DNA of 64,000 nucleotides from Pelagerythrobacter marensis. Lineage in GTDB: Bacteria; Pseudomonadota; Alphaproteobacteria; Sphingomonadales; Sphingomonadaceae. A program made the translations under genes and the position numbers. How positions within the stretch are numbered: the first letter of the stretch is position 1; every line of letters begins with the position of its first letter. The stretch is from positions 1,489,001 through 1,553,000 of the forward strand of contig NZ_CP144918.1 of assembly GCF_036700095.1 (NCBI RefSeq), written 5' to 3'. This document shows positions 1 through 64,000 of the stretch, piece by piece. A model generated the notes under the pieces. That model was not told the DNA's origin. It did not search any database and saw nothing but the letters and a program-made list of their open reading frames with translations.

Positions 1-1926
1 GATGTTGTTGGCGGGGCGGGCGAAACCGTGCCCTTCGTCGGGAAACAGGACGTAAGTGACCGGGATGCCGTGGCTCTGCATCGCTGCGACGATCTGGTCG
101 CTTTCCGCCTGCTTCACTCGCGGATCGTTGGCCCCCTGGCCGATCAGCAGCGGCTTGGTGATCCGATCCGCCGAATGGAGCGGGCTGCGTTCCTTGAGCA
201 GGGCAAGCCCTTCGGGCGTGTCGGGGTCGCCCATGCGCTGGTGGAACTGTTCGACCAGCGGCGCCCAGTAGGGCGGAATGGTTTCCAGCAGCGTTTCGAG
301 GTTCGACGGGCCGACGATGTCCACGCCGCAGGCGAATTTCTCCGGCGTGAAGGTCAGGCCCGCCAGCGTCGCATATCCGCCGTAGGACCCGCCCATGATC
401 GCAACCTTGTCGGGCGCGGTCACGCCGTTCTCGATCGCCCAGTCCACCGCGTCGATCAGGTCGTCGTGCATCTTGCGGCCCCATTCGAGATCGCCGGCGG
501 AGATGAAGTCCTTGCCGAAACCGGTCGAGCCGCGGAAATTGACGCTGAGAACGGCGTAGCCGCGGTTCGCCAGCCACTGGTGATAGGAGTTGTATCCGTA
601 ATCGTCGCGCGCCCACGGCCCGCCGTGGACCAGCAGGATCATCGGCACTTCGTTTTCGGGGAGGCCGTCACCGTCGGCGTCGGAGCCGGGCGGCAGGGTC
701 AGATACGAAGGCAGCGTCAGGCCGTCGCGAGATTTGAGTTCGAGCGGATGCATTGCCTGGAGCGGGGCACCTTCCAGCTCGGGACGGCTGGTGTAGAATT
801 CGTTCAGGGTCTGCGCGTCGCGGTCGAAGATATAGGCCTTGCTGGGCGCGGTCAGCGGATCGTTCCACACCACCCACTTGCGATCGTCGTCGGTCCGCGA
901 CTGGACGCCGAATTCGCCGTCGAGCCGCGCGTCGAGCCAGTCGAGCGCCTGCGCGATCTCCGGGTCGATCGCGGTCCATTCGGTCGTCAGGTACGTGAAG
1001 CTGTAGGCTTCGATCTCGCCGGTCTTCGGGTCGGTCATCGCCCCGCCGATATCGGCCTTGTCGTTCTGCGCGATCACCGTCTTTTCGCCGGTTTCCATGT
1101 CCTGCGCGATCAGCGCGGCGGTGTTCCGCCCGCGGCTGTCGATCCAGTACATCGTCTTGCCGTCGGTCGTGAAGCCGACCGGCTGGGTGGTCAGCGAATC
1201 CTCCAGCCCCGTGCTTTCGCTCGGCTCGTCCGCGATCTCGCCGTCGACGATGGGGAAGAAGTCCATCCCGCCCGCTTCGTTGGGGCGCAGCGCCATGCGC
1301 AGGGCGAGGTTGTCGTCGGCGAGGAAGCCGGCGAAGGCGTCGTTCTGCTGCACCAGCGTCAGTTCGCCGGTGTTGAGATCGAGCAGGTGGACGTCGTGAT
1401 AGCGCGGATCGCGGTTGTTGAGGCCGACCAGGATCTTGTCGCGGATATTCTCCGAAGTGCCGACGATCTGGACCCGGGTGTTCTCGAACGGGGTCAGGGT
1501 GGTTTCCCTGCCGCTGGCGATGTCGATGCCGTAGAGCAGGAAGTTCTCGTCGCCGCCCTTGTCCTGGATATAGAGCAGGCTGCGGCTGTCGGGCGCCCAG
1601 AAATAGGACCGGATCGGGCGTTCGGTCGCGTCGGTCATTGCGCGCGCGGCGTCGGGATCGTCCGCCGGCGCCATCCAGACGTTCATCACCCCGTCTTTCG
1701 GCGCCAGCCAGCTCAGCCACTTGCCGTCCGGGCTGAGCCTGCCGGAACTGCGGGTGGGATTGCCGAACAGATCCTCGCGCGGGATCAGCGGTGCGGCTTC
1801 GGCCGGATTGGTCATTCCCGAGATACTCTCCGTTTCCTGGGCCGCGACAGTGGCGGGCGATGTCATTGCCAGCGCGGCGAGTGCGGTGCCTGCAAGCAGG
1901 CTGCGCGAAAGCGAACGAATTTTCAT
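1..1926 (-). CDS. Secreted S9-family prolyl oligopeptidase / acyl-aminoacyl peptidase (3' end cut by window edge)
   Basis: Serine peptidase of family S9 (prolyl oligopeptidase), expected to cleave short peptides in the periplasm. Reading the minus strand from the ATG at 1926 gives 642 uninterrupted codons that run off the left edge. The N-terminus is a signal peptide (MKIRSLSRSLL followed by an Ala-rich core ending near AAQ). A beta-propeller-like half with WAPDSR and Asp/Gly-rich repeats precedes an alpha/beta hydrolase half. The nucleophile motif GGSYGG gives Ser514, QGANDPRV gives Asp601 and DEGHGF gives His633, so the catalytic triad is complete; probably only a short C-terminal tail is missing. 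It stands alone and faces away from the alkA-like gene. Family assignment is secure; the substrate is unknown. Confidence 0.93.
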   Translation of the reverse strand, partial: MKIRSLSRSLLAGTALAALAMTSPATVAAQETESISGMTNPAEAAPLIPREDLFGNPTRSSGRLSPDGKWLSWLAPKDGVMNVWMAPADDPDAARAMTDATERPIRSYFWAPDSRSLLYIQDKGGDENFLLYGIDIASGRETTLTPFENTRVQIVGTSENIRDKILVGLNNRDPRYHDVHLLDLNTGELTLVQQNDAFAGFLADDNLALRMALRPNEAGGMDFFPIVDGEIADEPSESTGLEDSLTTQPVGFTTDGKTMYWIDSRGRNTAALIAQDMETGEKTVIAQNDKADIGGAMTDPKTGEIEAYSFTYLTTEWTAIDPEIAQALDWLDARLDGEFGVQSRTDDDRKWVVWNDPLTAPSKAYIFDRDAQTLNEFYTSRPELEGAPLQAMHPLELKSRDGLTLPSYLTLPPGSDADGDGLPENEVPMILLVHGGPWARDDYGYNSYHQWLANRGYAVLSVNFRGSTGFGKDFISAGDLEWGRKMHDDLIDAVDWAIENGVTAPDKVAIMGGSYGGYATLAGLTFTPEKFACGVDIVGPSNLETLLETIPPYWAPLVEQFHQRMGDPDTPEGLALLKERSPLHSADRITKPLLIGQGANDPRVKQAESDQIVAAMQSHGIPVTYVLFPDEGHGFARPANNI

Positions 1927-2002
1927 GGTTTTCCCTCCTGTTCGTAACGCGTCAGCCTACAGCAAATGCGGACAGGCTTTCATCGGTAAACCGACGAACC
2001 GT

Positions 2003-2620
2003 TCACAGGGCCGGATTGTTGTAGCAGTGCCAGGTCAGGATCGCGACCGCGCCGCGATGCGGCCGCCAGTCTTCGGCGAGCGCGCGCGTTTCCTTTTCCG
2101 AAGGGCGCTCTGCCAGATCGAGGATCCGGCCGATGCCCGCCTGGACGGCGAGATCGCCCGCCGGCCAGATGTCGGCGCGCCCTTCCGCGAACAGCAGGTA
2201 GATTTCGGCCGACCAGCGACCGATGCCCTTGATCTGCGTGAGTTCGGCAATCGCTTCCTCGTCCCCGGCCGGCAGGCTGTCGAGGTCGAGCGCGCCGCTC
2301 ACCACCCGTTCGCACAGCGAGCGGGCATATCCTTGCTTCTGGCGCGAAAGGCCGCAGGCGCGCAGTGTGTCGAAATCGCGTGCCAGCAAGGCATCGGGGG
2401 GCATGTCTTCGCCCAGTTCCGCTTCCAGCTTGTTCCACATCGACGCGGCGGCCGCGACCGAAACCTGCTGCCCGACGATGGTACGCAGCAAGGTGCGGTA
2501 CCCCCGTTCGCGAATGCGCGGTTCGGGATAGCCGACGCGTTCCAGCGCCGCGCCAAGCCGCGCTTCGCGCGATGCAACAAAATCGATCCCTTCTCGCAAC
2601 TGATCGGCCGTCAGTCCCAT
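2003..2620 (-). CDS. alkA: DNA-3-methyladenine glycosylase II (AlkA-type HhH-GPD glycosylase)
   Basis: Base-excision repair glycosylase that removes alkylated purines. The 205-residue protein carries the helix-hairpin-helix motif QIKGIGRWSAEIYLLF (about residues 129-144), followed by the GPD segment PAGDLAVQ whose Asp156 is the expected catalytic residue. It lacks the extra N-terminal domain of E. coli AlkA and matches the short alphaproteobacterial form. The start was set at the ATG at 2620 because MGLTADQLREG begins the conserved fold; an upstream extension to 2710 would run into the ferredoxin start on the other strand. The divergent ferredoxin gene begins 90 bp away, so the two share a promoter region. 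Ada-type control is possible, but no Ada box was recognised. Confidence 0.88.
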   Translation of the reverse strand: MGLTADQLREGIDFVASREARLGAALERVGYPEPRIRERGYRTLLRTIVGQQVSVAAAASMWNKLEAELGEDMPPDALLARDFDTLRACGLSRQKQGYARSLCERVVSGALDLDSLPAGDEEAIAELTQIKGIGRWSAEIYLLFAEGRADIWPAGDLAVQAGIGRILDLAERPSEKETRALAEDWRPHRGAVAILTWHCYNNPAL

Positions 2621-2709
2621 TGCGTTCGCTTGCCTTCCCCGGTTCGATTGCCTAGCAGGCCCGCGCATCCGGCCTGCAACGGCCGCACGCCATAAGGGAA
2701 ACATGCGCA

Positions 2710-3027
2710 ATGCCCAAGCTGATCGTCGTCAATCGCAGTGGGGAAGAATCGTCGATCGACGTCGATGACGGCCTGACCGTGATGGAAGCGATCCGCGACA
2801 ACGGCTTCGACGAGCTGCTCGCGCTCTGCGGCGGGTGCTGTTCCTGCGCGACATGCCATGTCCATGTCGATCCGGCCTTTCGCGACAAGCTGCCCGAAAT
2901 GAGCGAGGACGAGGACGATCTGCTCGAATCGAGCGACCATCGCGACGAGAACTCGCGCCTGGGGTGCCAGATACCCTTCACCGCCGATCTCGACGGGTTG
3001 AAAGTCTCGATCGCGCAGGAGGACTGA
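2710..3027 (+). CDS. [2Fe-2S] ferredoxin, adrenodoxin/putidaredoxin type
   Basis: Small soluble electron carrier of 105 residues. The cluster ligands are visible as Cys40, Cys46, Cys49 and Cys86, with the signature [12 protein letters not shown] and a late LGCQIP. This C-x5-C-x2-C spacing is typical of adrenodoxin-like and bacterial P450/hydroxylase-partner ferredoxins rather than plant-type ones. Cys43 and Cys44 in the loop are extra. The C-terminal half is strongly acidic ([11 protein letters not shown]), as expected for docking to a reductase. No P450, reductase or Isc gene lies nearby, so the partner is unknown. It could equally be an Isc-associated Fdx, but isc context is missing here. 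Confidence 0.93.
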
Positions 3028-3164
3028 CGCCCCCGCGCCGCACGACCTGCACGGTATGACGCTGCCCGGCCGGCGCGCGGGCCGGGCCGGGGATTAGGCG
3101 CAGTATCCGCATCCAAACCGCAAATGCGTTGCGCGCGCCGACAAGCGATCCTAGCTCGTTCATC

Positions 3165-4166
3165 ATGACCTTACCCGCACCCCGGACCGACACCCTCGAT
3201 CTTATCGGCAATACCCCGCTCGTTTTCCTGAAAGGGCCGAGCGAGGCCGCCGGCTGCGAGATCTGGGGCAAGTGCGAATTCGCCAATCCCGGCGCCAGCG
3301 TGAAGGATCGCGCGGCCTTGGGCATCGTGCGCGATGCCGAGGCGCGCGGCGAGCTGAAACCGGGCGGCTGCGTGGTCGAGGGGACGGCGGGAAATACCGG
3401 GATCGGCATCGCGCTGGTGGCCAATGCCCTGGGCTATCGCACGATCATCGTCATGCCCGACAACCAGAGCCGGGAGAAAATGAGCACTCTGCGCGCCCTG
3501 GGCGCCGAACTGGTGCTGGTTCCCCCGACCAAGTATTCGGACTGCAACCACTTCGTCCACACCAGCCGCCGCCTGGCGGAAGAAACCGAAGGCGCGGTCT
3601 GGGCCAACCAGTTCGACAATACCGCGAACCGCAAGGCGCATCTGGAAACCACCGCGCCCGAATTGTGGGAACAGATGGGCGGCAGGATCGACGGCTTCAC
3701 TTGTGCGGCGGGCACCGGCGGAACCATCGCCGGCGTGGGCATGGGCTTGAAGGAGCGCGACGAGAACGTGACCATCGCGCTGACCGATCCGCACGGCGCG
3801 GCGCTCTACAACTTCTACGCTCACGGCGAACTCAAGGCGGAAGGCAGCTCCGTCGCCGAAGGGATCGGGCAGGGCCGGATCACCGCTAACCTGGAAGGCG
3901 CGCCGATCGACACCCAGTTCCGCATCTCGGACGAGGAAGGGCTGGAATGGGTCGCGCGGCTGCTGCGCGAAGAGGGGCTGTGCCTCGGCCTTTCCTCCGG
4001 CATCAACGTCGCCGGCGCGATCGCACTGGGCCGACAACTGGGCAAGGGATCGCGCGTGGCGACGATCCTGTGCGACACCGGCTTCCGCTATCTCTCCACG
4101 CTCTACGACCGCGAATGGCTGGAAGCGAAGGGGCTTCCGGTATTCGACTGGCTGCAACGCGATTGA
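3165..4166 (+). CDS. cysK: Cysteine synthase (O-acetylserine sulfhydrylase), PLP-dependent
   Basis: Makes L-cysteine from O-acetylserine and sulfide in the cytoplasm; the acetylserine would come from the CysE encoded near 45 kb. The 333-residue protein begins LDLIGNTPLV, has the PLP Schiff-base lysine in NPGASVKDR (Lys47), the substrate loop GTAGNTGIG and the phosphate-binding GTGGTIAG. The ATG at 3165 was preferred over an upstream TTG at 3129 because the conserved fold starts just after it. Slightly longer than classical CysK, it resembles the CysK/CBS-like group common in alphaproteobacteria, so a cystathionine-related activity cannot be excluded from sequence alone. Confidence 0.9.
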   Translation: MTLPAPRTDTLDLIGNTPLVFLKGPSEAAGCEIWGKCEFANPGASVKDRAALGIVRDAEARGELKPGGCVVEGTAGNTGIGIALVANALGYRTIIVMPDNQSREKMSTLRALGAELVLVPPTKYSDCNHFVHTSRRLAEETEGAVWANQFDNTANRKAHLETTAPELWEQMGGRIDGFTCAAGTGGTIAGVGMGLKERDENVTIALTDPHGAALYNFYAHGELKAEGSSVAEGIGQGRITANLEGAPIDTQFRISDEEGLEWVARLLREEGLCLGLSSGINVAGAIALGRQLGKGSRVATILCDTGFRYLSTLYDREWLEAKGLPVFDWLQRD

Positions 4167-4196
4167 CTGCCCGGCAACTTGCTCTAGCCTCGTGAT

Positions 4197-4568
4197 ATGC
4201 GCGGTATCGGCACGATCATCGGCGAAAGGCGCTCCGGCACGGCGCAGCAGCGGCTCGAAGCCATGGCGCGCGGCCGTTCGGTCTCGCTTCATCGCCTGCA
4301 GGTGGGGGCCTCGGGACTGGTCGGCATCGTCCTGATGCTGGCGCTTGCCGACGTCATCACCGATCGGGCCAACCGGACCGAGGCGGGCAGCGTGCCCGAA
4401 GCGGCGGCCACGGTTTCCCCGGGCCCGACCGTGCACAGCCAGCAGAACGACCCCCTGGCGGAAGCCGGCGTGGTCCCCGGTCCCAAGGCCACCCCCGCGC
4501 CCGCGCCGGCCGCATCGCCGACCCTGCCGCCGATTGCCGGACAGGACGATGCGCTCGAAGCGCAATAG
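4197..4568 (+). CDS. Hypothetical membrane-anchored protein with Pro/Ala-rich tail
   Basis: A 123-residue protein I do not recognise. A basic N-terminus (GERRSGTAQQRLEAMARGRS) is followed by one hydrophobic segment, VGASGLVGIVLMLALADVI (about residues 36-54). The remainder is a low-complexity Pro/Ala/Thr tail, suggesting a single-pass inner-membrane protein with a disordered periplasmic end. Its 3' end overlaps the next gene by 20 nt, so the two are probably co-translated. It sits between cysK and the dcw cluster. Confidence 0.6.
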   Translation: MRGIGTIIGERRSGTAQQRLEAMARGRSVSLHRLQVGASGLVGIVLMLALADVITDRANRTEAGSVPEAAATVSPGPTVHSQQNDPLAEAGVVPGPKATPAPAPAASPTLPPIAGQDDALEAQ

Positions 4569-5325
4569 GCTGGTCTGGCTGGCCGGGCTCGCCGCCCTCG
4601 CCATCGGGGTTGCTGCATGGGCCCTGAGCGGCGCCGGCAGACCGCGGGGCGAACTCGGCCTGTTCACGACCTTGCCGATCTACTGGGGTGAGACGGCGGG
4701 CATGTCCGAACTGCTTGGCGGCGAGACAGACACCGGCTGGGTTCGCACCGCCATCGAACGCCGGTTCGAACTGATTCCGCTCGACACTCTGGCCGACGAC
4801 GATGGCGCGATCAGCGGCGAGCTGGCGGAACTCGACCATCTGCTGCTGGCCCAGCCCCGGGCGCTGTCGCCGTACGAGAATGTCGCGCTCGACGAATGGG
4901 TGCGCGCCGGCGGCCGCGTGCTGGTCTTTGCCGATCCCATGCTGACGGCGGAATCGCGCTTCGCGATCGGCGATCGTCGCCGGCCGCAGGACGTCGTATT
5001 GCTGTCGCCCATCCTCGGGCGGTGGGGGCTGGAGATGCGGTACGACGCGGCGCAGGATGCCGGCGAGCGCACGATTGCGACGGATCTCGCGCCGCTGCCC
5101 GTCCGGCTGGCGGGCACGCTCCACCCGGTGGAAGACTATTCCGCATCGGCAGAAGACTGCTGGATCGCCTACGATCGCGTGTTCGCCCGGTGCGCGATCG
5201 GCAGGGGCGAAGCGACCGTGATCGCCGACGCCGCCGTGCTCGAACCGGCCGTGGGCGACCGGCTGGATGCGCGCAAGGACGCGCTGTCCTGGCTGCTCGA
5301 AAGCGCGTTCGGCGAAACACGCTGA
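4549..5325 (+). CDS. Hypothetical membrane-anchored protein, GldG/DUF4350-like
   Basis: A 258-residue protein beginning MRSKRNRLVWLAGLAALAIG, an uncleaved signal anchor. The body reads as an alpha/beta domain: LGLFTTLPIYWGE, then FELIPLD, LDHLLLAQPRALSPYENVALDEWV, and AGGRVLVFADPMLTAESR. The pattern of a dipeptide-rich strand, a line saying which values are present, and GGRVLVFADP is what I associate with GldG-like or DUF4350 domains of unknown ligand; this link is inferred from memory of the family. The start at 4549 overlaps the preceding reading frame by 20 nt with an AGGAC-type ribosome site. It lies directly upstream of the mraZ control region and in the same direction, so a link to cell-envelope biology is plausible but unproven. 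Confidence 0.6.
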   Translation: MRSKRNRLVWLAGLAALAIGVAAWALSGAGRPRGELGLFTTLPIYWGETAGMSELLGGETDTGWVRTAIERRFELIPLDTLADDDGAISGELAELDHLLLAQPRALSPYENVALDEWVRAGGRVLVFADPMLTAESRFAIGDRRRPQDVVLLSPILGRWGLEMRYDAAQDAGERTIATDLAPLPVRLAGTLHPVEDYSASAEDCWIAYDRVFARCAIGRGEATVIADAAVLEPAVGDRLDARKDALSWLLESAFGETR

Positions 5326-5333
5326 GTCTCAAT

Positions 5334-5348
5334 CGGGGATTTTTGGGG
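5334..5348 (+). promoter_or_regulatory. Candidate MraZ box, two G4 repeats
   Basis: NGGGG units at 5334-5338 and 5344-5348, exactly 10 bp apart. The geometry (5-nt repeat, 5-nt spacer) equals that of the known TGGGN direct repeats bound by MraZ in other bacteria. It lies about 300 bp before mraZ, upstream of the AT-rich patch. Confidence 0.45.
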
Positions 5349-5459
5349 ATCGCACCGCATCCTGCGCGGTAAATGCGCGATATTGCGCAGGTTTTTGGCG
5401 CTCGAAACAAGATTTGAGGTCCATAAATATGACATAAAAACAATATGTTATATCTCAAT

Positions 5460-5484
5460 CCCCTGTAATCCCCTAATTTTCCCT
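5460..5484 (-). promoter_or_regulatory. Candidate MraZ box, three direct repeats
   Basis: Read on the minus strand, AGGGA, AGGGG and AGGGG occur at 5484-5480, 5474-5470 and 5464-5460, each 10 bp apart. Three NGGGN units with 5-nt spacers match the architecture of MraZ operators. They sit just downstream of the AT-rich promoter patch, where autorepression of mraZ would be expected. Confidence 0.55.
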
Positions 5485-5644
5485 TCCTTCCCGGCTTTCT
5501 CCGGGGTAGGAATGTCTTCCATCGGACAGGTCATTTCGCGTCGCGCCCCGATTCGCGGGGGCGAACCGCACTCGTTTGCGCGATTGCGGCGGCGCGGAAG
5601 GCGTGGCCGGACGAACAACCCTGGGGCGATTGAGGGCGGGCCTG

Positions 5645-6148
5645 GTGCCGGAGGCGCAGAACTTCACAGGATTTAGCGGTCAGGCCTTTTCGCTGCTCGG
5701 CGAAAAGGGGCGCTACGTCCTGCCGCCCGCTTTCCGCAACCTGGTGAAGGAATCGAGCGACGGCCGGATCCTGTGCATCGACAAGCATCCCAAGCTGACG
5801 TGCCTGGTCGGTTTCGGCCTCTCGCGTCACGACGAGCTGGAGGCGCAGCTCGACCGCGAGGAAGACCTGGCATGGAGGCGCCAGCAGGATTTCGACCGCG
5901 ATACCCGCGCAGCGCAGCTTTTCGGCTACCTCAGGGTGCCGTTCGACGACAGCGGGCGTTTCATCATGCCGCCGCACCTCGTCCGGCTGGGGAAGATCGA
6001 GGACCAGCTCTATTTCCACGGGCTGGGCCGTTTCTTCACGATCTGGAATCCCGTCGAACTCTCCCGCATGAGCGACGACTGGGCCGGCGCGAAAGAGGCC
6101 TGTGCCGACTTCGTGGCCGAGCACAAGGCGAAGGCGAAACGCAAATGA
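5645..6148 (+). CDS. mraZ: Transcriptional regulator MraZ
   Basis: DNA-binding SpoVT/AbrB-fold protein that assembles into a ring and represses the dcw promoter, including its own. The 167-residue reading starts with [25 protein letters not shown], the first swapped-hairpin half. The second half is [18 protein letters not shown]. The GTG at 5645 is preferred, as it lies after GAGGGCGGG and leaves the family's usual N-terminus; an ATG at 5576 would add 23 unrelated residues. Its stop overlaps the rsmH start in ATGA. The repeats around 5334 and 5460 are the likely operators. Confidence 0.88.
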
Positions 6149-7092
6149 GCGGATCGCAGGACACTCCGCACGTTCCCGTGCTGCTCGACGAAGTTCTGGC
6201 CGCGCTCGCCCCGCGGCCCGGATCGGTCATGGTCGATGCCACGTTCGGCGCCGGCGGCTATACCCGCGCGCTGCTCGACGCCGGGGCGACCGTGCACGCT
6301 TTCGACCGCGACCCGGATGCGATCGCGGCAGGCAGCACCTGGCCCGAAACGCGCGAGCAGCCGCCCCGCCTCGTGCTTCATCCGCGGCGCTTTTCCGAGA
6401 TGGTCGCGGCGCTTGCCGAAGTGGGCGTGGCCCGCGTCGACGGGGTGGCGATGGATATCGGCGTGTCGTCGATGCAGCTCGACCAGGCCGAGCGGGGGTT
6501 CGCCTTCTCCGTCGACGGTCCGCTCGACATGACGATGGGGCGCACCCGGCCGAACGCAGCCGATTTCGTCAACGAGGCCGACGAAAGCACGATCGCCGAC
6601 GTGCTCTATCGCTATGGCGAGGAGCGGCAGTCGCGCCGGGTCGCGCGCGCGATCGTCGCCGCGCGTCCGCTGGAAACGACCGGCGATCTCGCGCGCGTCG
6701 TGCGCAAGGCGCTCGGCTATCGCCCCGGCGCGCCGAAAGACCCCGCCACGCGCAGCTTCCAGGCGATCCGGATTCACGTGAATGCCGAGCTGGAGGAGCT
6801 TGCCGCCGGGCTTTCGGCGGCCGAGACGCTGCTGCGCGAAGGCGGCCGGCTGGCGGTGGTCAGCTTCCACAGCCTGGAAGACCGGATCGTCAAGCGCTTC
6901 CTGCGCGAAGCCTCGGCAAAGACCGGCGGTTCGCGGCATTTGCCCCTGGCCGAAAGCGCTCCTGCGCTATTCACCCGCGTTTCGAAGGGGATCCGCCCGT
7001 CCGAAGCGGAAACCGCGCGCAATCCGCGCGCGCGTTCGGCCACTTTGCGCCATGCCGTGCGGACCGCCGCGCCGGCGCGGGAGGCGGCGTGA
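6145..7092 (+). CDS. rsmH: 16S rRNA (cytosine-1402-N4)-methyltransferase RsmH (MraW)
   Basis: SAM-dependent enzyme that methylates the exocyclic N4 of C1402 in the 30S decoding centre. The 315-residue protein opens with [13 protein letters not shown], carries the SAM-binding segment [15 protein letters not shown] and the family signature [19 protein letters not shown]-like run with [23 protein letters not shown] near the C-terminus is also diagnostic. Start fixed by the ATGA overlap with mraZ; the stop shares one base with the ftsL start, implying translational coupling. Confidence 0.97.
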
Positions 7093-7601
7093 TGATCGGG
7101 GGGAGCCGCCTTCGCCAGATCGGCTGGGCCGTCGTTCTGGGCGTGTGCATGGCCGCATTCGTGGTCCTGACCTTCCGGGTGAATGCGGTGAAGAGCCAGG
7201 TGCGCCTGGCCGAGCGGCAGATCGTGGCGCTCGAGCGCGAGAAGCTGATGCTGGAAACCGAATTCGAAACCCGGGCCAACCAGCGGCAGCTTGCCGAGTG
7301 GAACCGGGTGGAGTTCGGTTATCAGGCCCCCCGGTCCGACCAGTATCTCGACAGCGAACGCCAACTTGCCGCGCTCGGCCTCCCGCGGGCGCTGGATGCG
7401 CCCGATCCGATCCGCGTCGCCCGCGCGCCCCGGTCGGAAGAGATCGAGCTGGCGGCGATGGTATCGCCGCTTGCCGGAAAGCCGGCGCGGACGGACGGGG
7501 AGGGCGAGAAGCGGCAGGAAATGGCCGCGCCGCGGTCGTTGGCGGAACGTCTTTCGGATGGAACGCGGCTGGGCGCGAGCCTCGCAGAGGTCGCCGAATG
7601 A
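7092..7601 (+). CDS. ftsL: Cell division protein FtsL
   Basis: Bitopic inner-membrane divisome protein that bridges FtsQ/FtsB to FtsW-FtsI. The 169-residue product shows a short cytoplasmic start, one membrane helix (about residues 9-28, GWAVVLGVCMAAFVVLTFRV) and a periplasmic coiled coil (about 32-65) rich in Leu/Glu/Arg. A long, low-complexity C-terminal tail follows. Sequence conservation of FtsL is poor, so the call rests on topology and on its place between rsmH and ftsI. The start codon shares one base with the rsmH stop, and its stop overlaps the ftsI start. Confidence 0.85.
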   Translation: MIGGSRLRQIGWAVVLGVCMAAFVVLTFRVNAVKSQVRLAERQIVALEREKLMLETEFETRANQRQLAEWNRVEFGYQAPRSDQYLDSERQLAALGLPRALDAPDPIRVARAPRSEEIELAAMVSPLAGKPARTDGEGEKRQEMAAPRSLAERLSDGTRLGASLAEVAE

Positions 7602-9319
7602 ATGCGCTGAGCATCAGCACGGCGATCTCGACCGGCCGCGTCAACCTCATCACCAGCCGCCAGCGCTCGCTCACCGTCGCGCGCTGGCGTGTCTTGTGGC
7701 TGGCGCTGGTGTTCGCTGCGGTGGCGGCGGCCGCGCTCGTGCGGATCGGGGTGCTCGGGGTCAGCGACGGCCCGGCGACGGTCGCCTCGCTGGAAGAGGC
7801 GCTGCTTCCGCCGCGCGGCGAGATTACCGATCGCAACGGGGTCCCGCTGGCGCGCGCTTTCCCCGCCTACGCCCTGTGGTACAATCCCGACGCGCTGGGC
7901 GAAGACGGCTCGCCGCTGGTCAAGAGCGCGGCCGAGGTCGCGGCCGAACTGGCGGCCATCTTCCCCGACCTCGACCAGGCCGAAGTGGCGCAGCAGCTTG
8001 CCGCGGGCCGGCCGGGCTATATCCGGCGGCGCGTGCTGCCCGAGGATGCCAATCGCGTCCAGGCGATCGGCGAACTGGCGCTGGAAATGCCGCAGGAAAC
8101 CGATCGCTACTACCCGCAAGGATCGATGGGCGCCCACGTGCTCGGTTATGTCGATGCCGAGGGGCGGGGGCAGGTCGGCATGGAGCGGGTGCTGAACGAA
8201 CGCCTGACCGATCCGGCGCGCCGCAGCAAGCCCGTGGCGCTGTCGATCGACATGCGCGTGCAAGGCGCGCTGGAGGATGAACTGCGTCGCGGCATGCTGG
8301 CGGTCAACGCGCTCGGCGCGGCCGGGATCGTGCTCGACGTCGATACCGGCGAAGTCATGGCGCTTGCCTCCCTGCCCGAATTCAACCCGAACAAGATCGA
8401 CGCCGAAGGCGAAAAGTACATGTTCAACCGGGTGACCAACCAGGTCTACGAACTCGGTTCCACATTCAAGCCGCTGACGGTCGCCGCCGCGATCGATGCC
8501 GGGGTGGTGCGCGACTTCGGACGCCGCTATAATGCCGAACCGATCGCTATCGGACGTTTCACCATCAGGGACAGCCACCCGCTGGGCGCCACGTTGAACG
8601 TGCCCGAAACGCTGATCCATTCCTCCAACACCGTGACCGCGCGCATTGCCGACGAACTGGGACCGGCGAAGATGCGTCAGACGATGATCGATCTCGGCAT
8701 GAACGAGCGCCCCTATATCGAACTGCCGGCACGCGGCCATCCGATCTGGCCCGGCGATAACTGGCCGCGGCTGCGCAACATGACCGTCAGCTACGGCCAT
8801 GGCATCGCGGTCACCCCGCTTCACCTCGCAAGCGCCTATGCCGCGATGGTCAACGGGGGCGTGTGGCGGCCGGCGACCCTGCGCCGGCTGGAGCCGGGCG
8901 AGGCGCCCCGCGGCCGGCGCGTGTTCAAGGCATCGACCAGCGCGCGCATGCGCCAGCTGCTGCGAATGATCGCCGTCTACGGCACCGGGCGCAATGCCAA
9001 TGCCGCGGGCTATCGCGTGGGCGGCAAGACCGGGTCGGCGGAGAAGCCGGGCGCAGGCGGCTATCGGCGCTCCACCCTCGTTTCGACTTTCGCGGCGGCG
9101 TTCCCGATGGATCGCCCGCGCTATGTCGTCATCGCCATGCTGGACGAGCCCAAGGGCACGACCGCCAGTTCGTTCCAGCGCACGGCGGCCTGGAACGCCG
9201 CGCCGATCGTGGGCAACCTCGTGCCCCGGATCGGGCCGCTGCTGGGGGTCCGCCCGGACGACGCCCGCGATGTCGATATCAGCGATCTCCGGCCGCTTAT
9301 CGGGGGGATCGACAAGTGA
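7598..9319 (+). CDS. ftsI: Septal peptidoglycan transpeptidase FtsI (PBP3)
   Basis: Class B penicillin-binding protein that cross-links septal peptidoglycan with FtsW. The 573-residue protein has one membrane anchor (about residues 32-53), a non-penicillin-binding pedestal with RGEITDRNGVPLA, and a transpeptidase domain. All three active-site motifs are present: STFK (Ser288, Lys291), SSN (342-344) and KTG (477-479). The chain opens with MNALSISTAISTGR and overlaps ftsL by 4 nt. Its stop overlaps the GTG of murE. It is the expected beta-lactam target of the division machinery. Confidence 0.97.
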   Translation: MNALSISTAISTGRVNLITSRQRSLTVARWRVLWLALVFAAVAAAALVRIGVLGVSDGPATVASLEEALLPPRGEITDRNGVPLARAFPAYALWYNPDALGEDGSPLVKSAAEVAAELAAIFPDLDQAEVAQQLAAGRPGYIRRRVLPEDANRVQAIGELALEMPQETDRYYPQGSMGAHVLGYVDAEGRGQVGMERVLNERLTDPARRSKPVALSIDMRVQGALEDELRRGMLAVNALGAAGIVLDVDTGEVMALASLPEFNPNKIDAEGEKYMFNRVTNQVYELGSTFKPLTVAAAIDAGVVRDFGRRYNAEPIAIGRFTIRDSHPLGATLNVPETLIHSSNTVTARIADELGPAKMRQTMIDLGMNERPYIELPARGHPIWPGDNWPRLRNMTVSYGHGIAVTPLHLASAYAAMVNGGVWRPATLRRLEPGEAPRGRRVFKASTSARMRQLLRMIAVYGTGRNANAAGYRVGGKTGSAEKPGAGGYRRSTLVSTFAAAFPMDRPRYVVIAMLDEPKGTTASSFQRTAAWNAAPIVGNLVPRIGPLLGVRPDDARDVDISDLRPLIGGIDK

Positions 9320-10788
9320 GGCTGGGCAAGCTCGCGGCCGCCGCAGGCGTCGTGCTGGACGGCGATCCCGATCTGCAGGTGACGGGATTTGCGATCGATC
9401 ACCGCAAGGTGGCCCCGGGGACCGTGTTCGGGGCGTTCCGCGGGGCCGCGTTCAACGGCGAGGATTTCATCCCCGCGGCGATTGCCGCCGGGGCGGTCGC
9501 GGTCGTGACGCGGCCCGAAGTGGCGGTGGCAGGCGCGGTCCATGTCGCCGATGCCGAACCGCGCCGCGCCTTCGCCCGGCTCGCGGCGCGATTCTTCACA
9601 CCCGTCCCGCCGACCGTCGTTGCGGTAACGGGGACCAACGGCAAGACCTCGACCGTGGAGATGGCGCGCCAGCTGTGGCGCATGGCAGGCGAACGCGCGG
9701 CTTCGATTGGGACGCTGGGGGTCACGACGTCGGACGAGAGCATCTCGACCGGGCTCACCACGCCCGACATCGTCACCTTCCTCGCCAACATGAGCGGGCT
9801 GGCGCGCGAGGGGGTGACCCATGTCGCCTACGAAGCGTCCAGCCACGGCCTTTCGCAGTACCGCAACGAAGGGCTGCACGTTTCGGCGGCGGCGTTCACC
9901 AACTTCAGCCGCGATCATCTCGATTACCACGGCAGCATGGAAGAATACTTCGCGGCGAAGATGCGGCTGATCGACGAGGTGGTTGCGGACAGTGCGACCG
10001 TGGTGGTCTGGGCCGACGCTGGCGAGTGGGCCGGCCTGGCCGCCGAACACGCGCACAAGCGGCATCTGCGCGTGTTCACGGTGGGCGAGCATGGCGATGA
10101 CATTCGCCTGCTCGCCCGTACGCCGACTCAACTGGGGCAGGACCTGACCGTCGTTCACGAAGGGGCGCAGCGCACGATCCGCCTGCCCTTGATCGGCGCC
10201 TATCAGGCCGCCAACGCGCTGGTGGCTGCCGGCCTGGTTCTCGCCACCGGCGGCGAAGCGGGCGCCACGCTGGACAATCTTTCCCGGCTACAGCCGGTGC
10301 GCGGGCGGCTGGAGCGCGCGGCGATCGCGCCGACGGGCGCCCCCGTCTATGTCGATTACGCCCACACCGCCGATGCGCTCGAAGCCGCGATCGCGGCCCT
10401 GCGGCCCCATTGCGCGGGCCGCCTGATCGTCGTCTTCGGCGCGGGCGGGGATCGCGACGCGGGCAAGCGCGCGGCCATGGGCGAAGTTGCCGGCAGAGGG
10501 GCCGATGCGGTTATCGTCACCGACGACAATCCGCGCGGAGAGGATCCGGCGGCCATTCGCCGCGCGGTTCTGGCCGGTGCCGATGGTGCGCGGGAAATCG
10601 GCGACCGCCGCGCTGCGATAGGCGCGGCGATCGCGATGGCCGGTGCGGACGACATCGTGCTGGTGGCGGGCAAGGGTCACGAACAGGGCCAGATCATCGG
10701 AACGGGAGAAAACATGCGCGTATTGCCGTTCGACGATGTCGCCGTGGCGCGCGAATGCGCGGGCGGTACGCAGGGAGGCGCGGCATGA
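9316..10788 (+). CDS. murE: UDP-MurNAc-tripeptide synthetase MurE (meso-diaminopimelate-adding)
   Basis: Adds meso-diaminopimelate to UDP-MurNAc-L-Ala-D-Glu in the cytoplasm using ATP. The 490-residue protein has the ATP loop TGTNGKTS (105-112), the central-domain segment YEASSHGL, and DDNPRGEDP near the C-terminus; DNPR is the motif that selects diaminopimelate over lysine. The GTG start at 9316 overlaps the ftsI stop (GTGA), a coupling arrangement repeated along this cluster. The stop overlaps the murF ATG. Confidence 0.97.
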   Translation: MRLGKLAAAAGVVLDGDPDLQVTGFAIDHRKVAPGTVFGAFRGAAFNGEDFIPAAIAAGAVAVVTRPEVAVAGAVHVADAEPRRAFARLAARFFTPVPPTVVAVTGTNGKTSTVEMARQLWRMAGERAASIGTLGVTTSDESISTGLTTPDIVTFLANMSGLAREGVTHVAYEASSHGLSQYRNEGLHVSAAAFTNFSRDHLDYHGSMEEYFAAKMRLIDEVVADSATVVVWADAGEWAGLAAEHAHKRHLRVFTVGEHGDDIRLLARTPTQLGQDLTVVHEGAQRTIRLPLIGAYQAANALVAAGLVLATGGEAGATLDNLSRLQPVRGRLERAAIAPTGAPVYVDYAHTADALEAAIAALRPHCAGRLIVVFGAGGDRDAGKRAAMGEVAGRGADAVIVTDDNPRGEDPAAIRRAVLAGADGAREIGDRRAAIGAAIAMAGADDIVLVAGKGHEQGQIIGTGENMRVLPFDDVAVARECAGGTQGGAA

Positions 10789-12257
10789 ACGCCCATCGCG
10801 CATTGCGCGCCTGGCCCGTTCGCCCGCGCGACCGCATGGGCCTGGCGCTGTGGGATGCGCCGGCGCTGGCGCAGGCGATGGGCGGCACGCACAGCGGCCC
10901 GTTCCAGGTCTCCGGCGTGGAGATCGATTCGCGCGATGTCCGCTCGGGCGACCTGTTCTTCGCGCTCAAGGGGGAAAGCACCGACGGCCATCGCTTTATC
11001 GACAAGGCTTTCGCCAACGGCGCGGCCGCGGCGGTGGTGGACCGCCCGGTCGACTGGCCGCATATCCTGGTGGCCGATACCAATGCCGCGCTCGATGCGC
11101 TCGCTTCGGCGGCGCGCACGCGTTCGGCAGCGACGCGTATCGGCGTCACCGGCTCGGTCGGCAAGACCGGCGTGAAGGAAGCGATCTTTGCCGCGCTCGA
11201 CCGTGCCAGCCGCGGGCAGGCGCATCGTTCGGTGCGCAGCTACAACAATCACGTCGGGGTGCCGCTCAGCCTGGCACGGATGCCCGCGCGCAGCCGCTTC
11301 GGCGTGTTCGAGATGGGGATGAACCACGCCGGCGAGATCGCCGCGCTGACCGGGCAGGTTCGGCCCCATGTGGCGGTCGTGACCGCGATCGCGCCCGCGC
11401 ACATCGAAAACCTCGGTAGCGAAGAGGCGATCGCGGACGCCAAGGCGGAGATCTTCGCCGGCCTCGAACCCGGCGGGTTTGCCGTCATTCCGGCGGATTC
11501 GCCGCATTACGAGCGCCTGCGCGACCGCGCGCTGGCAGTCGGTGCGAAAGTGCTTTCGTTCGGCCGCGCGGCCCATGCCGACGTGCGCCTGCTCGACGCG
11601 ATCCCCTCCGCGAACGGGGGCGCCCTGGTGACCGCGGATTTCGGCGACACGCGGCTGTGCTATTCGGTGGCGGAACCGGGTGAGCACTGGATCGCGAATT
11701 CGCTCTGCGTCATGGCGGCGGTGCGTGCGGCGGGGGGCGATCTCGCGTCCGCCGGGATCGCGCTGGCGGAAATGGGCGGGCTGAAAGGGCGCGGCGCGCG
11801 GCACCGGATCGCCGCGAGCGGCGGCCACGCCCTGCTGATCGACGAAAGCTACAACGCCAATCCCGCATCGATGCGCGCGACACTGCATCAGCTCGGCCAG
11901 ACGCCCGCCGCGCGGCGCATCGCGGTGCTCGGTAGCATGAAGGAACTGGGCGATTTCGCCCCGGCATTCCACGCCCAGCTGGCCGAGCCGCTGGCGGAGG
12001 GGAAGGTCGATCACGCGGTGCTGGTCGGCGAAGAGATGCGCGCGCTGGCACGGGACTTGGGGAAAGGCGCGGGTAATGCGCTTGCGGGCGGGCTGACCTT
12101 CGCCCATTGCGATGGGCCTGCCGAAGCGATCGCGGCGCTCGAGGAATTCGGCATCGCGGCGGGCGATGCGATCCTGGTCAAGGGCTCCAATTCGGTCGGG
12201 CTGGGCAGGCTGGTGACACATTTCGCCTCCAGGAATGCTGGGGGCCGGGAAGGCTGA
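10785..12257 (+). CDS. murF: UDP-MurNAc-tripeptide:D-Ala-D-Ala ligase MurF
   Basis: Completes the UDP-MurNAc-pentapeptide by adding D-Ala-D-Ala, the product of Ddl encoded further down. The 490-residue protein contains EIDSRDVRSGDLFFALKGE (uridine-binding domain), TGSVGKT (122-128, ATP loop), NHVGVPLSL and the C-terminal DESYNANPASMRA. The ATG at 10785 overlaps the murE stop; an in-frame ATG 17 codons later (MGLALWDAP) is a possible alternative start closer to the family's usual N-terminus. mraY begins immediately after the stop. Confidence 0.96.
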   Translation: MNAHRALRAWPVRPRDRMGLALWDAPALAQAMGGTHSGPFQVSGVEIDSRDVRSGDLFFALKGESTDGHRFIDKAFANGAAAAVVDRPVDWPHILVADTNAALDALASAARTRSAATRIGVTGSVGKTGVKEAIFAALDRASRGQAHRSVRSYNNHVGVPLSLARMPARSRFGVFEMGMNHAGEIAALTGQVRPHVAVVTAIAPAHIENLGSEEAIADAKAEIFAGLEPGGFAVIPADSPHYERLRDRALAVGAKVLSFGRAAHADVRLLDAIPSANGGALVTADFGDTRLCYSVAEPGEHWIANSLCVMAAVRAAGGDLASAGIALAEMGGLKGRGARHRIAASGGHALLIDESYNANPASMRATLHQLGQTPAARRIAVLGSMKELGDFAPAFHAQLAEPLAEGKVDHAVLVGEEMRALARDLGKGAGNALAGGLTFAHCDGPAEAIAALEEFGIAAGDAILVKGSNSVGLGRLVTHFASRNAGGREG

Positions 12258-13328
12258 ATGCTTTACCTTATCGCCGAATGGCTGGGTTTCGAAGGCGCTC
12301 TCAATCTCGTCCGCTATCAGACGTTCCGCGCCGGGGCGACGCTGATGACGGCGCTGTTGATCGGCCTGCTGATCGGCCCGCGCTTCATCAACATGCTGCG
12401 CGTGCGGCAGGGCAAGGGGCAGCCGATCCGCGAAGACGGGCCGCAGACCCACTTCGCCAAGCGCGGGACGCCGACGATGGGCGGGCTGATGATCCTCGCC
12501 TCGCTGCTGATCGCCATGCTGCTGTGGATGGATCTGCGTAATCCCTTCGTCTGGGCCTGCCTGGCAGTGACGGCCGGGTTCGGCACGATCGGATTTCTCG
12601 ACGATTACGACAAGATCACGAAGGCCAGCCATCGCGGCGTTTCGGGCAAAGTGCGCCTCCTGCTCGAATTCGCGGTCGCCGGCGTCGCCGCATGGATCGT
12701 CGTGGGGCAGATCAACACGTTCCTCTACGTCCCGTTCTTCAACAACCTGGGGTTCGAACTCGGCTGGTTCTACTACGTCTTCGCCGCCGTGGTGATCGTG
12801 GGCGCGGGCAATGCGGTCAATCTGACCGACGGGCTGGACGGGCTGGCGATCATGCCGGTGATTATCGCGGCGGGCACTTTTGCCCTGATCGCCTACCTCG
12901 TCGGCCGGGTCGACTATTCTGCCTATCTGGGCATTCCGCACGTTGCCGGCGCCGGCGAGCTGGCGATTTTCTGCGCCGCGATCATGGGGGCAGGGCTTGC
13001 GTTCCTGTGGTTCAACGCGCCGCCGGCGGCCGTGTTCATGGGCGATACCGGCAGCCTCGCGCTCGGCGGCGCGCTGGGCGCGATCGCGGTTGCCAGCCAC
13101 CACGAAATCGTGCTCGCTATCGTCGGTGGCCTGTTCGTGGCAGAGGCGCTGTCGGTGATCATCCAGGTGTTCTGGTTCAAGCGCACGGGCAAGCGGATTT
13201 TCCGCATGGCCCCGATCCACCATCATTTCGAACAGCTCGGCTGGAGCGAGAGCAAGGTCGTGATCCGGTTCTGGATCATCTCGATCGTGCTCGCGCTGAT
13301 GGGCCTGGCGACGCTGAAGCTGCGATGA
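12258..13328 (+). CDS. mraY: Phospho-MurNAc-pentapeptide translocase MraY
   Basis: Integral membrane enzyme that transfers phospho-MurNAc-pentapeptide to undecaprenyl phosphate, forming lipid I. The 356-residue protein is almost entirely hydrophobic, with about ten membrane helices. Active-site loops are visible: DDYDKITK (115-122), [25 protein letters not shown] and [13 protein letters not shown]. The ATG follows the murF stop with no gap, and the stop overlaps murD by 4 nt. Confidence 0.98.
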
Positions 13329-14701
13329 TCGTCTCGCCGGCCTTCTCCGGCAAGCGCTTTGCCGTCCTCGGCCTCGCCCGATCGGGTCTGGCCGCGGCGG
13401 AAACCCTGCTGGCGAGCGGGGCGGAAGTGGTCGCGTGGGACCGGCAGGATGTCGCGCGCGAGAAGCTGGCGGGCCGCGCGCGTCTGGCCGATCCGCTGGA
13501 GCTGGATCTGACCGGGTTCGACGGGATCGTCGCTTCGCCCGGCGTGCCGCTCAACACGCATCCGATTGCCGAGCGTGCGCGGCGTTTCGGGGTGCCGGTG
13601 ATCGGCGATATCGAACTGTTCGCGCAGGCGCGCGCCGCTTTGGCGCCGCACAAGGTGATCGGCATCACCGGTACGAACGGGAAATCGACCACGACGGCGC
13701 TGGTCCACCATATCCTCGAAAGCGCGGGGATTCCGGCGCGCATGGGGGGCAATATCGGCCTGCCGATCCTGGCGCAGGAGCCGCTGCCGCAAGGCGGGAC
13801 CTATGTGCTCGAACTCTCGAGCTACCAGATCGACCTGACCCGCTCGCTGGCCTGCGAGGCGGCGGCCCTGATCAATATCACGCCGGATCATCTCGACCGA
13901 TACGATGATTTCGCGGCCTATGCCGCGTCGAAGGCGCGCCTGCTGGCGATGCAGACGCCCGACCAGTTCGCCGTCTTCGGCTGCGCCGATGCGCCGACCG
14001 AGGCGGTTTGCGCCGCCGAACGGGCGCGGCGCGCAGCCGGGCGCGCGATCTGTGCGGATCGTGCCGGCCTGGCGGAGCGGCAGGCGGAATGGCCAGCGCT
14101 CCAGGGGCCGCACAATCTCGAGAACGCTGCGGTCGCTGCGGCGCTGTGTGCCGAGCTGGGCGTCGACCGGGACGAGATTCGCGCCGCGATGGCCAGCTTT
14201 CGCGGCTTGCCGCACCGGATGGAAGTGGTCGCCGAACATCGCGGCGTCCTGTTCGTCAATGACAGCAAGGCGACCAACCAGGCTTCCACCGCCCCCGCGC
14301 TCGCGGCCTATCCGCCCGAACCCGGGGCGGCGGGCGGCGCACGCCCCCGGGTGCACTGGATCGTCGGCGGGTTGCCGAAAGAAGACGGGCTGGGCGAATG
14401 CGAGGCGCATCTGGGCAATGTCGCCGCCGCCTATACCATCGGCGAGGCCGGACCCCGCTTTGCCGAACTGCTGAGCGGGCAAGTGCGGGTGGAGCGGGCC
14501 GAGCTGATGTGCCAGGCGCTGCGCCTTGCCTATGCCGCTGCGCGGCCCGGCGACGTCGTCCTGCTTTCGCCCGCCTGCGCCAGTTTCGATCAGTTCCGCG
14601 ATTACGAGAAGCGGGGCGAATATTTTCGCGAGATCGTGGCCATGTTGATCGGCGAGCCGGCGCGGCCGGACGAATCGTTTTCGGGGAAATCGGCGGCATG
14701 A
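13325..14701 (+). CDS. murD: UDP-MurNAc-L-alanine:D-glutamate ligase MurD
   Basis: Adds D-Glu to UDP-MurNAc-L-Ala. The 458-residue protein starts with a Rossmann-like UDP-binding region ([17 protein letters not shown]), then TGTNGKST (115-122) for [11 protein letters not shown], and the C-terminal NDSKATN. An Ala/Gly-rich insertion near [15 protein letters not shown] lengthens a C-terminal loop relative to typical MurD. Start and stop both overlap the neighbouring genes by 4 nt. Confidence 0.97.
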
Positions 14702-15924
14702 GCGCGACCCAGCCCTATATCCCGCGCGCGGGCGAACGCGGCCCGCGGCAGGACCGTTTCCGCACCTCCCGCCGTGCGGAACTGAAGATCTGGTGGCGCG
14801 AGATCGACCGTGTGTTGCTGTTCCTGATCCTCGCCCTGATGGCGGTGGGCGCCGCCGCCGTGGCCGCGGCATCGCCGGCCAGCGCGCGCCGCCTGTCGAC
14901 CGCGACGCAATCGCTGCCGGACCTCTATTTCTACTGGGCCCATCTGCGGTGGCAGGTCGTGGGCCTGGGCGCGATGTTCGGCGCGGCAATGCTCTCGCGC
15001 GAGAATGCGCGGCGCGTCGGCATTCTGCTGTTCGCCGGAATGTTCGCGATGCTGATGCTGGTGCCGCTTGCCGGGTTCGAGGTGAACGGCGCGAAACGAT
15101 GGATCGACGTGGGATTTTCCTTCCAGCCGTCGGAATTTCTGAAACCCGGATTCGCGATTACCCTGGCCTGGATCATCGCCTGGCGCACGCGCGATCCCAA
15201 TATTCCGGTGCTGACGATCGTCACCGGCATCATGGCGGCGGTGGGCTTTATGCTGATGCTTCAGCCCAATCTGGGCGACACGGTTCTGTTCGCGGGCGTA
15301 TGGTTCGCGCTGATCGTCCTGTCCGGCGTTTCGACCCGGCGGTTGGGCGCGGTGATCGGTGCGGGCGTGGCGACCGCGGTTCTGATCTACCTGTTCTACG
15401 AAAACGGCCGCAATCGGATCAACGATTTCCTCGGCGGCGGGACGGCGTTCGACCAGGTGGACCTGGCCCAGCGCACGCTTCTCGCCGGGGGATGGACCGG
15501 CAGCGGGCTGTGGCTGGGCATTCGCAAGATGAGCCTGCCCGAAGCGCATACCGACTATATCTTCTCCGTCATCGGGGAGGAATTCGGCCTGCTCGTATGC
15601 GGCGTGATCGTCCTGCTCTATCTGGCAATCGTGGTGCGCGTGCTTGTCCGCCTTGCCGATGAAGAGGACCTTTTCACCCTGCTGGCGGGGGCCGGCCTGG
15701 CGGTGCTGATCGGGGGGCAGGCCTTCATCAACATCCTCGTCAACCTGCAACTCGCCCCGTCGAAAGGGATGACGCTGCCGCTCGTGTCCTACGGCGGCTC
15801 CTCGACCATAGCGGTCTGCCTGACGGTCGGCCTTCTGCTGGCGATCACCCGGCGCAATCCCTTCCTGAAACGTGGTACGCCGGGCCTGTGGCAGCGACTT
15901 TTCGGACGGGAGGCGCAGATATGA
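14698..15924 (+). CDS. ftsW: Peptidoglycan glycosyltransferase FtsW (SEDS family)
   Basis: SEDS-family lipid II polymerase of the divisome. The 408-residue protein has about ten membrane helices after a basic cytoplasmic tail. Diagnostic segments are [20 protein letters not shown], the stretch [28 protein letters not shown] and the C-terminal [11 protein letters not shown]. It sits between murD and murG with ATGA overlaps at both ends, the usual dcw position, and would work with FtsI encoded upstream. Confidence 0.97.
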
Positions 15925-17132
15925 CGGGCGGAGCGAACCGGCACTACGTTCTCGCCGCCGGCGGCACCGGCGGGCATCTCATCCCCGCTTTCGCCCTGGC
16001 GACCGAACTGGAGCGGCGCGGCCACCACGTCGCGCTCATCACCGACCGGCGCGGGGCGGATATCCCCGGCAAGCCGTCGTTCCTGCCCGCACATGTCCTG
16101 CCCGCAGGCCGTTTCGGCAAGAACCCGCTGCGCTGGCCGGGCGGATTGCGTGCCGTTCTGGAAGGGCGCAAGATGGCGCTGCGCCTGTTCGAGAGTTTCG
16201 AGCCGAGCGCGGTCGTCGGGTTCGGCGGCTATCCCGCCCTGCCGGCGCTGCTGGCGGCGACATCGGCCGGAATTCCCAGCGTCGTGCACGAACAGAACGC
16301 GGTGCTCGGGCGGGTCAACCGCCTGCTCGCCGGCCGGGTCCAGGCGATCGCGACCGCCTATCCCGAAATCGCGCGCCTCAAGGGCCGCCATGCGGACAAG
16401 GTCCACCTTGTCGGCAACCCCGTGCGGGCCGAAGTCCTGACGCTGCGCGACGAGGATTTTCCGCCGCTGGCGGAGGACGGGCTGTTCAAGGTGCTCGTGA
16501 CCGGGGGCAGCCAGGGCGCACGGGTGCTGAGCGAGATCGTGCCCGATGGCCTCGCCATGTTGCCCCCGGCGCTGCGTCAGCGGCTCCAGGTGACGCAGCA
16601 GTGCCGGCCGGAGGATATCGAGGCGGTCCGCGACCGTTACCGCAGCCACGACATTCCGGCCGAGCTTGGCACCTATTTCGAGGATATGGCCGCCCGCCTT
16701 GCCGATGCGCACCTGTTCATCGGCCGTGCCGGCGCGTCGACCATTGCCGAACTGACCGCCGTGGGCCGCCCGGCGATCCTGATCCCCCTGCCGATCGCGA
16801 CCGACGACCATCAGGCGGCGAACACGCGCGAGGTGACGAAAGCCGGCGGCGCGCGGATGATCCGGCAGGAGAAGTTCGCGCCCAAGGAACTCGCGAAGCA
16901 GATCCAGGTCCTGGCGCAGAATCCGCAAGCGCTCGCCAATGCCGCCCATGCGGCGTGGAACTGCGGCCGGCCGGATGCGGCGAAAGACCTTGCGGACCTG
17001 GTCGAAAGTTTCGGCGGGGCGGAGATGATGGACGTCATCCGCGTCGGCGCCGGCACCGCCCGCGGCACCGCCCAGGGCGCTCCCGCCGGGCAGGGCGCGG
17101 CGCGCGACAGCCAGGGGAAAACGGCGGCATGA
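15921..17132 (+). CDS. murG: UDP-GlcNAc:lipid I GlcNAc transferase MurG
   Basis: Peripheral membrane GT28 glycosyltransferase converting lipid I to lipid II with UDP-GlcNAc from the GlmU pathway. The 403-residue protein has the N-terminal G-loop [12 protein letters not shown] (GGTGGH at 14-19), [28 protein letters not shown], and in the C-terminal domain [10 protein letters not shown] and [11 protein letters not shown]. The start at 15921 (MTGGANRHY) gives the ATGA overlap with ftsW. The C-terminus carries an extra Gly/Ala-rich tail of about 30 residues before the murC overlap. Confidence 0.97.
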
Positions 17133-18550
17133 AGGGGGTCGCAACCGATATCGGGACGATCCATTTCGTTGGCATCGGCGGGATCGGCATGTCGGGCATT
17201 GCCGAGGTCATGCACAACCTCGGCTATTCCGTGCAGGGGTCGGACCTGGCCGAAAGCGCGACGGTCGAGCGGCTGCGCGCGCGCGGGATAAAGGTCACGA
17301 TCGGACAGGCGGCCGACAACGTGGAAGGCGCCGCGGTCGTGGTCACCTCGACCGCGGTGAAGCGCACCAATCCCGAAGTCGTCGCCGCGCTGGAAAACCG
17401 CATACCCGTGGTGCGGCGGGCGGAAATGCTCGCCGAACTCATGCGGCTGAAGAACACCGTTGCGGTGGCCGGCACGCATGGGAAGACCACGACGACCAGC
17501 ATGATCGCCGCGCTGCTCGATGCCGGCGGGATCGATCCGACGGTGATCAACGGCGGCATTATCGAACAGTACGGTTCGAACGCGCGCCTGGGCGACAGCG
17601 ACTGGATGGTGGTGGAGGCCGACGAGAGCGACGGCAGTTTCCTGCGGCTCGACGGCACGATCGCGGTGGTGACCAATATCGATCCCGAGCACCTCGACCA
17701 CTACGGCGATTTCGACGGGGTGAAGGACGCTTTCGTCGAGTTCATTCACAACGTGCCGTTCTATGGCGCGGCGATCCTGTGCATCGATCATCCCGAAGTG
17801 CAGGCGGTGACCGGCAAAGTGCGCGACCGGCGGGTCGTGACTTACGGCTTTTCGCTCCAGGCCGATGTCTGCGCGGTCAATGTCCAGCCCAACGGGGGCG
17901 GCAACCGCTTCGACGTCGTGGTTCGCCAGCGCATGGGGGAGGATCGGCGGATCGAAGGCGTCCACTTGCCGATGCCGGGCCGCCACAACGTCCAGAACGC
18001 GCTGGCGGCGATCGCGGTGGCGATCGAGATGGGGTGTTCGGACGAGACGATCTGCAACGGCTTCGGTCAGTTCGGCGGCGTGCGGCGGCGCTTCACCCGG
18101 GTCGGCGAAGTCGCCGGCGCGACCGTGATCGACGACTACGCGCACCATCCGGTGGAAATCCGGGCCGTCCTGTCCGCCGCGCGCGAGAGCGTGGCGGGCC
18201 ATGTCTCCGGACGCGTGATCGCGGTCATGCAACCGCATCGCTATTCGCGCCTGAACGATCTGATGGACGACTTCCAGAACTGCTTCAACGATGCCGACCG
18301 GGTCTATGTCACCCCGGTCTATGCCGCCGGCGAAGACCCGGTTCCGGGGGTCGATGCGCAGGCGCTGGTCGCGGGCCTGAAGTCGCGCGGCCATCGTGCG
18401 GCGACGACCGTTGCCGACCAGGACGAACTGGCCCGGGCGCTGGCGGAGGACCTGGGCGAAGGCGACCTGGTCGTCTGCCTCGGCGCGGGCGACATTACCA
18501 AGTGGGCCGCGGCCCTGCCCGATGCGATACTGCGGGAGCGCGGCCGATGA
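17129..18550 (+). CDS. murC: UDP-MurNAc:L-alanine ligase MurC
   Basis: First amino-acid-adding Mur ligase. The 473-residue protein begins with the UDP-binding motif [16 protein letters not shown], followed by the ATP loop [11 protein letters not shown] (from residue 115), [10 protein letters not shown], and [10 protein letters not shown] in the C-terminal domain, with QPHRYSR nearby. ATGA overlaps with both murG and murB support one polycistronic message. Confidence 0.98.
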
Positions 18551-19515
18551 GGCAGAGTTCCCCCGACTGGCCGGAGCTGGACGACGGCATGGCTCCCGAT
18601 TGCGCGGTGGAGGGCGCCGTCGCCGCGCCCGTGCCGGTGGACAGCGTGCGCGGGACGCTGACGCCGAACGCGCCGCTGGCGAAGCTCGTCTGGTTTAAGA
18701 CGGGCGGGGCGGCGGACTGGCTGTTCGAACCGGCCGATCTGGACGACCTGCGCGAGTTTCTCGCCCGGCTTGGCGGAGAGCTGCCGGTGATGGCACTCGG
18801 CCTCGGGTCCAATCTCATCGTGCGCGATGGGGGCGTGCCCGGGGTGGTCGTCCGCCTCGGAAAAGCCTTCGCCACGGTCGCCGACGAGGGCGAACAGGTG
18901 CTGCGCTGCGGCGGCGGGGCGAGCGGCATCTTGGTGTCCTCCACCGCGCGCGACGCGGGGATCGCCGGGCTGGAATTCCTGCGCGGCATTCCCGGCACGG
19001 TCGGTGGTTTCGTGCGCATGAACGGCGGCGCCTACGGGCGTGAAGTGGCGGACGTCTTGCTCGATTGCGAGGCGATCCTGCCCGGCGGCGAATTGGTTCA
19101 TCTGCCGGCGGCGGATCTGCGCTACAGCTATCGCCACTCCGAGCTGCCCGAAGGGGCCGTGGTCGTCTCCGCCCGCCTGCAGGGCACCCCCGGCGACCCG
19201 GCGGAGATCGGCGTGGAGATGGACCGGATCGCCCGGGCGCGCGAGGAATCGCAGCCGCTGCGGACCAGGACGGGCGGCTCCACCTTCAAGAACCCGGAAG
19301 GGGACAAGGCCTGGCGGCTGGTCGACGCCGCCGGCTGCCGCGGCCTGCGCAAGGGCGGCGCGCAAGTGAGCGAGAAGCACGCCAATTTCCTCATCAACAC
19401 CGGCGACGCGACGAGCGCCGATATCGAAGAGCTGGGCGAGGAAGTGCGTCGCCGCGTCTATGCCGAAACCGGGGTGATGCTCGAATGGGAAATCCAGCGG
19501 GTGGGACGGCCGTGA
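18547..19515 (+). CDS. murB: UDP-N-acetylenolpyruvoylglucosamine reductase MurB
   Basis: FAD- and NADPH-dependent reductase that makes UDP-MurNAc. The 322-residue protein has [12 protein letters not shown], the FAD-binding [13 protein letters not shown], and [18 protein letters not shown]. The C-terminal [37 protein letters not shown] segment places it in the type II (short) group. A longer than usual acidic N-terminus (about 40 residues before the fold) is present. It is the last gene of the uninterrupted overlap chain; a 52-nt spacer then precedes ddl. Confidence 0.97.
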
Positions 19516-19538
19516 GTACCTGGATCTCCGGAAAGCCG

Positions 19539-19562
19539 CTCCCCCTTCCCCGACGGGGGAGG
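19539..19562 (+). promoter_or_regulatory. Hairpin overlapping the ddl ribosome-binding site
   Basis: Perfect 7-bp inverted repeat: CTCCCCC at 19539-19545 and GGGGGAG at 19555-19561 with a 9-nt loop. The right arm is the Shine-Dalgarno sequence (GGGGGAGG, 19555-19562), placed 5 nt before the preferred GTG. When folded in the mRNA it would hide the ribosome site, so ddl translation may depend on ribosomes leaving murB. Confidence 0.55.
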
Positions 19563-19567
19563 TGTTT

Positions 19568-20542
19568 GTGAGCGGGCTTCGCAGGCTCCACGTCGCCGTG
19601 CTCATGGGCGGCTGGGCGAACGAGCGGCCGGTGTCGCTGATGTCGGGCGAAGGCGTCGCCGAGGCGCTGGAGACGCGCGGGCACCGCGTGACGCGGATCG
19701 ACATGGACCGCCAGGTCGCGGCGCGCATCGCAAAGGCCGCGCCCGATGTCGTGTTCAACGCGCTCCACGGCGTGCCGGGGGAGGACGGGACGGTCCAGGG
19801 TATGCTCGACCTGATGGGCGTCCCCTATACCCATTCGGGCCTCGCCACCTCGGTCATCGCGATCGACAAGGAACTGACCAAGCAGGCGCTCGTGCCCCAT
19901 GGCATCCCTATGCCCGGCGGACGCATCGTGGACAGCGAGAGCCTGTTCGAAAAGGACCCGCTGCCGCGCCCCTATGTGCTCAAGCCGGTGAACGAGGGCA
20001 GCTCGGTCGGCGTCGCCATCGTCACCGAGGACGGCAACCACGGCAACCCGATCGCGCGCGATGCCGAGGGGCCGTGGCAGGAATTCGGCCGCCTGCTGGC
20101 CGAACCCTATATCCGCGGGCGCGAGCTGACCGTGGCGGTCATCGACGGGGCGGAGGGGCCGCGTGCGCTGACGGTGACCGAGCTGGTGCCGAAATCGGGT
20201 TTCTACGATTTCGATGCCAAGTATACCGAAGGCATGACCGAGCACGTCTGCCCGGCCCAGGTGCCGGACGAGATCGCGCGCCTGTGCATGGACATCGCGG
20301 TCCGCGCCCATCGCCTGCTCGGCTGCAAGGGATGTAGCCGAACCGATTTTCGGTGGGATGACGAGCAGGGGGAAGACGGGCTGTTCGTGCTGGAAACCAA
20401 CACCCAGCCCGGCATGACGCCGCTCAGCCTCGTGCCCGAGCAGGCGCGCCAGTGCGGAATGAGTTACGAAGACCTCGTCGAAGCCCTCGTGGCGGAGGCC
20501 CTGGCACGGCAGGAGGAAGGAGGGAGCGGTGCCCACGGTTAA
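19568..20542 (+). CDS. ddl: D-alanine--D-alanine ligase
   Basis: ATP-grasp enzyme making D-Ala-D-Ala for MurF. The 324-residue protein has LMGGWANERPVSLMSG at the N-terminus, NALHGVPGEDGTVQGMLD, KPVNEGSSVGVAIV, and the metal-binding end LETNTQPGMTPLSLVPEQA. Two GTG codons compete. The one at 19568 is preferred because GGGGGAGG ends 5 nt before it, whereas the GTG at 19562 overlaps that ribosome site. The 3' end overlaps ftsQ by 14 nt. It is the D-Ala-D-Ala cytoplasmic target of cycloserine-type inhibitors in other bacteria. Confidence 0.95.
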   Translation: MSGLRRLHVAVLMGGWANERPVSLMSGEGVAEALETRGHRVTRIDMDRQVAARIAKAAPDVVFNALHGVPGEDGTVQGMLDLMGVPYTHSGLATSVIAIDKELTKQALVPHGIPMPGGRIVDSESLFEKDPLPRPYVLKPVNEGSSVGVAIVTEDGNHGNPIARDAEGPWQEFGRLLAEPYIRGRELTVAVIDGAEGPRALTVTELVPKSGFYDFDAKYTEGMTEHVCPAQVPDEIARLCMDIAVRAHRLLGCKGCSRTDFRWDDEQGEDGLFVLETNTQPGMTPLSLVPEQARQCGMSYEDLVEALVAEALARQEEGGSGAHG

Positions 20543-21434
20543 TCGCAAGGCGAAAGGCGTGCGCCGCTCGACGGCGGCGAAAGGCCGCGCCCGGACGGCG
20601 CGCCGCGCGCGCGCCAGGACCGGTTCGCTGTTCGATTCGGCGATGGCGGCGCTGCCTTTCACCGACGAGCAGCTGCACCGCATATTCCTGGTCGCCATTC
20701 TGGGCGCCGCGGCCGCGCTCGCCTGGTTCGTCGCCAGCCTGGCCGGAGTGCCCGCGCTGGCGCAGCAGCAGATCGCATCGTTCGCCGCCGATGCCGGGTT
20801 CGAGGTCCGCAAGGTCCGCGTTACCGGCGTCGAGCGGATGAACGAACTCAAGGTCTACGAGCGGGCCCTGGCGCGCCGCGACCGCCCGATGCCGCTGGTG
20901 GACCTCGAGGCGCTGCGGGCCGAACTGCTCGAACTCTCGTGGGTCGAGGATGCGCGGGTTTCGCGCCAGCTGCCCGACAGTCTCGTCATCGACATCGTCG
21001 AGCGCACGCCGCATGCCGTGCTGCGCAAGCCGGACCGTCTGGTCCTGATCGACAGCACCGGTGCGGAGCTGGAGCCGATTTCGCCGGCCAATGCCAAAGG
21101 GATGCTGATCGTGTCGGGGCCGGGGGCGAGCAAGCAGGTCGGCCCGCTGTCGGACCTGCTGGCCGCGGCACCGGCGATCGAACCGCAGGTGGCCGAAGCC
21201 GAATGGATCGGCAACCGGCGCTGGAACCTCACTTTCGACACCGGTCAGGTGCTCGCTCTGCCGCAGGGGGAGGACGAATCCGCCGGGGCGCTGATCGCCT
21301 TCGCGCGGCTCGACGGGGTCAATCGCCTGCTCGGCGGTAAAGTCGCGACGTTCGACATGCGCGCGCCCGATCGCATCTACATGCGCGTGCCGGGCCGCGC
21401 GGCGCAGGCCATGGCGACGCAGGAGGGCGAGTAA
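20529..21434 (+). CDS. ftsQ: Cell division protein FtsQ
   Basis: Bitopic divisome protein that links early and late division proteins through FtsL/FtsB. The 301-residue product has a very basic cytoplasmic N-terminus (KGVRRSTAAKGRARTARR), one membrane helix (about 51-76), a POTRA domain (about 85-155, FEVRKVRVTGVERM) and the FtsQ domain with WVEDARVSRQLPDSLVIDIVE. The GTG start lies inside the ddl 3' end. ftsA starts right after its stop. Confidence 0.95.
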   Translation: MPTVNRKAKGVRRSTAAKGRARTARRARARTGSLFDSAMAALPFTDEQLHRIFLVAILGAAAALAWFVASLAGVPALAQQQIASFAADAGFEVRKVRVTGVERMNELKVYERALARRDRPMPLVDLEALRAELLELSWVEDARVSRQLPDSLVIDIVERTPHAVLRKPDRLVLIDSTGAELEPISPANAKGMLIVSGPGASKQVGPLSDLLAAAPAIEPQVAEAEWIGNRRWNLTFDTGQVLALPQGEDESAGALIAFARLDGVNRLLGGKVATFDMRAPDRIYMRVPGRAAQAMATQEGE

Positions 21435-22715
21435 GTGGGCCTGCCGCGCATCACCCGGGTGTTCGGGGCGGTCAATGTCGGATCGTTTCGCATTTCCGCG
21501 ATGATCATGGGCCTCTCCGAAACCGGGGAGATGATCGTCCTCGGCTCCGGCCACCGCGCCAGCCAGGGGATCAAGCGCGGCTATGTCACCGACATGGCGG
21601 CGGCGACGTATGCCATACGCGACGCGGTGGAACGGGCCGAGAAGAACGCCGGCACCAGCGTGTCGAGCGTGTGGATCGGATGCGCCGGGGCGGGGCTGGC
21701 GAGCCAGGTCGCCAAAGTCGAGATCGATATCGGCGGACGCCGGATCGAGGAGGAGGATATCGAACTCCTGCTCGTCACCGCCCGCGATTCGATCCAGCCC
21801 GACGGGCGCATGATTCTCCATGCCCAGCCTGCGCATTACACGCTCGACGGGGCGCACGGAGTGGCCAACCCCAAGGGCCTGCATGCGGAACGGCTGGGGG
21901 TCGACGTCCATGTCATGCTGGCCGACGGCGCGCCGGTCCGCAACCTGATCGAAGCGGTCCAGAACGCGCATCTCGATGTCGAGGCGGTCGTCGCCGCGCC
22001 GATCGCCGCGGGCTATTCCTGCCTCACGCATGAAGAGCGCGAGCTTGGCACCGCGCTGATCGAAATCGGCGGCGAGGTGACCAATGTTTCGCTCTATGCC
22101 GGCGGGATGCTGCTGGGCCTGCAGGCGATTCCGTTCGGCAGCACCGATATCACCGATGCGATCGCTTCCAGCTTCGGCATCCGCCGGTTTCAGGCGGAGC
22201 GGCTGAAATGCGTCGCCGGCTCGGCGATCGCCAGCCCGACCGATCATCGCGAGATGATCCCCGTCCACGGCCCGGACGAAGGATCGGCGGGGCCGGCCGC
22301 CCGCGGGGCCGACGAGAAGAATCGCATCCCGCGCGCGGAGTTGGTCTCCGTGGTTACCGAACAGCTCGCGAAGCTGACCGAAGAGATCGCGCGCGCGCTG
22401 AAGTCGATGGGCTTTTCGGGGGCGGGCGGCAGCCAGGTCGTGCTCACCGGCGGCGGCGCGGAGCTGGCCGGCATTGCCGAATTCGCGCAGGGCGCATTGG
22501 GCCGGCCGGTGCGAATCGGCAAGCCGCCAGCGCTGCGCGGCTTGCCTGAAGCACATTCCGCCGCAGGCTTCGCGACGCTGGCGGGTCTGTGCCTCTATGC
22601 GGCCGACGATCCGATCGACATTCGTTCGGTCGGTCCGAGCTATCAGCCCACGATGCGCTATTCGGGTCTGGGGCTGGTCAATCGCGTGGTCCGCGCCGTG
22701 CGCGAGTATTTCTGA
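21435..22715 (+). CDS. ftsA: Cell division protein FtsA
   Basis: Actin-like ATPase that tethers FtsZ to the inner membrane. The 426-residue protein shows GLSETGEMIVLGSG (phosphate-binding region near the start), GCAGAGLASQ, the segment ALIEIGGEVTNVSLY, and VVLTGGGAELAGIAEFA. The C-terminus ends in an amphipathic membrane-targeting helix (GLVNRVVRAVREYF). It starts with GTG directly after ftsQ. The 123-bp gap to ftsZ carries regulatory sites listed separately. Confidence 0.97.
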   Translation: MGLPRITRVFGAVNVGSFRISAMIMGLSETGEMIVLGSGHRASQGIKRGYVTDMAAATYAIRDAVERAEKNAGTSVSSVWIGCAGAGLASQVAKVEIDIGGRRIEEEDIELLLVTARDSIQPDGRMILHAQPAHYTLDGAHGVANPKGLHAERLGVDVHVMLADGAPVRNLIEAVQNAHLDVEAVVAAPIAAGYSCLTHEERELGTALIEIGGEVTNVSLYAGGMLLGLQAIPFGSTDITDAIASSFGIRRFQAERLKCVAGSAIASPTDHREMIPVHGPDEGSAGPAARGADEKNRIPRAELVSVVTEQLAKLTEEIARALKSMGFSGAGGSQVVLTGGGAELAGIAEFAQGALGRPVRIGKPPALRGLPEAHSAAGFATLAGLCLYAADDPIDIRSVGPSYQPTMRYSGLGLVNRVVRAVREYF

Positions 22716-22730
22716 CGCGATGGCCGGATG

Positions 22731-22748
22731 CTTAACCACTGTGGATAA
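22731..22748 (-). promoter_or_regulatory. DnaA box (perfect) plus inverted imperfect partner upstream of ftsZ
   Basis: TTATCCACA on the minus strand at 22748-22740 matches the DnaA-box consensus at all nine positions. The adjoining CTTAACCAC forms an inverted, one-mismatch partner centred on CACTGTG. It lies about 90 bp before the ftsZ ATG. Known in Caulobacter: DnaA activates ftsZ transcription. Function here is inferred. Confidence 0.6.
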
Positions 22749-22771
22749 GCGGTTGCGCCCTATGCAACCCC

Positions 22772-22776
22772 GATTC
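22772..22776. promoter_or_regulatory. GANTC (CcrM) site in the ftsZ promoter region
   Basis: GATTC lies 67 bp before ftsZ. In Caulobacter, CcrM methylation at GANTC together with GcrA supports ftsZ transcription. A single pentamer can occur by chance, so confidence is modest. Confidence 0.35.
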
Positions 22777-22838
22777 GCTTTGTGTCAGACTGTGCGGTTA
22801 GTAATCGACGCGCATACCATCCCTTGGAGCGACATCCC

Positions 22839-24539
22839 ATGAGTATCAATATCGGTCCCGCAGCATCCGACGATCCGCGCCCCCGCATTGCGGTGATCGG
22901 CGTCGGCGGCGCCGGCGGCAATGCCATTGCCAACATGATGGCGGCGAAGATCGAGGGGGTCGAGTTCATCGTCGCCAACACCGACGCGCAGGCGCTCAGC
23001 AACTCTGCCGCGCCGACGCGGATTCAGCTCGGGCCGGACATTACCGGCGGCCTGGGCGCTGGCGCCCGCGCCGAAGTGGGCAAGGCCGCGGCGGAAGAAA
23101 CCGTCGCGGAGATCGAGGAGGCGCTGGACGGCGCGAACATGTGCTTCATCGCCGCCGGCATGGGGGGCGGCACCGGCACCGGCGCCGCGCCGGTCATCGC
23201 CGAGGCGGCGCGGCGGAAGGGCGTGCTCACGGTCGGCGTCGTGACCAAGCCGTTCCTGTTCGAGGGGACGCGCCGGATGCGCGCGGCCGAATCCGGGATT
23301 GTCGAGCTGCAGAAGCATGTCGATACGCTGATCGTCATCCCGAACCAGAACCTGTTCCTGATCGCGAAGGCGGAAACGACCTTCAAGGAGGCGTTCCAGC
23401 TCGCGGACGAAGTTCTGCAGCAGGGCGTCCGCTCGATCACCGACCTGATGGTCATGCCGGGCCTTATCAACCTCGACTTCGCCGATATCGAATCGGTCAT
23501 GCAGGAAGCGGGCAAGGCCATGATGGGCACGGGCGAGGGCGAAGGCGAAAACCGCGCGCTGGAAGCGGCCGAGCGTGCGATCGCGAACCCGCTGCTCGAC
23601 GGGGTTTCGATGCAGGGCGCCAAGGGCGTGATCATCTCGATCATCGGCGGCGAGGACATGAAGCTGCTCGAAGTGGACGAGGCGGCCAACCACATCCGCG
23701 AACTGGTGGACGAGGACGCGAACATCATCTGGGGCTCGGCCTTCAATGCGGAGCTGGACGGCAAGATCCGGGTCTCGGTCGTCGCCACCGGCATCGATGC
23801 CAATGCAGAGACGAGCGCGCCGGAAAACCGTTCGATGTCGCTCGCCGGCGCCCGCGCGCCGAAACGCCCCGTGCTCGAGCTTCCCAGCGAAGACGAGTAC
23901 GAGGACGAAGGGAGCGTTTCGCCGGCCCCGCAGACCGCCGGCAATAGCGCCCCGGCCCACGCTTCGCAGGACAGCTCCCCCGCCCCGCGCTTCGACCAGG
24001 CGGAGGAGGGCGAGGACGACGATGTCGAAGATATCGTCGATCCGCTCGCCGGCCTGCGCAACGAGATTGCCGAAGCGCGCCAGGGCCCCGAATCCCGCGA
24101 AGGCGCGACCGATCCGGCCGACGATTCGGATTATGCCGCGGCCGGCGAAGGCGGCGGCTTTGCGCGCGACGAAGGACCGGCCCGGCCCGAACCGCGCGAA
24201 AGCCGGGACCCGCTCGACCGCGGCGCCGGCCGGCCCGATCGGGACAAGCCGGCGACGCAGGACGAACTCCTGCTCGATGCCGACCGCCTTGCGGAAGAGG
24301 ATCGCCCGATTCAGCCGCCGCGCGTCGGCGCGGCGCGTCGGCGCGGGCTGATCACCGGCGAGGAAGGCGGTTCGACCGGGGGATCGACTCTGTTCGAACG
24401 GATGGCCAACCTTTCGCGCGGGTCCGCCGACAAGAACGGCAAGCCGCAGCCGCGCGACGAGGACGAGAGCGACAGCGACGACGACGAAGGCGGGTCGCTC
24501 AATATCCCGCGTTTCCTGGGGCGCCAGAACAACCAGTAA
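22839..24539 (+). CDS. ftsZ: Cell division protein FtsZ (long linker)
   Basis: Tubulin-like GTPase that forms the Z-ring. The 566-residue protein has the nucleotide-binding [14 protein letters not shown], the tubulin signature GGGTGTG (109-115) and the T7 catalytic loop NLDFAD (211-216). The folded core ends near residue 330. A roughly 220-residue linker rich in Asp, Glu, Pro and Arg follows, then the conserved C-terminal peptide [10 protein letters not shown] that binds FtsA and other partners. The linker is longer than that of Caulobacter FtsZ. The ATG at 22839 has TTGGAG about 10 nt upstream. Confidence 0.98.
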
Positions 24540-24632
24540 CGCCGTCCGGCGTCGCTGCGCCACGTCTCGACCGTCACCCCGACGCCGCCCCTATGAACCG
24601 GCTTCGGCAGGGGCTATGGCGGCGTTTCGGCA

Positions 24633-26363
24633 ATGCGAAACCTATCCGTCCCTGTCCTGATCGGCGCGCTCGCTGCATTCGGTTGCGGCGTTCCTCTGGC
24701 CGCGCAACCGGATGCGGTGTCGCGCCCGGTCGTCCAGCCGCTGCCGTCGCCCGCGGTGGGCGAGCTTACCGACGCCCTGCAGCGGCTGGCGCGCGATTCG
24801 CGCGATGTCGACGCTTTGATCGACGCGGGCAATGCCTCGCTGGAACTGAACGATATCGAGGCTGCGATCGGCTTCTTCGGCCGGGCGCAGGAACTGTCGC
24901 CGGAAAATCCGCGCATAAAGCTCGGGCTTGCCGGTGCCTTCGTGCGTTCGGAGCGTCCGCTGGAGGCGCTTCGCCTGTTCGACGAGGCGGAGCGTTCGGG
25001 CGTGTCGACCCGCGCTTTCGCGAGCGAGCGCGGCCTGGCTTACGACCTGGTGGGCGATGCCGCGGCTGCACAGGCCCAGTACAGCCAGGCCCTGGCCGGC
25101 GGGGAGGACGACGAGACCCGGCGGCGCCTGGCCATCAGCAAGGCGATCGCCGGCGATCGCGAAGGGTTCGAACAGACGCTCTATCCGCTGCTCGAGCGGC
25201 AGGATTTCGCCGCGTTCCGCGCGCGCGCCTTCGGCCTCGCGATCCTGGGGGACGAGGATGAAGCCGTCGCCATTGCGGAGGCGGTGATGCCGCGCGACCT
25301 GTCGGCGCGGATCGCCCCCTACCTGCAGTATATGGGCCGCCTGACCAGGGCGCAGCAGGCGGCGGCCGCCAATCTCGGGATGTTTCCCCGGGCGGCGCAG
25401 ATCGGGCGGGACGATCCGCGTATCGCCCGATATTCGGCCACGAACGCGCCGCCCGTATCGTCCGCCGATTCGCGGCTCGAACCGCGCGGCGAGCCGCTGG
25501 GTCGGCGCGCCGGCAGCGAAACCGCGCAGCGGGGGGATTCCCGAAGCGCGCGGCGCGGGCGCCAGCGGGCGGGGGGCCGGCAGGGCTCCGAACCGCCGCC
25601 GCAGCCGGCGCAGGGCGCGCAAGCAGCGGAACCCTCGCCCGAAGAACTGCCCCCGGCCCGCCCGGCTGAGACGGAAGGGGCAGCCCCGCCGCCGGCGGCC
25701 GAAGCACAGCCTTCCGTTCCGGCCCCAGCCCCGGCCCCGACACCGGCCCTCGCGGTGATCGCGGAGCCTGTCGTGCAGCATCTCCCCGCAGCGTCCGACC
25801 CTGCGCAGCCCGCCACCGAAGCGGCGGGCCCGCCCGATTCGGCTGCACCGGCAGTGTCCGACAGCGCCCCTTCGCTGGCGCCGGGCTTCGATCTGGGCGC
25901 GGTATCGGGCGAGGACATCGCCGATAGCGCGCCCGCCGTCCCGGCCAGCGTCGCCGACGCTTTCGCCGCATTCACGCTCCCGCCCGGGGCCACTGCAGCG
26001 CGGTCGCCCGACGCGGTCGATATTACCGCCATCGAACCTCCGCGCGAGGTCCGCGAGGAGCCGCCGGCCCCGCCCGCCAAACCCGCTCCGCCCGCGCATC
26101 CGCGGCGGTTCTGGGTGCAGGTGGCGACCGGCCGCGACCTGGCGGCGTTCAAATTCGATTGGCGCCGGATCAGCCGCAAGGCTCCCGAAGTTCTGGGCGA
26201 CTTCGAACCGATGACGACGCCCTGGGGGGAGGCGAACCGCCTGCTCGCGGGGCCTTTCCCGAGCGAGAAGGCGGCTTCCGAAGCAGTGAGCAAGCTGCGC
26301 GAGGCCGGGCTCGACAGTTTCCCCTTCACCAGCGAGGAAGGGCAGGAAGTCTCGCCGCTCTGA
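24633..26363 (+). CDS. Exported TPR and SPOR-domain protein
   Basis: Probably a periplasmic peptidoglycan-associated protein. The 576 residues open with a signal peptide (MRNLSVPVLIGALAAFGCG), then TPR-like helical repeats (about 40-250; DALIDAGNASLELNDIEAAI, and ALRLFDEAERSGVS). A long Pro/Ala/Glu-rich low-complexity region follows (about 270-480), and a C-terminal SPOR domain (about 492-576, RFWVQVATGRDLAAF ... AGPFPSEKAASEAV). SPOR domains bind denuded glycan strands at the septum, which fits the position directly after ftsZ. The specific partner is unknown; a Cys at residue 18 does not form a good lipobox. Confidence 0.82.
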   Translation: MRNLSVPVLIGALAAFGCGVPLAAQPDAVSRPVVQPLPSPAVGELTDALQRLARDSRDVDALIDAGNASLELNDIEAAIGFFGRAQELSPENPRIKLGLAGAFVRSERPLEALRLFDEAERSGVSTRAFASERGLAYDLVGDAAAAQAQYSQALAGGEDDETRRRLAISKAIAGDREGFEQTLYPLLERQDFAAFRARAFGLAILGDEDEAVAIAEAVMPRDLSARIAPYLQYMGRLTRAQQAAAANLGMFPRAAQIGRDDPRIARYSATNAPPVSSADSRLEPRGEPLGRRAGSETAQRGDSRSARRGRQRAGGRQGSEPPPQPAQGAQAAEPSPEELPPARPAETEGAAPPPAAEAQPSVPAPAPAPTPALAVIAEPVVQHLPAASDPAQPATEAAGPPDSAAPAVSDSAPSLAPGFDLGAVSGEDIADSAPAVPASVADAFAAFTLPPGATAARSPDAVDITAIEPPREVREEPPAPPAKPAPPAHPRRFWVQVATGRDLAAFKFDWRRISRKAPEVLGDFEPMTTPWGEANRLLAGPFPSEKAASEAVSKLREAGLDSFPFTSEEGQEVSPL

Positions 26364-26395
26364 GGGTCGGCGGCGCCGCGCCGTGCCCGGCTTTT

Positions 26396-26420
26396 GCACA
26401 AGCTTTGAACAGTCTTGTGC
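26396..26420. promoter_or_regulatory. Perfect inverted repeat between SPOR and YbjN genes
   Basis: GCACAAG (26396-26402) and CTTGTGC (26414-26420) with an 11-nt spacer. There is no T-run directly after it on the plus strand, so it may be an operator rather than a terminator. Confidence 0.35.
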
Positions 26421-26514
26421 GGTTCTCCCCAGCAGCCGACGGGTCCGCGATTGCAACGCCGCCCCGTCTCGCTGCATCCAGCGCATTGTAAACACTAACC
26501 GGGATTTAACGGCG

Positions 26515-27021
26515 ATGGGAACAGGCGCGAAAAGCATGTTGTTGGGCGACGACGCCGCCCCCGTGGACATGCTCGCCGCGCTCTTCGAGGCGCGCGGCTG
26601 GCCGTGCCAGTCGCTGTCCGAAGAGGAAATTCTGGGGGAAATCCAGGGGAGCTGGGGGAAATACCAGCTTCGCGGCGTCTGGCGGCGGGAGGACCGGGTG
26701 CTCCAGCTGATCAGCCTGCCCGACATCCGCCTCTCGCGCGAAAAGATGCCCGATGCCTACGAGCTGCTGGCGCGGGTCAACGAACAGCTCTGGCTCGGCC
26801 ATTTCGACATCTGGTCGCAGGGGGACATGCTGGTCTATCGCCACGGCGTGATGCTGGGCGACGACGGGCTGCTCAGCCTCGACCAGGCGCAGGCCCTGGT
26901 CGAAACCGCGATCGACGAATGCGACCGTTTCTATCCCGCGTTTCAGTTCGTGCTGTGGAGCGACAAGTCGCCGCGCGATGCCCTGGCGGCGGCGCTGGTC
27001 GACGCCGCCGGCGAAGCCTGA
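26515..27021 (+). CDS. YbjN domain-containing protein
   Basis: A 168-residue cytoplasmic protein of the YbjN family (type III secretion chaperone-like fold; role unclear). The core reads MLAALFEARGWPCQSLSEEEI, then RVLQLISLPDIRLSREKMPDAYELLARVNEQLWLG-type helix and HFDIWSQGDMLVYRHG, with the closing FYPAFQFVLWSDKSPRDAL typical of alphaproteobacterial members. The start was set at the ATG at 26515 (MGTGAKSML), because upstream codons are Cys/Arg-rich and non-conserved. It follows the SPOR gene in the same direction with a 151-bp gap. Confidence 0.85.
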   Translation: MGTGAKSMLLGDDAAPVDMLAALFEARGWPCQSLSEEEILGEIQGSWGKYQLRGVWRREDRVLQLISLPDIRLSREKMPDAYELLARVNEQLWLGHFDIWSQGDMLVYRHGVMLGDDGLLSLDQAQALVETAIDECDRFYPAFQFVLWSDKSPRDALAAALVDAAGEA

Positions 27022-27134
27022 AAGCGCGCCCGGCCGATCGAATGCAGTGATCCCTTGAAATAGTGCGCTGCGCAGGCGATATTGCGGGTGTGACCGGCGG
27101 CTATTCCGTCGCCGACAATGGAGAGCTGATTACA

Positions 27135-27878
27135 ATGGCTGATTGGAACGAACCCCGCCGATCTCAGACGGGATTCGGCGCCTCCCCCGCCTACCGCGGC
27201 CAGGTCGCCACCGGCGAGACCTTCGACGCGGGGCTGCGGCAGCATATGCTGTCGATTTACAACTACATGACCTCGGGCGTCCTGCTGACCGGGATCGTCG
27301 CGCTGCTCACGTTCATGAGCGGGCTGGCCTACGATCTCTTTTCCGGCCCGATGCGCTGGATCGTCGCCCTTTCGCCGTTGGCAATCGTGTTTGCGATGAG
27401 CTTCGGGGCGAATCGCTTCGGGAAAACCACGCTGCAGGCGCTGTTCTGGGCCTTCGCGGTGCTGATGGGCCTGTCGCTCTCGTCGGTCTTCGTCGTCTAT
27501 ACCGGCCCCTCGATCGCGGTCACGTTCTTCGCCACGGCCGCGGCCTTCGCCGGGCTGAGCCTGTGGGGCTATACCACGAAGAAGGATCTCAGCGGCTGGG
27601 GCAGCTTCCTCATCATGGGCGTCGTCGGCCTTATCATCGCCAGCCTGCTCAATTGGTGGCTGCAATCGCCGGCGCTGCACTACGCGGTCGGCGCTCTCGG
27701 CGTGCTGATTTTCGCCGGCCTCACCGCTTATGACACGCAGCGCCTGAAGACGCAGTATTTCCAGGTCCGCGGCACCGAGTGGGCGAACAAGGCGATCGTG
27801 CTCGGCGCGCTGAGCCTGTACCTCGATTTCATCAACATGTTCCTGTTCCTGCTGCAGTTTCTCGGCAACCGCGAGTAA
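27135..27878 (+). CDS. Bax inhibitor-1 / YccA family membrane protein
   Basis: Seven-helix inner-membrane protein of the BI-1 (TMBIM) family, related to YccA, which modulates FtsH in E. coli. The 247-residue protein has a short polar N-terminus, then LRQHMLSIYNYMTSGVLLTG, the run of membrane helices, and the family end TAYDTQRLKTQYF, LGALSLYLDFINMFLFLLQFLG. The acidic/aspartate pair of the calcium-leak channel members is represented by Asp in AYDTQRL and YLDFIN. The ATG at 27135 is preferred over 27063 because MADWNEPRR starts the conserved N-terminus. A terminator follows. Confidence 0.93.
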   Translation: MADWNEPRRSQTGFGASPAYRGQVATGETFDAGLRQHMLSIYNYMTSGVLLTGIVALLTFMSGLAYDLFSGPMRWIVALSPLAIVFAMSFGANRFGKTTLQALFWAFAVLMGLSLSSVFVVYTGPSIAVTFFATAAAFAGLSLWGYTTKKDLSGWGSFLIMGVVGLIIASLLNWWLQSPALHYAVGALGVLIFAGLTAYDTQRLKTQYFQVRGTEWANKAIVLGALSLYLDFINMFLFLLQFLGNRE

Positions 27879-27902
27879 TCGCACGCAGGACTCGTTCTAT
27901 CG

Positions 27903-27938
27903 TGCCCGGGGCGTTCCATGCGCCTCGGGCATTTTCTT
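27903..27938 (+). terminator. Intrinsic terminator after the BI-1 gene
   Basis: TGCCCGGGGCG at 27903-27913 pairs with CGCCTCGGGCA at 27921-27931 around a short loop, followed by TTTTCTTT. GC-rich stem plus T-run is the standard Rho-independent layout; stem has one bulge. Confidence 0.7.
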
Positions 27939-28029
27939 TGCCTCCGTCAGGGACTAGGGTTGCGCGCTTAATGCTGGCGCAATCCGCGATGGGCGATCGT
28001 GGCGCCTGGGCGAAGGAGGATGATTTACA

Positions 28030-29127
28030 ATGTTCGGACTGACCACGGGTCGGATTCAGCTGCTGGCGATCGCCGGCGGCATGGCGATGCTGGCCGGGTG
28101 CGCCGCGCCGCCGCCGCCGCCCCCACCGCCGCCTCCGCCACCGCCGCCGGTGAAGGTCATTCCGCCCAAGCCTACACCGCCCGACGGTGCGACCGGCGCC
28201 ATGTTCATCCCTCCTGTCGGCCCCGACGGCGTGCGGCGGACGGTGAATTACGGCCTCTCGACCGCGCAGACGATCTGGAATGTCCGTTCGGCATTGAACG
28301 TCGCGGCGCTCAATTGTCTCGAGGCCGAACACGCGGAAATCCTGCCGGCTTACAAGTCGCTCCTCGAGCGCGGGAAGAAGGCGCTGAGGCGGACCAACCG
28401 CAACCTCCTGGCCGAATTTCGCGAAAACCACGGGTCGGAAGGGCAGGCCGCCTACGACCGCTATATGACGCAGGTTTACAACTACTTCGCGCTCCCGCCG
28501 GCGCTCGACGACTTCTGCGACGCCTCGCAGCAGATCGCGCGGGAATCGTTGCTGGTGGAGCCGGAGAACTTCGACAGTTTCGCGCTGCGCAGCCTCCCCG
28601 TGCTGGAGGCCGTGTTCGAGGATTTCTTCCGCTCGTACGAGCAGTATCGCGCGTCGCTCGCCGCCTGGAATGCCGAATACGGTCCGCCGCAAGCGGGGGC
28701 GACGATGGTTGCGACGCAATCGGACCCGGTCGGTGGACAGGCCGATGCAACCGTTTCGCTCGGCGCGACCTATCGGGACGCGGACGAGGCGGCGGTGCAG
28801 CCCATTCCGACTTTCGAACCGGCGCCCAGCCTTGCGGCGCAACCCCCGGCCGCGAGCGCGGCGGGTTCGCTGTCCGGCGCAGTCCAGTCGGTCGATACCG
28901 CCGCGATGCCCACCGTGGAGCAGCCGGTACAGCCCGTGGAAGAGCCGCCGGTGCAGATGGTGTCGAGGCCGGTCGTGCAGGGCGAAGAGACAGCCCCGCA
29001 GCCCGGCTTCGGGCCGACGCTGACCGCCGAAACCCCGCCGGCGGAGACCGACGATACGCCGGCCATCGTCCTCACCCCGGTGCCCGAGGCGGCGGGCGAG
29101 GGGGACGACGATAACGGCGGCCGATAG
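28030..29127 (+). CDS. Proline-rich lipoprotein of unknown function
   Basis: A 365-residue predicted lipoprotein. The signal peptide ends in the lipobox MLAGC, giving Cys24 as the lipidated residue. After AA comes a run of 14 prolines (27-40), encoded by a mix of CCG, CCC, CCA and CCT codons. A helical domain follows (about 70-215; LSTAQTIWNVRSALNVAAL, YDRYMTQVYNYFALPPALDDFCD), with Cys residues that could pair. The C-terminal 140 residues are Ala/Pro/Glu-rich. GGAGG sits just before the ATG. The helical core looks like a family found in Sphingomonads, but I cannot name it. The Pro run could span the periplasmic glycan layer (inference). Confidence 0.7.
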   Translation: MFGLTTGRIQLLAIAGGMAMLAGCAAPPPPPPPPPPPPPPVKVIPPKPTPPDGATGAMFIPPVGPDGVRRTVNYGLSTAQTIWNVRSALNVAALNCLEAEHAEILPAYKSLLERGKKALRRTNRNLLAEFRENHGSEGQAAYDRYMTQVYNYFALPPALDDFCDASQQIARESLLVEPENFDSFALRSLPVLEAVFEDFFRSYEQYRASLAAWNAEYGPPQAGATMVATQSDPVGGQADATVSLGATYRDADEAAVQPIPTFEPAPSLAAQPPAASAAGSLSGAVQSVDTAAMPTVEQPVQPVEEPPVQMVSRPVVQGEETAPQPGFGPTLTAETPPAETDDTPAIVLTPVPEAAGEGDDDNGGR

Positions 29128-29231
29128 CGCAAGGCGCGCCGGCCGGGCGAATTTGCCCTTTGCAGCCCGCCCCGCTTTCGCTAAGGGGCGCGCTCCCCGG
29201 GCCGACGAGCGCCCGGAAGCAGACCTGGAAC

Positions 29232-29307
<76 letters not shown>

Positions 29308-29430
29308 GGCAACCCGCCGTGGCGAGAATGCGGTTCAGGAACGCGGCCCGGGCGGGTCGCTTGCTTTTGCGGCCGAACGCGCGAGGATAGCCAAAGGGGG
29401 CGAGCGGCCCCCGCCGGCGCTTGAGGCTGA

Positions 29431-30498
<1,068 letters not shown>

Positions 30499-30577
30499 GC
30501 GCCACAGGCGGCCGTTCCGCCGCTTATGCGCCCACGTTGTGGATGACGGGCGGAAACGGCTGGGCTAAGCGCCCGCC

Positions 30578-31711
30578 ATGGCGATCTCTGCCCTCCAGGA
30601 CCTGTCCGATCCGGCTGCTGCACCGCGGATCGTGATCAAGATCGGCTCCGCGCTGCTGGTCGACGGCTCCGGCCGCCCGCGCGCGGCGTGGCTCGATTCG
30701 CTCGCCGGCGAGATTGCCGGCCTGTGCGCTGCCGGGCGGGAGGTCGTCGTGGTCAGCTCGGGCGCGATCGCGCTGGGGGCCGCGCGGCTGGGGCTGGAGC
30801 GGGGCGGCCGCGGCAATCTCGCCGACGCGCAGGCCGCCGCCTCGGTCGGACAGATCGCGCTGGCATCGCTCTGGTCCGAGAAGCTCGCGGCGCAGGGCCT
30901 GACCGCGGCCCAGCTTCTGCTGACGCTCGACGATCTGGAGGATCGCCGGCGCTATCTCAACGCTTCTTCGACCCTCGCGCGCCTGCTCGAAAGCGGGGCG
31001 GTGCCGGTGGTGAACGAGAACGACAGCGTCGCGACGCAGGAAATCCGCTTCGGCGACAACGACCGGCTCGCTGCGCGGGTGGCGCAGGCGGTGCGGGCCG
31101 ACGCGGTCCTGCTGCTGTCCGATGTCGATGGTCTGTTCGATCGCAACCCGCGCGAAGCGGGCGCCCGGCTGGTGCCCGTGGTCGACGGGATCGACGATGC
31201 GGTTCGCGCGATGGCCGACGGCGGCTCGGCTTCGGGCCTGGGATCGGGCGGGATGACGTCCAAGCTGCAGGCGGCCGAGATCGCCGAACGCGCGGGGATC
31301 GCGCTGGCGATCCTCAATGGCGCGCACCCCGCACCCATCGCCCGGGCGCTGGAAAGCGGCGTGGGGACGGTGTTCCTGCCCCGCCGCCGCGACGGCGCGC
31401 GCAAGGCCTGGCTGGGCGGCCGCCTGCGCGAACGGGGGGTGCTGACGGTCGACGCGGGCTGCGCCGCCGCGCTGGCGCAGGGCGGCAGCCTGCTGGCCGC
31501 CGGGATCACCGCTGTCGAAGGCGCTTTCGAGCGCGGCGACCTGGTCGCGATCCGCGACCCGGCCGGCACGGCGATCGCGCGCGGCCTCGCCGAATACGGC
31601 GCGGCGGAATGCGATGCGCTGAAAGGGCTGCGCAGCGCCGAGCACGCCGCGGTGCTGGGCTATTCCCCGCGCGCGGCGGTCGTCCACCGCGATCATATGG
31701 TGATGCTGTGA
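30578..31711 (+). CDS. proB: Glutamate 5-kinase ProB
   Basis: First step of proline synthesis: phosphorylates L-glutamate. The 377-residue protein has the amino-acid kinase domain (VIKIGSALLVDG, VVVVSSGAIALGAARL, NENDSVAT, FGDNDRLAARVA, and GTGM-like GSGGMTSKLQAA) plus a C-terminal PUA domain (about 285-370) that usually mediates proline feedback. proA is not in the window. The stop shares one base with the next gene's ATG, so the epimerase is co-translated. Confidence 0.96.
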   Translation: MAISALQDLSDPAAAPRIVIKIGSALLVDGSGRPRAAWLDSLAGEIAGLCAAGREVVVVSSGAIALGAARLGLERGGRGNLADAQAAASVGQIALASLWSEKLAAQGLTAAQLLLTLDDLEDRRRYLNASSTLARLLESGAVPVVNENDSVATQEIRFGDNDRLAARVAQAVRADAVLLLSDVDGLFDRNPREAGARLVPVVDGIDDAVRAMADGGSASGLGSGGMTSKLQAAEIAERAGIALAILNGAHPAPIARALESGVGTVFLPRRRDGARKAWLGGRLRERGVLTVDAGCAAALAQGGSLLAAGITAVEGAFERGDLVAIRDPAGTAIARGLAEYGAAECDALKGLRSAEHAAVLGYSPRAAVVHRDHMVML

Positions 31712-32619
31712 TGCTGGCGCTGACAGGCGGCACGGGGTTCGTCGGCCAGGCGACGCTCGACGCGATCGCGCGCGGCAATCTTTCGGCGCGTGCCCTGGCG
31801 CGCAAGGTTCCGGGCGACAGCAGGCCGGGGATCGAATGGGTTCGCGGCAGTCTGTCCGACCGCGCCGCGCTCGCGCGGCTGGTGGATGGCGCCGAGGCGG
31901 CGATCCACATCGCCGGGCTCACCAGCACGCTGGTCCCCGCCGAGTTCGAGGCGGCGAACGTCGCCGGAACGCTGGCCCTGATCGAGGCTGCGAAGGCCGC
32001 CGGGGTCCGGCGGTTCGTGTTCGTCTCCTCGCTCGCCGCGCGCCGGCCCGATCTCTCGGCCTATGGCGCGTCGAAGGCGCGAGCGGAGAAAGTCGTTGCG
32101 GCCAGCGGTCTCGACTGGACGATCGTGCGTCCGCCCGCGGTTTACGGCCCGCGCGACAGGGACATGTTCGAGCTGTTCCGCGCCGCGCGCCGCGGCGTGG
32201 TGCCGATGCCGCCGGCGGGGCGCGCCTCGATGATCCACGTCGACGATCTGGCCGACCTCCTGCTCGCGCTCGTGCCGGGCGGGGAGGGGGTGAGCGGCGC
32301 CGTCTTCGAACCCGACGACGGGCGCGAGGGCGGCTGGCCCCATCGCGAGCTGGCGCTGGCCATCGGCACGGCGGTCGGCCGGCGCCCCTGGGTGCCGCAT
32401 CTGCCGCGCGGCGTGCTCGACTGGGCATCGCGCATCGATTGCGCGGTCCGCCGCGACAAGGCCCGCCTCACGCCCGACCGGGTGGGCTATATGTGCCACC
32501 CGGACTGGGTCGCGGACCCTGCGCGCGCGGTGCCGACGGACCGGTGGCGGCCGCGCATTCCCACGCCGCACGGGCTAGCCGCCACGGCGCAGTGGTATCG
32601 CGACAAAGGGTGGCTGTAG
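31711..32619 (+). CDS. NAD(P)-dependent epimerase/dehydratase (extended SDR)
   Basis: A 302-residue extended short-chain dehydrogenase. The nucleotide-binding motif TGGTGFVG is at residues 5-12, the VFVSSLAARRP strand and the YGASKARAE motif supply the catalytic Tyr and Lys. Later segments (YGPRDRDMFELF, MIHVDDLADLLL) are typical of NDUFA9-like or sugar-nucleotide SDRs. Overlap with proB does not indicate a proline-related role; obgE-proB-SDR is a common alphaproteobacterial order. Substrate unknown. Confidence 0.85.
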   Translation: MLALTGGTGFVGQATLDAIARGNLSARALARKVPGDSRPGIEWVRGSLSDRAALARLVDGAEAAIHIAGLTSTLVPAEFEAANVAGTLALIEAAKAAGVRRFVFVSSLAARRPDLSAYGASKARAEKVVAASGLDWTIVRPPAVYGPRDRDMFELFRAARRGVVPMPPAGRASMIHVDDLADLLLALVPGGEGVSGAVFEPDDGREGGWPHRELALAIGTAVGRRPWVPHLPRGVLDWASRIDCAVRRDKARLTPDRVGYMCHPDWVADPARAVPTDRWRPRIPTPHGLAATAQWYRDKGWL

Positions 32620-32640
32620 CGGCCGCCGCCGCGAAACGGA

Positions 32641-33435
32641 TCAGAACGCGGGGTCGTATCCCGGCGGCAATTCGCCATCGGGCGTCAGCGGCGTGTGGAT
32701 GCCGCATTCGGTCTTGTCCCAGCCTTTCCACCGGCCCGAACGCGGGTCCTCGCCCGGCGCGACCTTGTGCGTGCAGGGGCTGCACCCGATCGAGGGATAG
32801 CCTTCGGCCACCAGCGGGTGCGGGGGCAATTCGTGCTCGGCGATATAGGCGGCCAGATCGTCCGCGCTCCAGTCGATCAGCGGATTGATCTTGAGTCGCC
32901 CTTGCGCGTCGGAGGTATCGATTTCGAAGCGGGGCAGGTTCGCCCGGGTCGCCGACTGGAACGCCTTGCGCCCCGTCAGCGTCGCATCGAAATCGGACAG
33001 CGCGGCGGCCAGGGGAAGGACCTTGCGGATCTCGCAGCAGCCATCGGGATCGTAGGACCAGCGCAGCCCGCTTTCGTCGCGCCTGGCCAGCAGTTCCGGG
33101 TCGGGCCGCAGGTTGACGAGCCCGGTCAGGCCGAGTTGTTCGACCAGCTGGTCGCGATAGGCCAGCGTTTCGGGGAAATGCTTCCCGGTTTCGAGGAACA
33201 GGACCGGCAGCGAGGGGTCGATCTGCGCGATAAGATGAAGCAGGACAGCGCTTTCCGCGCCGAAGCTGGACACCGTGGCGAGGCGCCCGACCAGCCCGTC
33301 CGCGATCACCGCGCGCAGCATCTCTGCCGTATCGGCGCCGCGGAACATGCGGTTCAGCCGGATCGCATCGGCATCGGTGAAACGCGGCCCGGTCTCTATC
33401 CGGTCGCGCAGGCGGATCGGATCGGCGTCAGCCAT
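32641..33435 (-). CDS. cysH: Assimilatory adenylyl-sulfate reductase, [4Fe-4S] type (CysH)
   Basis: Reduces activated sulfate to sulfite. The 264-residue protein has the PP-loop-like SSFGAESAVLLHL, then Cys133-Cys134 (GCCEIRK) and Cys218/Cys221 (IGCSPCT), which together bind a [4Fe-4S] cluster. The C-terminal KTECGIH supplies the nucleophile Cys244. The paired CC and CxxC mark the APS-using (plant/alpha-type) enzyme rather than the cluster-free PAPS reductase of E. coli. Start at 33435 has GGAG 7-10 nt upstream and overlaps the DUF934 gene by 8 nt. Last gene of the cobA-led operon. Confidence 0.95.
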   Translation of the reverse strand: MADADPIRLRDRIETGPRFTDADAIRLNRMFRGADTAEMLRAVIADGLVGRLATVSSFGAESAVLLHLIAQIDPSLPVLFLETGKHFPETLAYRDQLVEQLGLTGLVNLRPDPELLARRDESGLRWSYDPDGCCEIRKVLPLAAALSDFDATLTGRKAFQSATRANLPRFEIDTSDAQGRLKINPLIDWSADDLAAYIAEHELPPHPLVAEGYPSIGCSPCTHKVAPGEDPRSGRWKGWDKTECGIHTPLTPDGELPPGYDPAF

Positions 33436-33865
33436 TGTCGGCTCCATGACGAAGGTTCCAGATGGGCACCCGCTCGTCCGCCGCCGGCTGGTAGACTTCG
33501 GGCCAGCGCCCGAACGCCGCCTCGGCATCGCCCGGATCGAAGGGGCGGTCGGGCGCGAAGGAATCGAACCCGCACCGCCGCATGGCGGAAAGCTGATCGA
33601 CCAGCACGTCGCCCACCGCGCGCAGTTCGCCGGCATAGCCGGCTTCGCGCAGCACGCGCGCGGCGGAATAGCCGCGCCCGTCGGTGAAGGCGGGGAAGTT
33701 CACTTCGACCAGGCGAATCTGATCGAGATGCGGGATCAGCGCGCGCGCATCGTCGCCCGGCTCGACCCGCACCGCGGCGGCGTTCGTCTGGTCGAGGAAG
33801 GCATCGACCGTCACCGCCGGATGGTCGACCGTCTCGTCGTCGCGAAAACGCAGCAGCTCAGCCAT
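33428..33865 (-). CDS. DUF934 domain-containing protein (sulfite-reduction accessory)
   Basis: A 145-residue cytoplasmic protein of the DUF934 family, known to co-occur with cysH and siroheme sulfite reductases, but of undefined biochemistry. Visible family segments are VNFPAFTDGRGYSAARVLRE and RAVGDVLVDQLSAMRRCGFDSF. It overlaps cysI by 8 nt upstream and cysH by 8 nt downstream, so it is translated with both. A role as specificity or assembly factor for the reductase is inference. Confidence 0.93.
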   Translation of the reverse strand: MAELLRFRDDETVDHPAVTVDAFLDQTNAAAVRVEPGDDARALIPHLDQIRLVEVNFPAFTDGRGYSAARVLREAGYAGELRAVGDVLVDQLSAMRRCGFDSFAPDRPFDPGDAEAAFGRWPEVYQPAADERVPIWNLRHGADNG

Positions 33866-35492
33866 AGAGTGCCTCCTTGAACGGTTCCATGCCGATCCGG
33901 CGATAAGTGTCGAGGAAACGCTCCCCGTCCCGGCGCTGCGCGAGATAGACGTCGGTCGCTTTCTCGACCGCGTCGACGATTCCCGCCTCGTCGAAACCGG
34001 GGCCGGTGATCTTGCCGAGCGAGGTATCGTCGGCCTCGCTCCCGCCCAGCAGGAGCTGGTAGTTCTCGACCCCTTTGCGGTCGACGCCCAGGATCCCGAT
34101 GTGGCCCGCATGGTGGTGGCCGCAGGCGTTGATGCAGCCCGAGATCTTGAGCTTCAGCTCGCCCAGCGTGTCGCTCTTGCCGTTGGCGGCGAAGCGTTCG
34201 GAAATCTTCTGCGCCACCGGGATCGAGCGGGCATTGGCGAGGCTGCAGTAATCGAGGCCGGGGCAGGCGATGATATCGTCCACCTGGTCGAGATTGGGGG
34301 TCGACAGGCCGGCTTCGTCGAGCGCGCTCCACAGCGTGTGCAGATCGGCCTTGCGCACATGGGGCAGGACGATGTTCTGCGTGTGCATCACCCGCAGCTC
34401 GTCGAAACTGTACCGTTCGGCCAGATCGGCGATCAGGCGCATCTGGTCGGCGCTGGCATCGCCTGGAATGCCGCCCACCGGCTTGAGGCTGATGACCGCC
34501 GAAGCATAGCCCGGCGCCTTGTGCGCGACGCAGTTGCGATCGACCCACAGCGCGAAATCCGGGTCCGACCGGTCGATCGCATCGGGCAGGCCCTGTTCGA
34601 ACGGCGGATCGGCGAAATAGGCCTTGATCCGTTCCAGCTCGGCCAGCGGCGGCTCGATATCCTGGGCCAGAAGGTGCGCGAATTCCTCCTCGACCTGGCG
34701 GGTGTATTCCTCCGCGCCCAGTTCGTGGACCAGAATCTTGATCCGCGCCTTGAACTTGTTGTCGCGCCGGCCGTAGCGGTTGTAGACGCGCAGGCACGCC
34801 TCGGCATAGGTCACCAGCTGGTCGAGCGGAACGAATTCGCGGATGCGCGGCGCGATCATCGGCGTGCGGCCCATGCCGCCGCCGACGTAGAAGGCCGCGC
34901 CCAGCGCGCCGTCCCCGTTCTTCACGATACGAATGCCGATATCGTGCAGCTTCATTGCCGCGCGGTCGGTCTCGCTCGCGATCACCGCGATCTTGAACTT
35001 GCGCGGCAGGGCGATGAATTCGGGGTGGAAGCTCGACCATTGCCGCAGCAGCTCGGCATAGGGGCGCGGATCGACCAGCTCGTCGGCCGTGGCGCCGGCG
35101 AAATGGTCCGAACTGATATTCCGGATGCAGTTGCCGCTGGTCTGGATGGCGTGCATTTCCACTTTGGCCAGATCGGCCAGAATGTCGCCCGCATCCTCCA
35201 GCTTGATCCAGTTGTACTGGATGTTCTGGCGAGTGGTGAAATGGCCGTATCCGCGGTCGTATTTCTCCGCGATATCGGCCAGCGCGCGCATCTGCCGGCT
35301 GTTGAGCGTGCCATAGGGCACCGCGACGCGCAGCATATAGGCGTGGAGCTGGAGATAGAGCCCGTTCATCAGCCGGAGCGGCTTGAACTGGTCCTCCGTC
35401 AGCTTGCCTTCGAGGCGGCGGCGCACCTGGTCGCGGAATTCGGCGACGCGGGCGTCGACCATGGCCTGGTCGTATCGGTCGTATCTATACAT
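33858..35492 (-). CDS. cysI: Siroheme [4Fe-4S] sulfite/nitrite reductase hemoprotein (CysI/NirA-like)
   Basis: Six-electron reductase taking sulfite to sulfide (or nitrite to ammonia). The 544-residue protein has ferrodoxin-like domains with FTTRQNIQYNWIKLEDAG, the siroheme-binding Arg/Asn segment QTSGNCIRNI, and cluster ligands Cys410 and Cys416 (CPGLDYC) with Cys453 and Cys457 (CINACGHHH). Position between DUF2849 and DUF934-cysH argues for sulfite as substrate; a ferredoxin rather than NADPH-flavoprotein donor is likely, since no cysJ is present. The start overlaps DUF2849 in ATGA. Confidence 0.94.
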   Translation of the reverse strand: MYRYDRYDQAMVDARVAEFRDQVRRRLEGKLTEDQFKPLRLMNGLYLQLHAYMLRVAVPYGTLNSRQMRALADIAEKYDRGYGHFTTRQNIQYNWIKLEDAGDILADLAKVEMHAIQTSGNCIRNISSDHFAGATADELVDPRPYAELLRQWSSFHPEFIALPRKFKIAVIASETDRAAMKLHDIGIRIVKNGDGALGAAFYVGGGMGRTPMIAPRIREFVPLDQLVTYAEACLRVYNRYGRRDNKFKARIKILVHELGAEEYTRQVEEEFAHLLAQDIEPPLAELERIKAYFADPPFEQGLPDAIDRSDPDFALWVDRNCVAHKAPGYASAVISLKPVGGIPGDASADQMRLIADLAERYSFDELRVMHTQNIVLPHVRKADLHTLWSALDEAGLSTPNLDQVDDIIACPGLDYCSLANARSIPVAQKISERFAANGKSDTLGELKLKISGCINACGHHHAGHIGILGVDRKGVENYQLLLGGSEADDTSLGKITGPGFDEAGIVDAVEKATDVYLAQRRDGERFLDTYRRIGMEPFKEALYG

Positions 35493-35788
35493 CAGATCAC
35501 CCAGTTCCCGGCGGTCGGATCGGCCGGCTTGAGCGTGAGGTCGGGGCGCACGGTGGGGCCGAGCGCGCGGATGCGTTCCTTGATATGGGCGGGGCGCACG
35601 CCGTCGGCGGTCTTCTCGCCCTCGATCACGTAAGGCGCGTTGACGCGGCGGGCGGCTTCTTCGCGCAGAGCGATATCTTCCGCCTGCTCGCCCGCGTCGA
35701 CCGCATCCTCGACATGGATCGACCAGTCCACGCCGGTCCACCATACGACGGCCCCGGTCTTGAGGTCGTTTCCGGTCACGATCTTCAT
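35492..35788 (-). CDS. DUF2849 domain-containing small protein
   Basis: A 98-residue soluble protein of unknown function found in alphaproteobacterial cys operons. The conserved start is MKIVTGNDLKTGAVVWWTG and a VRPAHIKERIRALGPTVR-type segment near the end is typical. ATGA overlaps on both sides couple it to cobA upstream and cysI downstream. Confidence 0.92.
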   Translation of the reverse strand: MKIVTGNDLKTGAVVWWTGVDWSIHVEDAVDAGEQAEDIALREEAARRVNAPYVIEGEKTADGVRPAHIKERIRALGPTVRPDLTLKPADPTAGNWVI

Positions 35789-36543
35789 TGTGCAGCCTCC
35801 GCAGCCAGCGCGGCGACGAAGGCGTCGCCCCGCGCAGCGACCTCGCCGATCACGATCAGCGCCGGGCTCTTCACCCGTTCGCGCGCGACCAGCCCGGGCA
35901 AGGCGGCGAGCGGGCCGCGCAGCACGCGCATTTCGGGCCGGCAGGCGTTCTCGATCACCGCCAGCGGCATGTCGGGGGCAAGGCCGTCGGCCATCAGCTT
36001 CTCGGCGATCTGCGGGGCGGTCTTGACGCCCATGTAGATCACCAGAGTCCGCCCCTTGCCCGCCAGCCCGGCCCAGTTCTGTTCGGACAGCCCCTTGCAC
36101 TGGCCGGCGACGAAGCTGACCACGCTCGCGGCATCGCGATGGGTCAGCGCGATCTGCGCTGCCGCGGCCGCGCCGTTCGCGGCGCTGATGCCGGGCACGA
36201 TTTCCACCGGCACGCCGGCGATGCGGCACGCCTCCGCCTCCTCGCCGCCGCGGCCGAAGATGAAGGGATCGCCGCCTTTCAGCCGCACGACATCGCGCCC
36301 CTTGCGCGCTTCGCGCACCAGCAGATCGCAGATCGCGTCCTGCGGCAGCGTGTGACGGGCGCGGCGCTTGGCGACCGAGACCAGTTCCGCCGATTCGGGC
36401 GCGAGCGCGAGCACGGCCGGATCGACCAGGCCGTCGTGGATCACGATTTCCGCGCCTTGCAGCAGGCGCGCGGCGCGCAGCGTCAGCAGGTCCGGGTCGC
36501 CCGGTCCCGCGCCGACCAGATATACGGTTCCGACATCGTCCAT
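35785..36543 (-). CDS. cobA: Uroporphyrinogen-III C-methyltransferase (siroheme synthesis)
   Basis: SAM-dependent enzyme that makes precorrin-2, the precursor of siroheme for CysI. The 252-residue protein has TVYLVGAGPGDPDLLTLRA, then VRLKGGDPFIFGRGGEEAEA, GISAANGAAA and LTHRDAA, all diagnostic. The dehydrogenase/chelatase part of CysG is absent, so a separate enzyme must complete siroheme. The ATG at 36543 (MDDVGTVY) is preferred over 36579, which only adds a Pro/Ala stretch. First gene of the five-gene operon with overlapping junctions. Confidence 0.95.
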   Translation of the reverse strand: MDDVGTVYLVGAGPGDPDLLTLRAARLLQGAEIVIHDGLVDPAVLALAPESAELVSVAKRRARHTLPQDAICDLLVREARKGRDVVRLKGGDPFIFGRGGEEAEACRIAGVPVEIVPGISAANGAAAAAQIALTHRDAASVVSFVAGQCKGLSEQNWAGLAGKGRTLVIYMGVKTAPQIAEKLMADGLAPDMPLAVIENACRPEMRVLRGPLAALPGLVARERVKSPALIVIGEVAARGDAFVAALAAEAAQ

Positions 36544-36641
36544 GCCTGCAAGATGCGCGGGGGCGGGCGCCGGCGCCAACGAGAATGCATGTCAGTGCAG
36601 CTAGGATTGGTTTTGATAGCGGCGGTAGCGACCCCGCAAGC

Positions 36642-37754
36642 CTAGCTTTCGCGGCTTTCGATCCTTTGGGAAATGGCGGCGATAAGCTGTTCGAACTGTT
36701 CGTTTCCACGCAAGTTGATGTCGCGCTGGGGGAAGGGGATTTCGATCCCTTCGCGCTGGAACAGGTTCCACAGGTTCTTGAGCACCTGCGATCGCACGTT
36801 GCCGATGCCGGCTTCCGGGTCGGTGATCCAGCAGTGGATGACGAAATCGACCGAGCTTGCGCCGTACTGGTCCAGCCAGACCGTCGGCGGCGGGGTGTCG
36901 AGCACCCGCGGGGCGGCGCGCGCGGCCTCCAGCATCAGCTTCTCGGCCAGGTCGAGATCGCAGTTGTACGATACGCCCACCGGCACCTGGACCCTGACGT
37001 TGCGCGAGGAATAGGACCAGTTCTCGACCTGGTTGATCATCAGGTTCTCGTTCGGGATCAGATATTCCTTCTGGTCGCGCGTGGTCAGCGAGACCGCGCG
37101 AATGCCGATCTTGCGGATCTGCCCGAAGGTCGAATTGCCTGCCTGGTCGGCGATCGCGATCACGTCCCCCGGCTTGATCGACCGGTCCATCAGCAGGATG
37201 ATCCCGGCAATCAGGTTGCCGAAAGTCTTCTGCAGGCCGAAACCGATCGCGAGGCCGAACGCGCCGGAGAAGACGGCAAGGGCGGTGAGGTCGATCCCGA
37301 GAACGTCGATGCCGAGCAGGACGGCGATGGTCCAGACGGTGATCGAGACCAGCTTTTCCGCCAGGAGCTGCTGGGTCGAATCGAAGCGCGAGATGCGGCG
37401 CAGCACGGCGCGCGCCAGCTTGCTGCCGAACAGCGCCAGCAGGTAGATGCCGACGATCACCGCGGTCACCACCAGCGCGTCCCACAGCGATATGCGCATG
37501 TCGCCCACGCTGAGGGCGAGCGCGTCGAGCGTTTCGACTACGCCGCCCACCGTCTCGCTCTTCGACGCGACGGCCTGCGCGAGGTCCTCGGCCGCGCCGA
37601 CCGGCTCGGTGGGAGAGGGGGCAGGGCTCGGGGCAGGGGCCGTGGCAGGCGCGTCCGCCACGGCGGTGCCCCCGGCGGGGTCGGGGGAGAGCGGAGCGGC
37701 GCCGTCGGTCGCGGCTTCGGCCTCGGGCGTTGCGGTGGGAAGGGGCTGGGTCAT
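36642..37754 (-). CDS. Small-conductance mechanosensitive channel, MscS family
   Basis: Membrane-tension-gated channel that releases solutes on osmotic downshock. The 370-residue protein has an Ala/Pro-rich cytosolic or periplasmic N-terminus (about 1-60), three membrane helices (about 90-190) ending in the pore helix GAFGLAIGFGLQKTFGNLIAG, and the beta domain DRSIKPGDVI with the MscS vestibule. The pore helix shows the Gly/Ala-packing pattern. The long disordered N-terminus is unusual. It overlaps the 3' end of the cystathionine lyase gene by 4 nt. Confidence 0.93.
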   Translation of the reverse strand: MTQPLPTATPEAEAATDGAAPLSPDPAGGTAVADAPATAPAPSPAPSPTEPVGAAEDLAQAVASKSETVGGVVETLDALALSVGDMRISLWDALVVTAVIVGIYLLALFGSKLARAVLRRISRFDSTQQLLAEKLVSITVWTIAVLLGIDVLGIDLTALAVFSGAFGLAIGFGLQKTFGNLIAGIILLMDRSIKPGDVIAIADQAGNSTFGQIRKIGIRAVSLTTRDQKEYLIPNENLMINQVENWSYSSRNVRVQVPVGVSYNCDLDLAEKLMLEAARAAPRVLDTPPPTVWLDQYGASSVDFVIHCWITDPEAGIGNVRSQVLKNLWNLFQREGIEIPFPQRDINLRGNEQFEQLIAAISQRIESRES

Positions 37755-38959
37755 GCTTGCCTCGTGTCGGTGAATGCCTGCTCCATGTCCGCGATCAGGT
37801 CGGCGGCATCCTCCAGCCCGACCGACAGGCGCACGCCGCGGCGATGGGCCGGGTTCCAGTGCGCCGGCGGCCAAGCGGTGGCGGTGCGGATGGCGGCGGG
37901 ATCGACCGGCAGGGCCAGGCTTTCGTATCCGCCCCAGCTGAACCCGATTCCGAACAGCGACAGGCGGTCGACGAAGCGTTCGGCAATCTGCGCCTCGTCG
38001 GATGCGAAGACGAAGCTGAACAGGCCGCAGCCGCCGGTGAAGTCGCGGCGCCACAGCTCGTGCCCCGGCGCACCCGGCAGCATCGGGCACAGGACGTGGG
38101 CGACTTCGGGCCGACCGGCCAGCCATTCGGCGAGCGCGAGGGCCGTCGCGCTCGCGCGTTCGAGCCGCAGGCCCATCGTCCGCAGGCCGCGCAGGGCCAG
38201 CGCGGCATCGTCGGGCGAGACGACCTGGCCCAGCGCCTGCGCGGTCTGGCGCAGGCGGCGATACCAGCGCTCGCCCCCGCTGGCCGATCCCATCATCAGG
38301 TCCGAATGGCCGCCGACGTGCTTGGTCAGGCTCATGATCGCGATGTCGCACCCGCGTTCGAGCGCGGGGAAGCCGAGGGGGGAGGCCCAGGTGTTGTCGA
38401 TCAGGCTGACGGCGCCGTTCTCGCGCGCAATCGCGGCCAGCGCTGGAACGTCGCAGACCTCCATCGTCAGGCTGCCCGGGTTTTCGAACAGGACAGCCTT
38501 GGTCCGGTCGCAGAAGCGGCCGGCGAAACCGTCGATGTCGAGCGGATCGAAGAACCGCGCCTCCACCCCCATGCGGTTGAGCAGGCCATTGGCCATGATC
38601 CGGCTTGGCTCATAGGCATTGTCGGTCACCAGCAGGACATCGCCGGGCTTGAGCACCGCCAGCAGCGCCCCCGCAATGGCGGCGACGCCGCTGGGATAGA
38701 GCACCGTGCCCGCCGCGCCCGGCTCGATCGCGGTCAGCGCGTCGGCCAGGGCCCACTGGGTCGGCGCGCCGCGGCGGCCGTAGAAGAAGCGGCCGTCCTC
38801 GTTCGCCTTGCCGCCATCCTTCAGCGCGGCGGTGTCGGGGTAGAGGTGGGTGCTGGCGCGCCACACGGGGGGATTGACGACCGGCCCGGTCCACTCGGGC
38901 CGCCGGCCCGCGCCGGTCAATCGGGTGTTGGTGCCCTTCGGTCCGTCTTTGGAATTCAC
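37751..38959 (-). CDS. metC: Cystathionine beta-lyase, PLP-dependent
   Basis: Cleaves cystathionine to homocysteine, ammonia and pyruvate for methionine synthesis. The 402-residue Cys/Met-metabolism PLP enzyme has RRGAPTQWALADAL, YPSGVAAIAGALLA, DNTWASPLGFPAL and the PLP lysine in SLTKHVGGHSD (Lys213). The pattern THLYPDTAAL and GVRLSVGLED agrees with MetC more than with cystathionine gamma-synthase. The GTG at 38959 overlaps the sseA stop (GTGA). Role as a gamma-lyase cannot be excluded from sequence. Confidence 0.88.
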   Translation of the reverse strand: MNSKDGPKGTNTRLTGAGRRPEWTGPVVNPPVWRASTHLYPDTAALKDGGKANEDGRFFYGRRGAPTQWALADALTAIEPGAAGTVLYPSGVAAIAGALLAVLKPGDVLLVTDNAYEPSRIMANGLLNRMGVEARFFDPLDIDGFAGRFCDRTKAVLFENPGSLTMEVCDVPALAAIARENGAVSLIDNTWASPLGFPALERGCDIAIMSLTKHVGGHSDLMMGSASGGERWYRRLRQTAQALGQVVSPDDAALALRGLRTMGLRLERASATALALAEWLAGRPEVAHVLCPMLPGAPGHELWRRDFTGGCGLFSFVFASDEAQIAERFVDRLSLFGIGFSWGGYESLALPVDPAAIRTATAWPPAHWNPAHRRGVRLSVGLEDAADLIADMEQAFTDTRQA

Positions 38960-39801
38960 GCGACCGCTCCCGCTTCCTTGGGCGTATCGGGGTCCGCGCC
39001 CCATTCGCTCCAGCTGCCGTCGTATAGCGCGATATCGGCCTTGCCCAACAGCTCGAGGGCGAAGAGGACGACCGCCGCCGTCACGCCGCTGCCGCATGTC
39101 GTCGTGACCGGCCGGTCGAGGTCGATACCCGCCGCGGCGAAGGCGGCGCGCAGTTCGTTCGCGGATTTGAAAGTGCCGTCGTCGTTCAGAAGCGCGCGGT
39201 AATGCAAGTGGCGCGCGCCGGGGATGTGGCCGCCGGGCAGGCCGTGGACGGCATCCTCCGCCTCCCCGGTAAAGCGCGCCGCGTCGCGCGCATCGACCAC
39301 CTGTTCGCGCCGCTCCCGCAAGTTGGCGAGCATTTCGGCCTTGGTCCTGATCCGCGCCGGGTCGGGCCGGGGGGCAGGCCCTTGCGGCGCGCGCGCGGGC
39401 GGGGCGTCGCCCGTCTCCAGCGCCCGCCCTTCGGCCCGCCACCGGGCCAGCCCGCCGTCGAGGATCGCGACATCGCTCCATCCGAAAAGGCGGAAGACGA
39501 ACCAGGCCCGGGCCGCGCTGCGCAAGGCGCTGTCGTCGTAGAGAACGACCCGGCTGCCGTCCTCGATGCCCAGGGCGGCAAGACGCTCCGCAAACTGCCC
39601 GGCGCGCGGGACGGCGGCGGGGACGGGCGAGGTCTCGTCCTGCAGGGTGGCAAGGTCGAGGAAGCGTGCGCCGGGAATGTGGCCTTGGGCGAACTCCGCC
39701 CGGGCATCGCGCCCGGCCGCCGGCAGGTGCTTGCTGGCGTCGAGCACGGTAACGGTGCCGAGGTTCTCCGCCAGCCAGCCGGTCGAAACGAGAATATCCA
39801 T
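38956..39801 (-). CDS. sseA: 3-mercaptopyruvate sulfurtransferase (tandem rhodanese)
   Basis: Transfers sulfur from 3-mercaptopyruvate to a thiol or cyanide acceptor. The 281-residue protein contains two rhodanese domains: an inactive N-terminal one (VSTGWLAENLGTVTVLDAS, GARFLDL) and a catalytic C-terminal one with the loop CGSGVTA (Cys236), the hallmark of mercaptopyruvate rather than thiosulfate enzymes. It leads the sseA-metC-mscS overlap chain. The start ATG is at 39801; the repeat-rich gap upstream is described separately. Confidence 0.93.
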   Translation of the reverse strand: MDILVSTGWLAENLGTVTVLDASKHLPAAGRDARAEFAQGHIPGARFLDLATLQDETSPVPAAVPRAGQFAERLAALGIEDGSRVVLYDDSALRSAARAWFVFRLFGWSDVAILDGGLARWRAEGRALETGDAPPARAPQGPAPRPDPARIRTKAEMLANLRERREQVVDARDAARFTGEAEDAVHGLPGGHIPGARHLHYRALLNDDGTFKSANELRAAFAAAGIDLDRPVTTTCGSGVTAAVVLFALELLGKADIALYDGSWSEWGADPDTPKEAGAVA

Positions 39802-39864
39802 GGCCGAACGGGTAGCGGTGGCGACCCGCCCCGTCGAGGGGGCAGGGCGGGAAGCCCGACCGAT

Positions 39865-39992
39865 CCCCAGCGTAGGCTGGGGCCTCAGGCCGCTGGCGCT
39901 GTGTCTGATACCTCCCCGAGCCCCTGCGAAGGCAGGGGCCTCAGGCCGCTGGCGTGTCGCCTGACAGCACGAGACCCCAGCCTGCGCTGGGG
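39865..39992. repeat. Three copies of a palindromic intergenic repeat
   Basis: Inverted repeats at 39865-39882 (minus orientation), 39921-39938 (minus) and 39975-39992 (plus). Each has a 6-bp G/C arm pair around a CCTNCG loop. The first two are bordered by the conserved flank AGCGCCAGCGGCCTGAGG (read on the minus strand). The same family recurs at 40585-40768, 57751-57925, 58469 and 63030. Confidence 0.8.
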
Positions 39993-40075
39993 ATCGGAGA
40001 GGGGGAGAGGAAAGGGGGGGGGGGGGAGGAAAGGGGGGAGGAAGGGGAGAGAAACGGAAAGGCAGGCAAGCAGGC
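39993..40075. repeat. Polypurine tract with a 13-G run
   Basis: Almost only G and A on the plus strand from about 39993 to 40058, with 13 consecutive G at 40014-40026 and further runs of four to six G. Likely slippage-prone and able to form G-quadruplex or triplex DNA. The purine bias continues to about 40075. Confidence 0.7.
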
Positions 40076-40165
40076 ACAGCCCATCACCCACACCCCACCA
40101 TCCGCTGGCGAATGCGGACCATACGCCGGGGCATACAGGCAAGCGGACGGAATCGGCCGGTGCCG

Positions 40166-40209
40166 CCTGGGCATCACAGGATTGCCACCTGGGCGTCACA
40201 GGGTTGCCT
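40166..40209. repeat. Two tandem 22-bp units at the distal end of the structured element
   Basis: Units 40166-40187 and 40188-40209 (CCTGGGCRTCACAGGRTTGC followed by CA or CT) agree at 19 of 22 positions. Read on the minus strand they follow the last hairpin of the candidate RNA. Confidence 0.75.
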
Positions 40210-40515
40210 TGGTAACATCGTTGCGAACGGCGAAAGGGGTTACGGCAACCTTTCGCTCGGCCCTTAAGGGCTGCGAGGCGAGATACGGCCAGGGCTCGCC
40301 GGCACCGTATCCGTCGGGGAGTGTCCCTGGCTCTGCGGCGTTGAGGCCCACCGCAGGGCGGGAAGGGACAGGTCCCCCGAAAACTCCTCGCATACCGGCA
40401 AAGGGGGCTTTCTCTAGGGTCACTAGCCCCCCGAGGCACCGGCCGTCTGGACGAAGCGGACTTACGTGACGCGTACACGCTCCGCCCCCGTCGCTTTGTG
40501 CCAGTGTGGACTGGC
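40210..40515 (-). ncRNA. Candidate structured RNA: chain of seven hairpins behind a strong promoter
   Basis: Going 5' to 3' on the minus strand, paired segments are: 515-511 with 504-500; 485-481 with 460-456 (inner 479-476 with 468-465); 431-425 with 409-403 (7 bp, AGCCCCC-type); 380-375 with 319-314, enclosing 370-364 with 328-322 (7 bp) and 356-351 with 338-333; 311-305 with 288-282 (CCGTATC/GATACGG); 277-274 with 259-256 around the palindrome GCCCTTAAGGGC; 255-249 with 237-231 (add 40000 to each). The hairpins cover the segment almost without gaps. A 75-codon GTG-started reading frame (40423-40196, ending VRNDVTKATL) overlaps it, so a small protein is the alternative. I found no RNase P, tmRNA, SRP or 6S signature. 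Confidence 0.4.
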
Positions 40516-40521
40516 TGGGCT

Positions 40522-40550
40522 CCTATAACCCAATGGGTTACAATTGTCAA
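40522..40550 (-). promoter_or_regulatory. Strong sigma-70-type promoter with embedded palindromic operator
   Basis: On the minus strand: TTGACA at 40550-40545 (perfect -35), a 17-bp spacer, and TATAGG at 40527-40522 (-10). The spacer and -10 are covered by TAACCCA-A-TGGGTTA (40526-40540), a perfect 7-bp inverted repeat, so a repressor could block it. Transcription would run into the hairpin chain from about 40515. It is the best -35/-10 match I noticed in the window. Confidence 0.65.
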
Positions 40551-40584
40551 GCCATTTTTGCCACAATCTGCCCCCTTTCCCGAG

Positions 40585-40768
40585 TCCCAGCGCAGGCTGG
40601 GACCTCATGCTATCGGGCATAGCGCCAGCGGCCCGAGGCCCCAGCCTGCGCTGGGGCTCGGAAGGGTATCGGGCGCAGCGCCAGCGGCTTGAGGTCCCCG
40701 CCTGCGCTGGGGCTCGGGAGGGTTATTGGTGTTGTGTCGGTGGTGGGAGGCCCCTGCCTTCGCAGGGG
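40585..40768. repeat. Four more copies of the palindromic intergenic repeat
   Basis: Copies at 40585-40602 (minus orientation), 40639-40656, 40695-40712 (one mispair) and 40751-40768 (plus). Two carry the upstream flank AGCGCCAGCGGC(C/T)(C/T)GAGG. Together with the three copies near 39.9 kb they bracket the structured element and end 47 bp from the purN stop. Confidence 0.8.
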
Positions 40769-40814
40769 TTCGGGAAGGGGGGCCGGTGCCGTCTCGGCCC
40801 TGCCGAAAGCGAGG

Positions 40815-41780
40815 CTAGAATTCGTCGGCCGCGTCCATCAGGGCGGTGAGTTTCTTCGGGGCGACCGCGCGCCAGCTGCGTGCCAGCCACTGGTCGATCG
40901 CTTCCCAGTCGGTATCGCCCAGGTCGAGGCGAATGCCGATCCAGCCGTCGCCGAAATAGGGCGGGCGGTAATAGCGCGCCGGATCGTTCTCGATCAGCTG
41001 CGCCTGTTCGTCCGCGCCGCCGATCTTGGCGAGCAGGGCGGTCACCCCGTCGCCGTGATGATCGACGCTGACCCAGGCGAATTTCTTGCCTTTTGCGATC
41101 CCGAAGCACGGCATCCCGTGGCTCAGCGTCTCTTCCGCGCGGGGAAGCGCCATGGCCCGTTCGCGCACGCGCGCCACCAGCCATTCCGGGTCGAACGGGC
41201 GGGAGACATATTGCGCCAGCACCCGGGGATAGAGCTGATGCTCGGCCAGCTTGACCCGCTCCGCCAGCGTGTCCGGCGTATCGCCGGGGATCACGGCGAC
41301 TTCGGCCCGGCCCAGCACTTCGCCCATGTCGAGATCGTCGGTCACGAGATGGACCGAAGCGCCGGCGCGGCTGTCGCCCGCCGCGATCGCGCGCGCATGG
41401 GTGTCGAGGCCGGGATAGCGGGGCAGCAGCGAGGGGTGGATATTCAGCATCTTCCCCTCCCAACCGGCCACGAAATCTGGCCCGAGAATGCGCATGTAGC
41501 CGGCCAGCGCGACATATTCCGCCCCCGCGGCGCGGATCGCCGCATCCATCGCCGCGTCGTGATCGGCGCGCTTCATGCCCCGGTGGGACAGGGCGAACGT
41601 CGGCACCCCTTCCGCCTCGGCCAGCGCCAGCGCCTCCGCCGCCGGATCGTTGCTGGCGACCAGCACGATTTCGTAGGCGGCGCCCGGCTGGCGCGCGGCA
41701 TAGAGCAGGGCGGCCATATTGGTGCCCTTGCCCGATACGAGCACGGCGACTTTCGCCGGGGCACGCACGCTGTCAGGCAA
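40815..41780 (-). CDS. purN: Phosphoribosylglycinamide formyltransferase PurN fused to a MmcQ/YjbR-like domain
   Basis: Third step of purine synthesis: transfers formyl from 10-formyl-THF to GAR. Residues 8-195 are the PurN domain with [10 protein letters not shown] (GAR binding), catalytic Asn113 and His115 in [10 protein letters not shown], and the Asp-containing VTDDLDMG loop (about 148-151). Residues about 197-315 form a second domain: [25 protein letters not shown] ... [16 protein letters not shown] ... [21 protein letters not shown], characteristic of the DNA-binding MmcQ/YjbR (DUF419) fold. Ordinary PurN is about 200-220 residues, this is 321, and the frame is continuous. The start overlaps purM by 8 nt. 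Confidence 0.93.
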
Positions 41781-42879
41781 GGTGGCGCGCCTCCCACGCC
41801 TCGCCGGCGTGCCATGTTCCGGCGCTGCCGCGCACCGTGCAGCCCCGCTCGCCCGCCTCGATCCTGCCGATGCGCAGCACGCGCTCGCCCGCAGCCTCCA
41901 GCGCGCGGGAGAGATCGTCGGCGGCGGCCTCCTCCACCGCCAGGACCATGCCCGTGCCGCAATTGAACGTGCGCGCCATTTCGCCAGGCGCGATGTCGCC
42001 CTGTTCCTGAAGGAACGCCATCAGCGGCGGTTGCGGCCAGCCGTCCGCATCGACCAGCGCATGCGCGCCGTCCGGCAGGACGCGCGGAATGTTCTCCAGC
42101 AGCCCGCCGCCGGTGATGTGCGCGAGCGCCGCGATTTTCCCTGCGCGGATCGCGGGCAGGAGCGGCTTCACGTAGATCCGGGTCGGCGCGATCAGCGCCT
42201 CGATCAGCGTGCGTGTGTCGTCGAACGGCGCAGCGTCGCCGAGGCGCCAGCCCTTGTCCCCCGCCAGCCGCCGGACGAGCGAATAGCCGTTCGAATGAAC
42301 GCCGGAACTGGCCAGCCCCAGCAGGACCTGCCCGGGCGCCACCGCTTCGCCGGTCAGCTGCTCGCCGCGCTCCACGGCGCCGACGCAGAAGCCGGCAAGA
42401 TCGTAATCGCCGGCGGCATACATGCCCGGCATTTCGGCGGTTTCCCCGCCGATCAGCGCACAGCCCGCCTCGCGGCAGCCGCCGGCAATGCCCGCGATCA
42501 CGCGCTCGGCAACCCCGGTCTCGAGCTTGCCGGTGGCGAAATAATCCAGGAAAAACAGCGGTTCCGCACCCTGGACGATCAGATCGTTGACGCACATGGC
42601 GACCAGATCGATGCCGACCGTGTCGTGCAGGTCGTGATCGATCGCCAGCTTGAGCTTGGTCCCCACGCCGTCGTTCGCGGCGACCAGCAGCGGATCGGAA
42701 TAGCCGGCCGCGCGCGGATCGAAAAAGCCGCCGAAGCCGCCGATCTCGCCATCGGCGCCGGGGCGCGCCGTGGCCTTGACCAGCGGCCCGATCGCCCTGA
42801 CGAGCGCGTTGCCGGCATCGATCGAGACACCGGCCTGGGCGTAGGTATAGCCGCCGGTCGTATTTTCTTGGTCAGACAT
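41773..42879 (-). CDS. purM: Phosphoribosylformylglycinamidine cyclo-ligase (AIR synthase) PurM
   Basis: Fifth step of purine synthesis, closing the imidazole ring with ATP. The 368-residue protein has [29 protein letters not shown], the segment [31 protein letters not shown] and [16 protein letters not shown], all family hallmarks. purM-purN overlap, as in many proteobacteria. It is divergent from the DUF2066-like gene; the 72-bp gap must hold both promoters. Confidence 0.97.
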
Positions 42880-42951
42880 CGGATAAGGGCTTTAGACTTT
42901 CGCGCTTGGATTTCCATGCCCGTTTGGGCAAAAGGCCGCGAGTTTTCCCCT

Positions 42952-44223
42952 ATGGCCCATCCCCTCTCGCCCTCCCGCCTCTCGCGCCCGTCGCTCGTTG
43001 CCGCGGCAATCGTCGCGCTCGTCGCCGGCGGGGCCGCGCTGTGGGCGCAGGTGGAGGGGGATCGCGGGATCGCGCCTGTCGCCAGCAGCGGCGATATCGA
43101 AATCGGCGGGATCGAAGTGGACGTGCGCGGCGACAACGCCGAGGATGCGCGCGAGAACGGCTGGCGCGAGGCGCAGCGCAAGGCCTGGGAAAAGCTCGGC
43201 GGACCGAGCATTTCCGACAGCCAGTTGCAGGGCCTCGTCGTCGCGGTGGTGATCGAGCGGGAGAACATCGGCCCGCGGCGCTATATCGCGCGGCTCGGCG
43301 TCACGTTCGACCGCGGCCGGGCCGGTGCGCTGCTGGGGGCGAGCGGGCGCGGGCCGGGTTCGGCCCCGATGCTGCTGATACCGGTCACGCGGTCGGCCGG
43401 GGCCTATACCGTTTACGAGCGGCGCAACCCCTGGCAGCGCGCCTGGGCCGAATACCAGGCCGGGGCGAGCCGGATAAATTACGTCCGCCCCTCCGGCGCA
43501 GGCGGCGATTCGCTGCTGATCTCCTACGGCCAGACGAACCGCAGGAGCCGGCTGTGGTGGCGCAATATCCTCGACCAGTTCAGCGCGGCGGACGTGCTCG
43601 TGCCCGTCGCCCATCTCGAACACCAGTGGCCGGGCGGCCCGATCGAGGGGACCTTCACTGCGCGATACGGTCCCGACAACACCTATCTCGACGGGTTCAC
43701 CCTGCGCGCCGAGAGCCCCGAACAGCTCCAGCCCATGCTGGCGCAGGCGGTGGAGCGGTTCAACGCCATTTTCGAACGCGCGCTGGCCGAAGGAAAGCTG
43801 AAGCCCGATCCCACGCTCGATCTCGGCGCGGTCGAGCCCGACCCTGCCGTGCAGCGCCTGATCGAACTCGGCCGCGCCGCGCTGGCTCGCGATCGTGCGG
43901 AAGCCGCCGCGCGCGATGCTGCGGCGGAAGGGGGCAACGGTGCGGACGCTGCCGCTTCGCAGGCGGTGCAGCCCGCTCAGGCCCAGGCCGCGACGTATTC
44001 GGTCCAGTTCGCAACCCCCGATGCGGGCGCCTTCGATGCCTCGCTGTCCGCCGTGCGGGCGGCGCCGGGCGTGCGCGGCGCTGCCGTGACGAGCACTGCG
44101 ATCGGCGGAAGTTCGGTGATGTCGGTGACCTTCGCCGGCAGCCAGGATCAACTCGCCGCCGCCTTGCGCGCGCGCGGGTTCACCGTGCGCCAGTCGGGCA
44201 GTTCGCTGGCCATCAGTCGCTAG
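42952..44223 (+). CDS. DUF2066-like exported protein next to hdaA
   Basis: A 423-residue protein with an N-terminal signal anchor (LVAAAIVALVAGGAALWA). Residues about 50-115 resemble DUF2066: NAEDARENGWREAQRKAWEKL, then VVAVVIERENIGPRRYIARLGVTFD. A central region with YTVYERRNPWQRAWAEYQ follows, then an Ala-rich linker and a C-terminal ferredoxin-like, HMA-type repeat (about 345-423, YSVQFATPDAGAFDASLSAVRAA). The purN-purM-DUF2066-hda order is also seen in Pseudomonas, which supports the family call. The ATG at 42952 was chosen; one at 42916 would add 12 residues. Function unknown. Confidence 0.72.
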   Translation: MAHPLSPSRLSRPSLVAAAIVALVAGGAALWAQVEGDRGIAPVASSGDIEIGGIEVDVRGDNAEDARENGWREAQRKAWEKLGGPSISDSQLQGLVVAVVIERENIGPRRYIARLGVTFDRGRAGALLGASGRGPGSAPMLLIPVTRSAGAYTVYERRNPWQRAWAEYQAGASRINYVRPSGAGGDSLLISYGQTNRRSRLWWRNILDQFSAADVLVPVAHLEHQWPGGPIEGTFTARYGPDNTYLDGFTLRAESPEQLQPMLAQAVERFNAIFERALAEGKLKPDPTLDLGAVEPDPAVQRLIELGRAALARDRAEAAARDAAAEGGNGADAAASQAVQPAQAQAATYSVQFATPDAGAFDASLSAVRAAPGVRGAAVTSTAIGGSSVMSVTFAGSQDQLAAALRARGFTVRQSGSSLAISR

Positions 44224-44231
44224 GTCGGGGA

Positions 44232-44858
44232 ATGTCGCAGATTGCCCTGCCGCTGGTGGTGCGCAGGCGCGGCGATCCCGCGCGGATCGTGCTCGGCAAC
44301 GCCAACCTCCATGTGGCCGAGGCTCTGCAGGAGCCCGGCCGCTGGCCCTATCGCACGGCGGTCCTGCTGGGCGCCGCGCGGTCGGGCAAGTCGCTGTTCG
44401 CGCGCTGGTTCGCAGCGAGCGGGCCGGGCGAGGCGATCGACGATGCCGACACGTTGGACGAAACCGAACTGTTCCACCGCTGGAACCGGGCGCAGGAACG
44501 CGCGCAGTCGCTGTTGCTGACGGCATCGGCGCCGACGTGGGACATTGCCTTGCCCGATTTGCGCAGCCGGATCGGCGCCGCGCTCCACCTGGAAATCGGC
44601 GTGCCCGACGATGCCATGGTCGCCGACCTGATCGAAGCGCATGCCATGCAGCGCGGCCTTGCACTGGGCGAAGGGGCGCTTACCTATCTCGTGCCCCGGG
44701 CCGAACGCGGCTTTGCGGGTATCGAGCGGCTGGTTGCGGAAATCGACCGGCTGAGCCTGGAACGCAAGGCGCCGGCGACGATGTCGATCTGGCGCGCTGC
44801 GCTCGAGGCGGTAGCGGGGCCGGAGCAGCAAAAGCTCGACTTTGACCCCGAGAACTAG
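44232..44858 (+). CDS. hdaA: DnaA regulatory inactivator HdaA
   Basis: DnaA-related protein that, with the DNA sliding clamp, promotes ATP hydrolysis by DnaA and prevents re-initiation. The 208-residue protein starts with the clamp-binding motif QIALPLV (residues 3-9), followed by a truncated AAA+ domain with VLLGAARSGKSLFARWF and IDDADTLDE. It lacks the DnaA DNA-binding domain IV, as expected. It starts 8 nt after the DUF2066-like gene, hence co-transcribed. With the DnaA box at ftsZ, the window holds both a DnaA regulator and a likely DnaA target. Confidence 0.93.
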   Translation: MSQIALPLVVRRRGDPARIVLGNANLHVAEALQEPGRWPYRTAVLLGAARSGKSLFARWFAASGPGEAIDDADTLDETELFHRWNRAQERAQSLLLTASAPTWDIALPDLRSRIGAALHLEIGVPDDAMVADLIEAHAMQRGLALGEGALTYLVPRAERGFAGIERLVAEIDRLSLERKAPATMSIWRAALEAVAGPEQQKLDFDPEN

Positions 44859-44901
44859 GTCCGGCTTGCCTCGCCGGGTCTGAAATGGGACTATCGGGCC
44901 G

Positions 44902-45621
44902 ATGTTCGACCGCCTCGCCGCCTATCTCGACTCGATCCAGGCACGCGATCCGGCGCCCCGTTCGCGCTGGGAAGTGCTGCTCTATCCCGGCGTTCTGGCG
45001 GTCGGATTGCATCGCGCGGCGCACTGGCTGTTTCAGGCGCGGCTCTATTTTCTCGCGCGCTTCATCAACCATTTCGCCCGCTGGCTGACCGCCATCGATA
45101 TCCATCCCGGCGCGAAGATCGGGCGCAACCTGTTCATCGACCATGGCTTTACCGTGATCGGGGAAACGGCGGAGATCGGGGACGACGTGACGATCTATCA
45201 ATGCGTGACCCTGGGCGGCACGAACCCCACCAACGGCAAGGGGGGCAAACGGCACCCGACCGTCGGCGACGGCGTGATCATCGGGTCGGGCGCGCAGATC
45301 ATCGGGCCGATCACGCTGGGCGAACGCGCGCGGATCGGCGCCAATGCGGTCGTCACCGACGATGTGCCCGACGGCGCGACGATGATCGGGCTCAAGGCCC
45401 GCTCCACCCTTGTTCCGGCGGAAGAATGGCTGCGCGAATTCATCCCCTACGGCACCCCGTGCGACGAACCGTGCGAGGAGATCGGCGGCAACGGGAACGG
45501 CGCGGGCAACGGTCGCCGGATCGCGGAGCTTGAGGACCAGGTGGCCGCGCTGCGCGCCGAGCTGGACGAACTGCGTGCCGCCGGTGCCGCACCTGTGAAA
45601 CGCAGCGGAACAGACAGCTGA
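44902..45621 (+). CDS. cysE: Serine O-acetyltransferase CysE
   Basis: Acetylates L-serine to O-acetylserine for CysK. The 239-residue protein is a left-handed beta-helix hexapeptide-repeat transferase: [22 protein letters not shown], then [16 protein letters not shown] with the catalytic His, VTLGGTNP and [14 protein letters not shown]. It lacks the long N-terminal helical domain of E. coli CysE and belongs to the short alphaproteobacterial/Gram-positive type. A C-terminal extension ends in a short coiled coil ([20 protein letters not shown]), in the place where other CysE proteins carry a CysK-binding tail. The stop overlaps DUF2794 by one base. Confidence 0.93.
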
Positions 45622-45989
45622 TGGCCGCTCCGCCGGCGGGAGGCGCGGCCTCTGCCGATATCGTCACCTTCCCTGCGCGGCAGCCGGGCCAGGTCGCGTT
45701 CGCGCGCGAGGAACTCCAACGGATCCTGGACCTCTACGGCCGGATGGTCGCCGCCGGGCAATGGCGCGACTACGCGATGGAATTCGCCCGCGACGCCGCC
45801 ACTTTCGCCGCATTTCGCCGGGCCGCGGAATGTCCGCAGGCGCGGATCGAGAAGCGCCCTGCGCTGCGCAACCGGCAGGGGATGTGGACCCTGTTCGGCG
45901 AACACGGCCAGGTGCTCAAGCGCGGGCACGAACTCGCCGGCGTGCTCGCGCCGATAGAGCGCAAGCTGCTGAAGCCCGTTTCAGGCTGA
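45621..45989 (+). CDS. DUF2794 domain-containing protein
   Basis: A 122-residue soluble protein of unknown function, widely conserved in alphaproteobacteria. The family core is visible: FAREELQRILDLYGRMVAAGQWRDYAMEF, then EKRPALRNRQGMWTLFGEHGQVLKRG. It overlaps cysE by one base, but the two are not known to act together. The small N-terminal Ala/Pro stretch is variable. Confidence 0.92.
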   Translation: MAAPPAGGAASADIVTFPARQPGQVAFAREELQRILDLYGRMVAAGQWRDYAMEFARDAATFAAFRRAAECPQARIEKRPALRNRQGMWTLFGEHGQVLKRGHELAGVLAPIERKLLKPVSG

Positions 45990-46050
45990 ATGGGGAGGGC
46001 CGGCGGGGCGGCGGAGCACACCTGCCGTGCCCCCGCCGCCACCCCGACCG

Positions 46051-46986
46051 TTACCCGCGTGCGGAAGACGGCCCGCCGTCGGCGCCCAGGACGCCCTGCA
46101 TCGCCTTGAGAATGGCGCCCGACTGCTCGGACCCCGACTGCGGCGCCTTGAGATTGCTCATGGCGGAGATCTTGTCCCAGTTGGCGGCGAAGCCTTCGAC
46201 CGTGCGCTCGTCTTCTTTCAGCCAGACCGCGTCGTTCATCACCACCCAGGCGGAGTGGAAGCCGCCGGCACCTGCGCCCACGATGGCGTTGGTCGGGGCA
46301 TCCTCGCTGACCAGGAAAAGCGCGGCCGGCACCACGTTGACCGGGTCGAACAGCTTGAACGCCTCTTCGGGGAAGAGGTCTTCGGTCATGCGCGTGCCCG
46401 CGACGGGGCTGAGCGTGTTGACCTTGATATTGTACTTCGCGCCTTCGAGCTGGAGCGTCTTGGTCAGGCCGGCGAGTCCCAGCTTGGCCGCGCCGTAGTT
46501 CGCCTGGCCGAAATTGCCGAACAGCCCGGTGGAGGAAGCCGTCATCAGCACCCGGCCATAGGCCTGCTCGCGGAAGGTTTCCCAGCATGCCTTGGTCGCA
46601 TAGGCCGAACCGGTCAGGTGGACTTTGACCACGAATTCGAAGTCGGCCGGGTCCATCTTGGCGAATGTCTTGTCGCGCAGCACGCCGGCGTTGTTGATCA
46701 GGATGTGCACGCCGCCCCACTTCTGCTTGGCGTCGGCAACCATCTTTTCCATCTGTTCGTATTCGGTGACCGATCCGCCGTTGGCCATCGCGACGCCGCC
46801 GGCCTTCTCGATCTCCTCGACCACTTGCGCCGCCGCGTCGGACGAACCGGTGCCGTCGCGCGATCCGCCCAGGTCGTTGACCACGACTTTCGCCCCGCGC
46901 CGCGCCAGCTCCAGCGCATATTCGCGACCCAATCCGCCGCCGGCGCCGGTAACGATCGCGACCTTGTCCTTGAAATCGATGCTCAT
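46051..46986 (-). CDS. Short-chain dehydrogenase, multifunctional-enzyme-2 (HSD17B4-like) type
   Basis: NAD(P)-dependent oxidoreductase, 311 residues. The Rossmann motif TGAGGGLG is at 13-20, NNAG at 98-101, catalytic Tyr164 and Lys168 in YGAAKLG, and Ser151/152 in TASSTG. Segments HLTGSAYATKACWETFREQAYG and NTLSPVAGTRMTEDLFP are shared with the 3-hydroxyacyl-CoA dehydrogenase domain of peroxisomal MFE-2, so acyl-CoA or steroid substrates are likely. No hydratase partner is adjacent. The C-terminal tail (residues about 245-311) matches the MFE-2 extension. Confidence 0.9.
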   Translation of the reverse strand: MSIDFKDKVAIVTGAGGGLGREYALELARRGAKVVVNDLGGSRDGTGSSDAAAQVVEEIEKAGGVAMANGGSVTEYEQMEKMVADAKQKWGGVHILINNAGVLRDKTFAKMDPADFEFVVKVHLTGSAYATKACWETFREQAYGRVLMTASSTGLFGNFGQANYGAAKLGLAGLTKTLQLEGAKYNIKVNTLSPVAGTRMTEDLFPEEAFKLFDPVNVVPAALFLVSEDAPTNAIVGAGAGGFHSAWVVMNDAVWLKEDERTVEGFAANWDKISAMSNLKAPQSGSEQSGAILKAMQGVLGADGGPSSARG

Positions 46987-47091
46987 CAGCTCTCTCCTGT
47001 CCGAAGGCCGTCCGGCCTTACGTTTGCGTCAATCTGCGAGCGAGTTGGCAGGTTCCGCGCGGCGATGCAACCGTGCGGGCGGCGTGCCTCC

Positions 47092-47775
47092 TTACAGTCT
47101 TTCCAGCGCCGGAATCAGCTCGCCGAACGAATCGATCATCGCATCGGCGCCCATGTCCTCGCGCGGGAGATCGCAATAGCCGTAGCAGGCGGCGACCACC
47201 GGCACGCCCGCCGCGCGCGCGGCGCGCACGTCGTAGGAGCTGTCGCCGACGTAGACCATGCGTCCGCCGCCGCAGCATTTGCGCGCTTCGTGAAGCGGAT
47301 CGGGCGCGGGTTTCGCGCGGTGCCGGCCCTGGGCGTCGCGGCCCAGGCTGTCGCCGCCGATCACGCAGTCGAACCGGTCGACGATCCCCAGCGCCCCCAG
47401 GATGTCGCGCGCGAACCCTTCGAACTTGTTGGTCACCACGCCCACCCGCACGCCGCGGGCGGCCAGTTCGTCCAGCACCTCGATCGCGCCGGGATAGGGG
47501 CGGGTGTGGACCGCGTTGTTGGCGCCATAGAACGCCAGCATCTTCTTGTAGAGCGCATGGAATTCGTCGTCGGGCATACCGCCCTGGTCGTCGATCGCGC
47601 GGCGCAGCATGATCTTGGCGCCGCCGCCGATCAGATCCTTCGCGCTGTCCGCCGGGACCGATGCGAACCCGCCCAGCGACAGCGCGTGATTGACCGCCGC
47701 GCCGAGATCGCGATGCGTTTCCAGCAAAGTGCCGTCGAGATCGAAGCCGACGATGTCGAAAGGGAAATCCGCCAT
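47092..47775 (-). CDS. gph: HAD-family phosphoglycolate phosphatase-like hydrolase
   Basis: A 227-residue HAD hydrolase. Motif I is DIVGFDLDGTLLET (nucleophile and acid/base Asp), motif II is VVTNKFEG, motif III lies at the Lys of RAKPAPDP, and motif IV is MVYVGDSSYDVRAA. The DLDGTLL and cap domain fit Gph-type phosphatases acting on 2-phosphoglycolate. It is divergent from glmU, whose start is 60 bp away. Substrate is by family only. Confidence 0.85.
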   Translation of the reverse strand: MADFPFDIVGFDLDGTLLETHRDLGAAVNHALSLGGFASVPADSAKDLIGGGAKIMLRRAIDDQGGMPDDEFHALYKKMLAFYGANNAVHTRPYPGAIEVLDELAARGVRVGVVTNKFEGFARDILGALGIVDRFDCVIGGDSLGRDAQGRHRAKPAPDPLHEARKCCGGGRMVYVGDSSYDVRAARAAGVPVVAACYGYCDLPREDMGADAMIDSFGELIPALERL

Positions 47776-47835
47776 GGCGGACGGGGTGGCGCAAGGTTCT
47801 TCAAACCGCAAGCGTTTGCTGGCATGGCCGCGCGC

Positions 47836-49191
47836 ATGACAGAATTTGCAACGATCATCCTCGCCGCGGGCAAGGGCACGCGCATGAAATCGGACCTGCA
47901 CAAGGTCCTCCACCCGATCGCCGGACGCCCGATGATCGATCACCTGATGGCTTCGGCCGCGCAGCTGGGGCCCGCGCGCACGGTCGTGGTGGTGGGCAGC
48001 GGGCGCGAGCAGTTGGAAACGGCCCTCGGCGATCGCGCCGAGGCTTGTTTGCAGGAGCCGCAGCTCGGCACCGGCCACGCGGTGCAGCAGGCGCAGACGA
48101 GCCTGGATGGCTTCGAGGGCGACGTCTTGATTCTCTACGGCGACGTGCCCTTCGTGCGCGCGCAGACGATGCGGGCGATGCTCGATCGCCTCCATGCCGA
48201 GGACAAGCCCGCAGTGGTCGTTCTCGGGTTCGAGCCGGAGGATGCGCTGCAATATGGTCGCGTGATCGCCGATGCGGATGGGCGGATCACGAAGATGGTC
48301 GAACACAAGGACGCGAGCGAGGCGGAGCGCGCCTGCCGGCTGTGCAATTCGGGGCTGATGGCGGCGCGGGCGGCGGATATGTTCGACCTGTTGGCGCGGG
48401 TCGGCAACGACAACAGCCAGGGCGAGTACTACCTGGTCGACGTGGTCAATGTCGCCAACGCCGACGGGCGGCACAGCGCGGTGGTCGTGACCGACGACCC
48501 GCGCGAGGTCGCCGGGATCAACAGCCGCGCCGAGCTGGCCCGTGCTGAGGCGCAGTGGCAGGATCTGAAGCGCGAAGAGGCGATGGCCAACGGCGCATCG
48601 CTGCGCGCGCCGGAAACGGTGTTCTTCAGCTGGGATACCGTGATCGGGCGCGATGTGACCATCGAACCCAATGTCGTCTTCGGTCCGGGCGTGAGCGTCG
48701 CGGACGGCGCGACCATTCGCGCTTTCAGCCATATCGAGGGGGCCAGCATCGGCCCGGGCTGCGAAGTCGGCCCCCATGCCCGCCTGCGCCCCGGGGCGGT
48801 GATGGAGAAGGGCAGCAAAGTCGGCAACTTCGTCGAGATGAAGAAGACCGTGCTGGGCGAAGGGGCCAAGGCCAACCACCTGACCTATCTCGGCGATGCC
48901 GAAGTGGGCGCGGGGGCCAATATCGGCGCCGGCACGATCACCTGCAATTACGACGGCTATTTCAAATACAAGACCGTGATCGGCCCGCGCGCCTTCATCG
49001 GCAGCAACAGCGCCCTGATCGCCCCGGTAAAGATCGGCGCGGATGCGATCGTCGCCGCCGGCAGCGCGGTCAGCCGCGACGTCGCCGATGGCGAACTGCG
49101 CATGGTCCGCGCCGAACAGCTGGTGAAGCCGGGCTGGGCCGACCGTTTCCACGACACGATGAAAAAGAAGAAGGCCGCGGACGAGAAGTGA
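47836..49191 (+). CDS. glmU: Bifunctional GlcN-1-P acetyltransferase / GlcNAc-1-P uridyltransferase GlmU
   Basis: Makes UDP-GlcNAc, feeding MurA/MurB and MurG as well as lipid A. The 451-residue protein has the N-terminal pyrophosphorylase domain with ILAAGKGTRMKSDLHKVLH (from residue 8), then QEPQLGTGHAV and LYGDVPFV, and a C-terminal left-handed beta-helix acetyltransferase (about 245-451) with NIGAGTITCNYDGYFKYKT. The ATG at 47836 gives the usual MTEFATIIL start; an in-frame ATG at 47824 would add four residues. Neither has a clear ribosome site. Confidence 0.97.
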   Translation: MTEFATIILAAGKGTRMKSDLHKVLHPIAGRPMIDHLMASAAQLGPARTVVVVGSGREQLETALGDRAEACLQEPQLGTGHAVQQAQTSLDGFEGDVLILYGDVPFVRAQTMRAMLDRLHAEDKPAVVVLGFEPEDALQYGRVIADADGRITKMVEHKDASEAERACRLCNSGLMAARAADMFDLLARVGNDNSQGEYYLVDVVNVANADGRHSAVVVTDDPREVAGINSRAELARAEAQWQDLKREEAMANGASLRAPETVFFSWDTVIGRDVTIEPNVVFGPGVSVADGATIRAFSHIEGASIGPGCEVGPHARLRPGAVMEKGSKVGNFVEMKKTVLGEGAKANHLTYLGDAEVGAGANIGAGTITCNYDGYFKYKTVIGPRAFIGSNSALIAPVKIGADAIVAAGSAVSRDVADGELRMVRAEQLVKPGWADRFHDTMKKKKAADEK

Positions 49192-49291
49192 GGCGCACGC
49201 CCCGCTTTCGCTGCGAGGCGTGTCTTTGTGCCGGGCGCCGCTGAGGCAGGGGCGCTCCGGTTTCCGGCCATCTCCGGTCGGCCGTCCGGCC

Positions 49292-50782
49292 CTAGGCCGT
49301 GATCTGCAGTTCCGGCTCCAGCTTCAGCCATTGGGCAAGGCCCGAAAGGTCGTGCATGACGCTCTCGCCCGCGAGCGCGGCGCGGCTTTCGTCGAGGCGC
49401 AGGATCAGCTTCTTCTTCTTCCGGGCGAGCGCGCTCGTCATCAGCGACACGCGCGAGGTCGCGCCGAGCCGGCGGGCGAGCCGCATGGCGAGGCCCCAGC
49501 CCATCGCCTCGCGCAAGTCGTCTTCGCTCGCGAGAGCGGCGACACGCCTGGGCCAGCCGGCCTTGTTGCAGCTGCCGAGCAGCATGGCGGCGATCATCGC
49601 GCGTCCGCGCGCGTCGAGCCCGACCCAGCGTTTGTCCAGCGCCCATTCGAGAGCCTGGGCGGTGCGGAAGTTCGGCTCCACCCGATGGAGCGCGAGCGAA
49701 AGCAGCGCCCCGGCGAGCCGCAATCGCTCGTTCTCCGCCCCGCCGCCCTCGGCAATGTCGACGACCCAGGCGCTCATCAGCGCGGCGTCGGTGATCGCGC
49801 TCTTCATCGGGGCGGAAAAGTCGGCGACTGCCACGATCAGCGGGTCCTTGGCGCGCTCGAGCGAATCCAGCCGCTGGTAGAGCAGCCCCTCGCGCAGCCC
49901 CCAGCTGGAGAACACCAGCCCATCGGGCTCCAGCTCCGCCAGCATGACTTGCAACATCGCCGCGGCATCCGGCAGCGCGCCTGCGCGCAGCGAGCCGATA
50001 CCTTCGATATCGACCAGCTTGTCCGGGCTGCTGCGCGCGACCTTGCGCGCGATCCGCATTGCGTCCTCCGCATTCAGCCGGAAACCGTGCGGATCGGTCA
50101 GCGGATAGTCGCCGCTGCGCATGGCATAGGCCGCCAATGCGCGCCATGTTCCGCCGACCATGTAAAGCGGGCCGGCGTGTGCCGCGGCCCATCCGGCTTT
50201 CTGGAAGGCCTTCTGCACCGCGCGCCTGAACGCGGCCGATTTCTTCGCGCGCAGGGCAGGGAGGCGCAGCGTGCCGAGCGGCAGGCTGGCGCCATCGTGG
50301 CAGGCACCGTCCTCGACTGAGACCAGTTCCAGGCTGCCGCCGCCCAGGTCCGCCACGACCCCGCGCGCTTCGGGAAAGGCGCCGATCACACCGTAAGCCG
50401 AAGCGACGGCCTCCTCTTCGCCGCTCAACAGCCGGGGTTCGAGGCCGAGGCTGCGAACCCGGTCCAGGAACGCCGCCCCGTTTTCCGCCTCGCGTGCGGC
50501 CGCGGTGGCCACGGTCTGCACGTCGTGAACCTTCAGTTCCTGGGTCAGCAGGGCGAAACGCGCGAGCGCGGCGAGGGCCTGCTCGCAAGCCTCGTCGGGA
50601 ATGCTTCCGGTCGTCGCCAGATCGCGCCCGAGGCGGGCGACGACTTTCTCGTTCCACATCGTGCGCGGGCTGCGCTGCGGGCCGTCGTAGACGACCAGCC
50701 GCACGGTGTTGGAGCCGATATCGATCACCGCGCGGCGATCGCCGTGCTGCGTGCGCAGGCCAAACGGGCGATAGGCTGTCAT
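49292..50782 (-). CDS. ppx: Exopolyphosphatase / pppGpp phosphohydrolase (Ppx/GppA)
   Basis: Hydrolyses terminal phosphates of polyphosphate and possibly pppGpp. The 496-residue ASKHA-fold protein has VIDIGSNTVRLVVYDG, SGEEEA and VVADLGGGSLELVSV at the expected phosphate-binding positions. A helical HD-like C-terminal domain follows (about 310-496). ATGA overlap with ppk makes a ppk-ppx operon, the common arrangement, with ppk first. Confidence 0.95.
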   Translation of the reverse strand: MTAYRPFGLRTQHGDRRAVIDIGSNTVRLVVYDGPQRSPRTMWNEKVVARLGRDLATTGSIPDEACEQALAALARFALLTQELKVHDVQTVATAAAREAENGAAFLDRVRSLGLEPRLLSGEEEAVASAYGVIGAFPEARGVVADLGGGSLELVSVEDGACHDGASLPLGTLRLPALRAKKSAAFRRAVQKAFQKAGWAAAHAGPLYMVGGTWRALAAYAMRSGDYPLTDPHGFRLNAEDAMRIARKVARSSPDKLVDIEGIGSLRAGALPDAAAMLQVMLAELEPDGLVFSSWGLREGLLYQRLDSLERAKDPLIVAVADFSAPMKSAITDAALMSAWVVDIAEGGGAENERLRLAGALLSLALHRVEPNFRTAQALEWALDKRWVGLDARGRAMIAAMLLGSCNKAGWPRRVAALASEDDLREAMGWGLAMRLARRLGATSRVSLMTSALARKKKKLILRLDESRAALAGESVMHDLSGLAQWLKLEPELQITA

Positions 50783-52953
50783 CCGGGATCGTCCTCCAGC
50801 CTCAGCTTGGGAACCGCACCCGCTTTAAGCGCGGCACCACGACCCGAAAGCGAGGGATTGCTCATGAAATAGTCGTGACAGTTGAAGCCTTCGCCCTCGG
50901 CCTCCGGCGCGACACGCATTCGCTCGTACTGTCCGTCGGGGCGCAGTTGCCAGCTTTGCTCGGTGTCGAGGATGTTCGCCAGCATGACCTGTTCGAGCAC
51001 CTGGTCGTGCACGGTCTTGTTCACCATCGGCACCAGAACCTCGACCCGGCGGTCGAGATTGCGGCTCATCGCATCGGCGGAGGTGAGGAAGACCTCGGTG
51101 TGCTTGCTCGGCAGGCGATGCCCGTTGCCGAAAGCCCAGACCCGGCTGTGTTCGAGGAACCGGCCGATGATCGACTTGACCTGGATATTCTCGGACAGGC
51201 CCGGCACCCCGGCGCGCAGCGAACATATGCCGCGCACGACGAGCTGGATTTCGACCCCCGCAGCGCTGGCTTCGTAAAGCTTGTCGATCACTTCGCGGTG
51301 GGTGATCGAATTGAGCTTGGCCCAGACCCCCGCCGGCTGCCCGGCGCGTGCGTTGGCGATTTCGCGATCGATCAGTTCGAACAGCTTGGCCTTGAGGCCG
51401 ATCGGCGAGATCGCGATCCGCTCGGTCTCGCGCGGTTCGACGTAGCCGGTGACGAAATTGAACAGCTTGGCCGCATCGCGCCCCAGCGCCGGATCGGCGG
51501 TGAAATAGCTGAGATCGGTGTAAATCCGCGCGTTTATCGGGTGATAGTTGCCGGTGCCGAAGTGGCAATAGGTGCGATAGCCTTCCTCCTCGCGGCGGAC
51601 GACGAGGCTGACTTTGGCGTGGGTCTTCCACTCCATGAAGCCGTAGATCACCTGCACCCCGGCGCGTTCCAGCTCGGTCGCCCAGCGGATGTTGCGTTCT
51701 TCGTCGAAGCGCGCCTTCAGCTCGACCACCGCGGTCACCGCCTTGCCCGCTTGCGCCGCGTCGATCAGGGCGGCGATCACCGGCGACTGGTCGCCGGCGC
51801 GATAGAGCGTCTGCTTGATCGAGACGACCGCCGGGTCGGTTGCTGCCTGATGCAGGAAATCGACCACCACCTCGAAGCTTTCGTAAGGATGCTGGATCAC
51901 GATATCCTTCTCGCGGATCGCGGAGAAGCAGTCGCCGTCGTGCGCCAGAATGCGTTCGGGGTAACGGGGGGAGAAGGGCGCGAACTTCAGGTCCGGGCGC
52001 GGCTCGGCGCAGATCGCGTCGAGATGGCGCAGGCCCAGCATCCCTTCGGACTTCACGACCATCGCCGGATCGACTTCGAACTGCTCGCGCAGAAGTGCCT
52101 CCGCCGCCGGGTCGCAATCGCGGTCGAGCTCGAGCAGGACGGCGCGCCCACGCCGCCGCCGCTGGATCGCGGTGCGGAAATAGCGGACCAGATCTTCCGC
52201 CTCTTCCTCCACTTCGATATCGCTGTCGCGCAGGACGCGGAACAGCCCGTCGCCCAGGATCTTGAAGCCGGGGAAAAGCTGCGCGGCATAGCGCCCGATC
52301 AGCTTCTCGATCGCGACATAGACCGCCCGTTTGCCCGGCAGGCGCACGAACCGCGGCGCGCCGCTGGGGATCAGGACCATCTCCACCAGGTCGGGCTGGC
52401 GGCGCCCGCGCTTGAGGCGGAACAGCACCCCCATGCCGAGGTTGGCGACGAAGGGGAACGGATGCGAGGGGTCGATCGCCTGCGGGGTGATGAGGGGCAG
52501 GATGTCGGTGGTGAAATACTCCTCCAGCCAGGCCTGCTGCCGTTCGTCGAGCTGGTCGATCTCGGCGATCAGGATGCCTTCTTCGGCCAGCAGCTCCCGC
52601 AGGGTGCCCAGCGCCCGCTGCTGGCGCGACTCGACCGCCAGCAGCAGCTCGCGGATCGCGGCGAGTTGCTGGCGCGGATCGAGCCCGTCGATCGCGGTCG
52701 TCTCGATCCCCCGGGTCGCCTGGCCTTCCAGGCCGGCAATGCGGATCATCGTGAATTCGTCGAGATTGCTGGCCGAGATCGAGAGGAAGCGCAGCCGTTC
52801 GAGCAGCGGGTAGCGTTCGTTTTCCGACTCGGCGAGCACGCGGCGGTTGAACGAGAGCCAGGAAAGTTCGCGGTTGACGTAGCGCTCGGCCGCTGCCGTT
52901 GCGGCACTGCCCCCCTCGGCCGGTTCGGCCGCACCTTGCGTGAATGCGTTCAT
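50779..52953 (-). CDS. ppk: Polyphosphate kinase Ppk1
   Basis: Reversibly polymerises ATP gamma-phosphate to polyphosphate through a phospho-histidine. The 724-residue protein has the N-terminal RYVNRELSWLSFNRRVLAES, the head domain, and phospholipase-D-like catalytic segments including VELKARFDEERN, YCHFGTGNYHPINARIYTDL with the active-site His, and RGICSLRAGVPGLSENI. The ATG at 52953 (MNAFTQGAA) was preferred over an upstream TTG at 52965. A Pho-box-like repeat lies 38 bp upstream. Confidence 0.96.
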   Translation of the reverse strand: MNAFTQGAAEPAEGGSAATAAAERYVNRELSWLSFNRRVLAESENERYPLLERLRFLSISASNLDEFTMIRIAGLEGQATRGIETTAIDGLDPRQQLAAIRELLLAVESRQQRALGTLRELLAEEGILIAEIDQLDERQQAWLEEYFTTDILPLITPQAIDPSHPFPFVANLGMGVLFRLKRGRRQPDLVEMVLIPSGAPRFVRLPGKRAVYVAIEKLIGRYAAQLFPGFKILGDGLFRVLRDSDIEVEEEAEDLVRYFRTAIQRRRRGRAVLLELDRDCDPAAEALLREQFEVDPAMVVKSEGMLGLRHLDAICAEPRPDLKFAPFSPRYPERILAHDGDCFSAIREKDIVIQHPYESFEVVVDFLHQAATDPAVVSIKQTLYRAGDQSPVIAALIDAAQAGKAVTAVVELKARFDEERNIRWATELERAGVQVIYGFMEWKTHAKVSLVVRREEEGYRTYCHFGTGNYHPINARIYTDLSYFTADPALGRDAAKLFNFVTGYVEPRETERIAISPIGLKAKLFELIDREIANARAGQPAGVWAKLNSITHREVIDKLYEASAAGVEIQLVVRGICSLRAGVPGLSENIQVKSIIGRFLEHSRVWAFGNGHRLPSKHTEVFLTSADAMSRNLDRRVEVLVPMVNKTVHDQVLEQVMLANILDTEQSWQLRPDGQYERMRVAPEAEGEGFNCHDYFMSNPSLSGRGAALKAGAVPKLRLEDDPG

Positions 52954-52990
52954 CCGACGTGCCAAGCTCCGCCGCCCCCTTGCTGACCGC

Positions 52991-53010
52991 GTGTTACATA
53001 TGTGTTACAT
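52991..53010 (-). promoter_or_regulatory. Candidate Pho box in the ppk promoter
   Basis: On the minus strand TGTAACA-CATA-TGTAACA: two 7-nt repeats separated by 4 nt (11-bp period), the PhoB-binding architecture. It lies 38 bp before the ppk ATG and 49 bp before the divergent LysR gene. Fit to the classical (C)TGTCAT sequence is partial. Confidence 0.45.
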
Positions 53011-53058
53011 TCGGCAAGATTGCGGCGCCAGCGGCTTGCCGCTATCCGCATCGGCACG

Positions 53059-53862
53059 ATGAAGCGCACGCACCTGCCCCTGAACGCCCTGCGCGTCTAC
53101 GACGCGGCCGCCCGCCACCTGAGCTTTACCCGCGCAGCCGACGAGCTGGCGGTGACGCCCGCCGCGGTCGGCCAGCAGATTCGCGCGCTCGAGGATCACC
53201 TCGGCACGGTCCTGTTCCGGCGCACGTCCAAGGGGCTGGAGCTGACCGAAGAGGGGATGGCGGGGCTCGATTCGCTGCGCGAAGGCTTTCTGAAGTTCGA
53301 GGAGTCGGTCCAGTCGATGCAGGCCGGGCAGGCGAGCGACCGCTACACGATCGCCGCCCCGCGCGAATTCTACGCCCAGTGGCTGGCCCCGCGCCTCGCC
53401 GCGTTTCGCAAGGCCAATCCCGGCATCCGCTTCCGTTTCGTCGCCGACGAGAACGCCGATTTTACCGAGACCAATCTCGATTTCGCCGTCCGCCTGGTCG
53501 ACGGGCCGGGCGAGCTGGAAGGGGTCGAGCTGGCCCCCGCGCGCCGCGTGGTCGTGGCGGCGAAGGATGCGCCCGAGGAAGTGCTCGAGAGCTGGATCGA
53601 CTGGCCCGGCGCGCCGCTGCCCGAAGGGGCAGAGGCGACGGTCGAAGTCGGCAATGCCGGACAGGCGCTGTCGAGCGCGATCGCCGGGCTGGGCAAGGCG
53701 ATCCTGCCCTACCTGCTGGTGGAAGACGCCCTGGCCGACGGCCGGCTGATGACGCTGGAGGGGCCGGACGAGGGGCGCCGCGCCTACTGGCTGGTCGCGC
53801 CGACGCCGCAGTGGCGGCAGAAGAAGGTCAAGGCGCTGGTCGCTTTCCTCACCGCCGACTGA
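53059..53862 (+). CDS. LysR-family transcriptional regulator (GcvA-like)
   Basis: A 267-residue regulator. The N-terminal winged HTH reads LNALRVYDAAARHLSFTRAADELAVTPAAVGQQIRALEDHLG-like, broken here at residues 8-50, followed by the LysR co-inducer domain (about 90-267) that includes YTIAAPREFYAQWLAPRLAAF and DFAVRLVDG. The wording of the HTH and RRTSKGLELTEEG resemble GcvA/AmpR-type activators. Target unknown; divergent ppk is an obvious candidate, but the GcvA group often acts elsewhere. ATG at 53059 gives MKRTHLPLN. Confidence 0.9.
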   Translation: MKRTHLPLNALRVYDAAARHLSFTRAADELAVTPAAVGQQIRALEDHLGTVLFRRTSKGLELTEEGMAGLDSLREGFLKFEESVQSMQAGQASDRYTIAAPREFYAQWLAPRLAAFRKANPGIRFRFVADENADFTETNLDFAVRLVDGPGELEGVELAPARRVVVAAKDAPEEVLESWIDWPGAPLPEGAEATVEVGNAGQALSSAIAGLGKAILPYLLVEDALADGRLMTLEGPDEGRRAYWLVAPTPQWRQKKVKALVAFLTAD

Positions 53863-53900
53863 CGGCGCACCCGGCGCGGCCCCGACCCCGGCCCACGCGC

Positions 53901-54056
53901 TCAGCCGAACAGCCGCAGGGCGATCGCCAGAACGGCGAAGGCGACCAGCCCGGCGATGAAGATCGTGCGGTTGCGCCGCTTGCGCAGGATCACCTCGGCC
54001 CCGCGCGCGTCCCGCGCATCGATGTGGACAGCCTCGTCCTGTTCGGGTTCGTTCAT
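53901..54056 (-). CDS. Small single-pass membrane protein
   Basis: A 51-residue protein with an acidic N-terminus (MNEPEQDEAVHIDARDARG), a basic stop-transfer patch (ILRKRRNRTI) and one C-terminal membrane helix (FIAGLVAFAVLAIALRLFG). The ATG at 54056 has AGGAGA about 9 nt upstream, which supports translation. Tail-anchored topology is inferred. It converges with the LysR gene. No family recognised. Confidence 0.55.
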   Translation of the reverse strand: MNEPEQDEAVHIDARDARGAEVILRKRRNRTIFIAGLVAFAVLAIALRLFG

Positions 54057-54676
54057 CGCTCGTCTCCTTGCAGAGCCAACGCCCGACCCCGCGGGCCGGG
54101 TCCCGTTCCGCCGGACGGGCGGAAAGCCGCGGGCGGGGAGGGGTGTTGACACGGATGACACGGTTCACCGGCCAAGTGTCACCTTGCGTGTCATGTGTAA
54201 CCTTGCGCCCCTGCCGAGCCCCCTCCCGCCCCGGCGCGCGGCGCAGCCCGCCCGGCGCCCCGACGACGCGCCGCGCGGCCAACCCCGCGCGCAAAGCGCG
54301 CCCGCGCCCATGGCAGCGAACCGGTCCGCGACCAGCGAACCGCAAGGCCGGAGTCGAAGCCGAAGGCGGCGACGGCCGAAGGCCACCCGCACCGCCGCCC
54401 GGAGCGCTCCGCGCGCAGCGGGCCGGAGCCGAAGGCGGCGACGGCGCGAAGCGCCAGCCCGGGCAGCGCGAACGCACTCCGCCCGGCGTTCGAGGGCGCA
54501 AACACCCAAACCCGGACACGCGCCGCCCCGGCAGGCCCGCCCCTGCCACGGCGCAGCCTGCGGCTCCATCGGCGCTGATTGGGTTTGCGCAAAGGCGCGA
54601 AGACAGGAAGGGGCATGCGACTCGGTCGACCATAGCCCGCAAGCAGATTGCAAATTTCCGGCGTGTAGGAAAATGG
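54057..54676. other. Gene-free GC-rich stretch with degenerate repeats
   Basis: No coding signal I trust. At 54146-54200 there are four TGACAC/GTGTCA half-sites and a TTGACA, which may be a control region. At 54359-54376 and 54428-54445 an 18-bp unit (GCCGAAGGCGGCGACGGC) is repeated with a GGCCGGAG flank. Long open frames on the minus strand here are Arg/Ala/Gly-rich and look like chance. CGCAAAGGCGCGAAG near 54588 resembles a short dispersed repeat seen in many genomes. Confidence 0.5.
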
Positions 54677-55858
54677 TTATTTGACGAGCGCGCCTTGGCC
54701 GCGCCGGCAAAGCAGCGTTCGGATCAAGGCAATCGCTGCAATACCGATCGCAATCAGCTCCAGTGCCGGCACGATCAACGGCATGATTATCAGGGCGGCA
54801 GCGAGTACCGGCAGAATCCACACCGTTCGCCGGGGGAGCAAGAACCTGTCGCGCACCCACCATAACCCGAGCACGTAGATCGCCAGCGGGATAGCGACTG
54901 CCAGATCGCCGGTGCGCACGTCGACGTGCGCCTTGCCGGCGAGGATATCGACCAGCACCGCGAAACCGGCACCGACCGCTGCGCCCGAAGCGAAGATGAA
55001 GACGTGGCCGTAACCCCATTGCAACGCGCGCCCGAGATCCTGTGTGGGCAGGTGATCTTCATCCGAAAAATAGAGCCACCACATCGAGAATGTGATCGCC
55101 AGAGCCGAGATGGCGATGTGAATTTGGCGAACGTCGAACGTCCCTTCGGTGGCAGTGCGGATCGCGATGACGGCGGCCAGCAGTATTTCGCCCAGGACGA
55201 TGATATTGAGCAGGCCGTAGCGTTCGACGATATGGTGCCGATGCCACGGGGTCTCGCTCGATCGTTCGGCGAAAACGGGTACGGCAAGTTCCAGCAGTAT
55301 CCCTGCGATCAGCATGGGCGCCAGATAAGACGCAGATCCGCTCGCGATCACGGAAACGATGATCCAGTACGTCTGCGCGACGAGAATCCCGACACAGTAT
55401 CGCAGGTTGGTTCGGCGGCGCGCAGGGTCGGATCGTGCGGCGCGAAGCCACAGCACCGCCATCGGAACCCGCATTATCACGTAGCCGGCGACGGTGAGGC
55501 GAATGTCCAGCGTGGCGAACAGCGGTTCGACCCCCGCTGCCAGAACGAGTGCGCCCCCCATTATCGTCATCGTCAGAAGACGGAAGAGCGTGTCGTTGTT
55601 GTCGTAGGCCGAAGCAAACCAGGTATAGTTCATCCAGGCCCACCAGATCGCGAAGAAAGCTGCACCGAAGCGCAGAACGCCGTCGATCGGGTGATTTCCC
55701 GCGATCGCGTGATGGAGGCCGGCCGCCGCCGCCGCGATCGCGATCACCGACACGAGATCGAACAGAAGTTCGAGAGGAGTGGCCGCGCGCCCGGGTTCGC
55801 CGGGATCGCGCGGGACCATCGGCCGGGCGGCCACCGTCGGACGTCCGATTTCCGCCAT
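54677..55858 (-). CDS. ltrA: Low-temperature requirement protein A (LtrA) family membrane protein
   Basis: A 393-residue integral membrane protein with about ten to twelve hydrophobic segments. The LtrA family signature is visible at the N-terminus (PLELLFDLVSVIAIAAAAAG) and later in FFAIWWAWMNYTWFASAYDNND, HHIVERYGLLNIIVLGE and WWLYFSDED. In Listeria LtrA supports growth at low temperature, but the molecular activity is unknown. Codon use is less GC-biased than that of neighbours, with more A/T-ending codons. It lies 15 nt after an SDR gene and is probably co-transcribed with it; a divergent AraC regulator adjoins. Confidence 0.88.
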   Translation of the reverse strand: MAEIGRPTVAARPMVPRDPGEPGRAATPLELLFDLVSVIAIAAAAAGLHHAIAGNHPIDGVLRFGAAFFAIWWAWMNYTWFASAYDNNDTLFRLLTMTIMGGALVLAAGVEPLFATLDIRLTVAGYVIMRVPMAVLWLRAARSDPARRRTNLRYCVGILVAQTYWIIVSVIASGSASYLAPMLIAGILLELAVPVFAERSSETPWHRHHIVERYGLLNIIVLGEILLAAVIAIRTATEGTFDVRQIHIAISALAITFSMWWLYFSDEDHLPTQDLGRALQWGYGHVFIFASGAAVGAGFAVLVDILAGKAHVDVRTGDLAVAIPLAIYVLGLWWVRDRFLLPRRTVWILPVLAAALIIMPLIVPALELIAIGIAAIALIRTLLCRRGQGALVK

Positions 55859-55872
55859 GCCTGCCTCCTGAT

Positions 55873-56640
55873 CTACTTGGTCGTATAGCCGCCGTTGACG
55901 AGTATCGTCTGGCCGGTCATCCACCAGCCATCGGACACGAGGAACCTGATCCAGGGCGCAATGTCCTCGATGTCGGTGAGACCCGTTTTCGAGTGTGGCG
56001 AAAGGGCGGCCGCGGTCTTGTGATAGGCGACAGCGTCGTCGTCTTCGGCCGGATAGAAGAACCCCGTGTCCATCGGGCCGGGGCCGATTGCGGTTACCGA
56101 TATTCCGCGATCGCCGAGTTCCTTCGACGCCGCGCGAGTATAGTGTTCGACCGGGGCCTTGGTCCCTGCATACGAGGAATAGAACGGCGTGAATGCGCCG
56201 AGCAACGAGGTGACCAGGGTGCATATCTTGCCGTGATCCTGGAGCGTGCGTCCGGCTTCCTTGATGAAAAAGAATGCGGCCTTGGAATTTACCGCCGACA
56301 TCTCGTCGAACTCCGCCTCGGAAATTTCGGCCATCGGTTTCTTGAGGACTTTGCCGACGGTGTTGATCGCGATGTCTATGCCGCCCATCGCCGCGATGGC
56401 CTGGTCGAAGAGCTGCCGCATGGCATCGGCGGTCGTCAGGTCGCCATACAATATATGGGCTTCCGACCCTGCGTCGCGGATTGCCTGCAGCGCCTTCTCG
56501 CAATCGCCGCTGGCGCTATGCGCATGGATGGTCACGGCCTTCGCCCCCTGTGCGGCGAGGTCGCGCGCCACGAGCGCTCCCAGATTTTTCGCTCCGCCTG
56601 CAATGAGGACGTTTTTTCCCTTGATGGTGTTGTCGGGCAT
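55873..56640 (-). CDS. Short-chain dehydrogenase/reductase
   Basis: A 255-residue classical SDR, with Rossmann start KNVLIAGGAKNLGALVARDLA, catalytic Ser145, Tyr157 and Lys161 (YAGTK), and the C-terminal GWWMTGQTILVNGGYTTK. The usual NNAG is replaced by INTVG, an uncommon but tolerated variant. The ATG at 56640 was chosen because AGGAG lies 5-9 nt upstream; the ATG at 56673 lacks a clear site. Divergent from the AraC gene (113 bp), suggesting that the regulator controls this SDR-ltrA pair. Substrate unknown. Confidence 0.88.
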   Translation of the reverse strand: MPDNTIKGKNVLIAGGAKNLGALVARDLAAQGAKAVTIHAHSASGDCEKALQAIRDAGSEAHILYGDLTTADAMRQLFDQAIAAMGGIDIAINTVGKVLKKPMAEISEAEFDEMSAVNSKAAFFFIKEAGRTLQDHGKICTLVTSLLGAFTPFYSSYAGTKAPVEHYTRAASKELGDRGISVTAIGPGPMDTGFFYPAEDDDAVAYHKTAAALSPHSKTGLTDIEDIAPWIRFLVSDGWWMTGQTILVNGGYTTK

Positions 56641-56753
56641 GTTGTCTCCTGATCCTGTCTTGGATTCAGACATCTAGCAGGGCGCTTGGCGGCAAACTTT
56701 CGCGATTGCGCCAAAATGTCGTATCGTATTCACGCCGCAAGCGGAGGATACGA

Positions 56754-57605
56754 ATGGGCCGGATACTGAAGGAGAGGACATTCTCCGCGCTCGGCTTGGG
56801 TATCAGGATGGCGGAAGAGCGGATCGACAGCCCCACCGATTGGGGATTTTACGAGGACCATCCGATATTCATAGTTCATCGTCGGGGAAGGATGACATCG
56901 CTCGAATCCGAGTTTTCGCCCGGATATTCGACTTTGCAGCGCCCCCGGAAAGGGGATGTCTGGACCGTGCCTGCGGAGTGCCGCTATGCGGCCCGTGCGG
57001 TCGGATCGCGCGTTGAATATTGCGAGATCCACCTGCCCCCCGGAAAGAGCCCGGCTGGATTGGCGCCTCGCGCCGGTATCAACGATCCGTTCCTGGCCCA
57101 GGCGGTCGAGCGTCTGAATGAGCTGCTGGGGCGCAGCGACGATTTGTCCGGCCTTCTGCGCGAGAGTATCGTGGAGACGATCGGCCTGCATCTGCAGGAT
57201 CGGGCAGGTTCGATGCGCGACCTTCCGCGCGATCACGACAGCGCGATGTTCGCGCGACTTGCAGAATATCTTCGCGACACTGTGGAAGCGCGGCATACGG
57301 TGAAAGAGATGGCGCAGTTCACCGGCCTTGCGCCGAGCACTTTTCTGCGCCGTTTCAAACTTTACTTTGGCACCACGCCTTACCGCTGGCTGCTCGACGA
57401 ACGGCTTGCAAGGGCTCGTCAGTTGCTGGCGTCCAGCCAGTTGCCCGTAACTGCGATAGCGCTCGACACCGGCTTTTCCTCGTCGAGCCATTTCACCGAG
57501 CGTTTCTCGAGCGAAATCGGCCTGACACCTACCGCCTTCCGGCGGCGGGAGCGGGGCGCCCGGCTGGCCGAGCCTCCCCTTGACCCCACCCCCGAATCCC
57601 CCTAA
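56754..57605 (+). CDS. AraC-family transcriptional regulator
   Basis: A 283-residue regulator with an N-terminal AraC-type ligand domain and a C-terminal double HTH (about 175-275): HTVKEMAQFTGLAPSTFLRRF, then VTAIALDTGFSSSSHFTERF and IGLTPTAFRRRE. The ATG at 56754 follows GCGGAGGATACGA. The gene is transcribed away from the SDR-ltrA pair, the usual layout for a local activator. Lower GC and codon choice match ltrA and the SDR, so the block probably moved as a unit. Confidence 0.9.
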   Translation: MGRILKERTFSALGLGIRMAEERIDSPTDWGFYEDHPIFIVHRRGRMTSLESEFSPGYSTLQRPRKGDVWTVPAECRYAARAVGSRVEYCEIHLPPGKSPAGLAPRAGINDPFLAQAVERLNELLGRSDDLSGLLRESIVETIGLHLQDRAGSMRDLPRDHDSAMFARLAEYLRDTVEARHTVKEMAQFTGLAPSTFLRRFKLYFGTTPYRWLLDERLARARQLLASSQLPVTAIALDTGFSSSSHFTERFSSEIGLTPTAFRRRERGARLAEPPLDPTPESP

Positions 57606-57993
57606 GGGCGCGCTCATCCGAAACGGGGTGCGCTCCGCGTCGGTCAGATAGAGCTGAACATTGCCGGTCATGTCCCGGGGGCCTTGGCGCGCTGGAGAAA
57701 TCTGGAGCGCTGGAGGCTCTTTTCTATTGAGGGTCCGCCTGCGGCCCGAGGTCCCGGCCTTCGCCGGGACTCGCGCATGGGGATCGTTGGGGCAGCCGTC
57801 AAAGTAACCCGGTGTCCGTGGCCCGGGTGGAGTGTTTCAGGCTCGCTACCGAGCTTCCGCGCAGGCGGGAGCCTCAGGCCGCAGGCGCTTCGCCGGCGGC
57901 GCGAGGTCCCCGCCTTCGCGGGGACTCAGGGCAGCCCGATCTCTTCACCCTGGCCTCAGTGGCACCTCCATACGGTGAAGAGAGAAAGTCTTA
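57606..57993 (+). promoter_or_regulatory. Leader region of the rpsL (str) operon with three palindromic repeats
   Basis: A 388-bp gap before rpsL. It contains three copies of the intergenic palindrome: 57751-57770 (GTCCCGG/CCGGGAC arms), 57853-57872 (minus orientation) and 57906-57925 (GTCCCCG/CGGGGAC), each bordered by a GAGG/CTC flank. The str promoter should lie here, but I could not place -35 and -10 with confidence. Stem-forming leaders are common before ribosomal operons. Confidence 0.65.
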
Positions 57994-58365
57994 ATGCCGA
58001 CGATCAACCAGCTGGTCCGCAAGGGCCGCGTTCCGCAGAAGGCCAAGAGCAAGGTCCCTGCGATGGAGCAGAACCCGCAGAAGCGCGGCGTCTGCACGCG
58101 CGTCTATACGACGACCCCGAAGAAGCCGAACTCGGCGCTGCGCAAGGTGGCCAAGGTTCGCCTGACCAACCAGCGCGAGGTCATCTCCTACATCCCCGGC
58201 GAAGGGCATAACCTGCAGGAGCACTCCGTGGTGCTGATCCGCGGCGGCCGTGTGCGCGACCTTCCCGGCGTGCGTTATCACGTCCTGCGCGGCGTGCTCG
58301 ACACGCAGGGTGTGAAGGACCGCAAGCAGTCGCGCTCCAAGTATGGGGCCAAGCGGCCGAAGTGA
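57994..58365 (+). CDS. rpsL: 30S ribosomal protein S12
   Basis: Decoding-centre ribosomal protein of 123 residues. The region [19 protein letters not shown] carries the lysines at 43-44 in their streptomycin-sensitive form, and [18 protein letters not shown] is intact. AGAGAAAG precedes the ATG. First gene of the str group (rpsL-rpsG-fusA-tuf). Unlike the compact E. coli operon, a 156-bp hairpin-rich gap separates it from rpsG. Confidence 0.99.
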
Positions 58366-58413
58366 CGTTCACGGGGTGAACGTCATCCTCGAAAAATCGC
58401 CATAGGCGATTTT
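58364..58413 (+). terminator. Two perfect hairpins directly after rpsL
   Basis: GACGTTCAC / GTGAACGTC (58364-58372 with 58376-58384, 3-nt loop), then AAAATCGCC / GGCGATTTT (58393-58401 with 58405-58413, 3-nt loop). The second ends in TTTT, so it can terminate in either direction. As rpsG and fusA are downstream, this would be an attenuator or processing site (inference). Confidence 0.6.
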
Positions 58414-58468
58414 ATCGGGGATCTCGTGCCACCCGGTCGAACGCTGGTGTTTTGCCCTGCTGCCTGAG

Positions 58469-58488
58469 GTCCCTGCCTTCGCAGGGAC
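58469..58488 (+). repeat. Palindromic intergenic repeat before rpsG
   Basis: GTCCCTG (58469-58475), loop CCTTCG, CAGGGAC (58482-58488), ending 33 bp from the rpsG start. Same family and loop as copies at 57.8 kb and 63.0 kb. Confidence 0.8.
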
Positions 58489-58521
58489 TCGTGCGGGGCG
58501 GTAAAAAAAGGAATTCGTGCA

Positions 58522-58992
58522 ATGTCACGTCGTCGTCGTCCCGAGAAGCGGGAAATCCTGCCCGATCCCAAGTTCGGGGATCAGGTGCTGTCGAAGTTCA
58601 TGAACAACCTCATGCTCGACGGCAAGAAGTCGGTTGCCGAGCGGATCGTCTATGGCGCGCTCGACACGGTCGAGGCCAAGGCCAAGGCCGATCCGATCGC
58701 GCTGTTCCACGATGCGCTGAACAACATCAAGCCGCAGGTCGAGGTCCGTTCGCGGCGCGTCGGCGGCGCCACCTACCAGGTGCCGGTCGAAGTGCGCCCC
58801 GAGCGCGCCCAGGCGCTGGCGATCCGCTGGCTCATCACCGCCGCGCGCGGCCGGGCCGAAACCACGATGGCGGCGCGCCTGTCGGGCGAGCTGCTGGACG
58901 CGGCCAACAATCGCGGCAACGCGGTCAAGAAGCGCGAAGACACGCACCGCATGGCGGACGCCAACCGGGCCTTCTCGCACTACCGCTGGTAA
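58522..58992 (+). CDS. rpsG: 30S ribosomal protein S7
   Basis: Primary 16S rRNA-binding protein of the 30S head, 156 residues. Diagnostic segments include [61 protein letters not shown] (split here) and [20 protein letters not shown]. It also serves as the translational repressor of the str operon in E. coli. fusA starts 90 bp later after a further GC-rich inverted repeat. Confidence 0.99.
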
Positions 58993-59082
58993 GGGCGCGG
59001 CCGGTCTTCAACCGGTCACAAAAACAACCATATGGGGGCTGGCCCTTGAACGGGCGCCCCCACACGATCCGAGGAATTCATC

Positions 59083-61176
<2,094 letters not shown>

Positions 61177-61269
61177 GACCGGGCAAGCGTCTAGGGGCGG
61201 CGCCTGATTCACCTCGGTGCCGTCCGCGACTTGGTGAAATTCAATCTGACAGACAGAGGTTACAAGCAA

Positions 61270-62445
<1,176 letters not shown>

Positions 62446-62456
62446 TATAGGCGCGC

Positions 62457-62493
62457 GACCGGCGGGGGATTCGTTCCCCGCCGGTCGAATTTT
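62457..62493 (+). terminator. Strong intrinsic terminator after tuf
   Basis: GACCGGCGGGG (62457-62467) pairs perfectly with CCCCGCCGGTC (62476-62486) across an 8-nt loop, followed by GAATTTT. Eleven uninterrupted pairs and a short T-run; it would separate the str group from rpsJ. Confidence 0.75.
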
Positions 62494-62608
62494 CGAAGGG
62501 GGCCGCCCCTGACCGGTTTTCCGGGAGGCGGGGCAGGCCTTTCTTTTTTGTTGGGAGCGATGCCGGGCGACGGCAAAGCTCCTCGGCTCTTTCGCATCGG
62601 TACAGGTA

Positions 62609-62920
62609 ATGGAAGCTCAGAACATCCGCATCCGCCTCAAGGCGTTCGACCACCGCGTTCTCGACCAGGCGACTGGCGAAATCGCAGACACCGCGCGTCG
62701 TACGGGTGCTCTTATTCGCGGCCCCATTCCCATGCCGACGCGTATCGAGAAGTTCACCGTGAACCGCGGCCCGCACATCGACAAGAAGTCGCGCGAGCAG
62801 TTCGAGGTGCGCACCTACAAGCGGCTGCTGGACATCGTGCAGCCGAACGCCCAGACGGTCGACGCGCTGATGAAGCTCGATCTGGCCGCGGGCGTGAATG
62901 TCGAGATCAAGCTCGCATAA
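62609..62920 (+). CDS. rpsJ: 30S ribosomal protein S10
   Basis: Ribosomal protein S10, 103 residues (also NusE of the antitermination complex). [40 protein letters not shown] and [19 protein letters not shown] are diagnostic. It is the first gene of the S10 operon, followed by rplC, but 287 bp separate the two, whereas these genes are usually nearly adjacent. Confidence 0.99.
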
Positions 62921-62943
62921 ACCGAAGGTTTCTGCGAGCGCAG

Positions 62944-62985
62944 CCCCCGCGAAAGCGGGGGTCTTACGTCCGCCTGGTCGGACGT
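62944..62985 (+). terminator. Two hairpins between rpsJ and rplC
   Basis: CCCCCGC-GAAA-GCGGGGG (62944-62961) with a GNRA tetraloop, then ACGTCCG (62966-62972) pairing with CGGACGT (62979-62985) before TAAAA. Stable folds without a long T-run, so attenuation or processing is as likely as termination. Confidence 0.5.
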
Positions 62986-63029
62986 TAAAATGACCGGGCG
63001 AGTTTGCAGGTCGCTCCAGGCGGCCTGAG

Positions 63030-63049
63030 GTCCCTGCCTTCGCAGGGAC
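63030..63049 (+). repeat. Palindromic intergenic repeat before rplC
   Basis: GTCCCTG, loop CCTTCG, CAGGGAC (63030-63049), preceded by CGGCCTGAG. Identical in stem and loop to the copy before rpsG. Confidence 0.8.
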
Positions 63050-63207
63050 TCTCGACGACATAGGGATACCTCCGGTTCTTACCGGGCAAGCGTCCCCCGT
63101 CTCGCCTCCTTCGGGAGGCATTCAGCCCGGGCGGGGCGACGCATCACAATCAGGGCTGGCAAGCACCCGGAATGGGTCCGGGTGCCTCTGTTTTAGGAGT
63201 CTTAACG

Positions 63208-64000
63208 ATGCGCACCGGCGTTATCGCAAAGAAAGTCGGGATGACCCGCCTGTTCCAGGAGGATGGACGTCACGTTCCCGTGACCGTCCTCGCGCTGGAA
63301 GACTGCCAGGTCGTTTCGCACCGCACCGCCGACCGCGATGGCTATTTCGCGGTCCAGCTCGGCGCGGGCGAGGCCAAGCAGAAGAACGTGAACAAGCCGC
63401 AGCGCGAAGCTTTCGCCAAGGCGGAAGTTCCGCTGAAGATGAAAGTCGCCGAATTCCGCGTCGAGAACGAGGAAGGCCTGGTGCCGGTCGGCGCGACGAT
63501 CAGCGCCGAGCACTTCGTTGCCGGGCAGAAGGTCGACATCACCGGCCACACGCAGGGCAAGGGCTTTGCCGGCGCGATGAAGCGCTGGGGCTTCGGCGGT
63601 CTGCGCGCGACGCACGGCGTCTCGCTCAGCCACCGTTCGCACGGTTCGACCGGTAACCGCCAGGATCCGGGCCGCGTCTTCAAGAACAAGAAGATGGCCG
63701 GCCACATGGGCGACCGCCAGCGGACGCAGCAGAACCTCGAGATCGTGCGCACCGACGCGACCCGCGGCCTGCTGTTCGTCAAGGGCTCGGTCCCCGGCTC
63801 GAAGAACGGCTGGCTGCTGGTGCGCGACGCGGTGAAGCTGCCGCTTCCCGAAGGCGCACCGTTCCCCGGCGCGATCCTCGAGAAGAAGACGACCGCGCCC
63901 GAACACGACGAGGCCGATGCCGGCCTGGTCGAGAGCGCGGCCGAGCACGAGGTGAACGAGCAGGTCGATGCCGAGCAGCAGAAGAAGCTGCTCGCCGAAC
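63208..64000 (+). CDS. rplC: 50S ribosomal protein L3 (3' end cut by window edge)
   Basis: Ribosomal protein L3, core 23S-binding protein near the peptidyl-transferase centre. 264 codons are in the window. [16 protein letters not shown] starts after [26 protein letters not shown] and [22 protein letters not shown] are family signatures. The C-terminus from about residue 225 is an acidic, Glu/Gln/Lys-rich extension beyond the usual L3 length (about 210), common in Sphingomonads, still open at base 64000. Confidence 0.98.

Follow-up and report, generated by a model that had tools for sequence, protein, structure and literature searches.

A multi-copy family of predicted large structured RNAs in Pelagerythrobacter marensis, with relatives behind a common promoter palindrome

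LhrC, Qrr and alpha-r15 are multicopy regulatory sRNAs, short molecules folding into simple hairpins, whose near-identical, trans-acting copies are transcribed from their own promoters. The RNA described here differs from these in being ~420 nt long, in its predicted long-range helices, and in its copy number of up to 11, with sequences homogenised inside the genome. Another set of bacterial RNAs (6S RNA, the CsrB-type titrating RNAs, RNase P RNA, tmRNA and SRP RNA) are abundant, structured and bound by proteins; none of these families was matched in Rfam at the loci scanned. REP/BIME elements with RAYT (Y1) transposases are similar in that palindromes cluster at each copy and the sites are intergenic; unlike in REP/BIME systems, Y1_Tnp was not found in the P. 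marensis genome and it is the RNA, not the flanking palindrome, that is conserved across genera. OLE, GOLLD and ROOL, according to PMC12286853, are long, highly structured RNAs with conserved loops, long-range pairing and a poorly known function, as is the RNA considered here. GOLLD and ROOL are described in the same text as phage- and prophage-encoded, often close to tRNA islands; unlike GOLLD and ROOL as portrayed there, the RNA of P. marensis has no match in the phage and plasmid collections searched and resides in many dispersed chromosomal copies. No description of these RNAs was found among the best-ranked matches of the literature searched, most subscription papers lying outside the search.

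The window, the whole stretch of 64,000 nucleotides analysed, hosts one copy of the putative RNA gene, called family A, on the minus strand (40098..40515), as delimited by 11 genomic copies and a cross-genus alignment. The transcript would start at ~40515 and end just past the terminal hairpin, the ends 40515 and 40098 having been deduced from the promoter position and from the last conserved hairpin, respectively. The perfect TTGACA and the TATAGG at 17-bp spacing reported in the original prediction were found in the minus strand at 40550-40545 and 40527-40522. The -35 box (40545..40550) is present in all 11 P. marensis copies and in 16/16 loci tried for the cross-genus alignment, and GGYTA is conserved across genera at the -10 box (40522..40527). 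A sigma-70 scan of 38500-42500 reported no promoter, because the scan demands a T at the end of the -10 hexamer; a simple scan of the same interval listed no intrinsic terminator, and the 3' hairpin lacks a U-run. Folding of the minus strand from 40196 to 40520 yields -149.2 kcal/mol (z = -2.44; 0/100 shuffles equal), a signal exceeding chance yet modest alone. The locus by itself is a middling candidate, and its copies and relatives, rather than the single window sequence, provide the strong evidence. Sequence conservation, both among the 11 P. marensis copies and among copies of five species, runs from slightly upstream of the -35 box down to ~40098. The observation made at 40196..40560 is confirmed, but the 3' limit had been set wrongly: the predicted RNA runs ~100 nt further, and this 3' segment is nearly invariant, the most conserved part of the whole. 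The most variable part in the alignments, ~40309-40400, contains the 'compound helix' at 40314-40380 on which much weight had been placed.

A frame of 75 codons opening with GTG (40196..40423, minus strand) had been put forward as a small protein or as part of a dual-function RNA. The frame is indeed open in the window copy, the only one of 24 copies in which it is found as predicted; a second copy has 75 codons in a frame largely shifted, and in the other 22/24 the frame is reduced to 3-60 codons. The frame was therefore rejected as a gene: this pattern of indels rules out the small-protein reading, barring translation of another frame, and the chance that the locus encodes a small protein or a dual-function RNA is negligible.

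Eleven full copies of the RNA gene reside in the 2.9-Mb P. marensis genome. The ten copies outside the window are 95-97% identical to the window copy, essentially full length, found on both strands and spread across ~1.9 Mb, the next-best matches being scraps of 15-29 bases. That the locus belongs to a multi-copy RNA gene family is near certain. Genes next to the copies differ, being purN and a rhodanese gene in the window (the product encoded at 40815-41780, minus strand, is a PurN-like formyl transferase with a C-terminal YjbR domain according to Pfam), and gmk, glutamate-cysteine ligase, citrate synthase and ftsK elsewhere (all checked with Pfam); this variety of neighbours points to action of the RNA in trans. 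Among six other genomes of the genus, four carry the RNA (one copy in G001, two in G004, four in G006, and 12 matching pieces, including halves at contig ends, in G005) and two lack it, so that copy number varies from 0 to 11 within the genus. Four G005 contigs (C9, C11, C13 and C16) end inside or right after RNA copies, and annotation of short-read assemblies will therefore miss or split copies of this RNA. Three species, P. marinus, P. rhizovicinus and P. aerophilus, are the only ones to have an exact 21-mer of the 3' domain (15 stretches) among 84,980 species genomes; the collection is devoid of short contigs, and records very close to the window's genome may be excluded from it. The same 21-mer is absent from the viral contigs searched, and the RNA has no match in 72,556 plasmid and 50,697 phage records. 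A phage or plasmid origin was rejected for lack of matches in the three collections.

Outside the genus, the search was extended to the family and the order. A DNA search of 397 family genomes, in which the best two candidates per genome were scored, brought up, along with many chance-level matches, diverged relatives in other genera (33/397 matched, many of the matches being short). Of eight diverged loci that were read, seven keep the promoter, the arms of the long-range helices and the 3' hairpin; a contig end truncates the remaining one (L078). The covariance model R1, built on the 3' domain (40099..40299, minus strand), the most conserved one, finds the window copy, which is in its training set, with 173 bits (E 1.8e-42). 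With the best nine candidates per genome scored, R1 has matches in 6/296 genomes of the order, all from one family (P. marensis, G005, G095, G199, G514 and G223), a count including two taken as false. Promoter and architecture are evident in G199 and G095; the matches in G514 (L141, 29.2 bits) and G223 (L142, 27.5 bits) were rejected, as they lie in coding-looking DNA and show no promoter pattern. The A-type 3' hairpin pattern was detected in 11/397 family genomes, in 3/96 genera, and nowhere when read backwards. Outside the genus it occurs in two genera (seven times in G098, ten in G220, seven in G175, five in G300, four in G330, once in G226). This pattern recovers only 5/11 P. marensis copies, and two or nine candidates were scored per genome in the searches above; copy counts are for both reasons lower bounds. 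Clearly distinct RNA subtypes are found side by side in G098. One of the seven G175 loci (L182, C1:778969) is a truncated 3' fragment with no promoter, evidence from sequence that copies may decay.

The predicted fold is closed by long-range helices. For its analysis, 18 of 20 references entered alignment A1 and 11 of the 20 alignment A2, L017 and L005 having been left out, and 14/16 references entered A3. All features that follow are on the minus strand. A 5' hairpin (P1, helix 1; GCCAG...CTGGC, 40500..40515) includes a covarying CG/UA pair. The closing helix (helix 2), joining 40487..40494 to 40143..40150, is paired in 96.6% of cells and mostly invariant. A second long-range helix (helix 5) is formed by GGCCGGTGCC (40435..40444) with GGCACCGGCC (40155..40164), one pair being UA in 6/11 and CG in 5/11 sequences, and the same numbers hold for one pair of the terminal 3' hairpin (helix 16; GTCCGC-ATTCGCCA-GCGGAT, 40100..40119), the pattern of which is specific across the 397 genomes (control 0). 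Within the species-variable domain, the hairpin GCGGTGGGCCTCAACGCCGC (40335..40354) features the stem-loop motif GGTGG-N-CCTCAA-CGCC, found by eye also in family B, described below, and in the G300 members of g100.

RNAalifold on 11 sequences returned 82 pairs, 24 of them with compensatory changes; with five proposed loop pairs added, 87 pairs were counted, and 96.8% of cells are paired. Changes at both sides of a pair were seen in 24/87 pairs against 14.0 +/- 2.0 in shuffled alignments (0/500), and against 2-8 when the partner was slid, a comparison favoured by having derived the structure from the same sequences on which it was counted. Pair types are no more numerous than in shuffles (248/500). 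The consensus fold reaches -91.8 when computed for the proposed strand, against -79.4 for the opposite one and -36.8 +/- 4.5 for 30 column-shuffled alignments; single-sequence folding prefers the RNA strand in 6/10 members only. Compensatory changes support the predicted fold. The loop of the 3' hairpin (YUCGCC) could pair with GCGAG in all 11 family A sequences, where variation is confined to G-C/G-U, and with GCGAACC in the six B loci tried. The loop sequence is absent from both G199 copies, and no pattern match to a partner was found in 3/5 loci of family C; because of the two G199 copies, the loop pairing is regarded as hypothetical.

At the gathering threshold of Rfam 15, the window and 34 further loci (families A, B and C and other promoter-pattern loci) matched only a tRNA elsewhere in the window. 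Hallmarks of RNase P, tmRNA, 6S and SRP had not been found in the original prediction. A permissive scan of 39850-40800 gave 28 weak matches far below threshold, 17 of them to miRNA families, located mostly on palindromes and all taken as chance. The OLE, GOLLD and ROOL covariance models had no match at the gathering threshold, nor do they figure among the 28. The original prediction of a structured minus-strand RNA is borne out by covariation and by the absence of any Rfam match.

Two sister families were recognised in P. marensis. Family B includes two putative RNA genes of ~580 nt (L115 at C1:87841 and L121 at C1:1305674), identical over ~855 bp from the start of the promoter; family C includes two genes of ~530 nt (L129 at C1:2101628 and L130 at C1:2897069), identical over ~518 bp. 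A sixteenth RNA gene of the genome (L248, C1:1247585) is single, and has both the promoter palindrome and a 3' hairpin. The two C loci match the A model in full length and at the expected 3' end with 25 bits and E 6e-5, a value holding within 108 kb of chosen loci; across 296 genomes the coding-looking matches of 29.2 and 27.5 bits score higher. B loci were not recovered by the A covariance model (6 bits); their promoter, 3' hairpin and motifs lead us to group them provisionally with A and C. By eye, a long-range GGCCGG/CCGGCC helix and a 3' hairpin following GGCGT(T/C)A or GGCGNNA are features of all three families. Both-side changes were counted in 15/176 pairs in B and in 19/138 pairs in C, in folds based on four sequences each out of 12 references (seven B, five C) and computed without controls; L205 and L203 yielded no 3' end in this comparison. 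In an independent check, the B/C 3' hairpin alone was searched for in the 397 family genomes and found in 14 genomes of six genera (control 0). Twelve of the 20 loci so detected were read, the other eight being already known promoter sites. Nine, L248 among them, carry the palindrome-promoter 386-517 nt upstream, according to a looser pattern used without control, and in three a contig end lies 69-190 nt upstream. Judging by the nine, either end of the gene predicts the other. Overall, A, B and C probably belong together on sequence grounds.

The spacer of the promoter contains a 15-bp palindrome, TAACCCAATGGGTTA (AACC-N5-GGTT; 40526..40540), a candidate operator for a repressor. The pattern TTGACA-N5-AACC-N5-GGNTA has 17 exact sites in the P. 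marensis genome, which correspond to the 11 A, two B and two C genes, clpB and surE. Read backwards, it has no exact site and five at up to two mismatches; nuoH (L131), at which one mismatch is present, and the sites with two mismatches are for this reason uncertain. Pfam confirms Clp_N, SurE and NADHdh in the products of the P. marensis genes, and FtsK_4TM for G001. The exact GGTTA form was monitored in 40 genomes and is present in ten, P. marensis included (15 sites in G009, nine in G004, five in G012, for example), the backwards control being 0 throughout. Among 21 of these loci that were read, eight belong to family B (G001, G003, G004, G005) and three to family C (G004, G006, G019), two precede clpB and two ftsK (G001 and G002 in either case), five are non-coding (G009, G012), and one (L199, G019) was left unassigned. 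The protein genes found behind the palindrome are thus clpB (L123, L192, L197), surE (L128) and, in two congeners, ftsK (L216, L206), and suggest that a single regulon may exist in this bacterial family. The non-coding loci (L198, L207 and L214 in G009, with its 15 promoter sites, L191 and L200 in G012, with five) are other multi-copy stretches lying behind the palindrome-promoter; by eye they are dissimilar to A, B and C, and they have no Rfam match. A second repeated promoter-like block, TTGACATCGTGACGCTNTTTGGTTA, followed slightly downstream by GATAGTGCGATTCG, was noticed at three P. marensis sites (L132, L134 and L136, at C1:487298, 1641059 and 2274452). The promoters regulated by MqsA (AACCT-N3-AGGTT), as described in PMC4894380, have in common with those analysed here the AACC/GGTT half-sites, the palindrome length and the association with stress genes; the inner T/A of the MqsA site given there is not conserved in the palindrome, and the likeness concerns the operator sequence only. 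It may serve as a lead only.

A different palindrome brackets the RNA gene. Repeats matching CCCCAGCGCAGGCTGGGG are located downstream (39865-39882, 39921-39938, 39975-39992) and upstream (40585-40602, 40639-40656, 40695-40712, 40751-40768) of the RNA. With up to three mismatches, CCCCAGCGCAGGCTGGGG has eight matches at seven places in the entire window, all within 39865-40768, against 0.35 expected for the window; palindromic repeats had been noticed on both sides of the segment already in the original prediction. In the genome, 33 of the 40 exact matches are found no more than 450 bp away from one of the 11 RNA copies, a territory corresponding to 0.48% of the DNA, as do 21 of the 48 matches with one or two mismatches. 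In the P. marensis genome, exact palindromes are found within 450 bp on both sides of 11/11 copies. Five exact palindromes are arranged in tandem, with ~150-bp spacing, at C1:1603557-1604165, with no RNA copy nearby. Y1_Tnp (PF01797) was not found in P. marensis, G005 or G006, and is present in 1/7 genomes of the genus (G001, interrupted by an internal stop). A REP/RAYT composite transposon was rejected, no Y1 transposase having been found in the P. marensis genome. The flanking palindromes may serve a strongly transcribed gene as terminators or insulators.

Comparison of the 1.5-kb flanks of RNA-carrying loci, with the element masked, showed that one site (L024) is common to all five RNA-bearing species (in G005 on two contigs), and four (L013, L020, L021, L023) are shared with G005. 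The flanks of L001 (downstream, on the rhodanese side) and L016 match on one side only, and no partner site was found in this comparison for four of the 11 P. marensis copies (L006, L010, L018, L022). Copies of P. marensis are 0.961-0.995 identical to each other, and 0.776-0.828 identical to the copy residing at the same site in another species (nine comparisons). Concerted evolution is the conclusion, because copies of one genome resemble each other more than they resemble same-site copies. The G006 copies (0.947-0.967) and the G005 copies (0.890-0.998; six of the 12 pieces were taken in) form one clade each; the two G004 copies do not exclude that of G001, identity between these two species being 0.950-0.955. 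Arrangements vary at the gmk site. In G001-G004, 50-132 bp and no RNA separate gmk from a short-chain dehydrogenase gene; in G006 the RNA occupies the gap between the two genes; in P. marensis and G005 the RNA is found between gmk and other DNA, and between the glutamate-cysteine ligase gene and the dehydrogenase gene. These arrangements suggest that the RNA arrived at a new site, and that later exchange between copies rearranged the chromosome; alternatively, the RNA may have been lost in the ancestor of G001-G004. An empty site, as expected for an insertion element or a MITE, is thus available at gmk, the single site examined. Flanks compared by eye for target-site duplications turned out to be diverged and homogenised.

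The best explanation, which we favour with confidence slightly better than even, is that the locus encodes a ~420-nt trans-acting RNA of a new superfamily, the dosage of which is raised by the copies and which is controlled by one repressor. The transcript, the repressor and the function are those that we infer from sequence. With the spacer palindrome AACC-N5-GGTT free, RNA polymerase would transcribe the RNA strongly; a dimeric repressor bound there would prevent this. Stress and division genes would answer to that repressor too, namely clpB and surE in P. marensis and ftsK in two congeners, so that some stress or growth signal would probably induce the RNAs. Two long-range helices would close the transcript and the 3' hairpin would cap it; the YUCGCC loop of this hairpin may pair with GCGAG, located in the middle of either the same RNA or a neighbour molecule. 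The RNA would act in trans, most likely by binding a protein or by oligomerising, in a way that depends on its amount; were this so, the need for a given amount would explain why many copies are kept alike by gene conversion. The flanking palindromes would probably be terminators or insulators, and copy number would rise by rare duplication into new intergenic sites.

The patchy detection (11/397 genomes for the A-type 3' pattern) is as compatible with a selfish element as with a host function. A mobile unit had been envisaged from the start, and variable copy number, an empty site and clustering of palindromes speak for it, while the lack of a Y1 transposase and the sites common to several species speak against. 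In its developed form, unlikely in our opinion though to be taken seriously, this reading holds that the RNA is a non-autonomous mobile element serving its own spread, for instance by guiding, scaffolding or templating the work of a transposase or reverse transcriptase provided in trans, and that copy number reflects transposition, not host use. The range of 0-11 copies in one genus, the patchiness across genera, the adjoining of gmk and dehydrogenase genes in G001-G004 where G006 has the RNA in between, the palindromes at 11/11 copies and the decayed fragment of G175 all agree with such an element; against it stand the occurrence of the promoter palindrome at host genes, the absence of matches in plasmid and phage records and of the 21-mer in viral contigs, and the failure to find Y1 proteins in P. 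marensis, G005 and G006 (a search confined to Y1). That palindromes and inner stems work as DNA, as sites for gyrase, nucleoid proteins or recombination, transcription being incidental, is very improbable: 33/40 exact palindromes do cluster at the copies, and the gmk, glutamate-cysteine ligase and dehydrogenase arrangements of G006 vs. P. marensis and G005 are those of exchange between copies, but the -35 and -10 boxes are conserved, the consensus fold is better on one strand, and nested long-range helices are not simple cruciforms.

Also improbable, if somewhat less so, is a dispersed complex made of RNA only and self-assembling in the manner of GOLLD, ROOL or OLE; A, B and C would then associate into homo- or hetero-oligomers by way of the conserved 3' loop. 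Size, long-range helices, and a loop with its complementary segment in A (11/11) and in six B loci are in keeping with it, and there is a published precedent (PMC12286853); the putative loop pairing is nonetheless absent in both G199 copies, and 3/5 C loci have no partner by pattern. A wider conjecture, itself improbable, is that a superfamily of large ornate chromosomal RNAs, with up to ~16 gene copies per genome, assembles with itself and its sister types, through the 3' loop, into an RNA or RNP machine, which would be de-repressed along with ClpB, SurE and, in congeners, FtsK, and would spread and be kept uniform as rRNA genes are.

Returning to the trans-acting RNA favoured above, our best reading is that of a superfamily of large (~340-580 nt) RNAs in Erythrobacteraceae/Sphingomonadaceae, represented in P. 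marensis by A, B, C and one or more further types. By sequence comparison, its marks are conserved -35 and -10 boxes, a covarying fold, the multi-copy state, concerted evolution and the common promoter palindrome. Named strains of the genus are available, and the family offers a single operator with which to capture its regulator, a single RNA for tagging, and a comparison between species whose copies number 1, 2, 4 or 11. It bears on the concerted evolution of a gene other than those for rRNA, and on the rearrangement of bacterial chromosomes. Large structured bacterial RNAs have often turned out to be core machinery or to embody new RNA chemistry, and 11 homogenised copies, sister families, conserved promoter boxes and a common palindrome are unlikely to be mere decoration.
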